The translations under genes were made by a program, and so were the position numbers. Positions 1 to 64,000 of a stretch of DNA of 64,000 nt are shown here, piece after piece. The DNA is from Cloeon dipterum. Lineage: Eukaryota; Arthropoda; Insecta; Ephemeroptera; Baetidae. The notes beneath the pieces were generated by a model. It did no database searches and had not been told where the DNA came from. It saw nothing but the letters and a program-made list of their open reading frames with translations. The stretch spans positions 11,708,501-11,772,500 of the forward strand of contig NC_088787.1 in NCBI RefSeq assembly GCF_949628265.1. The letters are read 5' to 3'. How positions within the stretch are numbered: the first letter of the stretch is position 1; each line of letters begins with the position of its first letter.

Positions 1-3000
1 GCGCGCACTTTATATCGTGTAAAGGACTGAATAAAAGATGATAACGCAGTACGCAGAGCCGGAAAAAAGCAGCGCTTTTCGCACGCCAACCTTCGGATTT
101 GCCAGGCTGGCTGCGTGAAGAATTCCTACTTTACCTACATTTTCCGATTGTGTGCGGTGGTTGATGTGTGCAGCACAATTTCTTTCTCAGAAAAATGTGA
201 ATGGAGAGCGTACAAAGAGTATCGGAGCTCCAGCTTTGAATTCGAATTAATAAAAGAGCAAAGTTCTACTTTACTCGCAGTTCATCTTATTGGCAAATCT
301 AAACTCACTTTTTCCTTTCGCGAAATGAAAAATCTAATGAATAAAAAGTTCCAACAACTATTCTTTGCTGCGTGAAAAGAAATTCTCCGAGCGGGATTCG
401 TTTTAATAAAAGAGCGAATTCCGATTCGAAGCAGCCAGTTAATCTGTTGTCGATTGAATAATATTCGCCGTGCCACTAATTGAGAGGAAATGTCGAACAA
501 TAGCGTCCAATGCGATAATGCCCGGCGAATCGCGTCTCCGACGCCGGGGTGCACGTTTAAAACTTTCCGATTAAATCACCCACAAAGCAGGCGGACCAAG
601 TTATATGTTCTCGCTAAAATCGATGCACGAGCAGTCCTTTCAATAATTCACGTCACTCGAATCGGCAGCGGCGGCGGGCCATTGTGTTTGAGTTCGCGCC
701 GAGTGATGAGATTTTGCATAGGCAACCAGCTTTACACACCAACCCACCCACCCACTCAAACGCACGTTTGTTTCCAAGTCTGGGTTCGCCGCACTTGCGA
801 TAAAATGTGTTATTATTTGGTTAGGTTCTCTTGGAGAGGCAACATGTTGAACGTGGCTCGAATGAGGAAGCAGGCTTCAGTCGATTCTGCCACGGCACTA
901 CATCTTCCGGCCCCATAAAAACCGGCTTCGGGGCGTCTTGCCCACTTTGAGAGCAATGACTAGCAATTAGAGCCCTCGGAAGCTCAAAAAATCACGTGAA
1001 AAAATATTTAATAATAAATTCTTGAAGTTGTATAGCTGCATATTTTGAAGAAACGTGGAAAAACAATTTTTTTAAATAAAAATCTTTGCTGACGTTTCCG
1101 CGGCGAATGTCTGGACTGATATTTTGGTTAAAAGAACGTCTCTGAAGAAGTTTCTGATCACACCAATCGATTCTTGAAGGTCGAATTAGGTAAAGTGGAT
1201 ATTTTTCCGACCAAAGAGTCCAGCGCGACGTGTGTAGCACAAGTAGAACTTTTTTCCCGCCAAAACAATATGAACCTATATATGCGAGAGTTGCACATGC
1301 ATCAGAGCTGGCTGGATCCAACAATGAAGTCATTCATATACAGGCGGTCTCTCTGCAAGTGCTCAAACCAGCTCTGACGCATGCTTAGTTCTCGCATTCA
1401 TTTTGTTTTTGGCGGGAAAAAAAGTTCTCACGTTGCGTTGGACTTTTTGGTCGGAAAAAATATACGCTTTACCTTTTTAGACCATCAAGAATCGATTGGT
1501 GTGGTCAGAAACTTCGTCAAAGACGGTCTTTAAGCACAATAAAAGAAATCATTTTTAGAGTACAATGAACAAACTGAAGGATTGAGTCTAAACTCTCAGC
1601 AGGAGTAGCTTAAAATCTAAAATAACCACTGGTGCCAATCTATTGACGGCTTCAAACACCAAAAACTTTCGCAACTGCTGATTTCTTTGATGATTTTAGG
1701 CTGCCAAAGTTTAAACAGCTTTTGTTTCAAACTCCTCTAGTGCATATATTTATTCCAAAATGTCGATATTTTACGCTCGGCGTGGCTGGGTTGGTTTTAT
1801 TATTCACAATTCACGTTGCGGGTGTCCTAAGGGCGCAGAAAGCCTCAAAATAGCAAAGCTGCCGAGCATTATTAGTGGAAGCTAAGCAGCTTGGGGGTTT
1901 AATCGCACGGATTGGTGGGCCCTTGGAGCTTTGCCAGAGACAGGCAGACGACTGCTGACAAATCCATTATCAACAGATGAGTCTTGTTGAGCCTGTGCTA
2001 TCGAGCCGCCTTTTCGCTTTACCTTCCTGCCTCCTCCGACAACATTCCACACTTGGCTGCTTGCAATGCTCGCGGTTCTGCTCACAACATTGCCTATACC
2101 ACACAACTTGCCGCTCTTCTGCGGGATCAATATGTTCACGGGCGACGACAGCGTTTTGCATTTAGAGGACAGGCACGCTCACCCACCCACCCACCCTGCC
2201 TGCTCGCTCGCTCGCTCGCTCGCTCACTGGCCCATGGAGCAAGGCATTATAATCTGCTAATTTTGTTTATCCGCGCGCGGTCAATTAAACACAACAAACA
2301 GCAGTATAGTGGCAAGTGTCGGCAGGGCGGATTAATCTGCGGGTTGACGCCGCCGAGCATTATACATGCCATTACTGCCGTGTTCTGCCAATTTAATCAA
2401 ATGGCCGGGCGAAACCAAATCTCTCGCAACTCCCGAAGAGAAGCAGAAAAATTCGAGCGACCTACTTTCCGCGACATCGATACAAGGCTGCACACTCACT
2501 GTCGTCATATTTCAGGAGTGAATGAACGCTATTCCTGGGTGAATTGCGAGCCGCAATCCGACGAGTTACAGCGAAAAAAGCTCGAGGAGGAGAAGAGAAT
2601 ACGGGACAATCAGAGAGCGTGTGGGGCTGTGCAACATATATATATATATTACACTGCACGAAAAAGAGTGAGAGAGATCGAGGGAACAGAGGGAAAGGAC
2701 ACGGCGAGAGCAGATCGCGTCACTTGCACTGATTGCGAAATGCAAAATGCAGAGCAGGCCGACTAGGCCGAGGGGAGCTCTGCAAGTAGTCGGATCAAAT
2801 CAGTTGAGCGCACGATGAATATTTTACTTGGCTAGAGGGGCACGCCGAGCACGAAGGCATCGGGAGAAAGAGCCATCGCCGTGCATTGAGGCCGCCGCCG
2901 CCGCCTCATCCATCCATCCATCCATCCTGCTTCTCCTGCTCATTCAAAAGACATTTGCCGACCATTTTCATAATAGATGAGACACTGGCTTGATAAAAGT

Positions 3001-3695
3001 CTGCACTGTAATACAATCCCCATTGTGAGTCTGGCGGGTCATTTGCTTTGAAGTGCGAACACGACGCTGTACCCGTCTGCCGGCCGCCGAATCGTACGAG
3101 TTGCACTCGAATTTCCTACCGGCAGAGGAAGAAAAAATCGCCGGGCTGCGGGCGCCAGTAGTGGTCTCCCTGCGCTCGCTAATGCAAATCTTCGCGGAAG
3201 CCAAAGGGGGGCGCCGCGTGTTTAATTTGGTTGCGGGATCAAAGGCCGGCCGACGGACAAAGAAAGCGCTTTTGTGTAAAGAAATGCGCGAGCGCGCGCT
3301 CACGGATTAAATACATGTGCTGTGTGTGCGTGTGTATATTCATTGACAGGGTGAATCTCAAAGTGACAATGTGCGGCGTGTGCGCACACAACCAGTATAT
3401 TTCTCTTTTCTTTGTCTTTGGCGAGAGAGACAGAGAGAGAGCGCGCACGGCTTTTAAGAGAGCTTTTAGCAAACGTCTCGAGGGAGTCGCAAATAGCGCG
3501 CGCGCTCCAACAATTGAAAGTCATTATCGCACACAAACCCTTTTCTTGCACCGTGAAATGCGCTGTTTGTATCTCTCTCTTTTCCAGCAGCGGGCTCGTT
3601 ACGTGCTTTATTATTCATTGCGATTTTCAGCTGTTTGTTTTGTAATAAGAGAGAGTAGCAGAGAATATAACGGGGTGTGCTCTGGCTTGTTGCAG
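1..3695. other. Region upstream of the muscarinic receptor exon; no confident gene
   Basis: No open frame here shows a recognisable protein family. The receptor exon at 3696 needs at least one upstream exon supplying the initiator Met, so part of this stretch is probably intron or 5'UTR, but I cannot place that exon. Visible content is low-complexity DNA (CGCT repeats near 2202-2226, CATC repeats near 2908-2926, short AT and GA runs near 2635-2650 and 3424-3440) and the dispersed hairpin repeat at about 1030-1700. Confidence 0.6.
1030..1700. repeat. Dispersed repeat with an internal foldback (arms about 1129-1311 and 1368-1531)
   Basis: The segment 1129-1311 reads as an imperfect reverse complement of 1368-1531, around a loop of roughly 55 nt. 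Shared blocks include caccaatcgattcttga, ttttccgaccaaa and cccgccaaaa. The flanks outside the hairpin (1080-1110 and 1575-1690) match a second locus at 13530-13775 on the same strand, where the hairpin is absent. This is the pattern of a dispersed, probably non-autonomous element. I see no coding capacity and no certain target-site duplication. Confidence 0.65.
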
Positions 3696-5973
3696 GAAGT
3701 TGCAGAAGGAGAAGGAACGGCTGTGTCGATTCGCCTACCAGAAGCTGCTGGCGACGACCGAGTGCGTCAGCGTGGACGACTCGTCGCCCAGCTGGCAGGC
3801 GAGCATTGCTGACTTGGCGGCCAACGTGTCGGCCAACGACAGCCTGGGCGGCAACGTGACCGAGGCGCCGTCGACCGCCAAGGACCTGGCGGTGCTGCCG
3901 CCGTTCGAGCTGTGGCAGACCATCTTGATCGCCATCTGCCTGTCCATCTGCATTCTGCTGACCGTCGGCGGCAACGTGCTGGTTTTGCTGGCGTTCATCG
4001 TCGACCGCACCATCCGCCAGCCGTCCAACTACTTCATCGCCTCGCTGGCAGCCACCGACATGCTCATCGGCACCGTCTCCATGCCCTTCTACACGGTGTA
4101 CGTGTTGATGGGCTACTGGGACCTGGGCCCGCTGCTGTGTGACCTCTGGCTCTCGGTGGACTACACCGTGTGCCTCGTCTCGCAGTACACCGTCTTGCTC
4201 ATCACCATCGACCGCTTCTGCTCGGTCAAGATCGCCGCCAAGTACCGCAGCTGGCGCACCAAGAACAAGGTCATCTGGATGGTGACCATCACGTGGGTCA
4301 TCCCGGCGCTGCTCTTCTTCATCAGCATCTTCGGTTGGGAGCACTTCGTCGGCTACCGCGACCTCGCACCCGGCCAGTGCGCAGTGCAGTTCCTAAAGGA
4401 CCCGGTCTTCAACACGGCCCTCATCATCGGCTACTACTGGACCACGCTGATCGTACTCTTCATCCTCTACGGCGGCATCTACAAGACGGCCTACGACATG
4501 CAGAAGAAATCCGAGGCCAAACAGCGCAAGATGCAGTCCATGGTGGCGCTCGGCGTCGGCGCCCTCTCCGGCCTCGGCGGCATGGGCGGCATGGGTGGTC
4601 CACGGCCGGCCATGAACATCTCCAAGACTCAGAGCACCTTGCTCAGCCAGGACAAGCCCAAGCCGGTCACCGCCGGCGGCACGACGCCGGGACAGCCGCC
4701 CGGCGCCGGGCAGGGAGGCGGCGCCGGCCTCGCCCCGGCCGCCGCTGCCAACTCAGGCGACTCCACTTCCAGCCAAAAGACCTCCAAGGCCACCACCGAG
4801 ACGACCAGCTTCTCGGCCGACAAGAGGCGGAATAATGACAACAACGGCGGGCAGGCCAACAACGGCGAGAACGAGAAGTCGGAGCGCTCCAGCAGTCCGG
4901 CCTTCGACTCGGACGACGACGACAGCGGTGGCGACGCGCCCAAGAAGCGTCCGTCGGTGTGTCCCTCGATCGCGGCTCTCTTCCAGAGCATCGCGCCCAG
5001 CAACGGCGCCCCACCGAAATTCGACTCGCTGCTGGCGCCGCCGTCTGCCGCCACGCACCACTCGATGATGGCGTCGCCACCGTCGAAGAGTCCGACGCCA
5101 CCGCCGCCCCAGTCGGTGACACCCCCCACTCCGCAGCCTCCACCGGTGCCGCCGCGCAATCCGCCGCCGCCGTCTCAGGCACAGACTGACAAGAGCGGCG
5201 CCGACTCCGAGGACAACTCGTGCGCGTCGACGGTGCCGCCCAGCTACGATGCCATCACCGGCCTCGACAACGCTGACCTGCGCTACATGGACGAGAGCTC
5301 GGTGTCGGTGGCGACGCCGCGCGTCGAGTCGCCGCAGACGTGCTCGCAGATGACCGACTCCTCGCCGGCGCACACGTCACTGCTGCAGACGGCGCTGATC
5401 CGGGCCGCCTCGGCGCAGTCGGACACCAAGCCCAAGGTGGACACGACCGTCGTGGCGCAGGCCGACAACAAGCCACCGGTGACGGTGGCGGCGGCCAAGC
5501 AGCCGGACCTGCCGCAGCCGTCGCCGCCCTCGGCCGCCAAGGCGGAGAACCTCATCGAGCCGGCGCCGCTGGGCAAGTCTCGCGGCACTGACGCCGCGGC
5601 CCCAGGCCGCGGTGGCGGCGGCTCCACCCGACGCGACCTGGTCAAGTCGATCGGCAAGCGGCTGCGCGGCAAGCGGCGCAGAAAAGGCGCCGAGCGGCAA
5701 AAGTCCAAGTCGGAGAACCGCGCGCGCAAGGCGTTCCGCACCATCTCCTTCATCCTGGGCTGCTTCGTCATGTGCTGGACGCCGTACCACATCCTGGCGC
5801 TGGTCGAGGGCTTCTGCTCGGAGCCACCGTGCACCAACGCGCACCTCTACATGTTCTCCTACTTCCTGTGCTACGCCAACAGCCCGATGAACCCGTTCTG
5901 CTACGCACTCGCCAACCAGCAGTTCAAGAAGACGTTCACGCGCCTGCTCAAGGGCGACTTCCACATGACTTAG
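3696..5973 (+). CDS. mAChR-B: B-type muscarinic acetylcholine receptor (class A GPCR), 5'-partial terminal exon
   Basis: This exon encodes all seven transmembrane helices of a rhodopsin-family GPCR, so the protein acts at the plasma membrane as a metabotropic acetylcholine receptor. Counting from the Leu codon at 3700: TM1 about 72-100, TM2 110-137, TM3 147-170 with the amine-binding Asp (D154) and a DRF in place of DRY, TM4 190-212, TM5 237-262, then a third loop of about 420 residues rich in Pro, Ser and Ala, TM6 with CWTPYH near 700, TM7 with NPFCY, and a short tail ending FHMT. Two NxS/T sites (NVS, NVT) precede TM1, and Cys147/Cys227 fit the extracellular disulfide. The TM5-loop segment ([20 protein letters not shown]) is what I recognise from the insect B subtype rather than the A or vertebrate M types. 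The frame has no upstream ATG. A tgttgcag acceptor ends at 3695, so the N-terminus comes from an earlier exon not identified. The stop is TAG at 5971-5973. Coding DNA is strikingly GC-rich against its surroundings. Confidence 0.9.
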
Positions 5974-6435
5974 ATATTTTTCTAACTGTCCACCCGCCGC
6001 TGAAATAATTTACCGCTACTAAAATAATTATAATATATGCATATGAAAATAAAAAATATCCCCCACTCGAAGACGCAGACGAGACGGAACAAGTGCGCGT
6101 AGGACCCCCGCGCCGGCCAATTTGAGCCCTTGGCCGGCGCCGCACGTCCTACCCCCACCCTCCCGACGACCCTGAAGATCCCGAAAAGCCCAAAAGAGAG
6201 ACAATCGAGAGCGACTTCTAACTGTCGGCGCTCAGTCGGCGTCGCGTTAGGACTGCAGGCAAATCACATAGCCCAGTGAGCGAGTGCGAGCGAGCGCAAA
6301 TAACATGTGATATACATTGATAATAATAGATGGCGATGTAATCATCTGTATATTGTACACGATATATAAGATTTCAAGAGTATCATAAGAGAAGATTCGT
6401 AATAACTACCGCGTAAGGCTTTTTATCGTAAACGA

Positions 6436-6441
6436 AATAAA
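6436..6441 (+). terminator. Poly(A) signal AATAAA, end of receptor 3'UTR
   Basis: A canonical AATAAA lies about 460 nt after the receptor stop codon and is followed by a CA-rich tract (6443-6466). An earlier AATAAA at 6048-6053 could give a shorter 3' end. The 3'UTR between them shows no other feature. Confidence 0.5.
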
Positions 6442-6474
6442 CACACACTCACACACACACACACATTCTATATT

Positions 6475-9400
6475 ATGAATAACGCTAAACTACGTGCTTC
6501 TTCACGGAGACGCGTCCCGCGCCAAGACGCCCGCTGGAAATTATTTTGTACCAGATCGGACTCTCGGGCTCTGCGTGGACGCAGACCTGTTACCTGAGCT
6601 TCTACGTCATTCGTTCGGGCCGCGGGGAGCAGGGGTCGCGCGCCGGTGCCCCTCCTAGTCGTGTCCTGTTTGCGTTGATGTTGACTGTTTGATCGGTGCC
6701 GACTCCTCTGCTGAAGAAAACGGGCCGACGCGAGCACTCACCGGAGTACGCAAGACCCTCGGGTGAGCAGCCGCGTCGGACCGACTCTCACACCCTCCGC
6801 ACCAGACCCCTGCTGTCCGCGGCCCACTTTGTTCATCGAGATTTTAACACGTGAGGGCCCCGAGCCGACAAGCGACGGCCGCGAGCGGCCGCCGCTTCTC
6901 CGCGACGGGCGTTTTGTCGGAGAAGTGAGAACAGGAGTAATACTGTCAATTGGACGAAAACCTGGTGTATCAAACCGCTTGTGAGAGGAAAACGGAAATC
7001 TGTACTTTTTTACAGTCGAGAGCGCCATTATCGGTTCCTTCGTTAAATCGCGTGTAGGCGTAGAAACTTTTTTATTAATTTTAGGACAATAATGATGATT
7101 CCTAAAATTACGCAAAAAGAATTCCCGTTTTCCTCTTGGAAACCGCACACTTTTACCCATATTGTATAATGAGAGAAGAGAAAATAATAGTAAAATACTA
7201 TGTACTATTACATGCTGAGCGCCTCTCTTGTGCTAGAGGCAATTTACTACTAACTCCATACTGTTTGTGCCGCGAAATCTCGAAATCTGCAGCAGCAGTT
7301 GTTCAAGTCACGTCAAAACGCGCATTTAAAAAGAGAGAAATCACTACATAAGAAAAAAAATACATATTGTATAAGCTTATACATACTACCAAGCGGAAAA
7401 AGAAAGATCTCTCCCCCTTACGAGTACATTCTCATTATTGTATAATTAGCTGGTACGACGCACGTTGCTTTTTTACGCGTTCTTTATCGATTTGGTTTCG
7501 ATTACGCAACTTTGGCTATGGAGCTTTAAAGACGTATATAAAGAGAAGATAAATAAATTGGTAACTTAATTACCTCTCAACCCCCCTCCCCTCCCGCCCA
7601 TTAAAAGTGTTGAAAAAGAAAACTACTCACTCACAGTGTGTATGGACGTGTACGCTTGCGGCGGCGACATATAAAGTTATTTAAATGATTCGCGCAAAAG
7701 CAGAGTACTGCATGTCAGTCTCCGGTTGTTGCTTGTTTGCTGTTCTAGTCGTTAGGGAAAGCTGAATATGATGTGTTGTTACAAAAAGCCCTGTTTTTTC
7801 CGAGTGTACGACAATATTCATCTCACAAACACAACAATAATAATAAATGGATGCAAACCCGTCAATCGGCCCCCGCGGAGGTCGGGGCCGGCGCGCAATT
7901 AATTTGAGCAATTGGCGCGCGCTTTTGTTTCGGGTGTGCGGCGCGCGTCAGCCCTTTTGTTCTCGACGATAAGCAGCTTTTGGAACAATAAAACAGCATT
8001 GAACACACACACTCTCACACACAGACGGCCGTGTTTCATTTCTCTGTGTGTCAATCGCCCACTCGCCCGTCGCCCAACAACGCCGCGCGCTTTTCATTCG
8101 CCGCACGCACCAATTAGCGTTTTGTTTCCTCTCTTGTCTCCGCGCGCCAACATGTTTCCGCAGCTGCTGGGACGCTGCTTTTTATCTCGACGCTTTTTAC
8201 CCTTTTTCCTCCGCTTGTTGACCATTCTGCGGCGCGGCCGACGAGAATTCAGCTCTGTTTTTTCTCACAACAGGACACGGAAAACCCTCGTAATTTCAAT
8301 CTAGGGTCTGGAAGTATTTTTTGGATTCAAATTAGTAAAATTCTGTACCCCCACGAGGTCTGCAGGTTTTTAGGAAATTTGGTTTAACTCTTAATGATCA
8401 AAATTATCAGAGTTAATGACAATCAGTCCAAAATCTATAGAGGAAGGAAACCTCATAGGTCGTCTTGTTATAATTTCCATGAAATAAAGGTCTGGAGTGA
8501 ACAGCCGGAAGTAGAAGGAAAAATAAAGACAACTGTTTTAAACGAGAAGAATGTCCAGGTTTTTTATCTGCTTTATGAACGAATCCTTGAGTGCTTTCTT
8601 CATCGACAGATCAAAACGTCGCAAAAACAATGTTTTTTTTTTCTGTAAAAAATATTCCTGAATTAATTTTTAAATTAAAAATAAACTTAGAAAGAGCCCT
8701 TATTTAAACTTAAATTTGTGGTAGTTAAAACATTTGTTCTAAAGTTGATAGATTTTCCAAAATAAATGAAACATTATAAAATAAATTTCAGTAAATAGCT
8801 ATTTTTTTCAACTGTCGGCGTTGCCCTCTTAGAATAACGAGAGAAGGATGAGCCACCGCGGTGCCCGGGCAGTGCAGTCAATCGAAAAGCAATGCAAAAT
8901 TGCACTATCCATCTTCCGTCTCGGCTTTCCACGCAGTCACGCACATTTCCGCTTGTTGCGCCCACCCTCAAGAAACGAGACACACAATATTGCCGAAGCC
9001 AGCGATCCGAGCCGAGCACTAGAATGGCTCCATTTCCGCGACTGATCCACTCAAGTCCGTCCTAGCGTGTGTGAGCGTCGTCGGACCGAATCGACAGTTT
9101 TTTTTCCATCGGTGGCCTTTTGAATTTTTTGCCAACTCCACACGTGCAGGAATTGCGGCGTCTTCAAAGTCAAAGAAAAGGAGAGGGAAAGAGAAACAAA
9201 GCTGCTGGCGTCGTAATTTGAGCTGACAAGTCGATTTTGGGGATTTGCCCGGCTTTCATCGCGGCAGCAAATGAGAAAATGAAGGGATTTGCGCTCTGTT
9301 TCGTTCCTCTTGTTGCGTTGCTTCATCTTCATTCGCTCGTTTTCTCGGCCGCAAATCACATCTAGGTGGCCTAGATTTCCACCTGCCTGCGCGGGACGAG

Positions 9401-12400
9401 TGTATAACATTGTCATTTTCCACGTGAGTAAACAGAAATCAATCTGTAGTACATCGACTCGCTTCACGACGCATATATGCATTCCAATAAAAGGCTGGCG
9501 CGCGCGTGTTTGCCTTATGCTGATGCGAGAGAGAGAGAGAGAGAGAGAGACCATTGATTTTGACGTCAACCCGCTGCTTCTTCTCGTGTTCGAGTGCCGC
9601 CGCACCCGCAGCCAGCCATAAAGCAGCCGTAATCGTGCTAAAATTATTGCCATCCATAACTCACTGCCACCCACGATAACGGTCAGCGTGTGTGTGTGTT
9701 TGTGTGCATTATGGTTTAGCTGCTTATGCAACCGGCGCGACGCCCGCGTCAAGAGGAGCTGCCTAATTTCCTCTCTTTGATAACACAACGCCGGGGACGC
9801 ATCCACAACGATGATCGAGCCGTGCCTGCTCTCTCATTTATTTTGCTCTGCAGGGCTTTCCAGAATTCAGGATTATTTTGTTGGCAATATTTTTGCAAAT
9901 TTTAATTTGTTGTATTAATTTTTTCCATAATTAAATTTTAAATGCCTTTTTTAAGGAAGTTACGTACTCTTCAATCCACCTAAAACTGATTTGTTTGCCG
10001 AAATAAATTATTTACATACTCAAAATCACCGAAATGTGGACAGAAAAAACTAGAAAACTGGAGAAAAATATTTAAATACCCTTCCCCATGGTAATAATAT
10101 TTTCTCTCTAGCAAAAATATTCTTAAAATTACATTTTTATCGCTCTTCTTGTTTCGGAGGGCTAAAAAAACTAAAAACTAACTGCTTTATGGAGTCTAAC
10201 TCATTTAAAAATAACAAAATAGATACATTCATGGTATTTTTAAATTTCAAACGAACAAAGCGGTTAGTCATGAAGCAAGGTTTCGTATTAGACACAGCGA
10301 GTGTGTCTTTTATGGGAGATACAGGTGGCACCTGCTCAGCCAATTCTTTCACTGGCGAGACAAAAGAGAGAAGAAACGAAGATTTCCTGCATTTTTGCCG
10401 GCGACGAGGAGGAGGAGGTCCCCGGCGGCGGCTTTTACCTGTGCGCCGGGCAGAGGCACGCAAATCGCATTTGGCTTATACGAAATGTGATTTACGACGG
10501 ACGCTCTCGCTCTGCGTTGTGCTGACCCACCAAAACGCCAAAGCCAATTAAATTTTGCTCATTAATGTCCCTGCGCGCGCTTGTGTGTGTGTGTGTGTCT
10601 CGTGCAACTTTTCGAGCCAGACGCACTTTAATTTCAGTCAGCGATTTTCCATTACCGCCTCTAGCTAGCCGTACACTCTCACGTTGTTACTTTTTTCTGC
10701 TGCTCGTGCCGACGCAAATTCGGTTAGCAGCTAGAGTGACCTTTTTATTTTGCGGTTCTTTCGCCAGGTTTCAGCTACAATATCCGTCACGGCTGCTGTT
10801 TTTGCAGCGCTCGGGCTCGAGAATTTAATAAGCTTGTGCTGGAAAATATGGAGCGAGATAAGTGAAATGGAGACTGCAATATACGTATCTTTGTTGAAGT
10901 TTCATATTGATATTTAAGAATTTAATTTAATTTATGGATGACAGTTTGACTGGTGAATATTTTATTACTATTGACCGTCAGATTTAATTCACCTATTTAT
11001 TCCTGCGATTTTATTCTTATTAAAATAAATTCCCAGAGCTAAAACTTTTAAAAATATATGCCTCTAGCGCTCCATTAAAATCAATAAAAATCGTACTTAC
11101 GTTTTGCATAGGAGGAATTACAATTAATTTTTGTTGCAAAATAATAACCAAGAAAATTTACTTTTACCATAATTCAGACATTTAATTTTAGGGGAAATAC
11201 AACATAAAAGCTAAAGAGAAAAACTGCACATCCTGGTATTGACGAGCAGCTACTTTTCAACCCCTTTCAGGCCTCATCAGCAGTGCTTTTACTTGCAAAA
11301 CAAAATCAACACTGCAGCAAAATTCAGAGAATGTTGCACCGTCGGCCCTGGTTTGCGATTGACAGCACACAGTTGCTGAATGAATAATCAAAAGAGGAGC
11401 AAAAAGCTATTCACCCTTCATGGGATGAAACCCTCTGTTACAAAAATAGACAAAATAGGCTGCTTCTTAGTCACGGTCACTCTAAAAACAAAATCTGATT
11501 ATTTTTTTATTTTAAGGGCAACTTTTGCCACCTATCCAGAATAGAAAATGAAGCTTTTTATTTTATTTTTCAGCTGGTGTATACTTTTTATAGTTTGCTT
11601 AAGTTTTGAAATCGGGCCGAAGTGGACAAGAATTTTAAAAACCCTTCAAAACTGTTGCTTGGCGTAAAAGCCCAGATTGACGGACCATATATACGTGCCG
11701 ACGGGCGACCCACTTATTTGCCGTGTCATCGAGCGCAGTGGCTGTGCGGCGACGGTGTTGCATGTAATGGGAATGGCAGGCACAAAAGGTCTCTCCATCG
11801 AAAAAGCATCCATCGGGGTGGCATAGCGGTAATCTTTTTAGGGGTGGTAGCGCACTTCCGGTTGCCAGCAGAGCTATATCACCGGCACAAAGAAATTGCA
11901 CGTTGTCGCGCCTTCACCGCGTAAACACGTGCACGAGGGGTAGTAAAATAATGCTTTTCCGACCACCAACCCCCTGGTACAGCTGAAAACCCCCAACACA
12001 CTTTTATAACGTAACCAAACTTTCTCGCGTGAAATGCGCTTTTTATCTCTTTTATTTACGTTCTTTTCTAGCAGCAATGACATTATTCAAGACTTAGAAT
12101 GAGTATGATGATGATAAAAATGAAAATGGAACTCTCCGGGATAGATTGCGAAACAAGCAAATCTTCTTCTGATACAGAACGAGTCTTCTCTAATAAAAAG
12201 AAATTACTACCTAACTGAGCATATTCTCTATGTACTTGTTAAAATAATTTATTTAAACAACGAAATAAATTAAGCTTTTGGACATTCATGAGTAAAATTA
12301 CTTATTTTACTGAAAAATACGATACAACTTTAATATAAAAAATTCACTATCATCTAAAAAAAATACTTAGAAGCCAATAATTTACTATTTTCTTGTCGGT

Positions 12401-13352
12401 TAAAATTTCAGTGATTGCTGACGTGCACAATTCAAGGCCTCGTGAGTTTGAAACCCAGAGAAGATATTTTATTGTCAATTTTACACTGAATTAAATATCT
12501 TTGTATGCTCCTGAATTTAATTTAGCAGCACTTGCATCAATTTTACGAGATTAGGAGCATCTTCTGTTCCTCTAAACACTAACACCCCCGAAATCTTCTT
12601 CCTGGAAGCATAACCTGCCCACAAATATTTGAGGAGGATTCCTTTGCTGACGAATACTTCGCCGGCGGCGGTCGAATTCCTGGGCTGCCGCTTTGAGCAG
12701 GCGAATGAATCCGTATCTGCGCTGATCTGGCGGCAAACACAATTCCAAAGGCAAAGAAACGCAACGCAGGCTGTTGCTGCTCGACTGCTGTTTGTCTAAG
12801 CATCGAGAGCAGCCGCGGCAATAATGCAATAAAGCTGAATGGCAGAAGGCCTCTTGAAATCGCAGCAAAAAGCCTTTCCTCCTCCGTCCGAATGAAAGAA
12901 AACTGCACTGCAGGAGAAAGACATCGATCCCACTCGCATTCTGCACTCTCAGCGCGAAAAGCACTGCCGGAGCGCACGTGGACCTTGCGAGAAGTTGAAA
13001 GTTTAATGAAATTCTTTTGCCAGCCAGCTGAAATGCCATGGAGCGAAACTTGCACTGCAAATAATTAAATGTTGCTACTAAAAGAACAAGGATTTCAATT
13101 ACAGAAGTCTCGGTGTACTTAAATCAAACTCAAATGAAGTAAGTTTAAATTCGATTTTTATTTTTAAAAATATTGTGTATTTGAAACCCTCCAGAACAAA
13201 TAAAACCACTTGAATTGAGTGTTCAACGTAACCATTACTCATTTACAATTCAATATATTAAATATTTCACTTAAATTGGAAGGAGGCGACAGTTAAAATT
13301 ACACAAGCTGGACAGAATAAAAAAGGAAATTTCACAAATAATAACAAAATGT
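6475..13352. other. Gene-poor intergenic region
   Basis: I find no frame with a recognisable domain or a convincing exon chain over nearly 7 kb between the receptor and TOPBP1. It contains microsatellites ((GA)n about 9528-9551, (GT)n about 10579-10600, CA runs near 8005-8025) and long AT-rich tracts. Unplaced UTR exons, enhancers or ncRNA cannot be excluded. Confidence 0.6.
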
Positions 13353-16300
13353 TCAGACGCGATGCGTTTGTGGATTGGGGAGCGGCTCCTTGATGAGATA
13401 GTCGCTTAGGTAAATGGGGTTGTAGCATGGCACTTTGGCCGCTCGCAGCGGGCTCAGGTCTGTGTTGACTTTGTTCATATCTACGAAGCAGTGAGTCACG
13501 CTCTTTAAGTCATCACTCCTGCGAATCAAAATTGTAGGAATTAAAAAACACTTTTTCAAAGTAAAAAAATCTTTGTTGACGTTTCCACGGCAATTGGATG
13601 GATTTATTTTTGTTTTCAGCATATCGAAATAAATCATTATCAGGGCAGAATGCAAAGTAGCAGGATTGAGCCTCAAATCGTTGCGGAATTAAGCGTATTA
13701 AAATTAAAAGTAATCACTATCGCCATCTATCGGCAGCTTTGGACACCAAGAGCTTTCACAAATGGTGAATAGAGGGTAAAAAGATCTAGGTAAAATTCAA
13801 TTTTTTTATCGTTAACGCTAAAAAATAATCTTAGAGAAATTTTTACAAATGGCTCGACTGCGTGGAAATTAATAAAGGATATAAATATATAGAGCTATTT
13901 TTTTTAAATTTTCACTAATAGCTAACCATCCTGAATAATCCAAATTTTTTACTTATATTTAAATTAAGTCAGGCATGCAAAAATCAGCTTTGCTGTGAAT
14001 AGCAGTAAATATCAAATCACCAGCAAGTCCAGTGATATTGAAAATTTTGAAATATCAAATTCTATCAGCATGCTGAGAGTTAAAAGAATCAAAAGTTTGA
14101 ATAATCGATAAACACAGCAAGAACTAATGGTAATTAAATCTGCTGATTAAAAACTGCCTCCCTGGAAAGACATTATTTGCATTGGGTACTCACGGGTAGG
14201 GGACGACAGAACCTCCACCAGCGGTGATCATGCGCTCGAAGGCGGCCGTCTTGTGTGGGGCGCCGAGCAGGACAGCGCGGAAGCAAGCAAAGGCTCCCGC
14301 TTTGCCGGCGGCGGCCTTGCGTCTCCAGCGGTAGCATGCGGCGGCCAGCTCCGAGGCGAGCGGATTGTCCTCGACGAGGGGCTCGAGGAAGGACGCGGCC
14401 GCCGGGTTGCCCCACTCGAAGTCGTCCTCGGACAGGAAGGAGCCGCTGCGAGCCGATTGGATCAGGAATTGCGGGTGCACCACCCAGAGGCCGGCGGCCA
14501 TGGCCGCCAGCAGCTTCTCGCTGCGGCTTGGGTTTGAAGTGATCAAGTGCGTGGCGGCAGGGTCGAAGTTCTTCAGCTTGGACATGCTGCCGCCCAGCTT
14601 AGTAACCACCAGCGATATGTGCTCGAGGTCCCGCTCAACCAAGCCTGTCACCATGAACAGCGGCGGCGGCCGCTCCACCAGCTGCAATGTCTCCTCATGC
14701 TCTTCTACCGGCTCTGGATCTGCCTTGGCGACCGCGGCGGTGGACGTTGATGGCATGTTTTCTTTCTCGTGATCGACCCCGTTTTCTGTTTCTTTTTGAG
14801 AACTGTATTTCTGCAACACATATAAAGAGAGTGTGAGGAAGTTGAGACAAAAATCCTGAACAAGATGCTTAAAAACAGGATAATAAGATTTATTTCCAGA
14901 GATCAAGCTAACAATTAAGAATTTTTATAAATCAAATCCATGCTAAATCAGTTGTAAATGGGCTGTTGTTCTTTTAATTTTCTAAAAAAATTATATATTC
15001 CTGGATATCTGCCTCTTTCAAGCTCCAGTGTTTGTTGAAAATGATTTTGATAAAAATGTTCATTTGAATCTTTTAATCATCTGTTTTGATACTTGAATGT
15101 TTTCCCTATTTTGCACGTGATTTCAAATTTATTTTAGATCAAAATGTCGGGGTATTAATAAATTCCCAACCAATATTAATATTTATACAAAGATTTCCTT
15201 CAACTTAGGCAGAAAATCATGGAATTAGTGAAAAAATGTTATAATCAAAATTTCAATTTAAGCAGCCATCCAGTCCTGAGCCAAATAAATATCAGGTTAT
15301 TGTGTCTTTTTATTTCAAGATAAATAAAGCGTTTATATTTTCTGAATTCTTCTGTAAGGAAACGATGATAATTTTTCTTAATATTACGGCACTTGCTGGA
15401 AATGTTTAAGACTCTTCATAATTTCTCACTATGGTTCATTACGTTTTGAATGCCTTCCCTAATGAGTGCGAGAACTCAAATTTATTTTTGACCCTTTTTT
15501 AAATAGACCAAACCAAAAAGAATCCTTCTTTGCAAACAGACACTTGTTAACATCGAATGTAGTTTACGGTTAATTATTTTAATGTTGTTGTATCATTCTG
15601 GCACGAGTAGCTGTGTTTACATAAAATATTTTAAGTGGCAATGAAATTATCAGGGATACAATTTTTAAAGCCACATAATCTCGAACGTTTAAAACCTTTT
15701 CAACTCTTTGCAGGTTCCAGAGGTTCGTTACGCTTTCTATATTCAACGATAAATTCAAGAAAATACTTAAAATTGAAACATAGTACCAACCTTCAAGAGC
15801 TCGTCATCAATATCCGAGTCATTGGAAACATCCCTTCGCCTCTTCCGGTTGAGTTCGTCCAGCTCCTCCTCAATCTCCTCAATTCGCATTCTTTTATTCA
15901 CCTTCTTAATTAAGAAAATGATTGCTTCAATCCAAAACTCCAAATTGCTGAGCAGAAACAAACCTCCATTGGCGCATCCCCGCTGGTAGTTTTAGGCGTC
16001 GAGTCAGGAATAGAGTTGAGGTATCTCTTCCACGCCTTCCTGGTCTCGGGGGACACGGGAGAGTCGCCTTCCTTCATCACCTGTCCATACGGCGTCTCAG
16101 GGGTGGACAGATAGTCAGGGTCCAGCCTGTCCACCGCCTTACGGAAGCTGGTCAGGGACAGTCTGGCGATTCGCTTCACTTCATCTGTTGAGCTCTCTTC
16201 AGAAGGCATGTACGGTGTTACAGGCGTGAAAGGGGTTGGGAATCCGTCTTTTGGAGGGGGACGAACTGGTGTCACCATTCCCTGAAAGAAAAATCTTGTT

Positions 16301-19300
16301 AGTAGGAGGAAAATATTCATTTTAATTTCTATAGAGCAGAAATAGGTTTGTTGAGTTAACAGACACAGCTTCCAAGGTTAAAAATTAACAGGTAAAGGTT
16401 ATGAAAATTAGGGATTTTTATTTTTTACTACTGATTTGTGGATTAAATTGTATGATGTCTACCATAATAGGTGTATGAATTTAGGGAGAAAAACGGCAAG
16501 AAATTGACAACAGCTTAAGAGTTTAAAATTACTAGAAAATTTGGAGGCAGGAAACCAAAAATTAGCTTGTATTAAGCTTTGTTTTTTTTTTATTAAATTG
16601 CTGTTTTACTTAGTTACTAAGTTACTAAACAGTAATTATTTTAGAGCAATACATGACCTTTGCTGTGTATGAACCAACCATACACATTGATTTAGTAATA
16701 AGTCTTCCCCAATTACATGTGGAACAAACCTGATCTTCTCGTTGAATTGACGTGGCAGAGGTGGAGAGGACTGAGGCTGACGGGGAAGGAGCTGCCGGGC
16801 CAGACAAAAGGAAAGGTTCCTCTGACAGACGCGAGTTTGAAGCAGCGCACTGCAGCAGCCAGTCCTTGGTGACGGCAGGCAACTGCCACTTGGACGCCGC
16901 AACGAACTTGGTACCCTCAGAACTGGGGCAAATCAGGTGTGTAGACGCGAGTGCACCTCGTGCTGGAGTTGCTTTCTTTGCGAATATTTCCTGGTACCTG
17001 GAATTTAGATTTTTTCTTACAAAACTATAAAAAATATGCAACAAAATGTCTAAATCAACAAAGCATTATTTCTTGTTTTGGCATTTAATGATTTCAGCTA
17101 GAACCTACTTGGCTCCCATTTCTGTGGCCAAGGTTGACAGGTAAGATCTCTCTCTGCCCGTGTATGTGCTGATGGTGATGACAGTGCCATCAAGCGGCTT
17201 CCTAGGCCTGAAGAGTATGGGCCTGTGGTAGTAGTTAATGGGCAAGACCTCTCCTTGCTCGCTGCATTCTTGGATCCAGTACTCAGTCACCTGATTAGGC
17301 GCTGCTGCTTGCACTTTGAACGGACCAATGATGTAGTCAGCGTCCTTGGACACCACCGAACCGCCCATCGACTCCAAGGTGGTGCGTAACTCGGAGCTTT
17401 CGGACTTGTTCAGGCCCTTCAACTGGAACTTGAGCTTGCTAAACACCAGCAGGGGAAGCGCCAGTTCTTCTTCCTCCTCTCCTTCATTGTCATGATTTTC
17501 AGCACTTGGTTCAGCCTGGGAAGCAGAAGGAGGCAGGTTGTCCTTCAGGTATTCCTGCATCACGGCCAGATCGTTCTTGGCGGTTCTGAAAAGGATTTAT
17601 GGATTTAAATTAAAGAGGATTGACACTGCGAAATCCTGGAAAATTCTTGTTGCCAATGCATGAACTCATTTCTATAAAATCAGTTGAAGCCAAAATTGCC
17701 CTGTCAATATTTTGAGAAAAGTGGCTGCAAAGTTAGCTTGCTTTTCAAATGGTGAGGACTGTCTCTTTATTTAAAATCCTATTTTATTACACATCAAAGA
17801 GTTTCCGTAGAAGTTTTCATAATTATTTTGAGTTTAGTAATGCTTAAGATATAAATTGGTGGACAAAGTAACAAATAAAATGAAAAATCTTGATGTAAAA
17901 ATGCCATGGAATCTGCTGTAATTGCAACCCAAGCTTTTAACTATGCGAAACAGAAGAAAATTTGGAATTTAAATATTTGAATTTATGCTCAGGTTGACTT
18001 TCAAGCGTTCTTATAGGTAGTGGAAAAACAGACTGAGCTAATGTCATTTTTTTTAACAAATGAAATGGAATTTTTAATGCTGGCTTACCAATGTGGACAA
18101 AAATGCATTTTAAAAAATAATAATGAACACCCCAGATGACAAAGAAATGGTTCAAATTTTCATAAAATAAAATAAATATATTTAATTCATATCAGCAAAC
18201 ATTAAACCTATCAGGCTTAACTTTAAAAGTGACAATTAAATAAAATATAGCAGAATAGACAAATTTTAAGCTTACTTGGGAGAAATGGTCAGCTTCTGGG
18301 GCGACTTGAACATCTGCATGCCTCTCTTGCTAAGAGGCGAGGGCGGCTCGGTAGCCGGCTGTTCGCCACTGGCCTCAGCAGCGTGCTGCAGTTCAAAACT
18401 GCGAAACAGCCAACTGAGCGGCACAACAGGCGGCTTGCGGCTGAGCCGCGCCAGGGCATGCGCCTCCAAAGGCCGCAAACTTTTGCCAGCCTGCAGCACA
18501 TGCGTCAATCCCTCAGAGATGTCATCAAAGCGGGTGGCGCCGCTGCTATTCAGCATCTTGCGCAACTTGTCCTGAATGCACGGCATTCCCTCTGACACGT
18601 AAATCCTACAGCCATCCAGAAAGAGGCCTGCTTTTCTAATCTGTAATTTAATTATCAATTAATCTCAAGAGCGAATACCATCAAAAACCAATTTTAAATT
18701 ATTTAGGAACTTTGTTATATCCTGTCATTTTTTTTTTTTTGTATCAAAATAAACTTGCTTCCAGAAGGCCCTTGAAACCATCACAAAATATATTTTTAAT
18801 CTAGAAACACAGCATTTTGTTAAATTAACCAGAAATCACAGAATAAAAACATAATTTTACAAGATTGTTTTGGGTTTTCATACCTGCGCTTGATTGATAT
18901 CTCCAAAAATGTATCCTTTTTAGATTTTATTATTGCTCTTGTTGATTTAAGATGCATTACAATTCCTTTCTTTTTAAGTGTTAATAACTCAGATATTTTT
19001 GGTAAAAATGTTAATTCAAGTTCAGGAAAAAAAGTAAAAATATTCAAACATTTTATAGAAATTGTGTATCCGGGTTTTTCAGCAATGAAAAAATCAATAC
19101 ATAAATAAAATGAAAGATAACAGGATGCTATGATTTTGTTTAAATGAGTGCCCTGAATTTCCAGTTCATATCCTTGAATAAAAAAAAACATTATCAAACC
19201 TCAGTAATGGGCAGCTTCATGATTTTCATGGCAGCATCCGGCTCTTTCTCCGGCGTCCTGGGTGGCTCTCGCCTCTCAGGGGGCCGCGGCTCAGCAAATG

Positions 19301-20920
19301 ACATGTTCGTCGCACATGATACAGTGGACATCATGGTCTCATTGATTTTATTCTGCTGCGGAGGCTGATGGGCAATGGCACTCACGCAGGAGAGGTCCCC
19401 AAGCTCTGTTTGACACGAATCATAAGTGAAAAATTGCGTCAAATAATAAAAATCTAGGGCTGCTCACGTGTGGCGTCGTTACGCTCGGGCGTTGAAGTTC
19501 CCGGCTTGACTTTCACCTCGTAGGCCGCGTAGTTGAGCGAGTAGCCGGCCTTGGCTGAGTCCGATATCCAGTTCTCAGTCACGCACGGGATATTCCACTG
19601 CACGGCCGCCCGGTACTTGTCACCGGTGGCTGTGGACACGATCAGCACGTCCGTGTCCGTGGAAGTCATTGATGGACAGTATTGCCCACCTGTAAATTTA
19701 TTCAACATTTTGCTACAAAATACAAATTTTAAGATAAAAGCCGGTTGCAATAAGAAATGAGTTGAATGAATACAATACAATAAAAATTTTTTGAAGAAAA
19801 ACGCCTTGCAATTTTTTTTAAATGATTTCTTGTGCTGCTTGTTACAGTTCCGAATTTCCTTTTTTGATATAAAAATTTCCCTTTCGATTGAGCAAGTGTA
19901 AGGGTTTATCAAATCATTAATGTGTTGATAAATGCCTAATAAAAATCAGCATTTTTTTACAACTTTCGGCAAGTCTCTAGTGTTTAAAAATCCTTCTGTT
20001 TTAAGTATAGCATAACAATAAAAATTAAAAAAAAAACAGAACTTAACCCAAGTCAACAAACACGAACCGTTCTGCTCGATGATGGATTTGATCTTGTCCT
20101 TCTTCGCCTTGGTGAACTGCGAGGAGGTGATGGTGAGCCCCTGGAAGGGTGGGCATCTGAGCGAGATGTACGGCTCATCCAACGCGGATTGGTGCTTCTT
20201 CTGGTTCGCCTCCCACGTTTCATGAACCCAATTTTCCAACATGACAGGGATCTTGATCTCGATGGCGCACTGGTACTTGTCCGTGTTGGTCGACTGGGTC
20301 ACAAGGTGCGTCACCTGCGTGGCCCCAGACCCATTACAAATTTTCATAAAAAAATATTTAAGCAGACTTACGACAGTGGATAAATTTTTCTCAAAGATCC
20401 CACCCATGAATCGCACTTTCCTGCCCAACTCGTCCTTTTGTGACAATTTGAAGCCTGAGACGCACACCCGGAGACCCCGCATTGCCAGCGAGAAGACCGG
20501 ATAACTGCTCTCAGGGGTTGGCTCGCCCTTGCTCAGGCACTCAAGGATGCACGGTGCTCCCAATACCCTGACATACGTGGTTCATAATTACTTTTCTTAC
20601 TTATCGTGTTTGAAACTCACGCGCATGGAGCGTTCTCCTTCAGCAGCCGCTCAAAAAATTTGCCCTGAAAGGTCTCGAAAACAAACACCGATTTGCGGTC
20701 CACCTGTAGTTTGTCGCACTCTGATTCGTCCACCATTTTCGGCATGATCAGCTTCTCCTGACAGCTCTTTAAAATTAAATAATTGGTTCAATTCTAATGT
20801 AACGTAGGTGCGATGAGTTTAAAATGTAACCTGGAAGGCCTTCGTGAAGCATTGTGCAGGGCTCTTTGACTGACGAACAAAATACATTCGGAGACCTCGC
20901 TCGTTGAAACTCTTCTCCAT
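13353..20920 (-). CDS. TOPBP1: TOPBP1, multi-BRCT DNA replication and checkpoint scaffold (13 exons)
   Basis: Exons (high to low): 20920-20831, 20766-20621, 20567-20372, 20314-20068, 19689-19468, 19405-19200, 18640-18276, 17585-17109, 16997-16730, 16281-15964, 15904-15791, 14810-14194, 13518-13353. They total 3432 nt, predicting 1143 residues, and every junction is in frame. TOPBP1 is a nuclear phosphopeptide-binding scaffold for origin firing and ATR activation. A BRCT0-like segment (about 50-90) is followed by BRCT1 (about 108-195, with THLVT), BRCT2 (195-285, with EQNGGQY created across the exon 4/5 splice), BRCT3 (370-455, PLSWLF), BRCT4 (535-620), BRCT5 (625-715, ASTHLICPS and KWQLPAVTKDWLLQ) and a C-terminal BRCT7/8-like pair (about 920-1143, ATHLITSNP). 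The region 740-845 is Pro/Thr-rich with several TP motifs. It is shorter than the human protein (about 1,500), and I see no BRCT6. The start ATG at 20920 opens MEKSFNERGLRMYFV. Confidence 0.93.
13530..13775. repeat. Second copy of the dispersed repeat seen near 1.0-1.7 kb
   Basis: The block aaatctttgttgacgtttcc (13567 on) matches 1080-1100 with one change. The later block caggattgagcc through gccatctatcggcagctttggacaccaagagctttc (13660-13756) matches 1577-1672 in the same order and orientation. The central hairpin is missing. The copy ends inside the last intron of TOPBP1 and touches the acceptor side at 13519. Confidence 0.6.
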
Positions 20921-22400
20921 TGTGTAATGTGTGTGCGTTGCAGATATTCCCTAAATCCCTAATAAATTGAAACCATTCGATATCTGTGCCACCTCCAGTG
21001 GCCTTGAACTGTGTGATTATTTCGTGAAACGGGTGAAACGCAAACAAAGGGCCGGAAGAATCTTATTTTGGCTGTTGCTGCGGTTGCTGCGGACGGATCA
21101 CGGATCCTTTGGCGCCTATCGCACAGCTGCGACAGCTGACTGAAAGAGAGAGAGAGAGAGAGAGAGAGAGACCAGGAGAGGGGGTTCGTCGGGTTCGAGA
21201 CACAACGCTACTGCTTGGAAATGGCGGTTTAAATTCAAATAGTTAAATGTTTGAGCACATGTAAAGGGTTCTGAAGAGAGTACGATTTCCACAATTTTCT
21301 TTTCCGCCAGAATTCTGAACATGAATTAACTAGGTATCGTATTATTTATCTTCATAAGAACAAAACGAGTCTTACTTTACTGTTTTTCTGTTAAACATTT
21401 TTTGGGTTTCATTGGTGCCAAAAAATCAGCAAACAAATTTTATTTTCATTCAGGTTTATTATAATCTTGCTAGCGATTTCGGCCAAAAACAAGCCCATTG
21501 TTGTTTATTCTCACAAATTTTCAAAAACATTCATGTTACATATAGCAAGTCATTAAGAATATATATCTTACTAAAACCCTGTCCAGGAGGACAGAGCCGG
21601 AGTGGGCCCAGAGACTATAGTTATTGAAAACTAACAATAACAATTTAAAAACTTGGAATCACGTACAGTATTCCTTGCAGAGAGGATTAAACTGAGAGGC
21701 ACACTTCATGTTTTCATCACAGGTGGAAGCCAAAATTTCAAAAAAAAAAAAAAATTAATTTTAAAAACGAAATGAATTTTAAATCACTTTATCATAGAAC
21801 TAATAATCTAGGTTAAGTTACTGGAAATCAATTTTACAGAAGGTTCCAACACGCTTATTTCTTTGTACAAGTCCCATAGTCCTATGTGGCGTCTTCCGCA
21901 GTTAAGGCGCCGTGCGCGGCGCGGGTAGTCTTTTTCACCTTTTTCTTGTCATTTTTTTGTAAGTGGTGCACAGGAGGAGTGTTATTGAGCGACCGCACTA
22001 ATGTAGACTAATTGCATGTCTTTCACTCTCACACACACGCACACATTTGATCATCGGTTTAGCTTTCTCTGCACATTATTCACTACAGACCAGGAGGATT
22101 CCTGTTACTTTTCATTGATAATTGTCCCATCTGTTGACCAATGTGTTCCATCTAATAAAAAGATATTACAATGATTAGATATAATGTGAAACATAGACTT
22201 GACAAAAAGGTGTATTACTGTATTATTTTCCATGTTTTGAAATCAATTAGCTCTTTTATTATTTTTATCAGAACTTTCCATTCATATTAAAGACAAAAAT
22301 CTTTTAATAGTTTTGTTGCCTTGATAAAAAAATGAATAATTGGAGTTATGTGCCCCGAAAAATTGCACATTGCTTGGATGGGCTTGAAAGAAAACTTTAC
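20921..22400. other. Intergenic region between TOPBP1 and the ZNFX1-like gene
   Basis: This stretch should contain the TOPBP1 promoter on the minus strand. A (GA)n tract sits at about 21144-21171, a CA-rich run at 22030-22046, and several A/T homopolymers follow. Scanning the minus strand for further NFX1-type zinc-finger exons of the neighbouring helicase gave none. Confidence 0.55.
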
Positions 22401-25400
22401 CTCATCTGGGCAGCATTTAGGGCAGTCTTCGTTGCACTTTTTAGTGCACCTCTTTCTGCATTTCTGACAAATACGTTGGCAGGGTTGCCTGCACAAGCCA
22501 TGATCATCCGTTCCTGCGTGACAAACTGCGAAGCAGCTGTGGCCGCAGGGCATAATCATCATGCACATCTTGCTGCAGCCACCGTAAGGGGACCGATATT
22601 TTATTTCTTCCCCGTTTCTCACCTTAAAGATCTGATCTAGATGCAACTCGCACCTGTAACATAATATTTTTTGGATTAAAACAACAGTTGTATGATTTTT
22701 TTTATTAGCAAAATTACAATCTTAAAATTTAAAAATGAGTATATTCAATATTTATTTACGTATAATTTTAAATCAAAGGAAGGATCCATATTAAGTGAAC
22801 CCCTGTTTGGCAAGTGGTCTTCAGATCTTGATGAAATTCGGTGGAGATGATGCCCTAGGGAACCTAAGTTAAACCCTAAAATATTAGGTCAAAATTCCAA
22901 AAATTGTTCATTTTACAGGGGTTCAAAATTTGAGATTTTTGAAAAAGGTGATGTTTTCGGCGATTTGTAACTTGGACTCTGTTTATAGAAAACACAAAAA
23001 TTAGGTATCCAAAATATTTTACGTTTGATGCCAAACAACTTTCCCACGATGACCAACTTCGTAGGTCAAAGGTCAAGGTCACTAAATTGGGGTCAAACTT
23101 TTCAAAAAAATCCCACATACCCAAGTACATAAAATTTGGGAAATTCAAAATAGCCAAAATGTGCCTCATATCCATGGTAACAACATATAAAAAATTGGCG
23201 ATACGTTTTTTTTTCGTTTTCGAGATATTTTGAATTGAGTGTTTAAAATCGATGTTTTCCGAGTCTTCTGATCATCAATAAAAACACGTTTTCCGCTTAA
23301 TCTCAGCTTCTATGGGTCCGATTTACAAAAACCGCACACCGTTTGATACGTAATGACCTCCCCTAGGTAATGCAAGTGATCATAAGGGTGCCCACCCCCT
23401 TCAAACCCTTAACCACCCCCTGGAAATCCGAAAAATTAATTTTTTCATATTTTTAACCTCTATCTCGACAAATTAAGCGTGACACCAATCAAGTATGTCG
23501 CAAAATAGTTACAATAATAAATATTATTATTTTCTTTGTAGAGGAAACCTTAAAAAAAATAAAATTGCTAATATGAAGATATTAAAAAAATTATTTAGGT
23601 TTATTTTAAAATAGCATTATATTTGGTTTTAGTTTATTTAAAATAACTTGATTAAACTTTATTTATTAATATTTTAAAAATAAATTTAATATTTCACACT
23701 GTTCTTTTATTATTATAAATAAATGCAACCAATACAAAATGTAGAACCATCATAATTTGGTGCATATGGTGTGCAATTTCAGATATTTGAATTGGTTGCA
23801 TTTATTAATTTATTTTTAAAATATTAATAAATAAAGTTTAATCAAGTTATTTTAAATAAACTAAAACCAAATATAATGCTATTTTAAAATAAACCTAAAT
23901 AATTTTTTTAATATCTTCATATTAGCAATTTTATTTTTTTTAAGGTTTCCTCTACAAAGAAAATAATAATATTTATTATTGTAACTATTTTGCGACATAC
24001 TTGATTGGTGTCACGCTTAATTTGTCGAGATAGAGGTTAAAAATATGAAAAAATTAATTTTTCGGATTTCCAGGGGGTGGTTAAGGGTTTGAAGGGGGTG
24101 GGCACCCTTATGATCACTTGCATTACCTAGGGGAGGTCATTACGTATCAAACGGTGTGCGGTTTTTGTAAATCGGACCCATAGAAGCTGAGATTAAGCGG
24201 AAAACGTGTTTTTATTGATGATCAGAAGACTCGGAAAACATCGATTTTAAACACTCAATTCAAAATATCTCGAAAACGAAAAAAAAAACGTATCGCCAAT
24301 TTTTTATATGTTGTTACCATGGATATGAGGCACATTTTGGCTATTTTGAATTTCCCAAATTTTATGTACTTGGGTATGTGGGATTTTTTTGAAAAGTTTG
24401 ACCCCAATTTAGTGACCTTGACCTTTGACCTACGAAGTTGGTCATCGTGGGAAAGTTGTTTGGCATCAAACGTAAAATATTTTGGATACCTAATTTTTGT
24501 GTTTTCTATAAACAGAGTCCAAGTTACAAATCGTCGAAAACATCACCTTTTTCAAAAATCTCAAATTTTGAACCCCTGTAAAATGAACAATTTTTGGAAT
24601 TTTGACCTAATATTTTAGGGTTTAACTTAGGTTCCCTAGGGCATCATCTCCACCGAATTTCATCAAGATCTGAAGACCACTTGCCAAACAGGGGTTCACT
24701 TAATATGGATCCTTCCCAAAAGATTTACAATACCTGAGATCCAATGTGTCAGAAACAGCTCCTGAACTGCTGAGATTCCATCCGATCCATCTCCACATGT
24801 CACTCCCTCTGGCCAGAGTGTGAATGTTGCCAGCAATGACAAGACCGATTTTGGCTCTGCTAAGAGCAACGCACACCCTGTTGGGTGTGTTCACAAAGCC
24901 AATTTGACCTTGCTGATTGCTGCGTACTAGGGACAACAGAATTATGTTGCATTCCTCCCCTTGAAAGTCGTCAACCACGGCAACGCGAACCTTTGTGAGG
25001 GCTTCTAATTCTGGGGTGACTTTTTCCCCTTTGTTGGCTTTCTCTGCTTTGATGGCCCTGATGATCTGTAAAAGTGTGTTTATTTCATTTCCATAAATAG
25101 TGTTGATATCAATCGTCCTCACTTTTTTAATCTCATACATCTGGCCTTTGTACATAGTCAAGATAGTTATATCTTTTTCTGAGTAGTCACGCTGAAACAG
25201 CAAATGCTGGCAGACGCCAACGAGGAAGCGCGCCTCGTGCAAATTTATCCACGACATGCCGCCCTTTAAAAAATGCGTGCTTTATATAAAGATAATCATA
25301 AAATTATTTCGGCTATAATTACATTCTCTTGTGTTTCCAATTCCCCGTGATGTACGAAGGAAACTATCTTCCTCAAACCCTTTGGTAGCGGTTTCTCGAA

Positions 25401-27394
25401 AACCTCAGCACCATTTTGAAGGTTTCTATAGAAGATTGGACAGAGCAGTTGACTAATCTGGGGGGGCATTCTGTGCTGAACTTCTAGAACATTGGGAACC
25501 ATTCCATTTTTAACCAACCGCTCGAACAGAGAGACGTCTAAGTAAAATTTAGAAAGTTCGTGGTTGTTGACGGTTGGCCGCAGTTGTTGGTGATCCCCTG
25601 AAAAGCAAAACAAGTTATTTTAAAAAATATTTAAATCCATTAAAAATTTTCAATTATGCTATGGGAAACCGCTTTAATCTGGAGTGTTCTTCTTTTGGAT
25701 TTTTGAAATCCAGCCTTTGAAATAAAAATTAAATGCCCTTGACTTAAGTTTATGTTGGTCCAGAAAACGCAGTCCAAATCCGGGAAAGCACCAGAAGTGC
25801 GGGATGACCGGCTTAACGCATAATATTATAAACAACCCAAAAACCCTAAATAAACGAAACCCGTGAGTTACACAGGTATGATAATTATATAGATTTTAAT
25901 TTAATCACACGATTTTTCGTACTTAATAAGTGGGAATAATGAGATAATTTTGTGTCTCTCTCACCTATCAAAATCATTTGTTTGATTTTCGAACTCAAGG
26001 ACGCAACCACATGTGCCTCGAAAATTTGAGCGGCTTCTTCAACAATGACTGGAAAAGCATGCAAAATAAATAAACTATCCATTTTAAAACACAAAGCCAT
26101 GAACATACCGTTTGTGCAACCGAGCTTATGCCTAATTTCCATGTGGTTTCGCGCCGCCGCCGTTGTTGTCATTCCGACCACAGCCATTTCGCTCGCGTTA
26201 TACCAACGTGCATTAGAATTGCCCTTAAGACGGTTAAAATTATAGCTATCCAACTCAGGGCATTGTGACTGGCCCCCGAATCGCAGGATTTGAGTCGTGA
26301 ATTTCAGCACGCCAAGCATAAACTGGTCCAAAGCACGATTTGTCTTGCACAAGACCAAGATAGGCCCTTCTATTCCGAAATCTTCCTTGTTTTTAATCAT
26401 GATCTCGGTGATTTTGAGTGCTACATAGGTCTTTCCTGTGCCAGGAGGTCCTTGAATCAGCGCGATTTCGCTATTCACAGCATTTTTAATGGCGCATAAC
26501 TGCGGAAAATTAACTCCTAGCGCCACAAGTTCGGACCGTGGGTCGGGGCGTTTTGAGTCAAGGCAACTTTGGCCATTTGGCCCGTCAAAGAAGATGCGTC
26601 TACGATCCAGGTTATTCACTTTCTTAACCTGGGCTTCAATAATGTAATGGGGCATTAGCATGTCATCTGGGTTTATGTCTTTAATCGCCCCAAGAACCTG
26701 TAATTAAAATAATAATAATATTAATATTTTCAATTTATAAAATATATATGTATTTAAAATTAGGTGTATTTAATGGTTGCCAAATTTAAATAAGTCTGTA
26801 AAAAATTTGAGGTAGATATAAGTAGATAGGAATTGGTAACTATACCTGTTTATAAGGTTCAAAGTAAACCTCGCATTCCATCATGGTGTAAGTCCTGTGT
26901 TTTTGGCCCTCGTTTTTGAATTCACCATCGCAAAAGTCAATGGAAATTTGCCAATTTGCTATATGTTTACACTTGACAATTGCAATGAGATAATTGTTGA
27001 AATTGTCGCATGTTAACAACACTATCGACCCGGGCAACAGCAGCTTGCCTTGATCGGGATTGTTCTTTCCGGCTGGTGAACAGAATTTAAGAAGTCCACT
27101 ACCCTTATCATGGCAGTTACAGCTTATGAAGTTTTCCTTCACGTTATTTGAGTCGCAGAAACGCACATTATTATACATATTTGGGCCCCTTATTATTGCG
27201 CCATTATTTTTACGCGCAGTTTGAACTTCATTTCTGAGCTTCCATATAAAGTCCTCCTTCAAAAGTTTGGAAAAGGTGTGGAAGTATAAATTGGCATTGA
27301 CAAAACTTCCTCTTTCGATGCTGCTTGGCAAGGATCGTGGTGCGAATTCAATTTCTTCGTGAGTTGGGTAAATGCTGCTGTTCTTGTAGGATTT
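22401..27394 (-). CDS. ZNFX1: ZNFX1-like SF1 RNA helicase with NFX1 zinc fingers, incomplete at both ends
   Basis: Exons (high to low): 27394-26846, 26697-26109, 26048-25965, 25597-25323, 25263-24734, 22653-22401, in all 2280 nt or 760 codons with in-frame junctions. It shows the ZNFX1 pre-helicase domain (RGSFVNANLYFHTFSKLL; VYFEPYKQVLG), then Upf1-like SF1 motifs: Walker A GPPGTGKT, CKTNRALDQ, motif II VEEAAQ, GDHQQLRP, QHRMPPQ, VVDDFQGEE, and NRVCVALSRAK. The last exon is a Cys/His-rich NFX1 finger (CGHSCFAVCH). ZNFX1 binds RNA; mammalian orthologues act as antiviral dsRNA sensors, and the nematode protein acts in small-RNA inheritance. The family is usually near 1,900 residues. Here the first visible exon starts at an acceptor without an initiator Met, the N-terminal repeats are absent, and the last exon ends at a donor (GTAAAG) with no further finger exon found before TOPBP1. 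It could be a truncated paralogue or a gene broken by rearrangement. The catalytic motifs are intact. The intron 22654-24733 contains a palindromic element. Confidence 0.85.
22778..24716. mobile_element. 1.94-kb palindromic (foldback) element inside a ZNFX1 intron
   Basis: The left arm (22778 to about 23686) is an almost perfect reverse complement of the right arm (about 23807-24716), roughly 909 bp each. I noticed a single substitution in the outer arms (22960 against 24534), which is synonymous in the 99-codon frame present in both arms. The arms begin and end with ggaaggatcc/ggatccttcc. Flanking CAAA (22774-22777 and 24717-24720) is a possible 4-bp target duplication. The spacer of about 120 bp is asymmetric and carries a 16-bp inverted pair. 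Without the element the host intron would be about 140 nt. The 99-codon frames resemble no family I know, and they may be a by-product of the sequence. It fits a foldback or long-TIR non-autonomous DNA transposon. Confidence 0.85.
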
Positions 27395-27489
27395 CTGTAA
27401 CACAAAAAGTTATAATTTATTTAGTTTGAATTTTTGTAGTACTATATTGAATGGTTCCCTGAGTAATAGATAAAAACTACCTGCTGTCT

Positions 27490-27905
27490 TAACTGCATAA
27501 AAAAATATCGCCTGAGAATGTTCTAAGAATATACCGACTTCGCCCAGGATTAATCTAAAAAATTAATTATATATGAACTTTTGATACGGTTTTTCGTGAT
27601 ACTGGATTAATCTGTAGATTGTTTTCTGAGAATATTCTCAGGATGATCTAGGATTATTCTGCCGGGCTTTGTATCAAAAAGCTCTAAAGAATGATCCTAG
27701 AACATTCTCAGAATATACTTCTGGATTAATCTTTGGATTGATCTTGGATTAATATATAGCGTATCAAATCTTTACTTTAGATTATTTTTTTAGGATAATC
27801 TTAGAATGTTCTTAGGTTGTTCTAATATCATTTTAAGGTTAGCATAAAGTGTGACAAAAATTATCCCTAAATAATTCTTAAAATCAACTTCAGAGTGTTC
27901 CTAGA
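27490..27905. repeat. Degenerate repeat dense in GAA..TTC palindromes
   Basis: Short palindromes such as gaatgttctaagaat, tgagaatattctca and tagaacattctcagaat recur together with ggattaatc motifs. A shorter, similar block lies at 60958-61048 (atctcagaatgatcc, gagattattctaggg). This looks like a dispersed element built from short inverted units rather than coding DNA. Confidence 0.45.
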
Positions 27906-28737
27906 ATATTACAAAATACTTTATTATTGCGATTTAATTGGGAATTATTTAAATAATCACAAACCTAATTTAAATTTTAAAAATATGCATTATTTATTAG
28001 TTATCAATCATATCACATAATTATAGCTACAAAATTTTATATCATACGATGCCAGCACTGCCTATCTGGAAGCCCAAACTGCAGAACTTTAACGATTGCA
28101 TCTTTTTTCGTCGTGCAAAATGTCACCGGAAGGCTCTTGAAGCTAAAAAAAAGGGAGAGACTCAAAGAAAAAACTAAATAATATCTTTTATTTCAATTAG
28201 CTTTGCTTAGAAAATGGAAGGTTCAAGTATATGTAAAAATCATGCATAATATTTTTCCATTTTCCATGCAAAGCCAATTGAATTAGAATGTGTAGTAAAA
28301 ATTCTCGTAAGCGTACTACAAATGCCACCGCGATTTACATGGAAAAATTGCATTTTTCATCACCGACTGACAGTTTCCGCCACCCAAACTTATTTACGGG
28401 GTTCTAATTATGATCTTAAGGACTGGCAAGAATCCATTATCAAAATATAGGAGGCAAAAACCGTACAAGTTAGCGGCGAAAAGTGTAATTTTACCATAAA
28501 ACCGTTGGATTTGAAAGTTGCGCGATCTGTTTTAATTTCTTTGTATCTACGCTATAATCTATAAAATGAGACTTACCTTGTTAACCGCTGGATCCAGGCC
28601 ATCCGTCCGAGTCCGCGGGACGTCCGTGTTGTCCCTTACTGGCGGCGTCCAGCGTCCTGCGTCCGTTAATAACTTTAACTTTGAACGGCGTTTGACCTTG
28701 ACCGTTGACGCGTTAGGCAAAGAGAGCGAAGCAGGAT

Positions 28738-28983
28738 TTAAAAGGGCGATTTTAGTGTGCGCGTGGTAGCGGCGGCTGCACATGCATGCACGCACTTGCA
28801 TGGAATGTGTAAGTTAAGTGTAAGTCTCTTGCTGCTGCTGCTCGCCAGTCCTGCTACCACCGCCCGTCGCCCCTCCCCCGCTCCACAACAGAGGCAGGCA
28901 GCAGGCAATCAGGCATTCCATGCAAGTGCGTGCATGCATGTGCAGCCGCCGCTACCACGCGCACACTAAAATCGCCCTTTTAA
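28738..28983. repeat. Perfect 70-bp inverted repeat with 106-bp spacer
   Basis: Positions 28738-28807 and 28914-28983 are exact reverse complements. The arm starts ttaaaagggcgatttta and includes the alternating-purine-pyrimidine stretch catgcatgcacgcac, so it could form a strong cruciform or hairpin. The GC-rich spacer has no coding signal. No target duplication is evident at the arm ends. Confidence 0.8.
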
Positions 28984-30076
28984 CCCTTTTTTGTCCTTCT
29001 GACCTTTATTTTTAAATTTGCCCGTTTGTCGGTAGCATGAATTAAGACTCTTTGTGTTAGGAAATTAATTTTTTCAATCGAATTTATGATTTTTTTACCT
29101 TTTTTAATCTGGGCTGCTTCTTTGAAAAAAAGGCATTACAATTTTGTGTTAAATAATGCAAAAGGTTATAAACGCACACATGAAATTCAACATCATCGCC
29201 AACGAAATTACACGAGACATTATAAAGCTAACAGGGACCGATGATGCGTCTGATATCTTTTAGACGCAATTTTTTTAAACTCGTGTGACGCTCTTTGGCC
29301 TGATCTACCCCAACGTGCGCCAGCAGATCGAAGGCGCGTTATTGCGCGTCTGCCGGCAGCTTCGCATAAGAACAACCAAATTTTTGCAGTGGGGTTATTC
29401 CGAAAAAATGCGGGTTTTTGCGATCCCCGCACTCATGGTTTCACCAAGAGACCAAAATTTAAACCTTTCATCGTAATTTTTTGAAATTTCTGAACTTTTT
29501 GGCACAAAATCCCATGAGTTGGCGGTGTTATTGGGACCCGGGTTTCAGCAACTCAAACTGAAAATCCTTAGACTTTAAATGCAGCAATTGCTGCCGATAT
29601 AACTGGCCCTCGTCCCGCTGCAGATTGTCCCTGTCCCGAATTACTAAATTCGGGTTGGATGGCAGGGAGCGAGCGGCGCGGGAAGTAAAGGAAGTTTGTG
29701 CGCTCGCCGGCTACCGCTCACCGCGGTATGGGGACCGCCGTGCACGGCGGGTTACCTTCGCGCCGCCCTCGTCGCTGCAGCAGGTAACATACTTACGCAA
29801 TTGCCTTGCAGCGCTCCCAAGTGCATTTCTTAATTCTCTCGGGGCGAATTCAAGAATTGAGGTACTTTTACTGAATATATTTGTGAAGTGATTTTAGTGT
29901 TTTTATTTAAATTGGTTTATATTTTTATTGCATTTTATTGAAATATTATTATTGATTTACAGTGTGCACGCTTGTAATTTAGCAATCCGCGCAAGGCCGC
30001 TTTGAGCGCGCGCGTAAGACACTCTTTACGAGACTCTTTACTCGGGGTAATTGTCTCTTATTCCGAGCATTATTTT

Positions 30077-31326
30077 TCTAAAAATGGGGGAAATAGGAGG
30101 AGTAAAGCAGCAGGGTTGCGTCCCAAGGCAGAGTCTATTAAGGGTAGGGGTTTTGGAGGAGATCTAATCAGGTTTTATTTAAATTGCTTTCATATTCGCC
30201 CTACATAATTTGTCTTAGTGCAGTAAAAATTTTCCTGATTGTGAGTAATGTGACGATTACAACACACTTTAAAAAATACTCCGCTACCTAACAAGAGCAG
30301 TCAATTGCGCGGCCGTGCAGTCTTTTAACCGATTCTGGAAATTTGTTTATAATTAAGCCGTTTGCGGCACTGCATTATACTGCATATGCTTCAATTTTGA
30401 ATAAAAAAAATTAAACCTATGCTAGCGGTCCATGCAAGTTGAACTGCCAAAAATTCACTCCACTTCGAAATATTCTATCAGCATATTTTTATACTGGGGC
30501 TATGACCGAGGCGAATTGTAAAATATTCCCATGTGCACCCCCGCAGCTCACGGTCAATGAGCTTGCAGCACGTGCAGGATGCTCTTTTGTGAGCGCTTTT
30601 CTTTGTGTTAAAAGCAGCCCTTCACACTGCACCTGTTGCCGCACTAGCAGCATGGCAACTGCAAAAGTGATAGGTGGAAGAATTTATTTCTCGATACGGC
30701 CGCTTCTTCTAATAAGTATTCTATCTCTTTTTAGAAATAAATATTATTGCAAACTCTAGATTGCCAAAGATATATCTTGATACAAGAGGTTAGTGCCACT
30801 TTGACCATGCGGGCGCCGACGGGCCTTCGGCTTGCGCGGCCGAAAGGACCTCGCTTCGCAAAATCGTCGGCTGCCAAAGCGCGCGCCGCAACACAGCGCT
30901 CCACAAGATCGTGCGTGGGATGCATTAAAAAATAACGTCACATAAAAAAATTCACCGCGAGTGGACCGGCACCATTGAGGCGCATCGTCTGTTGTAGAAA
31001 AAATTGTCCGCCGGCCCACGGGGCCCCTGCCAGACCACGAAAACCAAAATTTTGAAATGTCGCAATGTTTTGCACCTTCAAAAATTCCTATGGGTCGCAC
31101 GGGCAAACACCGATGTCGGCCGGACTCGCCGCAAAGTAGCGGAATTTTCGGAATTTTGGTCACTTGATATTTATTGGCCACTTACCAGTTGCCAATTAGG
31201 GCGAATATGAAAGCAATTTAATTAAAACTCGACTAGATTCTCTCCTACACCCCTACCCTTAATAGACCCTGCCTTGGGACGCAACCCTGCTGCTTTATTT
31301 CTCCTATTTTCCCAATTTTTAGAGTG
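30077..31326. mobile_element. 1.25-kb element with about 120-bp inverted terminal repeats
   Basis: The sequence 30077-30203 (containing gcagggttgcgtcccaaggc) recurs inverted at 31199-31326 (gccttgggacgcaaccctgc), imperfectly, with several mismatches and short indels. The enclosed 1 kb shows no recognisable transposase. A degenerate non-autonomous DNA transposon is the simplest reading. Confidence 0.55.
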
Positions 31327-32292
31327 TTAACATTTCGAGAAAAATTATTACTCCAAAGAAATGATATATACGCAGCACTCGCCTGCACACATCAACTGCA
31401 TATTATCGGTTGGTGGCACTGGAAAAGGGATAAATTTTTATTTTTCTCATGAAAGGAACGATGAGTTAAGGAATCCCTTTGTAAAGCAATTTTACAACGA
31501 AACACGTGTTTACACAATGCCCATACCTCCTCGCTGGAAGCCTGAGCGCAAGGAGAGGCACGGCGTGAAGCAATGTATTATTTTTGCTGCTGAGGAAAAC
31601 TTTGTCCGGCCGCTGCAAAACATAAAACGATCGTTCTTGGGTGGGCCGTTTGCCTGCTGCCGCGCGTTGGGACAGACCTGGTAGGGTGTTTTGCCATCTT
31701 TGCTGCTAGCCAGTTTTAAAAATATGATCTGCCCTGAAATGCTAAAATGTATCCCATGCCTTGAGACTGCTAGGAATGACTGAACAATACGAGCTAATAA
31801 CTGGCTGGTAATAAAATGTTGACATTATGCTCACAATATTTTTTACTCAATATAGTTAATATTAATGAATAATTCATCTAGAACAATAACACTTAAGTTG
31901 GATACGAAATTTCTAAATTATAAATGTTTCGTTAACTGCTTCAACAAAACCTGCCGCATTTTATTTTTTTTATTTTCGCCCCCCTGGCCTCAACTTCACG
32001 TTGGGAGGTGCACTATGCGAGGGTGCAAAATCGCGAGCCATATACGTGCCAGAATGTGAAAAAATGGGTTAAATTACGATCCCCATTTATTATTTTTTGA
32101 GCCGTGGTAAATGCGTTCTTCCCGTGGTTGCAACATCTTATTCTGTCTGCATGTACTGGCCGCCACTTGTTGTCGTCTTTGCCGCACATGTATTGTGACA
32201 AAAGCGCACTAGCTCCGTCATGCGTCGTTCCCAGGTATAAAATCTTTTGTGTCCTTCTCCACCTGCATCGTGTCATTTATTTGCCCCGCACT

Positions 32293-32822
32293 GGGGAATA
32301 CACAATTAACCCTCTGCGTGCAGATATTTTGTTTGCTCAACAGGCCTTCACGCTCATTCTTTTGCAACCATCAGACCATAAATGGAGGTAGAGCCCAGCC
32401 TGGCCAGCAGAATTTCCAGTAAAATACAAAAAAGGTTTCTCTTTGGAGAGGAATTTTTCCAACATGGCCATGCTGCTGAATTTATTACTGGGTGCCTCAT
32501 AGATACATTTAGTAATAGTTTCGATTTTAATTCTATTACTGTTCATCGTCCATATAGACTTGTAATCAGTGTTTTCATTGCATTTAGATCAAGCCATTAT
32601 TTTTCCTAGCAGAAATGAATTAATAAAGGTGTAGAAATAATATTACTTGATTGTCCTCATTAATTAAGGTTGAGATTTTTATTATGCCTCGATATGGGAT
32701 TTATTAGAAAAGGATGAATTGATATTATAAATAATATTTATTATACAGTTGGAGCCGAAACATTAATCTAGGAATAATAAAAATCCCAACTTCATTCATT
32801 TTAGAATATTTTCTATCGCAGA
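32293..32822 (+). mobile_element. 5'-truncated LINE copy, 3'UTR only
   Basis: About 530 bp from gggaatacacaattaac to gaatattttctatcgcag is repeated in the same orientation at 33029-33516 with roughly ten small differences and short indels. In the second copy this block directly follows the C-terminal end of a reverse-transcriptase-like frame, so this copy is read as the 3'UTR of the same LINE, truncated at its 5' end. Confidence 0.55.
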
Positions 32823-32849
32823 CCCAATGCTCCTAAAAGACAATGACCT

Positions 32850-33520
32850 AAACTTTTTCAAAAAGTGTGAGCGTGGAAAGACTGGTTTTGACGCGCGCGC
32901 GAGAATAACACAAAAGGTCGTGTACTGAGAGGTGATAGTAACCAACACCCCCGCCTCCAGCCGCCCCGCAGTGTTTCCGGCCAGCGCGCTTTCTTCTTCA
33001 GGGTGGTCAAGCCATGGAACGATTTGGGGGATACACAATTTACCCTCTGCATTCAGATATTTTGTTGGCTCAACAGGCCTTCACGCTCTTTCTTTTGAAA
33101 CGATATGGAGGTAGAGCCCAGCCTGGCCAGCAGAATTTCCAGTAAAATACAACAAAGGTTTCTCTTCGAAGAGGAATTTTTCCAACATGGCCATGCTGTT
33201 GAATTTAACTGGGTGCCTCATAGATACATTTAGTAATAGTTTTATAGACTTGTAATCAGTGTTTTCATAGCAATTAGATCAAGCCATTATTTTTACTAGC
33301 AGAAATGAATTAAATTTCTGATGGTGTAAAAATAATATTACTTGATTGTCCTCATTAATTAAGGTTGAGATTTTTATTATACCTCGATATGGGATTTATT
33401 TGAAAAGGAAGAATTGATATTATAAATAATATTTATACAGTTGGAGCCGAAACATTAATCTAGGAATAATAAAAATCCCAACTTCATTCATTTTAGAATA
33501 TTTTCTATTGCAGACACCCC
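32850..33520 (+). mobile_element. 5'-truncated non-LTR retrotransposon tail with RT C-terminus
   Basis: A plus-strand frame from about 32895 to 33030 reads RARENNTKGRVLRGD, then RAFFFRVVKPWNDLG, the characteristic C-terminal end of many LINE reverse transcriptases (F-x-R-V-V-x-P-W-N-x-L). The following 490 bp is the shared 3'UTR. The frame is interrupted upstream and no endonuclease or catalytic RT motifs remain, so this is a dead fragment. Confidence 0.6.
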
Positions 33521-34149
33521 GATAATTTACTCCGCATATCAGGAACGAATTTCGTTACTTTTGCTAGCCATACTATGGATTAAATTTTCTGAGAACTTAC
33601 CTCATCATCTCGTGAAGCCATTTTGATCGCAACCGTTCAGCAGAAATGACAGGTAATGCAGTAAAAATTAATTACTGGCTATGAGAGCACGTGGTTCTGG
33701 TTGAGGAGTAGCGATGAATCTCTCGTCTCAAGCGCCAACGACCATATATACCACTACGACTACTCCTGCTTGTTTCCCTCCTCACTATGTAATGTTTGTG
33801 AATCATCCCTTCAGAGCGCTGCTCTGTCGTGCAACCTGAGCAAATACACGCTATGCACATGCCATCTGTCTACCATGGGTTAAATTTCTATATTTATTTT
33901 TAGGGTTGCCATTAAAAAAATAGATGCAAATAAATCATTATACACTGGATTTTTTATTTGAAATTACCGCTCGCAAGGATATTAAACTAAATTGAAAGGC
34001 AAAATAAAGAATAATAATTTTAATAAGGCAATTTAAAAATAACAATTATTGCAAAACAAAATAAAAAATTTAATGGCCAGTTTTGCAATACATAAAATTT
34101 AAGATCATGGGATTTTGAATTATTTCATGGAAAGATAATACTACTCTTT

Positions 34150-34340
34150 CAAACCTTCCAAAGGTGTCAAAGCGGCCAGACAGACTTCAACGCGAGAGCA
34201 AGAATTATTCAGGGGCGCGCCCTGCGAGATCCCCGCCTCCAGCCGCCCCCGGCGAGAGCAGCTTTTGGCTGAAGCGCCTTTTCATAGGGCATGTGAGCCC
34301 TGGAACGACCTGCCACCGATTTTAAAAGACTGCAACACAT
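34150..34340 (+). mobile_element. Relic of another LINE RT C-terminus
   Basis: This stretch aligns by eye with 32890-33020: cgcgagagcaagaattattcagg, then ccccgcctccagccgccccc, then gtgagccctggaacgacctgcc, which translates VSPWNDLP in one frame. It is more diverged from the other two copies and frameshifted, and it ends about 120 nt before the ThrRS 3' end. Confidence 0.45.
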
Positions 34341-34430
34341 AAAAATTGCAATTTTTAAAGGGTTTATCCTTTTAAGAAAATGGAATGCAGAGAACTGAAA
34401 CAGATATTTAAATAAGTAACTATGCAGTCC

Positions 34431-34436
34431 TTTATT
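34431..34436 (-). terminator. Poly(A) signal of the ThrRS gene
   Basis: TTTATT on the plus strand gives AATAAA on the minus strand, about 26 nt downstream of the ThrRS stop codon (34462-34464). Confidence 0.6.
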
Positions 34437-34461
34437 TCACTTGTTGATAAGAAATTATCCG

Positions 34462-37400
34462 CTAAAAAGTATCCTCGCAGTTAGTGCGCGAGCTTTTCAG
34501 AGCGTTGAACTTTTCAACGACTTCTAGAATCGAAAATTCACCGTGCACTTTTTGATCTCGAGTGCGGACATTAACGGTACGAGCAGTCTTTTCTCGTTCG
34601 CCAACAACTATGACAGAGCAAAAGTCGGATTAGTACCTTTCATTCCATACAATCATCAGCCAACAGAATACCTAAAATGAAGTTGTACTGAGCTAGTTGG
34701 GCGTTCCTGATTTTCTTGTTCATGGTGTCGCCGGAGTCCACGTCAGCCTCACAGACGAAGCCAGCGTCGTGGATATTTTTCTTCACTTCTTGGGCATACG
34801 CGTCAAACTGCGGGCCCACTGGGATGACGATGCACTGCCGCGGCGATAGCCAAAAAGGCCACTTTCCAGCGCAAGATTCGGTGATAATAGCAATCATGCG
34901 CTCCACGGAACCAAGGATGGCGCGATGAATTATCACAGGCCGAATTTTATCCCCGTTATCACTAAAAAGGGTAACGTAAAAGAAGAGCCAATCAAAGAAA
35001 AAGTAGTGTCTTACTTGATGTAGTTTAGATTGAATTGGATTGGAAGTTGGAAATCCAACTGAATTGTAGCGCACTGGAAGGGTCGCTTCAAGGCGTCATT
35101 TAAAGTTATGTCTATCTTTGGACCGTAAAAGGCACCATCGCCAGGGTTCAGGGTCCATGGATATCCAAAGGCATCCAGGCTGTCAGCTAATTGCTGAAAT
35201 AAAATATTTGTTAGAAACTGGTTTTTATAAAAAGGTTTAATTTTTTTAGATTTCTCACATTCCAATCGGTGATTTTTAAATATGGTATTAACTGAATTTA
35301 AGAATATAAGAGAACAAATTTTGAAGATATATTTATTTGCGTCATAAAGAATTCAGATGAAAGACACAAGTCAAAAATTAACCAAACATTATCCATATAA
35401 CAACTGTAAAACAAGCACATACATTTAAATTTATTTATTTCCTTTTATAAACCTTTTCAAGGATTTGAATTTTTGGATTTAATTGCATTTACATAATTTA
35501 TTTATCACTTTGATGTAGACGATGGGGAAAATTTATATTACTTAACAAGCAATGAGGAAAAACATTAAAAAATGTAGCTTTTTGAGACGTGCATTTTGTA
35601 AATATTTTTTTAATCATATAACCTGCAAACAATTCCCTCTTTGATTATATTAGCAATTAAACACACTTAACCAAATAATTTTATTAATAGATCTCACCTT
35701 TTCAGCATCATCCCAGACAGAAATCTCTCCAAGAAAAGTTACAGGTCTGGTTGACAGCTTGAGTTGAAGAGTGAATCCAAATACAGAGTACACATGATTT
35801 AGGAAGTCAAGCGCTCCAGAAATTTCATCTTTAATCTGTTGAATTTTCCTCTGTTAGAAAATTGATATCTTCTTGGCTCAATACTCAAACCTGATCAATG
35901 GTGCAGAAAATGTGCGCATCGTCTTGCTGGAACCTCCTCACGCGAGTTAGGCTGGAAAGGGTGCCAGAGAGCTCATTCCTGTGCAGTACACCAAAGTCTG
36001 CAATGCGCAGTGGCAGTTCTCTCCAAGAGCGCGGTCGAAAGTCAAACAAGAGACTATATGGTCAGCATTTAATTAGTCATTGTAGGACGTTGAAAATTAG
36101 AGAAAATTAACGAACCAGTGACCAGGGCAGTTCATTGGCTTAAGGGCGTAAGTCTCTTTCTCCACCGCAAAACTGAACATGTTGGCCGCGTAGTGGGCCC
36201 AGTGGCCAGAGATCTCCCACAGCTTAACATTGTGGATATTGGCAGAAACAACCTCTTGGAATCCTCGTTTCCAGTACTCTTCGCGCAAGAACTCGATGAG
36301 CTTATTGTGTATCCACGCTCCCTTCGGCAGAAATATGCATGAGCCAGGACTGAGCTCATGGAAGAAGAATAGCTCTTGTTCCTTGGAAAATTAAGGACAA
36401 TATTAGAATCTTGCTAGTTTCAATGCCATGACACAAATAAGTTAAAAAAAATAACAAGCAATGTTGGATAGAGGGTTGCATTTTCTAGCCATACCTGTTT
36501 TCTTTTACAACGCTGATGTTTTCCTTTTTTTATTAATTGATTTTTACCCAGTTTCTTGCACGAGAAATGCAAGAATTAAATTTTACGATTTTTTCAAATC
36601 AAATTAAATATAGAAAATAAGGGGTTAAAGGAGACAAAATTTTGCCACATTGTAGAGTTATTAATTTAAAAATGCTATTTCTGCCCTAAACTGTGCCAGA
36701 ATATCCTGACTAGTCGTAGCTCAAGTCGAGGTAATGGGAAATAAATTAATATTATAAACCTATCAGTCTTATATAAGTGAAAATAGAGTCCGGTAAAATT
36801 TGAAGGTAAACCCAAGTGAACTGCATTTTCAAACAAATTCAAATTTTGTGGGTTTTTTTACAGCCCAGGATTTAATAGGCAGATTCATTCGAATATGGGC
36901 GCAGAGCTCTCCACAACATGTAAATAAAACAAATATTAAAGAATGGGGTTAAAATTTCAATTTTACCCACAAGGAATTTACAGAAAAATTTGGATTATTT
37001 GCTTTAAAGATAAAATTAGTTTTCAGAATTTACGAATTTATTTTTTTCGTGGAAAATTATTTAAGGGGCCAAAAATGTAAGTTAAGCGGAAATAATTTTT
37101 AAATTCATTAGAGAACATTGAAAATATTTTCAATGAACGTCCATTATAGATAAAAGGCATTCTTTCTTAGAAACTGCTACATACTTTTCCAATTTTCCTG
37201 TGGTCCCGCTTGGCTGCCTCTTCTTGAAACTCGATCCACTCTTTAAGCTGCTCGCTATCAGGGAATGAAATTCCGTAAACACGCTGCAATGATTCCTGGT
37301 CAGCCTTGCCTTCCCAATACGAGGCAGAGTTCTGTATAATTTCAATTACGGTGATGCACAAGATGCAGGCAATGCAGAAGTTTTGCTATACCTTGGTGAT

Positions 37401-38381
37401 TTTAATGGCTTTGACCTTTCCAGTGTGTCTCACATGCGGGCCTCTGCACAGATCAATCAACGTGCCACATTTATAAATAGTTGTGGTTGGTGTATCCACT
37501 TTCTCGTTGAGGATGCGAATTTTGAATGGATTGTACTGGTCAAACGTGAGAAAAATAAGAAAAATTAGACTAAATTGCAAAATACTACCTTGAAAATTTC
37601 CATTATGACTTCTGTCCGGACTTCAAGCCGTTCGAATTTCTGTTTCTCTTTCACAATCGATTTCATCTCGGTTTCCAAAATGTTATAATGCGATTGGGTA
37701 ACCTTGGTAATGAACAACATTCAAGAAAATTATTCTCATTTTGAAATTCAAGTTCAATTACCTGTCTCCCATTGAGAAATATATCGTAGTAAAATCCATT
37801 CTCAATTGGTGGGCCGTAACACAGGCAACCACCATAAACCCTCTCCATAGCTTCACCTAGAATGTGTGCCGTTGAATGCCAAAACACTTGTTGAGCTGTA
37901 ATGGTATATTGATGATAAGCTATAATTAATTTCAATGCGGTTTGCTACCTTCTTCATCGTCAAATGTAAGCAGCTCCAACTTTGCACTTTCCTCGAAAGG
38001 TCGGTCCAAATCCCACAGAACTCCATTGACCTTGGCAACGACGTAGGTGTCAGCAAGATCTTGACTGAGATGACAAATGTTTATACAATGAGCTCAAGAA
38101 GAGTTAAAAAGAAATACTTGAATTTTTTGGCGACATGGTAAGGGGTTGTGCGCCAGGATCTAGCATCAACAATGCTGCCATCGAGAAAAGTGATTTCTAT
38201 TTTCTCTGGGCTTTTGGCGGCCAAATCACCCAGGTGAGACTGCTTTAACTTGTCCCAAATGGCCAGACGGTCCTGAAAGTAAAGTTAATTTAATCCAAAT
38301 TAATTAAGATTAAGTTTTGATGAGTCATGCATTGATGAAGGAAGGTAATTCAGCATTCGGAGGATTTGCCCCAAAATCCAT
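34462..38381 (-). CDS. ThrRS: Threonyl-tRNA synthetase (13 coding exons)
   Basis: Exons (high to low): 38381-38331, 38272-38118, 38064-37949, 37895-37762, 37702-37589, 37535-37392, 37331-37185, 36381-36116, 36053-35891, 35835-35698, 35193-35015, 34961-34672, 34607-34462. They total 2043 nt, or 680 residues, the usual size for eukaryotic ThrRS. The enzyme charges tRNA-Thr. In order: TGS domain ([10 protein letters not shown]), editing-domain motif [10 protein letters not shown], second editing stretch GPHVRHTGK and YWEGKAD, class II catalytic core (motif 1 region [20 protein letters not shown], motif 2 [17 protein letters not shown], motif 3 [12 protein letters not shown]), and the anticodon-binding domain ([13 protein letters not shown] to [13 protein letters not shown]). 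The ATG at 38381 is the first in the exon. The exon is open to an acceptor at 38424, so a further N-terminal exon is possible. The first intron (38330-38273) appears to use a GC donor. The gene is divergently arranged with ALDH16A1. A cytoplasmic rather than mitochondrial enzyme is favoured by similarity. Confidence 0.94.
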
Positions 38382-38423
38382 GTTGGTGGTTCCTTGATTG
38401 TCAGGAGTAGCCTCGATTTTTAT

Positions 38424-39688
38424 CTGGAACATAAATACATATTGACAGTAAAATAAATATTGGCTAGAAATTTTCAAAGTTCAAAACATATTAATTTTCA
38501 GATAAATCAGGGAAAACATACCGAAAAAACAAAATTCAAACAACATTTAAGATATGCTAACTTAAAAACCACATAAATAACCTAAATTTAATTCATGCCT
38601 TTAGAGAGGAATCTCATGTGACGAATGCTGAGAGAGTTGAGGCGTTGCTAAGGGATCCGGCGTGCTCACGCTCAGACCAGCTGAGATGGATTAACAATAA
38701 TACACAATAATACTCATTCTCTCTGTCTCTATTAATCAATGTGGCGCAACGAGTAAAACGTGTTTAAGTGCGTGTATGTATCTATATACGGAGCTTTTTA
38801 ACGCGAGCAAGATAATCACGGTAACAACAGAATTTAGAGAACACCGGGCAGCTCTATGAAATTTTTCTGAAATCTCTTTGTCAGCAGGGCTGATTTCTCA
38901 CGAGCCATGTGCCTTATTCTCCTTATTCTCTTAGCCATAATTATAGAGAGGGGTTGTTGACGGCTTATTCAGCTCGTCCAGAAAGGAAAGCATAGGGTCG
39001 GTGGTTTGAATTCCATACCTATGACGGTTTATTGATGAGAATTGTGAACCTGCGATGAGAGTATTACACTGCGGCTACCCAAGGGATGAGCAGGGGGAGT
39101 GAGCGAGAGGTGGACCGAATTAGCCGGTCCGCCGCAAGCAGGAGAGTCCCGTCGCAAGTGTAAGGAGAGTCACAAGTGTGTTTGTGCGAGCGCTCCCCTC
39201 CGTGAGGGGTGGTTTTGTCACCTGAGACTCTCCCTCTACTCCCCCCTTTCGTAAATATTTTACATTGATTACCTCGTTACAAATATTAATGATCGTACTC
39301 TCGTCAGGTAAAACCCTGACACTCTCTTATTCGTAGAAAATGTTAAAAATGCAATCATCAGAATTGTTCAGGCACTGGTTCGCGCCTTTCGTAAGTAAGT
39401 CGCAGGCAGAGGCATCTTTTAGTATATTCACGAAGCGACGGCACACTTGACTTTGAAAGCACGGCCCATCCCACTACTTGCCGCAGCTGGAACAACAGGT
39501 GGTTTCAGTTTTCGTTCATCGTTTCAAGTGTCAATCGTAAGAAAATAGTTCGAATTTAAAGCTTTTCACTCTAATCGAGATATTAATGCATGCTTTTGTA
39601 ATATTTTATGTGTGTTTTGATACTTAAAAGCGGATAATTTTAAGTTGTTCTTGTCAATTTTACAGAATTTCGCTCTTGTTTATGTACT
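38424..39688. other. Divergent intergenic region between ThrRS and ALDH16A1
   Basis: This 1.3-kb head-to-head gap should carry both promoters. A probable ALDH16A1 5'UTR exon ends near 39538 (caatc|gtaaga), and its intron ends at the acceptor ttttacag at 39665. The middle (about 38600-39330) has a different, GC-richer texture with repeated cytosine/guanine words and could be an old LTR or transposon relic, but I found no convincing termini. Confidence 0.45.
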
Positions 39689-42600
39689 ATGCCTGTGAAT
39701 CCAAGCCTGGTATGCAAATTACTTGACTCGATGGAGAATATCGACAAAATACCACTTACGCCGGCCGAAGAGAAGCTCAAGGTGATATATTTTTAAAGTG
39801 TAGACAGCATGCCAATTATGTTATGCACCTTTGGCACCACTTCACACTGGAAGAAATTTTCAGAAGTTTTTGAAAAATGAAATTTATTTCCTTTTTTTAT
39901 TCACAGTGGGTTACTGACAACGTCACAAAGTCGCATGTATGTAGATTTATTTTTGTTTAGACTGTTTTCGAACCTGTCGTTCATCTGTGCCGGCTGTTTT
40001 TTAATGTTGTTAAATACAGTGCTTTGAATTATTAACGGACTGTAAAAATTGTCTTGTTCCTGACCCATAGGATCTGCGGAAGAAGGTGCCATCGAGCTTT
40101 ATCAACGGCCAATGGCTCAATCCAGAGTCGCTGAAAACAGAGCCATGGATTCACCAGGAGAAAGCAGTCGTGGATAAAATTTACTGGCACAATTACGAAT
40201 CGCTTGGACAGTGGTCAAATCTCGCTGCGGATGCGAGAAAGAATCACCTAAGCAAGTATTTGAGCGTTGTATCAAATGATTTAGATAAATTCAGCAAATT
40301 AATTCGCAGAGTTGCTCAAGTGATTAAAAAAAGTTCAGTGGAACTCTCGGAATTTGAGGTATATGCCCACAACGCGCCGGCCGACCTGCTTTCGAAGGAG
40401 GTGATTCCGTTTTTGTCCAGCTACTGGCAGTACTACAGCGGCTGGGCAGCCCTGGAGGACCCGCAGAATAGACAATTCTACGCCACTGGCAAGAAAACTT
40501 CCTCAGGAGAAACTTTTAATTCTAAATGAGCTCTGATGATTCAGGAATGGTGCTTGTGGACGTTCGCAAGTCTCGTTTTCCGCTCCTTGAAGCAAACCTG
40601 GCAGCTGCCCCAGCTTTGGCCGCCGGTTGTGTCGTAACAGTCATTGGACACGCCAGGGTTGAGTCGCTCCTCTTCCTGGCCTCCATTGCGAGGTAGGCCA
40701 TTAAAATTTTAAGACCATTGCTGATTTAAGTCTGTCATTTTGAACATAATTTAGTGAGGACTAGTAAGGAATATTTCACTTTTTTGCGCCTGAAATGTAA
40801 TCAAAGGAAAAAGCAACAGTTATTTTAATTTTCCAAAACAAACACAATTAAAAACTGTTAATTTGCTCATGTCTAGTATCTGAGACTTCGCATTCTTTTT
40901 ATTGAAGGCATAATATTTTATTCACTCTCTTAGTTTGCCTGCTGGAGTTTTGAACGTGGTCGTGACCGACAGTGAGTCTAATCCTCCTCAGGACGCGTTT
41001 GTCGGTCGCCCGTTGGTGGTTTTCGGACCCATCCATTCCATGGCGGAGCACACGGAATTCTTCAATGCTGAGTGCACCTTCTGTAAGTGGCTCTTACAAA
41101 TATGTAAATCTGATAATTGTAAATTATTTTTATTCAAGATTTTTGCGGTCGATCGAGCATGATTGTGTTGGACCAATCAGACGTGGAAGGCGCCGCTAGG
41201 GCGTTGCTGGAGGAGACTGCAAAACGCGCTAATTTTGTTAGTCTCTATTGCTGAAAATTACAAATTCACAAATTAAATGTTTAACTTTTTAGAGTTTGTG
41301 GCCGGTGACAGAAGTTCTCGTCCAGGAACACTTGTTTCAAACGTTTGTTTCGTATTTTGAAAAGATCAACCCTGGTAATCCAGTGTCAGCGAAAAAATTC
41401 CCTGGGTCTGCTTTGGGGAAAATTAAGAAATTTGCTAAAGATGAGGGTGTCAAGGTAATCTACCTACAATCTTGATGTAATAAAATTTAAACATAAATTT
41501 CTGCAGTTGATTGAATGCGCTGAGGCCCTGTTATTGGTCAACAGCCGATATGAGGAGCTGGGTGTGTCCGAGTCGGTGGACGCTGGGCTCAATGTGGTCA
41601 GCATCATGCCAATCCGCTCGCTGAATGAAGCTGTGTCCATTGTGAATAGCCGTCCAAGGATTATCAGCGCTAGCGTTTGGACGCAAGAGGGACCTCTCGC
41701 AACTCGAGCTGCTAGTGCTTTGAAGGTGGCTTCACATTACCAATTCATTATTTAAAAAATTAATAAATTCTCAACCCTTTCCAGAAAGAAATTTACTACA
41801 AGCAGAAAATAGTTTTAAAGCTTTGGCATAGCTTAAAAAACAATCAAACAATATTTTTTGCTCTGTACTGCAACAAATTTAAATTTCCAGGTTCCCCTTG
41901 TGTGGGTTAACCATCACGGCGTGATTTCTGACCCAGCCAGTGGTCTTGGATCGACCCTGTACTCTGGATTTGGACGATGGGGTGGTCTTAATGGTAAATT
42001 ATAACCTATAATTAACTGATCATGAAATTAATACTGTTTTCTTTGGTGCAGGCCTGTTGAATTTCAAGCAGTGGCGGCCGACTGTGTGCGACAAAGGGGC
42101 CCACAGGCTGGAGACCAAGTGGTCCGACGTGGCCGATCCATCACTGCGCTCCTTGGGCATGCTGATCGACGGCAAAGTGGTACAAGCCGTCTCCACCAAG
42201 GTGCTCATCAGCAGGAATGAAACACCGTTTGCCACTGTCTCAATTCCAAATAGGTGAGCTAAGAGCTAAGCAATGATTTTGTTGAACTCTTTAAATAATT
42301 GATAATTTCCACATGCGTCAGCAATTCTTGTTTTTGACATTTCTTACAAAGGTTTTAAATTAAAATAAAACTAAATATCACCGTCAAAATCTACAAAATT
42401 ATTTCTTGTCATTTTTCTAGATAAATGTTAAGAATGTACTTCAATTATATTAGTTTAAAAATTGTATCAGTCATTTTTAACTGTTATATTTTTCCAGCAA
42501 AGAGGTTGGCAGTGCAGTCAGTGCCGCTCTGAAAGCGTTCCCTGCATGGTCAGCCCTAAGCCAACCTGCCCGTGCTGAGGCCGTGCAAAATTTTGCTGCT

Positions 42601-43653
42601 GCTTTGTTAAAATCGGAGGCAGCTTACGCCAAGTTGCTAACTGATTTCGGAGTTGAAGGAGACAGCATTGCCGCACGTGAAATGAAAGCTGCTACCCAAG
42701 TGTTGTCCAAATGGTGCGGCAAAGCTACCATTGGCCAGGTATTTAACTAGCTGATAGTTGAAGTTCTTTTGAAAAGAACACAAATTCAGTTAGCAATTTT
42801 TTTTAAATAATTTTAAAGTCAGATGTTAAACTTGAAGTAAATATTCTGATCTTTCTGTCCGAACGGAAGTTCAGGTAAAAATGCCCGGTCTGATTGAGGA
42901 GAATAATTAATAAAAATCCTTAGTGGGCATTTTTGGTCGCTTGTATGGTCAGGAAATGTAAATTTGAATAAATTGTACAAAGTGATTAATAGTATAATCA
43001 ATTTTAGCGCTCATTTGTTAGTTGTGTTGACCTAATTTATTTAAATTTTCTTTTCCTAACTGTGAAAAATAGTAAATTTTCACAAGAAACTATATAAAAA
43101 CTTTTCCAAGTTTTTTTTTTTAAAATTTTAAATCAAACAAGAAGAATGTTATTTGTTGTTAAAGTTTTTAAAAGTTATTTTGTGTGCGATCCCCCAATTG
43201 ATTAACTAATTTAAAAAATATTTCCAGGTCCTGGATAGCAGCATGAGTGGGAAATCGTGGACTCGCCAGGTGGCCATCGGCGTGGTGGGCATTTGTGGTC
43301 CAATTGACAGCTTAAGCGCCCTCATCAGCTTGATCGCCCCTGCCCTGCTGGCTGGTAACTGCGTCATCGTGGGCGCCAGTCCTCGAGAGGCGCTGGTGGC
43401 GTTGCACCTGGCACAGGTCGGGGCGGCCCTACCAGCGGGAGTGCTGAGCGTGGTGGGACCTGAGTCGCAGGCCCACCTGGCGGCGCACCCTGAGCTAGGC
43501 GCCTTATGGGTTGGCTTCAGAGAGGCAACAAGGTTGCTGTCGAAGCAGCCAAAGAAGGTTTGGCGGGTGGACTGGGCGTGTCTTGACGTCTGTCCGGGTG
43601 AGTACATCATCCACCACTGCACCAACTGCAGAAGTGTTTGCTACGCTGATTGA
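39689..43653 (+). CDS. ALDH16A1: ALDH16A1, aldehyde dehydrogenase family 16 pseudoenzyme (12 exons)
   Basis: Exons: 39689-39781, 39907-39936, 40071-40488, 40545-40692, 40934-41082, 41139-41236, 41293-41454, 41507-41725, 41891-41993, 42052-42253, 42498-42738, 43228-43653, in all 2289 nt or 762 residues, near the human length of about 800. All junctions keep frame. Family 16 proteins have a full ALDH-like half followed by a partial second ALDH half. Here the first half runs FINGQWL, GMVLVDVRKSRFPLLEANLA, LPAGVLNVVV, then FCGRSSMIVLD. The second starts after about residue 500 with GMLIDGKVV, AFPAWSALSQPARAEA, GVVGICGPID and SLIAPALLAGNCVIVG. At the position where active ALDHs carry the catalytic Cys in a GQ-x-C context, this protein reads ANFSLWPVTEVLVQEHLF, so the nucleophile is missing and catalysis is unlikely. 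The intron 40489-40544 (56 nt) has a GC donor (CTG|GCAAGA). Without it the frame hits stops. A good GTGAGT donor at 43597 could add another 3' exon. The gene is convergent with cGLR A. Confidence 0.92.
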
Positions 43654-43807
43654 GCTGACTTGTTTTGAAACTTAGAGGTTCGGGTATGGAAATGTTGGGC
43701 AGTCGCAACTCTAAAATTGTGCCATATATATTTTATATTTAATATAGTCATTTTACTTAATCCATCAGGGATGAAAAATTAAAGTATATTTTTGTTAAAA
43801 TAAAAAA

Positions 43808-43821
43808 ATAAATTTTTTATT
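43808..43821. terminator. Abutting poly(A) signals of ALDH16A1 (+) and cGLR A (-)
   Basis: AATAAA at 43808-43813 serves the plus strand, about 155 nt after the ALDH16A1 stop. TTTATT at 43816-43821 is AATAAA on the minus strand, about 155 nt after the cGLR A stop at 43975. The two transcripts therefore probably end within a few tens of bases of each other. Confidence 0.55.
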
Positions 43822-43974
43822 GCAAACTTCAACCCATATTTCAACTATATAAAATTCTAGAAAAGGTCAATTGTATATAAAAATAAGCTATATAAATACA
43901 GTCAGGAATTAGTCCAATGGATCTGCAAGGGATACAACATAAAGATTATTTTTTCCCAAAACTACCACAATTTT

Positions 43975-45597
43975 TTAAAGCTTACAAATGAGCTCGCCGA
44001 TAAAGGATGGGTTTGTCTCCCAATTCGCCTCAATCTTGATGATCAGCCTGCTAATTCGGTTGGCCAGATTCTGTCTCTCAGCGTCGCTCATTCGCAGCAT
44101 GTTGGCTGTATTTTCCCAATAAAATGGAAGGAAGCCTTTTGTTAGGTACTCCTTGATTCCTTTCAGCAGCTGCACAAGCGCAATGAGATTTTAGTTACTG
44201 TAAAAATGATCTTACGGATCTTACTATTAAGAATGTAATGTCAGTCCGATCATTTTCACTCAGCCTGCCTTCCTCTTTCATCCACAGAGCTGCTGATTTA
44301 ATGGCATAGCTGTAAAGACTCTTCCAGTCTTGTGTGTCCCTCAGTTTCTGTAATATGTATTAATATTTAAATTAATGAACAGAAATTCTAAGAAAAAATG
44401 AAAAACTTATCTCGAACAAATTATTACCTTGATAAGTTTAATAGCTGGTTTGATGGTACCATAGTCCCTCAGGATATCCTTTTCAAACTCGTAGAAGGAT
44501 ACCCTCCAGGCATCTTTGATTTCTGTCTGTCCTTTCAGTGGCTTGGGCACGATGAACCACTCCTGCACATCATTTAATGAAACGTAAGCAACAAATGGAT
44601 TATTTTCTTAATTTACCCTATTCATGGGCCTTGGAGTCCTGATTGGGCTTGGTGGAACTGAAGTGAAGCCGAAAACAGGCACCACATCGATGGACAACTT
44701 GCCCAAGCAAAGAGTCATCGCCGGCCCTGATTTGCGGACGATGATTTGCTGTTTAGAATTGGATTAGTGCACCGGCTACTAAAATTTTATCCAAGAATCT
44801 CACCGCATCAGCCGGTTTGTCGACGTTGTAATCATTGGCAAACTTGCTCACGATGCCTTCCATCCAGTCCCGTACTTTGTTGGACAGCAAATTTCCTGAC
44901 TCATCGGTCCACTTCACCAGCTCCCTAAATTTAACTTTCAAACTTCCAATTTCCCTTTTATAAATGATTCACTTGTAAACTGGTTTCCATTTTGGATCAA
45001 CCTCGATGGTGTCCAGAGCATTTTTGAAGTTTTTGATTGTCACAAAACCGGGGTTGTCACTTCTCGGAGAAATCTGCAAATTATTACTCATATTTATCAC
45101 AGGTTCTTGGCAATTGGCTTGATTTAAATGAAATTTTAATGTACCACTGTCTCTTGCCAGTAAATTAAAACAAAAATTCATATTTTACCTCGACCAGGTC
45201 GCTCTTGAAGGGAAAACGGAAGACGACGTTCAAATCAAACTCATCTGGATGAGAAATCTTCAGCCCTTCATAAAAGCTGCCAGTCCACGCGATTTTTTGG
45301 TAGATCAACTCGAAGGCTTTGCTTTTCTTCTTTAGACCTTCCACCAAATCCTTTTTAACCTGTGAGCATTAAAAATAAAAATAAAATACTTTATATTGCT
45401 TTATATTTTGTTACCAGGCCGTCGATGAAACGATTGGTGACCCTGATTTCGTCTTCCTTCAGCTTTAGTTTGCGAAGGACGCTCTCCAGAACTTGGACGA
45501 TCGTGCCTGGATACTTGCGAGATATTTCCAGTCTGCCCAAATCGGGTAGAGCAGGGGCCTGTCGGACCTCAGCAGGTGCGGCGGCTGTGTTGCCCAT
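43975..45597 (-). CDS. cGAS-like receptor (Mab-21 / nucleotidyltransferase family), copy A
   Basis: Exons (high to low): 45597-45415 (start exon, whose acceptor is at 45602), 45359-45189, 45073-44973, 44924-44804, 44748-44617, 44562-44428, 44347-44225, 44169-43975. They total 1161 nt, or 386 residues, the normal cGLR size. Characterised insect cGLRs bind dsRNA and make cyclic GMP-AMP isomers that activate STING. The nucleotidyltransferase motif is complete: GSFYEGLKISHPDEFDLNVV gives the GS loop and the E-x-D pair. LGKLSIDVVPVFGF supplies the third acidic residue. The C-terminal Mab-21 lobe follows (DAWRVSFYEFEKDIL, LYSYAIKSAALWM, LPFYWENTANML). I see no vertebrate cGAS-type zinc ribbon, as expected for cGLRs. 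An upstream signal-peptide exon (45728-45893) can splice in frame to 45602, giving a 443-residue form. The promoter is probably at 46551-46579. Confidence 0.9.
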
Positions 45598-45727
45598 GAT
45601 GTCTGTTGGTGAGTGCAAAAATTGAATTAAATTTCAAAAAACACTAAATCATAAAATATTTTGGCTGGATCAGTGATTTTCTTTTGATTTGACTCAAAAA
45701 TGTAATATTTTTCTTCCTAATATTTAC

Positions 45728-45893
45728 CGCAGAGCACCTCGTTAGTCTCAACCTTGCAAAACGGATTTAATTTTCCATGGTGCTTTTTCGCCTTTTTCTT
45801 ATTTCTCTTTGCGTCGGCTAGAGCCGGCAACTCAAACGCCGCTAGCAACAGCAGACCGGCGAGTATAATAACGTTTAAAGAGAATAAATTCAT
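45728..45893 (-). CDS. Signal-peptide exon upstream of cGLR A (secreted N-terminus or small secreted peptide)
   Basis: The exon opens with ATG and encodes MNLFSLNVIILAGLLLLAAF, then ELPALADA, a textbook signal peptide with a likely cleavage after ADA. A basic stretch (KRNKKKAKKHHG) and a Cys-flanked tail (FCKVETNEVLC) follow. It is 166 nt and ends at donor CTCTGCG|GTAAAT. Splicing to the acceptor at 45602 continues in frame as Cys-Asp-Ile-Met-Gly, i.e. into the cGLR start exon. Unspliced, the frame stops after GKY, giving a 57-residue peptide. An acceptor-like ttactcttag lies 16 nt upstream of the ATG, allowing an earlier noncoding exon. The near-identical arrangement in copy C argues that it is coding. 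Which product is made is not decidable here. Confidence 0.65.
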
Positions 45894-46550
45894 AATCCTT
45901 CTTTCTGCCTAAGAGTAATTTTGCTTGGGACGCAGTTACGTCGCTATTTAAATGCAGACTGCTTATCTAATGCGTTTACCCAAAATATTTGGTACAGCAC
46001 CAGTCGATTTAAAGTCCACCAATATCGCGAAAAAATTAGCAACTGCCCCTCCACCGTGATAATAATGGAGAACCAGTTCAGAGCGGGAGAGTTTAAGTCT
46101 TTTGAGACAGTTCAAGGTCACAGTGACTTATAAGCGAGCGCAAATTTTGTGCTATAATTTACAAAACAAGTTTGTTTGTGACCCATTAAAACATAATCGT
46201 ATGCACTCCCTGCTCTTTAGAAATTTGATGATTTTTTTCGAAAAAAGTCAATGGTTTTTAAGATTTCTAACTGCCGCAAGTGAGGTTACAATAATTCCAA
46301 TTGAGGAAGACAGATATATGTGCGCATTTTATTTTAAACGAAATGGTCGCATCTTATCAGTGGCTCAAACTTTGATAATGGTACTTACGATCAAATTTCG
46401 TACCAAAATTATACATTTAAATCAAGTGTATGGTACGCACAACACGTACTTGTTAAAAATTGCTTGAATATTTTGCTTACCGTTTGCTAAAAATTTTCCT
46501 TGCCCGGTTTCCTTTCACACTTTAAGAGATATGCACAGTGGCACTTCAGT

Positions 46551-46579
46551 TTTATAATGCAAGTTTTTCGATAAGATAA
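46551..46579 (-). promoter_or_regulatory. cGLR A promoter: TATAAA with upstream tandem GATA
   Basis: On the minus strand, TTATCTTATC (46579-46570) lies about 14 nt upstream of TATAAA (46556-46551). A short noncoding exon follows, ending at donor AACG|GTAAGC near 46478. The same order occurs at copies B and C. Tandem GATA sites are typical of fat-body or gut expressed insect genes (inference). Confidence 0.5.
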
Positions 46580-46751
46580 AATTAGTTCCAGGAAAAACGC
46601 TAATTAATTAACTCTAAGATAATCCGATAATATTTGCAACATCTTTGTACATACTGATTTGACTACATATTATGACGTCTATATATTAAATCTTTGTTCT
46701 GTGATTTCCACGATCGATTTTGCAATCATAAAATAATATTTTTAATTTCAG

Positions 46752-46945
46752 GTTTTGGACCGTAGCATATTGGTTGAAAATCTTGGGCTCCACAAGGGGC
46801 GTTGGTGTGATGGGCCCTGAGAATCAGCCCACAAGGTGGTACACCCTGAGCTTTGCTCCTTATTGGTTTGCCTGCTCCAAGAAGCGACAAAACAGAGGAA
46901 GCTGTACAAGCAGCCCCTGAACTGTTTTTTTCCTGGTGAGTATTC
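46752..46945 (+). pseudogene. Decayed copy of the last ALDH16A1 exon (unit B)
   Basis: From the acceptor-like tttcag and gttttggaccgtagcat onward, the sequence follows the ALDH16A1 terminal exon (43228-43653): gtcctggatagcagcat, gggccctgagaatcag for gggacctgagtcgcag, and cctggtgagtattctac for ccgggtgagtacatc. About 170 nt of the exon interior is deleted and the frame is broken. The 3' flank (aatgttgggcatgcgcaact) also matches ALDH16A1 downstream DNA at 43690-43710. It marks the left edge of duplicated unit B. Confidence 0.8.
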
Positions 46946-47219
46946 TACCCCTGTACTAACTTTACAGAACTCTGATATGATTCCACAATTTTAAATTAGA
47001 GGTGTAGGTCTGGTCTAGGAATGTTGGGCATGCGCAACTTAAAAACTATTTTAATTTATATTTCAAAAAAGAGAAACACACATTCTTAAGTGATGGAAAA
47101 AGGTTCATGCAATTTTATTAAATTAAAAAGATATGATGTCAAAATATTTTGTAAAAAGTATGCTGGAATTAGTCCAATGGGCCCGCAAGGGTGGTTGAAA
47201 AATTAATTTTCTTAATATA

Positions 47220-48924
47220 TCATCTTCCTTCAAGCTTACAAATAAGCTCCCCAATGTAGGATGGGTTTGACACCCAATTTTCCTCGATTTTTATGATCAG
47301 CCTGGCAATCCTGTTTGCCAGATTCTTTCTCTCAACATCGTTCATTCGCAGCATGTTAGCTCTCTTATCCCAGTAGAATGGAAGAAAGCTCGTGTCCAAG
47401 TACTTTTGGATACCTTTCAGCAGCTATGCAATCACGTGAAAATTATTTTGCTTCAGATAAAAATTGCTGATGTACTTTCAAGAATGTAATGTCAATTTTC
47501 TCATCTGCGCTCAGCTCGCCCTTCTCTTTCATCCACAGAGCAGCTGATTTAATGGCATAGCTGTATAGACTCTTCCAGTCTTGCGTGTCCCTCAGTTTCT
47601 GTAATATTATTCCAATTAATTATTTTGTTAGTTTTTCTTATTAACAAACATTCTCAAAAATTCCAATGAAACAATAAGCTTGAACATGGTATTACCTTGA
47701 TAAGCTTAATCGCTGGTTTGATGGTTCCATAGTCCCTCAGGATATCCTTTTCAAACTCGTAGAAGGATACCCTCCAGGCATCTTTGATGTCTGTCTGTCC
47801 TTTCAGTGGCTTGGGCACGATGAACCACTCCTACACACACATCAATTAATGAAAGGTAAGCAACAAATGGATTCTTTTATTTAATTTACCCTATTCATGG
47901 GCTTTGGAACCCTGATTGGGCTTGGTGGAGGCGAGGTGAAGCCAAAAACGGGCACCACGTCAATGGACAACTTGCCCAACCAAAGAGTCATTGCCGGTCC
48001 TGATTTGCGAACGATGATTTTCTATACAGAACGAAATCATGAGACAAATTTTTTAAAGTTATGTAAATTCAATAAATCACACCTTATTTTCTGGTTTGCC
48101 CACATTGTACTCGTTCGAAAACTTGACAACAATGCTTTCCATCCATTCGCGGACTTTGTTTGTCAGCAAATTGCCCGAGTCGTCAGCCCACTTCAGTAAC
48201 TCCCTACCTTTCCTGATTAGAATTTTAATCTTCTTTAGCAGAAACTTTTACGTGTAAGCCGGTCTCCATTTTGGATCAGCTTCAATGGTGTCCAGCGCCT
48301 TTTTGAAATTTTTAATCGTCACGAAGCCAGGGACGTCATTTCGCGGAGAAATCTGCAAATTGTTATATTGCTTTTTTTGAGGGTTTGCGCTTGTCCGGGA
48401 TAGATCTGAGCTTCCTGGTGGTCTTGGGTACCAGTTCTTTGGTCCTGTCTTAAAGACAATCATCTTTCACACTGCTGATAAAAATCTAGTTTAGTAAATC
48501 TAAAATTATAGTTACTTTGATGAGGTCGCTCTTAAAAGGGAAGCGAAGGACGATGTTCAAATCAAACTCGTCAGGATGAGAAATCTTCAGCCCTTCGTAA
48601 GAGCTGCCAGTCCAAACGATTTTTTGGTAGATCAACTCGAAGGCCTTGCTTTTTTTCTTTAGGCCCTCAATCAAATCCTTTTTAACCTGGCTCACAATAA
48701 GAGATTCCATAATTAATTTCCACCGCCTAATTTAATATCATATATAATATTACCACTTCATCAATTAGGCTATTGGTATTCTTGATCTCGTCCTCCTTAA
48801 GTTTCAGTTTGCCGTTCACGTTTTCCAGAACTTGGAAGATCGTGCCTGGGTACTTCTTGCGAGATATTTCCAGTCTCCCAATGTCGGGAAGTGAAGGACC
48901 ACCGGAGGCAGCGGGTTTGCTCAT
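47220..48924 (-). CDS. cGAS-like receptor, copy B
   Basis: Exons (high to low): 48924-48754, 48686-48516, 48352-48252, 48203-48083, 48021-47890, 47830-47696, 47598-47476, 47423-47220. They total 1158 nt, or 385 residues. Exon lengths 171, 101, 121, 132, 135 and 123 are identical to copies A and C. The catalytic set is kept: GSSYEGLKISHPDEFDLNIV and LGKLSIDVVPVFGF. The start differs from A and C (MSKPAASGGPSLPD), and the C-terminus is extended past the A stop (CKLEGR). The frame is open throughout and all splice sites are usable, so it is expected to be functional and cytosolic. The upstream signal-peptide exon found in A and C is decayed here. A poly(A) signal lies at 47114-47119 on the minus strand. 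Exons 3-6 and their introns look nearly identical to copy C. Confidence 0.9.
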
Positions 48925-49140
48925 CGTGTCTGTTGGTGAGTAAAAAAAATCCATTCCATTGTGAATAGAGAATCGTGCGTTTGCGGTCGTTCCAAATCAA
49001 TTATTTATAATACAATATAAATTAGATTTTTTAAATATTTTTTTACATGTTTACATGCGCATGATTATAGTTTGTTAACGTGTCATCCCTATTGGGAGAC
49101 TAAAACTGCATGATTAAAAATAAAAGTCAACATCCAAGCA

Positions 49141-49235
49141 GCACCTTTGTTACTCTGAACCTTGATAACTTCGCGACTGCTTATTGCAGCTCAAATACCA
49201 ATTTGCAGAAGACTGGCGAGAATAAGTACGTTTAC
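49141..49235 (-). pseudogene. Decayed signal-peptide exon of unit B
   Basis: On the plus strand, gcacctttgttactctgaaccttg corresponds to gcacctcgttagtctcaaccttg of copy A, and agactggcgagaataagtacgttta to agaccggcgagtataataacgttta. About 70 nt of the middle is lost, and the nearest ATG frame hits a stop after eight codons. The exon therefore cannot encode the signal peptide present in units A and C. Confidence 0.6.
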
Positions 49236-49963
49236 TGAACAAACTTTAAATCTGCCATCGTCCATGCCAGATGATATTAAAATGCGTCACACACGCTTCG
49301 AATGTCAAAAAACTGCTCATTCATAATGCCCAGGAGCAAAATTGAAATGAGTCCCACACACACACATCGCCAAAATGTGAGTCATGTGTGTGACTGTGCC
49401 CCACCACATGGTAGGAGGTGGAGTCAAAGCAGGAGCAGGAAAAGATGACTCTTTTGTTTTGAGACAAAGATACTCTCTGCATCTCGCTTCCCTCTGCTGA
49501 ATGAGTACCATTCACAAATGCACACAGATACAGATGAAACGGATCGAACTCTATGTTACACATTAATATCTATTTTGCTCTGTTTCTGCTGTCGTTATAT
49601 TTGCCTTGAATTATTCCCTCTAATGCATTTAAAAATGTGAAAATTTTAAATTGAATAAATTCGTGATTTGCTAATGATTGCTTCATTTCTGCGGTGGAAA
49701 ATTAGAGTTTTATATTAACTTAATGAATATAATAGTTCGAATTTCACACCTGGAAATGACAAGTATCCTTTTTTAATGTATTTTAAAATTAATTTTTCAC
49801 AAATGTTTAGGATTTGCTCGAATATTTCAATTATATAAAGTTATCTGCACGATAAACAAGAAGTTCAATTGCTACGAATTTTTCCTACCGTTTGTAAATA
49901 AAATTTCTTCTGCTTGTTTCTTGATCTCCACACGTTTGAAGCTAAGCACAATAACACGAAGAG

Positions 49964-49996
49964 TTTATATATATTGCAAATTTGGAGATAAGATAA
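49964..49996 (-). promoter_or_regulatory. cGLR B promoter: TATATAAA with upstream tandem GATA
   Basis: TATATAAA (49971-49964, minus) is preceded by TTATCTTATC (49996-49987). A noncoding exon follows and ends at AACG|GTAGGAAAA near 49889. The same block with a few changes is found at copy C. Confidence 0.5.
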
Positions 49997-50160
49997 AATT
50001 TTTTGTTGTAAGCGCTAATTTTTTCGCGATCATTCGAGAATATTTTTTGCGTTGTCTGAAGTAATTAAGCTGGATTAGTGCTCTCCCTTCTGATAAAATT
50101 CCAATCGGTTGTGATCACCCTATAACGATGCATTTTAAAAAGGTATATCAGTTAACAAGC

Positions 50161-50168
50161 TATAAAAG
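50161..50168 (+). promoter_or_regulatory. Plus-strand TATA box, divergent to cGLR B
   Basis: TATAAAAG sits in a block conserved in unit C (60137-60144), including the downstream gacaataaataaaata and ttttgtgccga. It lies about 190 bp from the minus-strand cGLR TATA box and faces away from it, suggesting a divergent promoter. No convincing downstream gene was found. Confidence 0.35.
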
Positions 50169-51670
50169 CGAGGACAATAAATAAAATATACGCTATTTTG
50201 TGCCGAGGAAATTTCAAGGTTTTAACTTGATATGGATTGAAATTTATCTATAAAAACAGTGTTCGGAAAAACCCGCACAAAATAAAAATGAAGTAGAGCA
50301 TAATAAAGCCCGAGGAATTTTTCGTTTTTTTTTGCAGATTTCACTTTTGCAGTGCTTACATACGTATTTATTGCTGAGACGATTGCATTTTTTTGCTTTA
50401 TCATGTATAACCCTGAGAGAGTAACCTTCTGTGCCCTTCCTCCTTCATTTATTGTAACAAATAATAATTTCAGCCTAAGCCTAATCTCGTGTGGATTTAG
50501 AGGTATCTTGTTCATTTGTGTGGCAAAAAGCGATAGCAGCAAGCCGTAAAAAAGCTCTGAAGTTTGCTATCAACAAAATTATGGAACTCTGCGTATTAAA
50601 TCAATCAGAGTATGACAGCAAAAAAATCACTATCTAGACAAAAAGCCTGATAAACTCATTTTTACGAGTTTTTGTTCCTGAAAAAAAAACACACAAAAAC
50701 ATACTTGTGTTTAATTGGTATAATAAACCAATAGCTTAAAATATTGAAAATATTTTCAATTACCCAATGAGTAATTAAAACAAAGTATTCAACCAAAGTC
50801 TCTAAAAATACTAATGACATGAAATTAAAAGTTGTGTACTTCTTGGGCATGTTGGGGCTCGTGAGATCGCGCTTAGCCTGGCACCGAGGAGTCAAGATAA
50901 TGCTATGAACTGACTCAAACATAACGATTAAAAATGTTATGCTCATCCCCAACGCCAATTTACTTTCCAAAAACGCACATCTTGAGTGTTCCGACTGAAT
51001 GTAAGGCCCCGCTAGTGCGCGGCAGGCAGGCCAAGGAAGGGTGCATAATCATGAATGTTCAAGTAGATTATCTGTAAAGGAAAAGTAGTGCGAAAAATCA
51101 GTTCTAATGTGTGACTTAATAGAATATTCGCTAAGGAAAGTGCTTAAATTCTCCTAGGTTTCCGATTCAATTTCAGAGAAAATCGGCTCCATATTAATTT
51201 ACATGCTAATCAAGCGGCTAGAGCTGTCCTTATTGAAAATCATAATTTATTGTACCAGGAGAGAAATTTACCTTTAAAATTTAAAATACCGTTTTATAGA
51301 TTGAAAGACGAGAGAAATTGAAACCATTGACAATCCGTTTAATTTTAATTAGACAAAATCTTAAATTTAAATTTAACTGTAACGTCGTTCTTGATTCGAT
51401 AATTATGAATTTTTGCTAAATTCCACACACAAGAAACCCGATTGAGAACTTTACTAAAGTTCTTAATTGCTTAACCTTTTAAAGATCTACTACAATAAAA
51501 AACAAAAATAAATACACTGAATAAAAAGTCACACTTACCCACCCAAATAAGCGAAAGCTGCAATACCAAAAATGCTGTTCAAAGTAGAGGGCAAAGAGCA
51601 GAGTGCAGTTGTGTCTGAGCGAGATTCGATTTCTTCTGTTACTCAAAACAGAAATTGCGACTGCTGTCAA

Positions 51671-51678
51671 TTTATATA
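51671..51678 (-). promoter_or_regulatory. Minus-strand TATA box of an unidentified transcript (unit B)
   Basis: TATATAAA followed by ttgacagcagtcgc is conserved at 62848-62855 in unit C. Downstream, a block ending ttatttgggtgg|gtaagtgt (about 51535) looks like a first exon with a donor. The equivalent in unit C has a frame opening MNSALCLLPL that soon stops. The product is unknown. Confidence 0.35.
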
Positions 51679-52927
51679 GCAGCCCCACTACAAAAGGAAA
51701 ACGAAAAAGTAGTATCACTTTGCATACTGAACAAATTACGTATATTGATTCTTTTTGCGCTAATCTCATCACGGTCTTTTCGTCGCTGCATGCTTTTCTT
51801 TCCACAAGCAATTTCCTCGTCTCGCACACTAATGCTAAAAAGTTAAGTGTCAACTCATTGCGACGACCTCATCGACAGTGTGTCAGTCTGTCTGTCTCAC
51901 GCCGCACTTTTAAGCGACGCGTAGATAATGGTCCACTGTTTTTGCCACTCTGCGATGCCAAAGTTTAGTCAGAAATAGCCACACGATTTACAATACCCGT
52001 ACTCCAATGTCAGGCGAGCAGAATTATACAATGAATGCATCAAGACTTGTATTTTGATCTCACTCAACAGTACCAGGAGATTTAAAAAATTGTTGTTATT
52101 ATTAACAGTTATATAAAGCCAAAAAGAGTATTTTTAAAATCGCAATTTTTAAAATGCATGACTGAAAATTTATAATATAGGTATTGTACTTCTTGCTCGA
52201 CCTCTTTAGTGTAGTCTTAATACAAATAGCCGCAACATAACTTAATGTTTATATTTTATATTGAAAAAATTAGAATATTTAAAACCATGTTATATGTCAC
52301 AGATATTTTCATCTGTAAACCTCTAAATAGAAACTATAAACTGGCATATTTAAATTTATTTTTTATTGCAGCATTTTCGGGACGAAGACATATATATGTA
52401 TAGGGTTAGAGGAAAAATTTGAAAACTCGAAAGGCTTATTCAGTTAACACAATCATCGCGACAGTAAGACTTTTGAGAGCACTGATTGTGAGATGGCGCG
52501 CGCAGCTTTAAAGTCGCTCATACCCCGGTGCGTAAAATGAATAAAACAGTTGTCTAACTCTTTGTTAATAAAATAAGTGCTTTACCCTCACCATTAGTTG
52601 CGATACCGGCTCGCTTTCATTATCATATTTCTCATTGTTTTCACCTCTTCTGACTTCACTTTATTACTGATCAAATAAGGCAAAAAACCGGTAAGCCAAT
52701 ATTGAAATGATTCTTTCAATTCATACTTCATTTATTTTTTTTTCAATTTTGGATAGTCTGTTTTAAAATTAAAATGTATTAAAGTTAAATTTTTACAAGA
52801 TATTATGTTTGTTAATTCTTTCATACTACATACTTACTCAAAATGAATTGCGTTTAAGGTTTAGTAAATTTAATTAAATGCCTTTGTAAGTTTTATTTTT
52901 ACTAAGACTTAAAATCCGTTCATTTTT

Positions 52928-54955
52928 ACGGGTAGGGCGTTACGCATAACGGGTAGGGCGTTACGCGTAACGGGGAGGGCGTAACGCGTCACGAATAACG
53001 GGTAGGGCGTTACGCATAACGGGTAGGGCGTTACGCATAACGGGTAGGGCGTTACGCGTCACAAATAACGGGTAAGGCGTTACGCGTAACGGGGAGGGCG
53101 TTACGTTACTCGCGTAACGGGGAGGGCGTTACGCGTCTAGCGTAACGGGTAGGGCGTTACGCATAACGGGGAGGGCGTTACGCGTCACGAATAACGGGTA
53201 GGGCGTTACGCATAACGGGTAGGGCGTTACGCATAACGGGTAGGGCGTTACGCGTCACGAAAACGGGTAAGGCGTTACGCGTAACGGGGAGGGCGTTACG
53301 CATAACGGGTAGGGCGTTACGCGTAACGGGTAGGGCGTTACGCATAACGGGTAGGGCGTTACGCGTAACGGGGAGGGCGTTACGCGTCACGAATAACGGG
53401 TAGGGCGTTACGCATAACGGGGAGGGCGTTACGATACTCGCGTAACGGCTAGGGCGTTACGCATAACGGGGAGGGCGTTACGCGTCTAGCGTAACGGCTA
53501 GGGCGTTACGCATAACGGGGAGGGCGTTACGCGTCTAGCGTAACGGGTAGGGCGTCACGCGTAACGGGGAGGGCGTTACGCGTCACGAATACCGGGTAGG
53601 GCGTTACGCATAACGGGGAGGGCGTTACGCGTCTAGCGTAACGGGTTGGGCGTTACGCATAACGGGGAGGGCGTTACGATACTCGCGTAACGGCTAGGGC
53701 GTTACGCATAACGGGGAGGGCGTTACGCGTCTAGCGTAACGGGTAGGGCGTCACGCATAACGGTGAGGGCGTTACGCGTCTCGCGTAACGGGTAGGGCGT
53801 TACGCGTAACGGGTAGGGCGTTACGCGTCTCGCGTAACGGGTAGGGCGTTACGCATAACGGGGAGTGTGTTACGTTACTCGCGTAACGGGTAGGGCGTTA
53901 CGCATAACGGGGAGGGCGTTACGCGTCTAGCGTAACGGGTAGGGCGTTACGCATAACGGGGAGGGCGTTACGCGTCTCGCGTAACGGGTAGGGCGTTACG
54001 CATAACGGGGAGTGTGTTACGTTACTCGCGTAACGGGTAGGGCGTTACGCATAACGGGGAGGGCGTTACGCGTAACGGGGAGGGCGTTACGCATAACGGG
54101 TAGGGCGTTACGCGTAACAGGGAGGGCGTTACGCGTAACGGGGAGGGCGTTACGCGTAACGGGTAGGGCGTTACGCAAAACGGGTAGGGCGTTACGCGTC
54201 ACGAATAACGGGTAAGGCGTTACGCGTAACGGGGAGGGCGTTACGTTACTCGCGTAACGGCTAGGGCGTTACGCATAACGGGGAGGGCGTTACGCGTCTA
54301 GCGTAACGGGTAGGGCGTTACGCATAACGGGGAGGGCGTTACGCGTCTCGCGTAACGGGTAGGGCGTTACGCATAACGGGGAGGGTGTTACGTTACTCGC
54401 GTAACGGGTAGGGCGTTACGCATAACGGGGAGGGCGTTACGCGTCTAGCGTAACGGGTAGGGCGTTACGCATAACGGGGAGGGCGTTACGCGTCTCGCGT
54501 AACGGGTAGGGCGTTACGCATAACGGGGAGGGCGTTACGCGTCTCGCGTAACGGGTAGGGCGTAACGCATAACGGGGAGGGCGTTACGCGTAACGGGTAG
54601 GGCGTTACGCGTAACGGGTAGGGCGTTACGCGTCACGAATAACGGGTAGAGCGTTACGCGTAACGGGTAGGGCGTTACGCGTAACGGGTAGGGCGTTACG
54701 CGTCACGAATAACGGGTAGAGCGTTACGCGTAACGGGTAGGGCGTTACGCGTAACGGGTAGGGCGTTACGCGTCACGAATAACGGGTAGAGCGTTACGCG
54801 TAACGGGTAGGGCGTTACGCGTCACAAATAACAGGTAGGGCGTTACACGTAACGGGGAGGGCGTTACGCGTTACGCATAACGGGTAAGGCGTTACGCGTA
54901 ACGGGGAGGGCGTTACGCGTAACGGGTAGGGCGTTACGCGTCACGAATAACGCGT
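52928..54955. repeat. 2-kb minisatellite, 21-bp unit
   Basis: About 95 tandem units of the type cgttacgcgtaacgggtaggg make up the whole stretch, with variants carrying gcgtctagcg, acgatactcg or cgtcacgaat linkers that form longer-period blocks (clearest at 54600-54800). The unit includes the 14-bp palindrome cgttacgcgtaacg and several CpGs. Because 21 is a multiple of 3, spurious open frames appear on both strands (VTGRALR and TRNALPV repeats). I do not regard these as genes. It abuts a zinc-finger exon at its right end. Confidence 0.95.
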
Positions 54956-54960
54956 GAGGA

Positions 54961-55862
54961 TTTTGGACGGCTGGCCCCAAATGGCGGCTGCAATCAACCT
55001 TGCGGAAAATTGCTCGATTGCGGCCACCAATGCAAGGCCGTGTGCCACTTGGACACCACGTGTTCCAAGATTGACTGCAATGGGCCTTGTTTCCGGCTCT
55101 GCAATGCAAGACAGCACCGCTGCCCTTCTGAGTGTCACGTCAAATGCGAATCAAACTGCATGGTCAAGGTCAGCAAATACCTGAAGTGCAGAGTGCACAC
55201 CATTGAGGTTGAGTGCAAGATAGACGTCTGGACCGTGAAATGCACAAATCCATGCACAAAGCTGAAAAAAGGGTGTCGTTCGAACCACAAATGTCCAAAG
55301 CTGTGCCACGAAGAATGCGACCTTTGTTTGAAGAAGGTAAGTTTTGTTAATTTTTAGCTGATTTAAAATGATTGCTAGATCAACGTGTTTTATAACCTTA
55401 ATCTCAATAATAAAAAATGTCTATTATTTCATATTTTTCATACTCTTTTGAAAATTAAAAAACTTGCAAAATACGCAATCAAATATTTGGTGTGTTTAGA
55501 GCACAGTCAAGCTTGCATGTGGACACTTGGTTACGGTTATCTGCTGCAAGCCAATCCCTACTTGCCTAGAGAAATTTAGGGGGCCGAAACATAAAGGCTT
55601 TTTACGAAAAATACACCAAGGGCGAGGAACAAGTGAGAGTCTGATTAATTAATTTTGATCTTATAAGGACTAATTGAACTCTTTAAAGGTGATTGTCGTG
55701 AGAACCTGTGGTCACATCCTGTTCAAGAAATGCTACTAATACGTTCCAGATGGTTCCTACTGCTTTGAAATTTGTTCAAAGAAACTGGACTGCGGGCATG
55801 TGTGTCAAAAGTACTGCTACAGAAGTTGTAGGCACTGCAGACCGTGCATGCTCTCTTCAATA
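54961..55862 (+). pseudogene. ZNFX1-like NFX1 zinc-finger fragment
   Basis: A Cys/His-rich frame runs to a donor at about 55335 (AAGAAG|GTAAGT), with GGCNQPCGKLLDCGHQCKAV, CNGPCFRLC, HRCPSECHVKC and HKCPKLCHEECDLC. It continues as weaker pieces at 55497-55640 (LACGH) and 55690-55862 (TCGH, LDCGHVCQKYCYRSCRHC). The last has an in-frame TAA near 55738. It aligns with the first finger block after the helicase in ZNFX1, the same region as the finger exon at 22401-22653, so it is a second, paralogous copy. The helicase part is absent because the minisatellite begins right at its left edge. A broken gene is most likely. The first exon alone is intact. Confidence 0.7.
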
Positions 55863-56091
55863 GTCAACCTCCTCGCATTTTGGAGATGGACAAATTATTA
55901 AAATTTCTACAAGAAATTTAAACAACCATTAGTTTATATAATTATTATACGACTTATTTTTTTCTTCAAATTTCTACCAGCAAAATTTTGATGATGTAGA
56001 TTAAACAGGAAATAAAAATATCACTCTTTATACACTATACACATCTAAAATTTCCGTTTATTTTGATTCAAAGATTGCACATCCATATGTG

Positions 56092-56425
56092 TTACTTCCA
56101 AATGAGTATTGCGATCATAATCACACCACTGACAAACAAGCCGGCGGCGCTGGCATCCAAAATATACATATTTTTATCGCAATGCCAGCAAAAGGTGGCA
56201 CCTGGTTCATGACACTCGCCACTGCAACGCCTACAAGAGGTGGCGCAAGCCTCGTGGCACTTCTTGCTGCAACTGTGTCCGCACTGCATCGGCAGGCCGC
56301 ACTCTTCCTCGCAATCTGAGTCGGGGCTCCAGTCACTGCAGACGATTTCTTTGCTGTGCCTGCCGCAGGAAAAAGTGACCACGCGCACCTCTGGGCAAGG
56401 TAAGCAAGGCAAGTTGCAGAGGAGT
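56092..56425 (-). CDS. Terminal exon of a ZNFX1-like protein with zinc finger and C-terminal membrane segment (fragment)
   Basis: The exon starts at an acceptor (ctgcag at 56426-56428) and encodes LLCNLPCLPCPE, VVTFSCGRHSKEIVC, then CEEECGLPMQCGHSCSKKC and HEACATSCRRCSGEC, which is NFX1-type finger spacing. It ends with an uncharged stretch ASAAGLFVSGVIMIAILIW, one Lys, and TAA at 56094-56092. That tail is the form of a C-terminal membrane anchor. AATAAA on the minus strand (56062-56057) lies about 30 nt downstream, so it has the structure of a real 3' exon. Its upstream exons would lie to the right but are replaced by unit C. Either it is an orphan remnant or it is spliced from far away. Confidence 0.5.
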
Positions 56426-56479
56426 CTGCAGCGGTGGAGACCGGCCCCATTTTATTTAACAGGATAAAACATCTTTCTT

Positions 56480-56765
56480 CTGCAAAATATTTTTCCTTGC
56501 CACGTTCCCTTTCAAAATTTTAGTCGTATATGTACAGTGACACTTCAGTTTTGATAATGCAATTTTTACAATAGGATAAAACTTAGTTCCAGGAAAAGCG
56601 TTAACTTCAAGATAACCCAACAATATTAAATTTGCAAAATCTTAGTATTTGTACATATATACTATTAAGCTACATAAATATACATACAGTATCATGACGT
56701 TAATATATTAAATTTTTGTTCTGTGATTCCCAGTCGATTTTGAAGTAATAAAATAATATTTTTAA
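56480..56765. repeat. Extra copy of the cGLR A promoter block
   Basis: The sequence from atttttccttgccacgttccc through ctgtgattcccagtcgatttt matches 46495-46745 (ttttccttgcccggtttcc and ctgtgatttccacgatcgatttt) in the same orientation and leads into the ALDH16A1 exon copy exactly as in unit B. The TATA (ttttataatg) is changed to ttttgataatg and the double GATA to a single ggataa, so it is probably inactive. Confidence 0.6.
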
Positions 56766-56771
56766 CTTCAG

Positions 56772-56960
56772 GTTTTGGACCGTAGCATGGTTGAAAATCG
56801 TGGACTCCACAAGGGGTATCGGTGTGATGGGCCCTGAGAGTCAGGCCCACCAAGTGGTGCACTCATAGCTTTGCTCCTTATATTGGTTGGCCTGCTTCAG
56901 GAAGCGACGAGACAGCAGCAGCTCCTTAACTAGGTGGTTTTCATCTTTTTTCTGGTGCGT
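56772..56960 (+). pseudogene. Decayed copy of the last ALDH16A1 exon (unit C)
   Basis: From caggttttggaccgtagcat to ctggtgcgtattctac it parallels the unit B copy, sharing the same internal deletion relative to the ALDH16A1 exon. Units B and C therefore derive from a common, already deleted copy. In-frame stops and a lost donor (gtgcgta in place of gtgagta) confirm it is dead. Confidence 0.8.
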
Positions 56961-57249
56961 ATTCTACTACTTCACTAACTACAGAACTCTGCTAATATGC
57001 TTCCCAATTTTAAATTAAAGGTTTAGGACTAGGAATGTTGGGCATGCGCAACTTAAAAACCATTTTAATTTATATTTAAAAAAAGAAACACGGCCTTTAG
57101 GAGCGGAAAAAGGTTCATGCAATTTTATTAAATTAAAAATATCGTATCAAAATAGTTTAAATTTTTATAAAAACCTATGCAGAAATTAGTCCAATTGGCC
57201 AGCAAGGGCGATTGAAAAATTAATTTTCTTAATATATTAACCGTTTTCC

Positions 57250-58939
57250 TTAAAGCTTACAAATAAGCTCCCCAATGTAGGATGGGTTCGACACCCAATT
57301 TTCCTCGATTTTGATGATCAGCCTGGCAATCCTGTTGGCCAGATTCTTTCTCTCAACGTCGTTCATTCGCAGCATGTTGGCTCTTTTCTCCCAGTAGAAT
57401 GGAAGAAAGCCTTTGTCCAAATACGTTTGGATACCTTTCAGCAGCTATGCAATCACGTGAAAATTATTTTGTTTCTAATAACAATTCGTGATACATACTT
57501 TCAAGAATGTAATGTCAATTTTCTCATTTCCACTTATACCGCCCTCCTCTTTCATCCACAGAGCGGCTGATTTAATGGCATAGCTGTATAGACTTTTCCA
57601 GTCTTGCGTGTCCCTCAGTTTCTAAAATATCATTCCAATCATTTTGTTATAGTATTTTTTTCTAATTAACAGATATTCTCAAAAAACTCGAATGTAAAAA
57701 AATTGAACAAAATATTACCTTGATAAGCTTAATCGCTGGTTTGATGGTTCCATAGTCCCTCAGGATATCCTTTTCAAACTCGTAGAAGGATACCCTCCAG
57801 GCATCTTTGATGTCTGTCTGTCCTTTCAGTGGCTTGGGCACGATGAACCACTCCTACACACACATCAATTAATGAAAGGTAAGCAACAAATGGATTCTTT
57901 TATTTAATTTACCCTATTCATGGGCTTTGGAACCCTGATTGGGCTTGGTGGAGGCGAGGTAAAGCCAAAAACGGGCACCACGTCAATGGACAACTTGCCC
58001 AACCAAAGAGTCATTGCCGGTCCTGATTTGCGAACGATGATTTTCTATACAGAACGAAATCATGAGACAAATTTTTTAAAGTTATGTAAATTCAATAAAT
58101 CACACCTTATTTTCTGGTTTGCCCACATTGTACTCGTTGGAAAACTTGACAACAATGCTTTCCATCCATTCGCGGACTTTGTTTGTCAGCAAATTGCCCG
58201 AGTCGTCAGCCCACTTCAGTAACTCCCTACCTTTCCTGATTAGAATTTTAATCTTCTTTAGCAGAAACTTTTACGTGTAAGCCGGTCTCCATTTTGGATC
58301 AGCTTCAATGGTGTCCAGCGCCTTTTTGAAATTTTTAATCGTCACGAAGCCAGGGACGTCATTTCGCGGAGAAATCTGCAAATTGTTATATTGCTTTTTT
58401 ACAGGGTTTGCGCCTATCTGGTGATAAATTTCTTTGGTCCTGTCTAAAGGACGATCATTCTTTCTCACTGCTGATAAAAATCTAGTTTAGTAAATCTAAA
58501 ATTATAGTTACTTTGATGAGGTCGCTCTTAAAAGGGAAGCGAAGGACGATGTTCAAATCAAACTCGTCAGGATGAGAAATCTTCAGCCCTTCATAAGAGC
58601 TGCCAGTCCAAACGATTTTTTGGTAGATCAACTCGAAGGCCTTGCTTTTTTTCTTTAGGCCCTCAATCAAATCCTTTTTAACCTGGCCCACAATAAGAGA
58701 TTCCATAATAATTAATTTCCACCGCCTAATTTTAATATCACATTTAATTTTACCAGTTCATCAATTAGTCTATTGGTATTCTTGATCTCGTCCTCCTTAA
58801 GTTTCAGTTGGCCGTTCACGTTTTCCAGGACTTGGACGATCGTGCCTGGGTACTTCTTGCGAGATATTTCCAGCTTCCCAATGTCGGGTAGAGCAGGGGC
58901 CTGTTGGACCTCAGCAGGTGCGGCGGCTGTGTTGCCCAT
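57250..58939 (-). CDS. cGAS-like receptor, copy C
   Basis: Exons (high to low): 58939-58754 (acceptor at 58944), 58682-58512, 58375-58275, 58226-58106, 58044-57913, 57853-57719, 57621-57499, 57444-57250, in all 1164 nt or 387 residues. The motif GSSYEGLKISHPDEFDLNIV and the distal Asp in LGKLSIDVVPVFGF are intact. The first 19 residues match copy A (MGNTAAAPAEV-x-QAPALPD), whereas the rest of exon 1 and exons 2-6 are closest to copy B, giving a mosaic. The stop (CKL-stop) is in the same place as A. An upstream signal-peptide exon (59081-59246) is in splice phase with 58944. A poly(A) signal lies at 57124-57129 (minus). Expected to be functional. Confidence 0.9.
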
Positions 58940-59080
58940 GATGTCTGTTGGTGAGTGTGAAAATAATTAAATATTATATTTCAGAAAATACTAAAAATTG
59001 TTAAATATATTGGCAGGGTCAGTGGTGTTTTGATTTGACTCAAAAATTTAGTATGTATTATGTATCTCCCAAATATTTAC

Positions 59081-59246
59081 CGCAGATGAGCACCTCATGA
59101 GTCTCAACCTTGCATAACGGACTTAATCCATGGTGCTTTTCCCCTTTTTCTAAGTTTCTCTTTGCGTCAGCTGGTGCCGGCAACTCTAACGCCGCTAGCA
59201 ACAGCAGAGCGGTGAAATAAGAACGTTTAGAGAAAATAAAATGCAT
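59081..59246 (-). CDS. Signal-peptide exon upstream of cGLR C
   Basis: It starts with ATG and reads MHFIFSKRSYFTALLLLAAL, then ELPAPADA, KRN, and further on HHG and CKVETHEVLIC. The length is 166 nt, exactly as in unit A, and the donor is the same (CTGCG|GTAAAT). Joined to the acceptor at 58944 it enters the cGLR start exon in frame. Read through, it stops after GKYLGDT (62 residues). Signal peptide, ADA cleavage site, HHG and the CKVET-x-EVL core are conserved against A despite many changes in the core of the hydrophobic segment, which suggests selection on protein. Confidence 0.65.
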
Positions 59247-59927
59247 CGATCCTGCTTCCTGCTGGGATCTGCACTGCCCCTCCATAGTGATGATAATGGA
59301 GCAGTTCAAAGTGGGAGAGTTAAAGTCTTTTGAGACAGTTCAAGGTCACAGTGACTATTATGCGAGCGCAAATTTAGTACTTCTTTAATCAATTAATAAT
59401 AAGTTTGTTTAAGACTTATTAAGACATATGATCTTATGATTTTTCTACTCTTTTGAAATTTGATGATTTTGCGAAAAAAGGACAAAATTGATTTTTTTTA
59501 TAACTTGGCAAAACTTCCGCAGAGGAAGTCTCGGGATTATTCCTAGTGAGCAGGAAGACATATTATATAATGTAAGCCATATTTTATTTTAAACGAAATA
59601 GTCGAATCTTATCGGTGACTTTGATAATGGTACTTAAACAATCAAATTTCATACCGAATTTAAACATTTAAATCAAATATTGTATTGTATTGTGTGGTAC
59701 GTTTATAATTTTAATTAAAATAATTTGTTCCAATATTTAGCCAAATGTTTTCGATTATTTCCATTTTTTCAAGTTATTCGCATGAAGAGCATTATAAATT
59801 TAAGAAGTTCAATTTCTACGAATTTTTTCCTACCGTGTTAGTTAATAAAATTTCTTCGGCTTGTTTCTTGATCTTCCACTCGTTTGAAGTAGAGTCGTTT
59901 AAAGCTATGCACAATAGCACGGCAGAG

Positions 59928-59965
59928 TTTATATATAAATATTGCAAAAATTCAAGATAAGATAA
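59928..59965 (-). promoter_or_regulatory. cGLR C promoter: TATATAAA with upstream tandem GATA
   Basis: TATATAAA (59935-59928, minus) follows TTATCTTATC (59965-59956). The downstream noncoding exon (atcaagaaacaagc, then gaagaaattttatt) and its donor |GTAGGAAAA near 59836 match unit B. Confidence 0.5.
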
Positions 59966-62900
59966 ATAAGCGTTTTGTTGTACGCGCTAATTTTTTCACG
60001 ATCACTCGAGAATATTTTTTGTTTTATCTGAAATAATTTCAGCTGAAGTAGTGCACTCCTACTGATAAAATTCCAATCGGTGCATTATCACCATCTATAA
60101 CTATGCATTTTAAAAAGGTACGCCTGTAAAAAAAACTATAAAAGCAGGGACAATAAATAAAATAATTGCTCTTTTGTGCCGAAAAATATCAAACATGAAT
60201 TAAATTATGTATAAAAACGGGGTAAGAAAAAAATCCGCACGCAATAACAATAATTTAGAGCGATAAGAAAGCTTGTGGCATTTTATGTTTTTTTCTTTTG
60301 CAGTCCTTACGTAGTTATTGCCGAGAGGATAAAAAATTGCACTCTAAAAAACCCTGATAAATGCATTTTTATGGGTTTTATAGTTCCTGAAAAACACAAA
60401 AACATATTCGTGTTTAAATGATACGTAAACCTAGCTTTAAATTTGAAAATATGTTCAATTACCGATTGCCGCACTGAGTATTATATAAAACAAAGTTATA
60501 TATTCAACCAAACTGACTAAAAATGATAATGAAATTAAATGAAGTGTTGTCTCCTTCTTGGGCCTGCTGGAGTTAGGAAAGTGCGTATGAATTCTCCTAG
60601 GATTCCGTTTCAATTTCTGAGAAAATCGGTTCCAAATTAATTTGCAAGCTAACCAAGCTGCTATATAGAACTGTCTTCTTATTGAAAATCATGATTTATT
60701 GCACCCCAGAAGAGAAATTTACCTTTAAAATCGCACCGCCCTTATAGATTGAGACGAGAGATATTGAAACCGTAGACAATCCGTTTAATTTTACCATCAA
60801 TTAGACAAAATCTAAAATTTAACTGCTACACGCGTTCTTGATTGGATTATATTTTTGGCTAAATTCCACACAAGAAATTCAATACATATGGAGTACTTTT
60901 GTTCAAGCTAAATGTGCAAAAACGTTGCCTTTTAAAGATACATTTAAAAAGTATTTTGAATTAATCTCAGATCTCAGAATGATCCATAGAATAATCTGGG
61001 GATAATCTATTAACTATGTTCAAATTTCCCCTTTGAGATTATTCTAGGGATAAGCTCCGCCCAATTCAGGTGACGTCACGTGCTCTCAGGAGATGTTACA
61101 TGGGAATAAGCAAATCTTCTGATTTTTTTAATTTACGAAATGATGAGCCAAAGTAAATTTTATATTTAAAATTTAGAGTAAACTACAAGGCGTTGATTGG
61201 TACCAATTTCAAACAATTTAGAGTAGCCACGAGATAAAGATTATTAAAATAAAATTTACAAGTAAAACGCACCAATTTCCTCCACTCTTTGGACTTATAG
61301 AGGGAGAAGACATCGTAACCATCGCTGGGACAGTGCCGCCTGCCCAGCACACGCGCCCAGGTTAACATACCTGATCAGCAGCGCCTATGATTCTAAATCA
61401 TTTATGCGGCGACGACTGCCATCTCACTGACATGTCAAACTGGATATCAGGTGGGTTAAAGGTGGAGTTGTGGCTCTGCTGATGACTTCCTGCCAGGACG
61501 AGTCTGGAGAAAGGGTCGGTCGTCATTTTGTTTTTTTTTTTTCTACATTTTCCTTGTTTCGTTTCGTCACTATGTATATGAACTATATTATATTCGCCAC
61601 TCGTCTGCATTGTCTTTTTTTCCTGTCGCTTTCTTTATAATTATTAGGGTTGGGAAACTTAGACTGTTTTTTTGTACAAAATAGTCGACTATTTTTAGAC
61701 GCTTTTTGCCCTCAAAAAGACTGTTTTTTAGACGGTTTTTGGTGATTTAGACGGTTTTAGACTGTTTTGAGAAGGCTAATTTTTGGTGCCAATTTCATGC
61801 ATTTTCAATATTTTTTCAGTTTTTCTCTCTATTATTAAAATTATGGGCCAAATAATTCACTTAAATATTACCAAAGTTCCTTGGAAAAAGCGGGAAAATG
61901 TTACTTATACAATGAATTATTATTATTTTTGTCACACAAATGACACCACCGACGACATATCTAATAGAGCACTGCACGGGTGTAAGAGTGCGGGTTTAAA
62001 CTCGCGGTTAATTGCACCGCGTAGCGGGTTGGTTTAATTTTTTATCGTTTCTGGTGGGTGCGGTGCGGTTGAGGGTTTATGCACTAAAAACCATGAAATA
62101 TTTTGTGATGCCGCCAACAGATGAAATTTATAATATGAAGATTCGGGCTTTCGGTAATACGGTTGCGGGTTTTTGGAGCACACGTCACCGCGGGTGCGGG
62201 TTAAAATTTAGAATTCTGTGGCTGGGTGCGGGTGAAAAAATTCCACCCGTGCAGAGATGGCTCTGGGAGCCTAGATAATCGCGGCAAATTAACGTTGCAT
62301 TCTGTTATATATTGTATAATATGAGAATTTCCCCAGCAAACGGCCTATTTTGGGGGATTTTAGACGGTTTTAGACTGTTTCAAGTGGGTTTAGACGATTT
62401 TCGGCAATTTAGACGGTTTTAGAAGATTTTAAGTGGGTGTCAATCGTCATCATTTTTCATGATTCGTGAAGATTTCATGTTTTTGGAAAGAAATAGAGCA
62501 CAGAAAAAAATTGTCGATCGTCTAAGTTTCCCAACCCTAATAATTATTATGACACAGTATGATTTACGAAAACCAGTAATAATTAGGGTTTCCAAATGAA
62601 GAACTATAAGCATTCTGTCCCATAAATCTAAAATTTTGAATTGGAATATACCTAAAATGGACATGAGTATGAAAAATCAAAAGACGAACTGAACCTACCC
62701 AAATTAGCGAATGCCGCAATGCCAAATTTGCTGTTCAAAATTCCGAAAATTCCAAAGTGGAAGAAGGCAAAGCGCAGAATTCATGCAGTTGTCTATGAGC
62801 GAGATTAGGTTCTTCTTTTACTGAAAACAAATTGTGGCTGCAGTCAATTTATATAGAATCGGATCCCCACTCCAATAAAGCGAAAACTAAAAAGCCATGT

Positions 62901-64000
62901 CACTTTGCATACTGAACAAATTACGTGTTGATCCTTTTTTGTGCTAATCTCAGCACGGTCTTTTCGTCGCTGCATGCTTTTCTTTCCACAAGCAATTTCC
63001 TTGTTTCGCACCCAAATTCATTGCGATGACCTCATTTGTCAGTCTGTCTGTTTCACTGCCGCACTTTTAAGCGATGCGTATAGCTCTTGGTCCACTGTTT
63101 TTGCCACTCTGCGATGCCAAAGATTTAGCCAGAAATAGCCACACGATTTACATTCCCGATACTCCAATGTCAGGCGAGTAGAATTATGTTATGCGAGACT
63201 TTTGTATTTTGATCTCGACAGCGGCAGAGGCGATTAAAAAATGTGCCATTATTAATAATCATATATAAGCCAAAAATTGTATTTTTTAAAATCGCAATTT
63301 CTAAAATTTCTCATAATTTATTTAAATTAATGCATGTTCATGACTGAAAATTTATAATAGAGCAGGCGTAATACTTCTTGCTCTATAATATACCTCTTAA
63401 GAGTTTATAGTCCTATGTACAAATAGCCACAAAATTAACTTAATAATTTGTTTAGATTATATTGAAAAAACAGGAATATTCAAGAGCATGTTTTATGGGT
63501 TTTATGACACAGATATTATGAAAAACTATCTGGCAAATGTATATTTCTTTATTTGTTTGTGGTATTTTGGCACGAAGAGTATGAGGAAGAAAAAGGCTAA
63601 TTTGGTCCAACGCAATCACAGAGTGAGTCAGTAAGACTTTTGAGAGCTCTGCTTTGAGATGGCGCGCGCAGCTTTACGCGCTCATATACCCCAGTGCGAA
63701 AAGTGCAAACTCCAACTCTTTGGTAATAAAATTGGTACTTCCCCCTCACCATTAGTTGCGATATGCGATGCGATACCTGCACCTGCGCTCGCTTTCATTC
63801 TCGTGTTTCTCATTGTGTCCTCCTTCTTTGACTGCACTTCATAGCGGATCAAATTTCAGGCAAAAAATCACGCAAGTCAAAATTGAAATTCTTTAATCTT
63901 ATTTAATTTATAATTAATTATAGCTGTATTTAATTTTAAAATTTACTGATTCCAGGTTCTTGATTGCGGGGGTATATCGTTGCGGTAGCGGCTAATGACT
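59966..64000. other. Distal part of duplicated unit C, no recognised gene
   Basis: This is collinear with 50000-52750 of unit B, except for an insertion of about 1.8 kb (roughly 60885-62660) that includes the hAT-type element and other foreign DNA. Within it, 60137-60144 is the conserved plus-strand TATAAAAG and 62848-62855 the conserved minus-strand TATATAAA. I found no frame with a recognisable product. Confidence 0.55.
61645..62539. mobile_element. Non-autonomous hAT-type DNA transposon (895 bp) with 8-bp target duplication
   Basis: The termini are inverted: tagggttgggaaacttagac at the left and gtctaagtttcccaacccta at the right. Both are flanked by the identical 8-mer ataattat (61637-61644 and 62540-62547), the hAT signature. 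Subterminal copies of ttagacggttttagactgttt cluster within 130 nt of the left end and 190 nt of the right end, as expected of transposase-binding sites. No transposase frame is present, so movement would need an enzyme in trans. Confidence 0.9.

Follow-up and report, generated by a model that had tools for sequence, protein, structure and literature searches.

Insect cGAS-like receptors (cGLRs) such as Drosophila cGLR1/2 and the Tribolium cGLR are known as cytosolic nucleic-acid sensors, and the available text of three papers describes cGLRs as sensing nucleic acid in the cytosol (PMC10855445, PMC9127187, PMC12817933). The cGLR genes of Cloeon dipterum analysed here resemble them in the Mab-21 nucleotidyltransferase domain followed by a helical C-terminal domain, in the GS motif and in three acidic positions, and a STING domain is also encoded in the C. 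dipterum genome. Two of the gene copies, A and C, differ from the known insect cGLRs by a candidate leader, a short hydrophobic open reading frame in the first intron. Among the matches listed in our searches of open-access PMC (titles and abstract starts) there was no cGLR with a signal peptide or an alternative 5' exon, in agreement with an earlier, sequence-only reading of this DNA, which had called a secreted cGLR made by an optional exon undescribed. The term 'signal peptide' has zero occurrences in the available main text of a cGLR survey (PMC10732462) and appears once each in the available text of PMC9127187 and PMC12817933, both times in a reference title. Our preferred reading is that the cGLR gene uses the leader as an alternative 5' coding exon, and more likely as a first exon than as a cassette, which would give an ER-targeted cGLR; this reading is tentative, with a probability of about 0.42.

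The window, meaning the whole stretch of 64,000 nucleotides that was analysed, is part of contig C2 of the 190-Mb genome and contains three tandem cGLR genes, A, B and C, all on the minus strand. Gene models built from the exon boundaries common to the copies are open throughout and encode 387 (A), 385 (B) and 387 (C) residues. The whole protein of copy A was scanned against Pfam and matched Mab-21 (Pfam: PF03281) with 87.2 bits and Mab-21_C (Pfam: PF20266) with 33.1 bits, the cut-off being 24.1 for both, while B and C were placed by homology throughout. The top match of copy A among solved structures is chain A of 7lt2 (E 2.3e-32), which we take to be the Tribolium cGLR; we call the genes insect-type because of this cGLR match and from general background. 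The GS motif and the three acidic active-site positions, identified by our own reading of a cGAS alignment, are found in A, B and C alike. By its domains and active-site motifs copy A qualifies as a cGLR, with nucleic-acid-triggered synthesis of a cyclic dinucleotide as the predicted activity.

The first coding exon of copy A (45415..45602, minus strand) has a phase 1 acceptor reading ccaacag|AC ATC ATG and the normal start codon lies at 45597 (ATC ATG G). The other eight coding exons lie within 43909..45359, at 45359-45189, 45073-44973, 44924-44804, 44748-44617, 44562-44428, 44347-44225, 44169-43986 and 43922-43909. In the model of copy C the first coding exon is at 58754..58944 on the minus strand. 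A 5'UTR exon preceded by a TATA-like sequence and ending at a donor is present in all three copies, with its last base at 46481 (A), 49889 (B) and 59834 (C). In A this exon (46481..46533, minus strand, start approximate) has TATAAA just upstream, no internal ATG and the donor ACG|GTAAGC, so that the upstream donor of the sequence-only reading exists but ends the exon at 46481 and not at 46478. The exon of C aligns with that of A at 72 of 90 sites and with that of B at 91 of 101.

At the other end of the genes, the last coding exon of copy A has 14 nt (43909-43922), its acceptor AG is lost in B and C, and both of these end a few codons inside the former intron at places matching 43909-43922 of A. 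The N-termini of the short forms read MGNTAAA in A (45597) and C (58939), with Gly at position 2, and MSKPAA in B; a lipid-modified N-terminus is conceivable for the short forms of A and C. A genome search for relatives of the cGLR gave 24 exon matches, 20 in the cluster of the window and 4 at one place on contig C4, and it found a full Mab-21 domain in a single open frame elsewhere on C4. The former place (L003, about 1800-3807) holds a fourth, distantly related cGLR-like gene whose first coding exon is longer and rich in arginine. Its 5' end, read by eye with a provisional gene start, differs from that of the cluster genes, and no leader exon was seen there. The window also holds short repetitive ORFs on the minus strand that derive from tandem repeats (53178-53456, 54017-54268 and 54864-55139; RNALPVTRNALPVM...). 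They adjoin a cysteine-rich frame, presumably NFX1-like; 54923-55357 had no Pfam match at E 0.001.

The candidate leader exon observed earlier at copy A is present, with small corrections of coordinates. Its ORF (45728..45893, minus strand) has 166 nt, that is 55 codons plus 1 nt, and encodes MNLFSLNVIILAGLLLLAAFELPALADAKRNKKKAKKHHGKLNPFCKVETNEVLC plus one base; it is strongly hydrophobic with signal-peptidase-like sites. The donor reads GCG|GTAAATAT, with 45728 as the last exon base, and scores 8.49 in a matrix built from the donors of these same genes, a score reached or exceeded by 5 of the 19 distinct donors of the genes and by 1.5% of the 3180 GTs of the strand. When the leader is joined in silico to 45602, the frame continues as D-I-M-G-N into the cGLR, which adds 57 residues before the normal Met (55 exon codons, the junction Asp and Ile). 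ORF, donor and phase match to 45602 are thus present as noted before, and both the short and the long form are open, although with 387 and 444 residues rather than 386 and 443. Read unspliced, the frame runs to a stop at 45717 and is a complete ORF of 58 residues (MNLF...CGKY), one more than had been counted. Phase 1 is shared by only two of the nine cGLR A acceptors, 45602 and that of the last 14-nt exon; the phase match by itself is a 1-in-3 event.

The leader of copy A exceeds chance. We generated 4000 dinucleotide shuffles of intron 1 of copy A and scored leaders with a crude measure of our own rather than a trained predictor. An ATG ORF of at least 50 codons occurred in 32% of the shuffles, such an ORF with a leader-like start in 1.8%, and one with a leader mean hydropathy of at least 2.6 and a cleavage-type site in 0.45%; a weaker leader (at least 2.0) combined with an in-phase G|GTAA or G|GTGA donor occurred in 0.1%. 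On both strands of the whole window there are 134 ATG ORFs of at least 50 codons, of which 7 pass the weak leader test, and among these 7 the leader of A has the highest hydropathy. Another leader-like start (MCKLSVSLLLLLLASPATTA...) is found in a 54-codon ORF at 28805-28969 on the plus strand, which has no Pfam match at E 0.001.

Copy C carries a corresponding leader unit (59081..59246, minus strand) of 166 nt and phase 1, with a donor identical to that of A and a further in-frame ATG at 59285. In copy B, direct alignment revealed a relic (49186..49234, minus strand) as a 49-nt local match with score 44, against 40 for the best of 500 shuffles. It has an ATG at 49265 and a hydrophobic core which in the frame of A reads MDDGRFKVCSVNVLILASLLQIGI and is followed by a stop, so the leader of B is broken while its cGLR is still open. 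Given this relic in addition to the units of A and C, the leader seems to be at least as old as the cluster and to have been lost in B with the cGLR kept. Protein and DNA searches of the 190-Mb genome, in which only the best candidates were scored and which missed the relic in B, found the leader only in A and C.

The next question is whether the leader is maintained. Between A and C, 15 of 148 sites differ in the leader and 9 of 101 in a block further upstream (46145-46040). The adjoining introns differ at 71 of 402 sites, and introns 3-9 at 87 of 409. The divergence is lower than in the adjoining introns for the leader (P 0.034), for the block (P 0.033) and for both together (P 0.006). The two leaders are separated by two 3-nt indels and two cancelling single-base shifts, which leave the length of 166 nt unchanged, and the N-terminus of the C leader is frame-shifted over about ten codons relative to A and likewise relative to B. 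Neutral simulations, which took their indel lengths from the introns (20 of 62 are multiples of three), retained an open, in-phase and leader-like ORF in 1.3-8.7% of runs, depending on the setting. For the 41 codons that follow the cancelling shifts, the dN/dS of the leader is 0.5 (P 0.14 in neutral simulations), and an excess of differences at position 3 has P 0.11. The dN/dS is compatible with neutrality, and constraint on the frame is not distinguishable from it. Of the earlier description of the exon as conserved, the part that stands is that the 166-nt phase 1 unit also occurs in C; selection on its frame does not follow from these values.

Some of the similarity may have another source. 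The synonymous divergence between A and C is 0.24 in the leader and 0.59 in the whole cGLR, and the first 60 nt of exon 2 show 1 difference. The cGLR genes B and C (47220-48929 and 57250-58944) are 96-100% identical in several stretches of the body and about 80-90% identical elsewhere, a patchiness that suggests recent gene conversion. Because of the near-identity of B and C over much of the body and the single difference between A and C at the start of exon 2, the 5' region of A and C may also have been homogenised, with gene conversion accounting for part of its conservation. Since such an exchange may have taken place, the similarity of A and C is weak evidence of selection.

These observations bear on the strongest competing explanation, namely that the leader is a chance product or a decaying relic of a former transcript, perhaps of a lost gene, which sits without function in the intron of A and C through recent duplication or gene conversion. 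The dN/dS that is not below the neutral expectation, the broken leader of B, the signs of homogenisation between A and C and the failure to find further copies in the genome are all as expected of a relic. On the other hand, according to the neutral simulations a relic would seldom retain an open leader-like frame of matching phase in both copies, it would not be expected to diverge less than the adjoining introns, and it would hardly need a donor that is stronger than most of the known donors of these genes. We regard this explanation as a serious possibility, though not a probable one.

An independent small secreted peptide, made from the unspliced frame by a short gene within the first intron of the cGLR, is unlikely. 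A complete ORF with a stop is present in both copies, two cysteines are kept between A and C, and an ATG-poor stretch together with the conserved upstream block could be a promoter. Against this, the good donor lies ahead of the stop, and the stops themselves differ in position, with A ending in CGKY and C in CGKYLGDT. The net charge of the ORF is +7 in A and +1 in C, so the cationic character that had been attributed to such a peptide is not conserved. Pfam contributed no family above the cut-off (three matches for the peptide of A, all below it, and none for that of C). From the donor to 45602 in A, and over the corresponding part of C up to 58944, neither AATAAA nor ATTAAA occurs. There are only weak variants, two AAGAAA in A and two AATATA, one AATACA and one ACTAAA in C, so a separate short transcript would have no obvious end. 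That the leader acts as an upstream ORF or retained-intron product tuning cGLR translation without a functional leader protein is very improbable, because the spliced frame continues into the cGLR unlike that of a usual uORF and a hydrophobic leader would be unnecessary, even though the good context of the cGLR ATG (ATC ATG G) within the long form could yield the short form by leaky scanning.

Returning to the leader as a 5' coding exon of the cGLR, the region upstream of it is informative about the kind of exon. In copy A a stretch free of ATG (45894..46145, minus strand) extends from the block to the leader ATG and is a candidate promoter or 5'UTR of a leader transcript. Zero ATGs in these 252 nt are matched in 0.8% of shuffles, for an interval that was chosen afterwards, and the preceding 335 nt of the intron contain five. 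The shorter matching stretch of C has a sole ATG, which is in frame with the leader. The block at the beginning of the stretch (46145-46040) is 91% identical between A and C and was found only in these two copies in a search of the genome. A candidate counterpart in B (49466-49397; local match P 0.008, below the best of 500 shuffles) was rejected as too weak. The block contains TGACCTTGA in both A (at 46120) and C, which we take to resemble a nuclear-receptor site, and TATAAG at 46132 in A alone, with no counterpart in C.

Because of the ATG-free stretch in A, the solely in-frame ATG in C and the conserved block, we consider an alternative first exon under a separate promoter more likely than the cassette exon that had been proposed. 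Acceptor-like sites do lie ahead of the leader and make a cassette possible. They score 8.65 in A (45904) and 7.87 in C (59268), within the range of the known acceptors (-0.8 to 11.6), and are placed differently in the two copies. At A the sequence-only reading had used a slightly more distant acceptor; an acceptor-like site is found at 45908, but an exon start at 45904 scores best. The ATG-free stretch and the 91% identical block fit a first exon equally well or better than a cassette.

For the destination of the product, the leaders of A and C both have a hydrophobic core with small residues at -3/-1, and ALA|DA and ADA|KR are candidate cleavage sites. The charges flanking the core are +1 on the N-terminal and +7 on the C-terminal side in A, and +3 and +2 in C, so that the C-terminal flank minus the N-terminal flank is +6 in A and -1 in C. 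By the charge rule for signal anchors, an uncleaved leader of the A type would have a lumenal N-terminus and leave the cGLR facing the cytosol, the topology of P450-type anchors. The A leader, if uncleaved, thus also fits a reverse signal anchor that would hold the enzyme on the cytosolic face by STING, while the C leader resembles a standard signal peptide. The genome has two matches over the cut-off to the STING ligand-binding domain, and a form on the cytosolic face would therefore have a partner. Since the basic C-terminal flank of A also fits an anchor, 'secreted' is a weaker claim than 'ER-targeted'; the core and the -3/-1 sites of the proposed secreted or lumenal form are there, but secretion itself is only one of the possible outcomes. 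The lack of N-glycosylation sequons (none in any of the three copies, against an expectation of about 1.8; P about 0.14 for each copy) was considered as a hint on secretion and dropped as weak, given that the copies are not independent and leaderless B also has 0.

Under the preferred reading, a transcript from the proximal promoter would begin with the leader exon, 45728 would be spliced to 45602, and the fused leader would target the cGLR to the ER, whereas exon 1 spliced straight to 45602 would encode the usual cytosolic protein. If the leader were cleaved, at ALA|DA or ADA|KR, the cGLR would be lumenal or secreted; if it stayed uncleaved in copy A, its basic flank would favour a reverse signal anchor that keeps the enzyme at the cytosolic surface of the ER, close to STING, which resides there. 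The ORF, the donor, the phase, the open cGLR, the unit in C and the relic in B are seen in the DNA, and from them we infer transcription, splicing and targeting. With two copies in one genome as its evidence base, the sequence moderately supports a fusion of leader and sensor in two of the three copies.

A wider version of this, which we consider doubtful, is that one cGLR gene has two placements, with the distal promoter giving the cytosolic and the proximal promoter the ER-targeted form, and that this choice of compartment was lost in one duplicate. The proximal promoter would possibly be hormone-controlled through the conserved TGACCTTGA element, and the ER-targeted form would be anchored beside STING or would meet extracellular nucleic acid in the lumen or haemolymph. 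If true, location would be a regulated variable of the cGLR pathway, one enzyme being either cytosolic or sent into the secretory pathway, and the question would be whether the enzyme works beside STING on the ER or acts on extracellular nucleic acid.

Hydrophobic segments ahead of a Mab-21 fold have precedents. MiD49/51 and ITPRIP-type proteins are anchored in membranes by an N-terminal hydrophobic segment, which is a fixed part of the protein and not an optional exon. They resemble the proposed leader-cGLR fusion in having this segment before the Mab-21 fold. Both are listed as members of the Mab-21/cGLR superfamily in the available text of the cGLR survey (PMC10732462). On the extracellular side, the available text of PMC9663721 names secreted poxin/P26 as a possible degrader of extracellular 2'3'-cGAMP that needs study, so the insect pathway may have an extracellular side. 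A parallel to the proposed exon comes from MsrA/MsrB in mammals and Drosophila, for which the available text of PMC1431549 describes alternative first exons that change the compartment of the enzyme. In that case too, use of an optional 5' exon decides whether a targeting peptide is present, with the difference that the MsrA leader is mitochondrial. A first exon that changes the compartment of an enzyme is thus a known mechanism and, as far as our literature searches reach, its use on a cGLR would be new.
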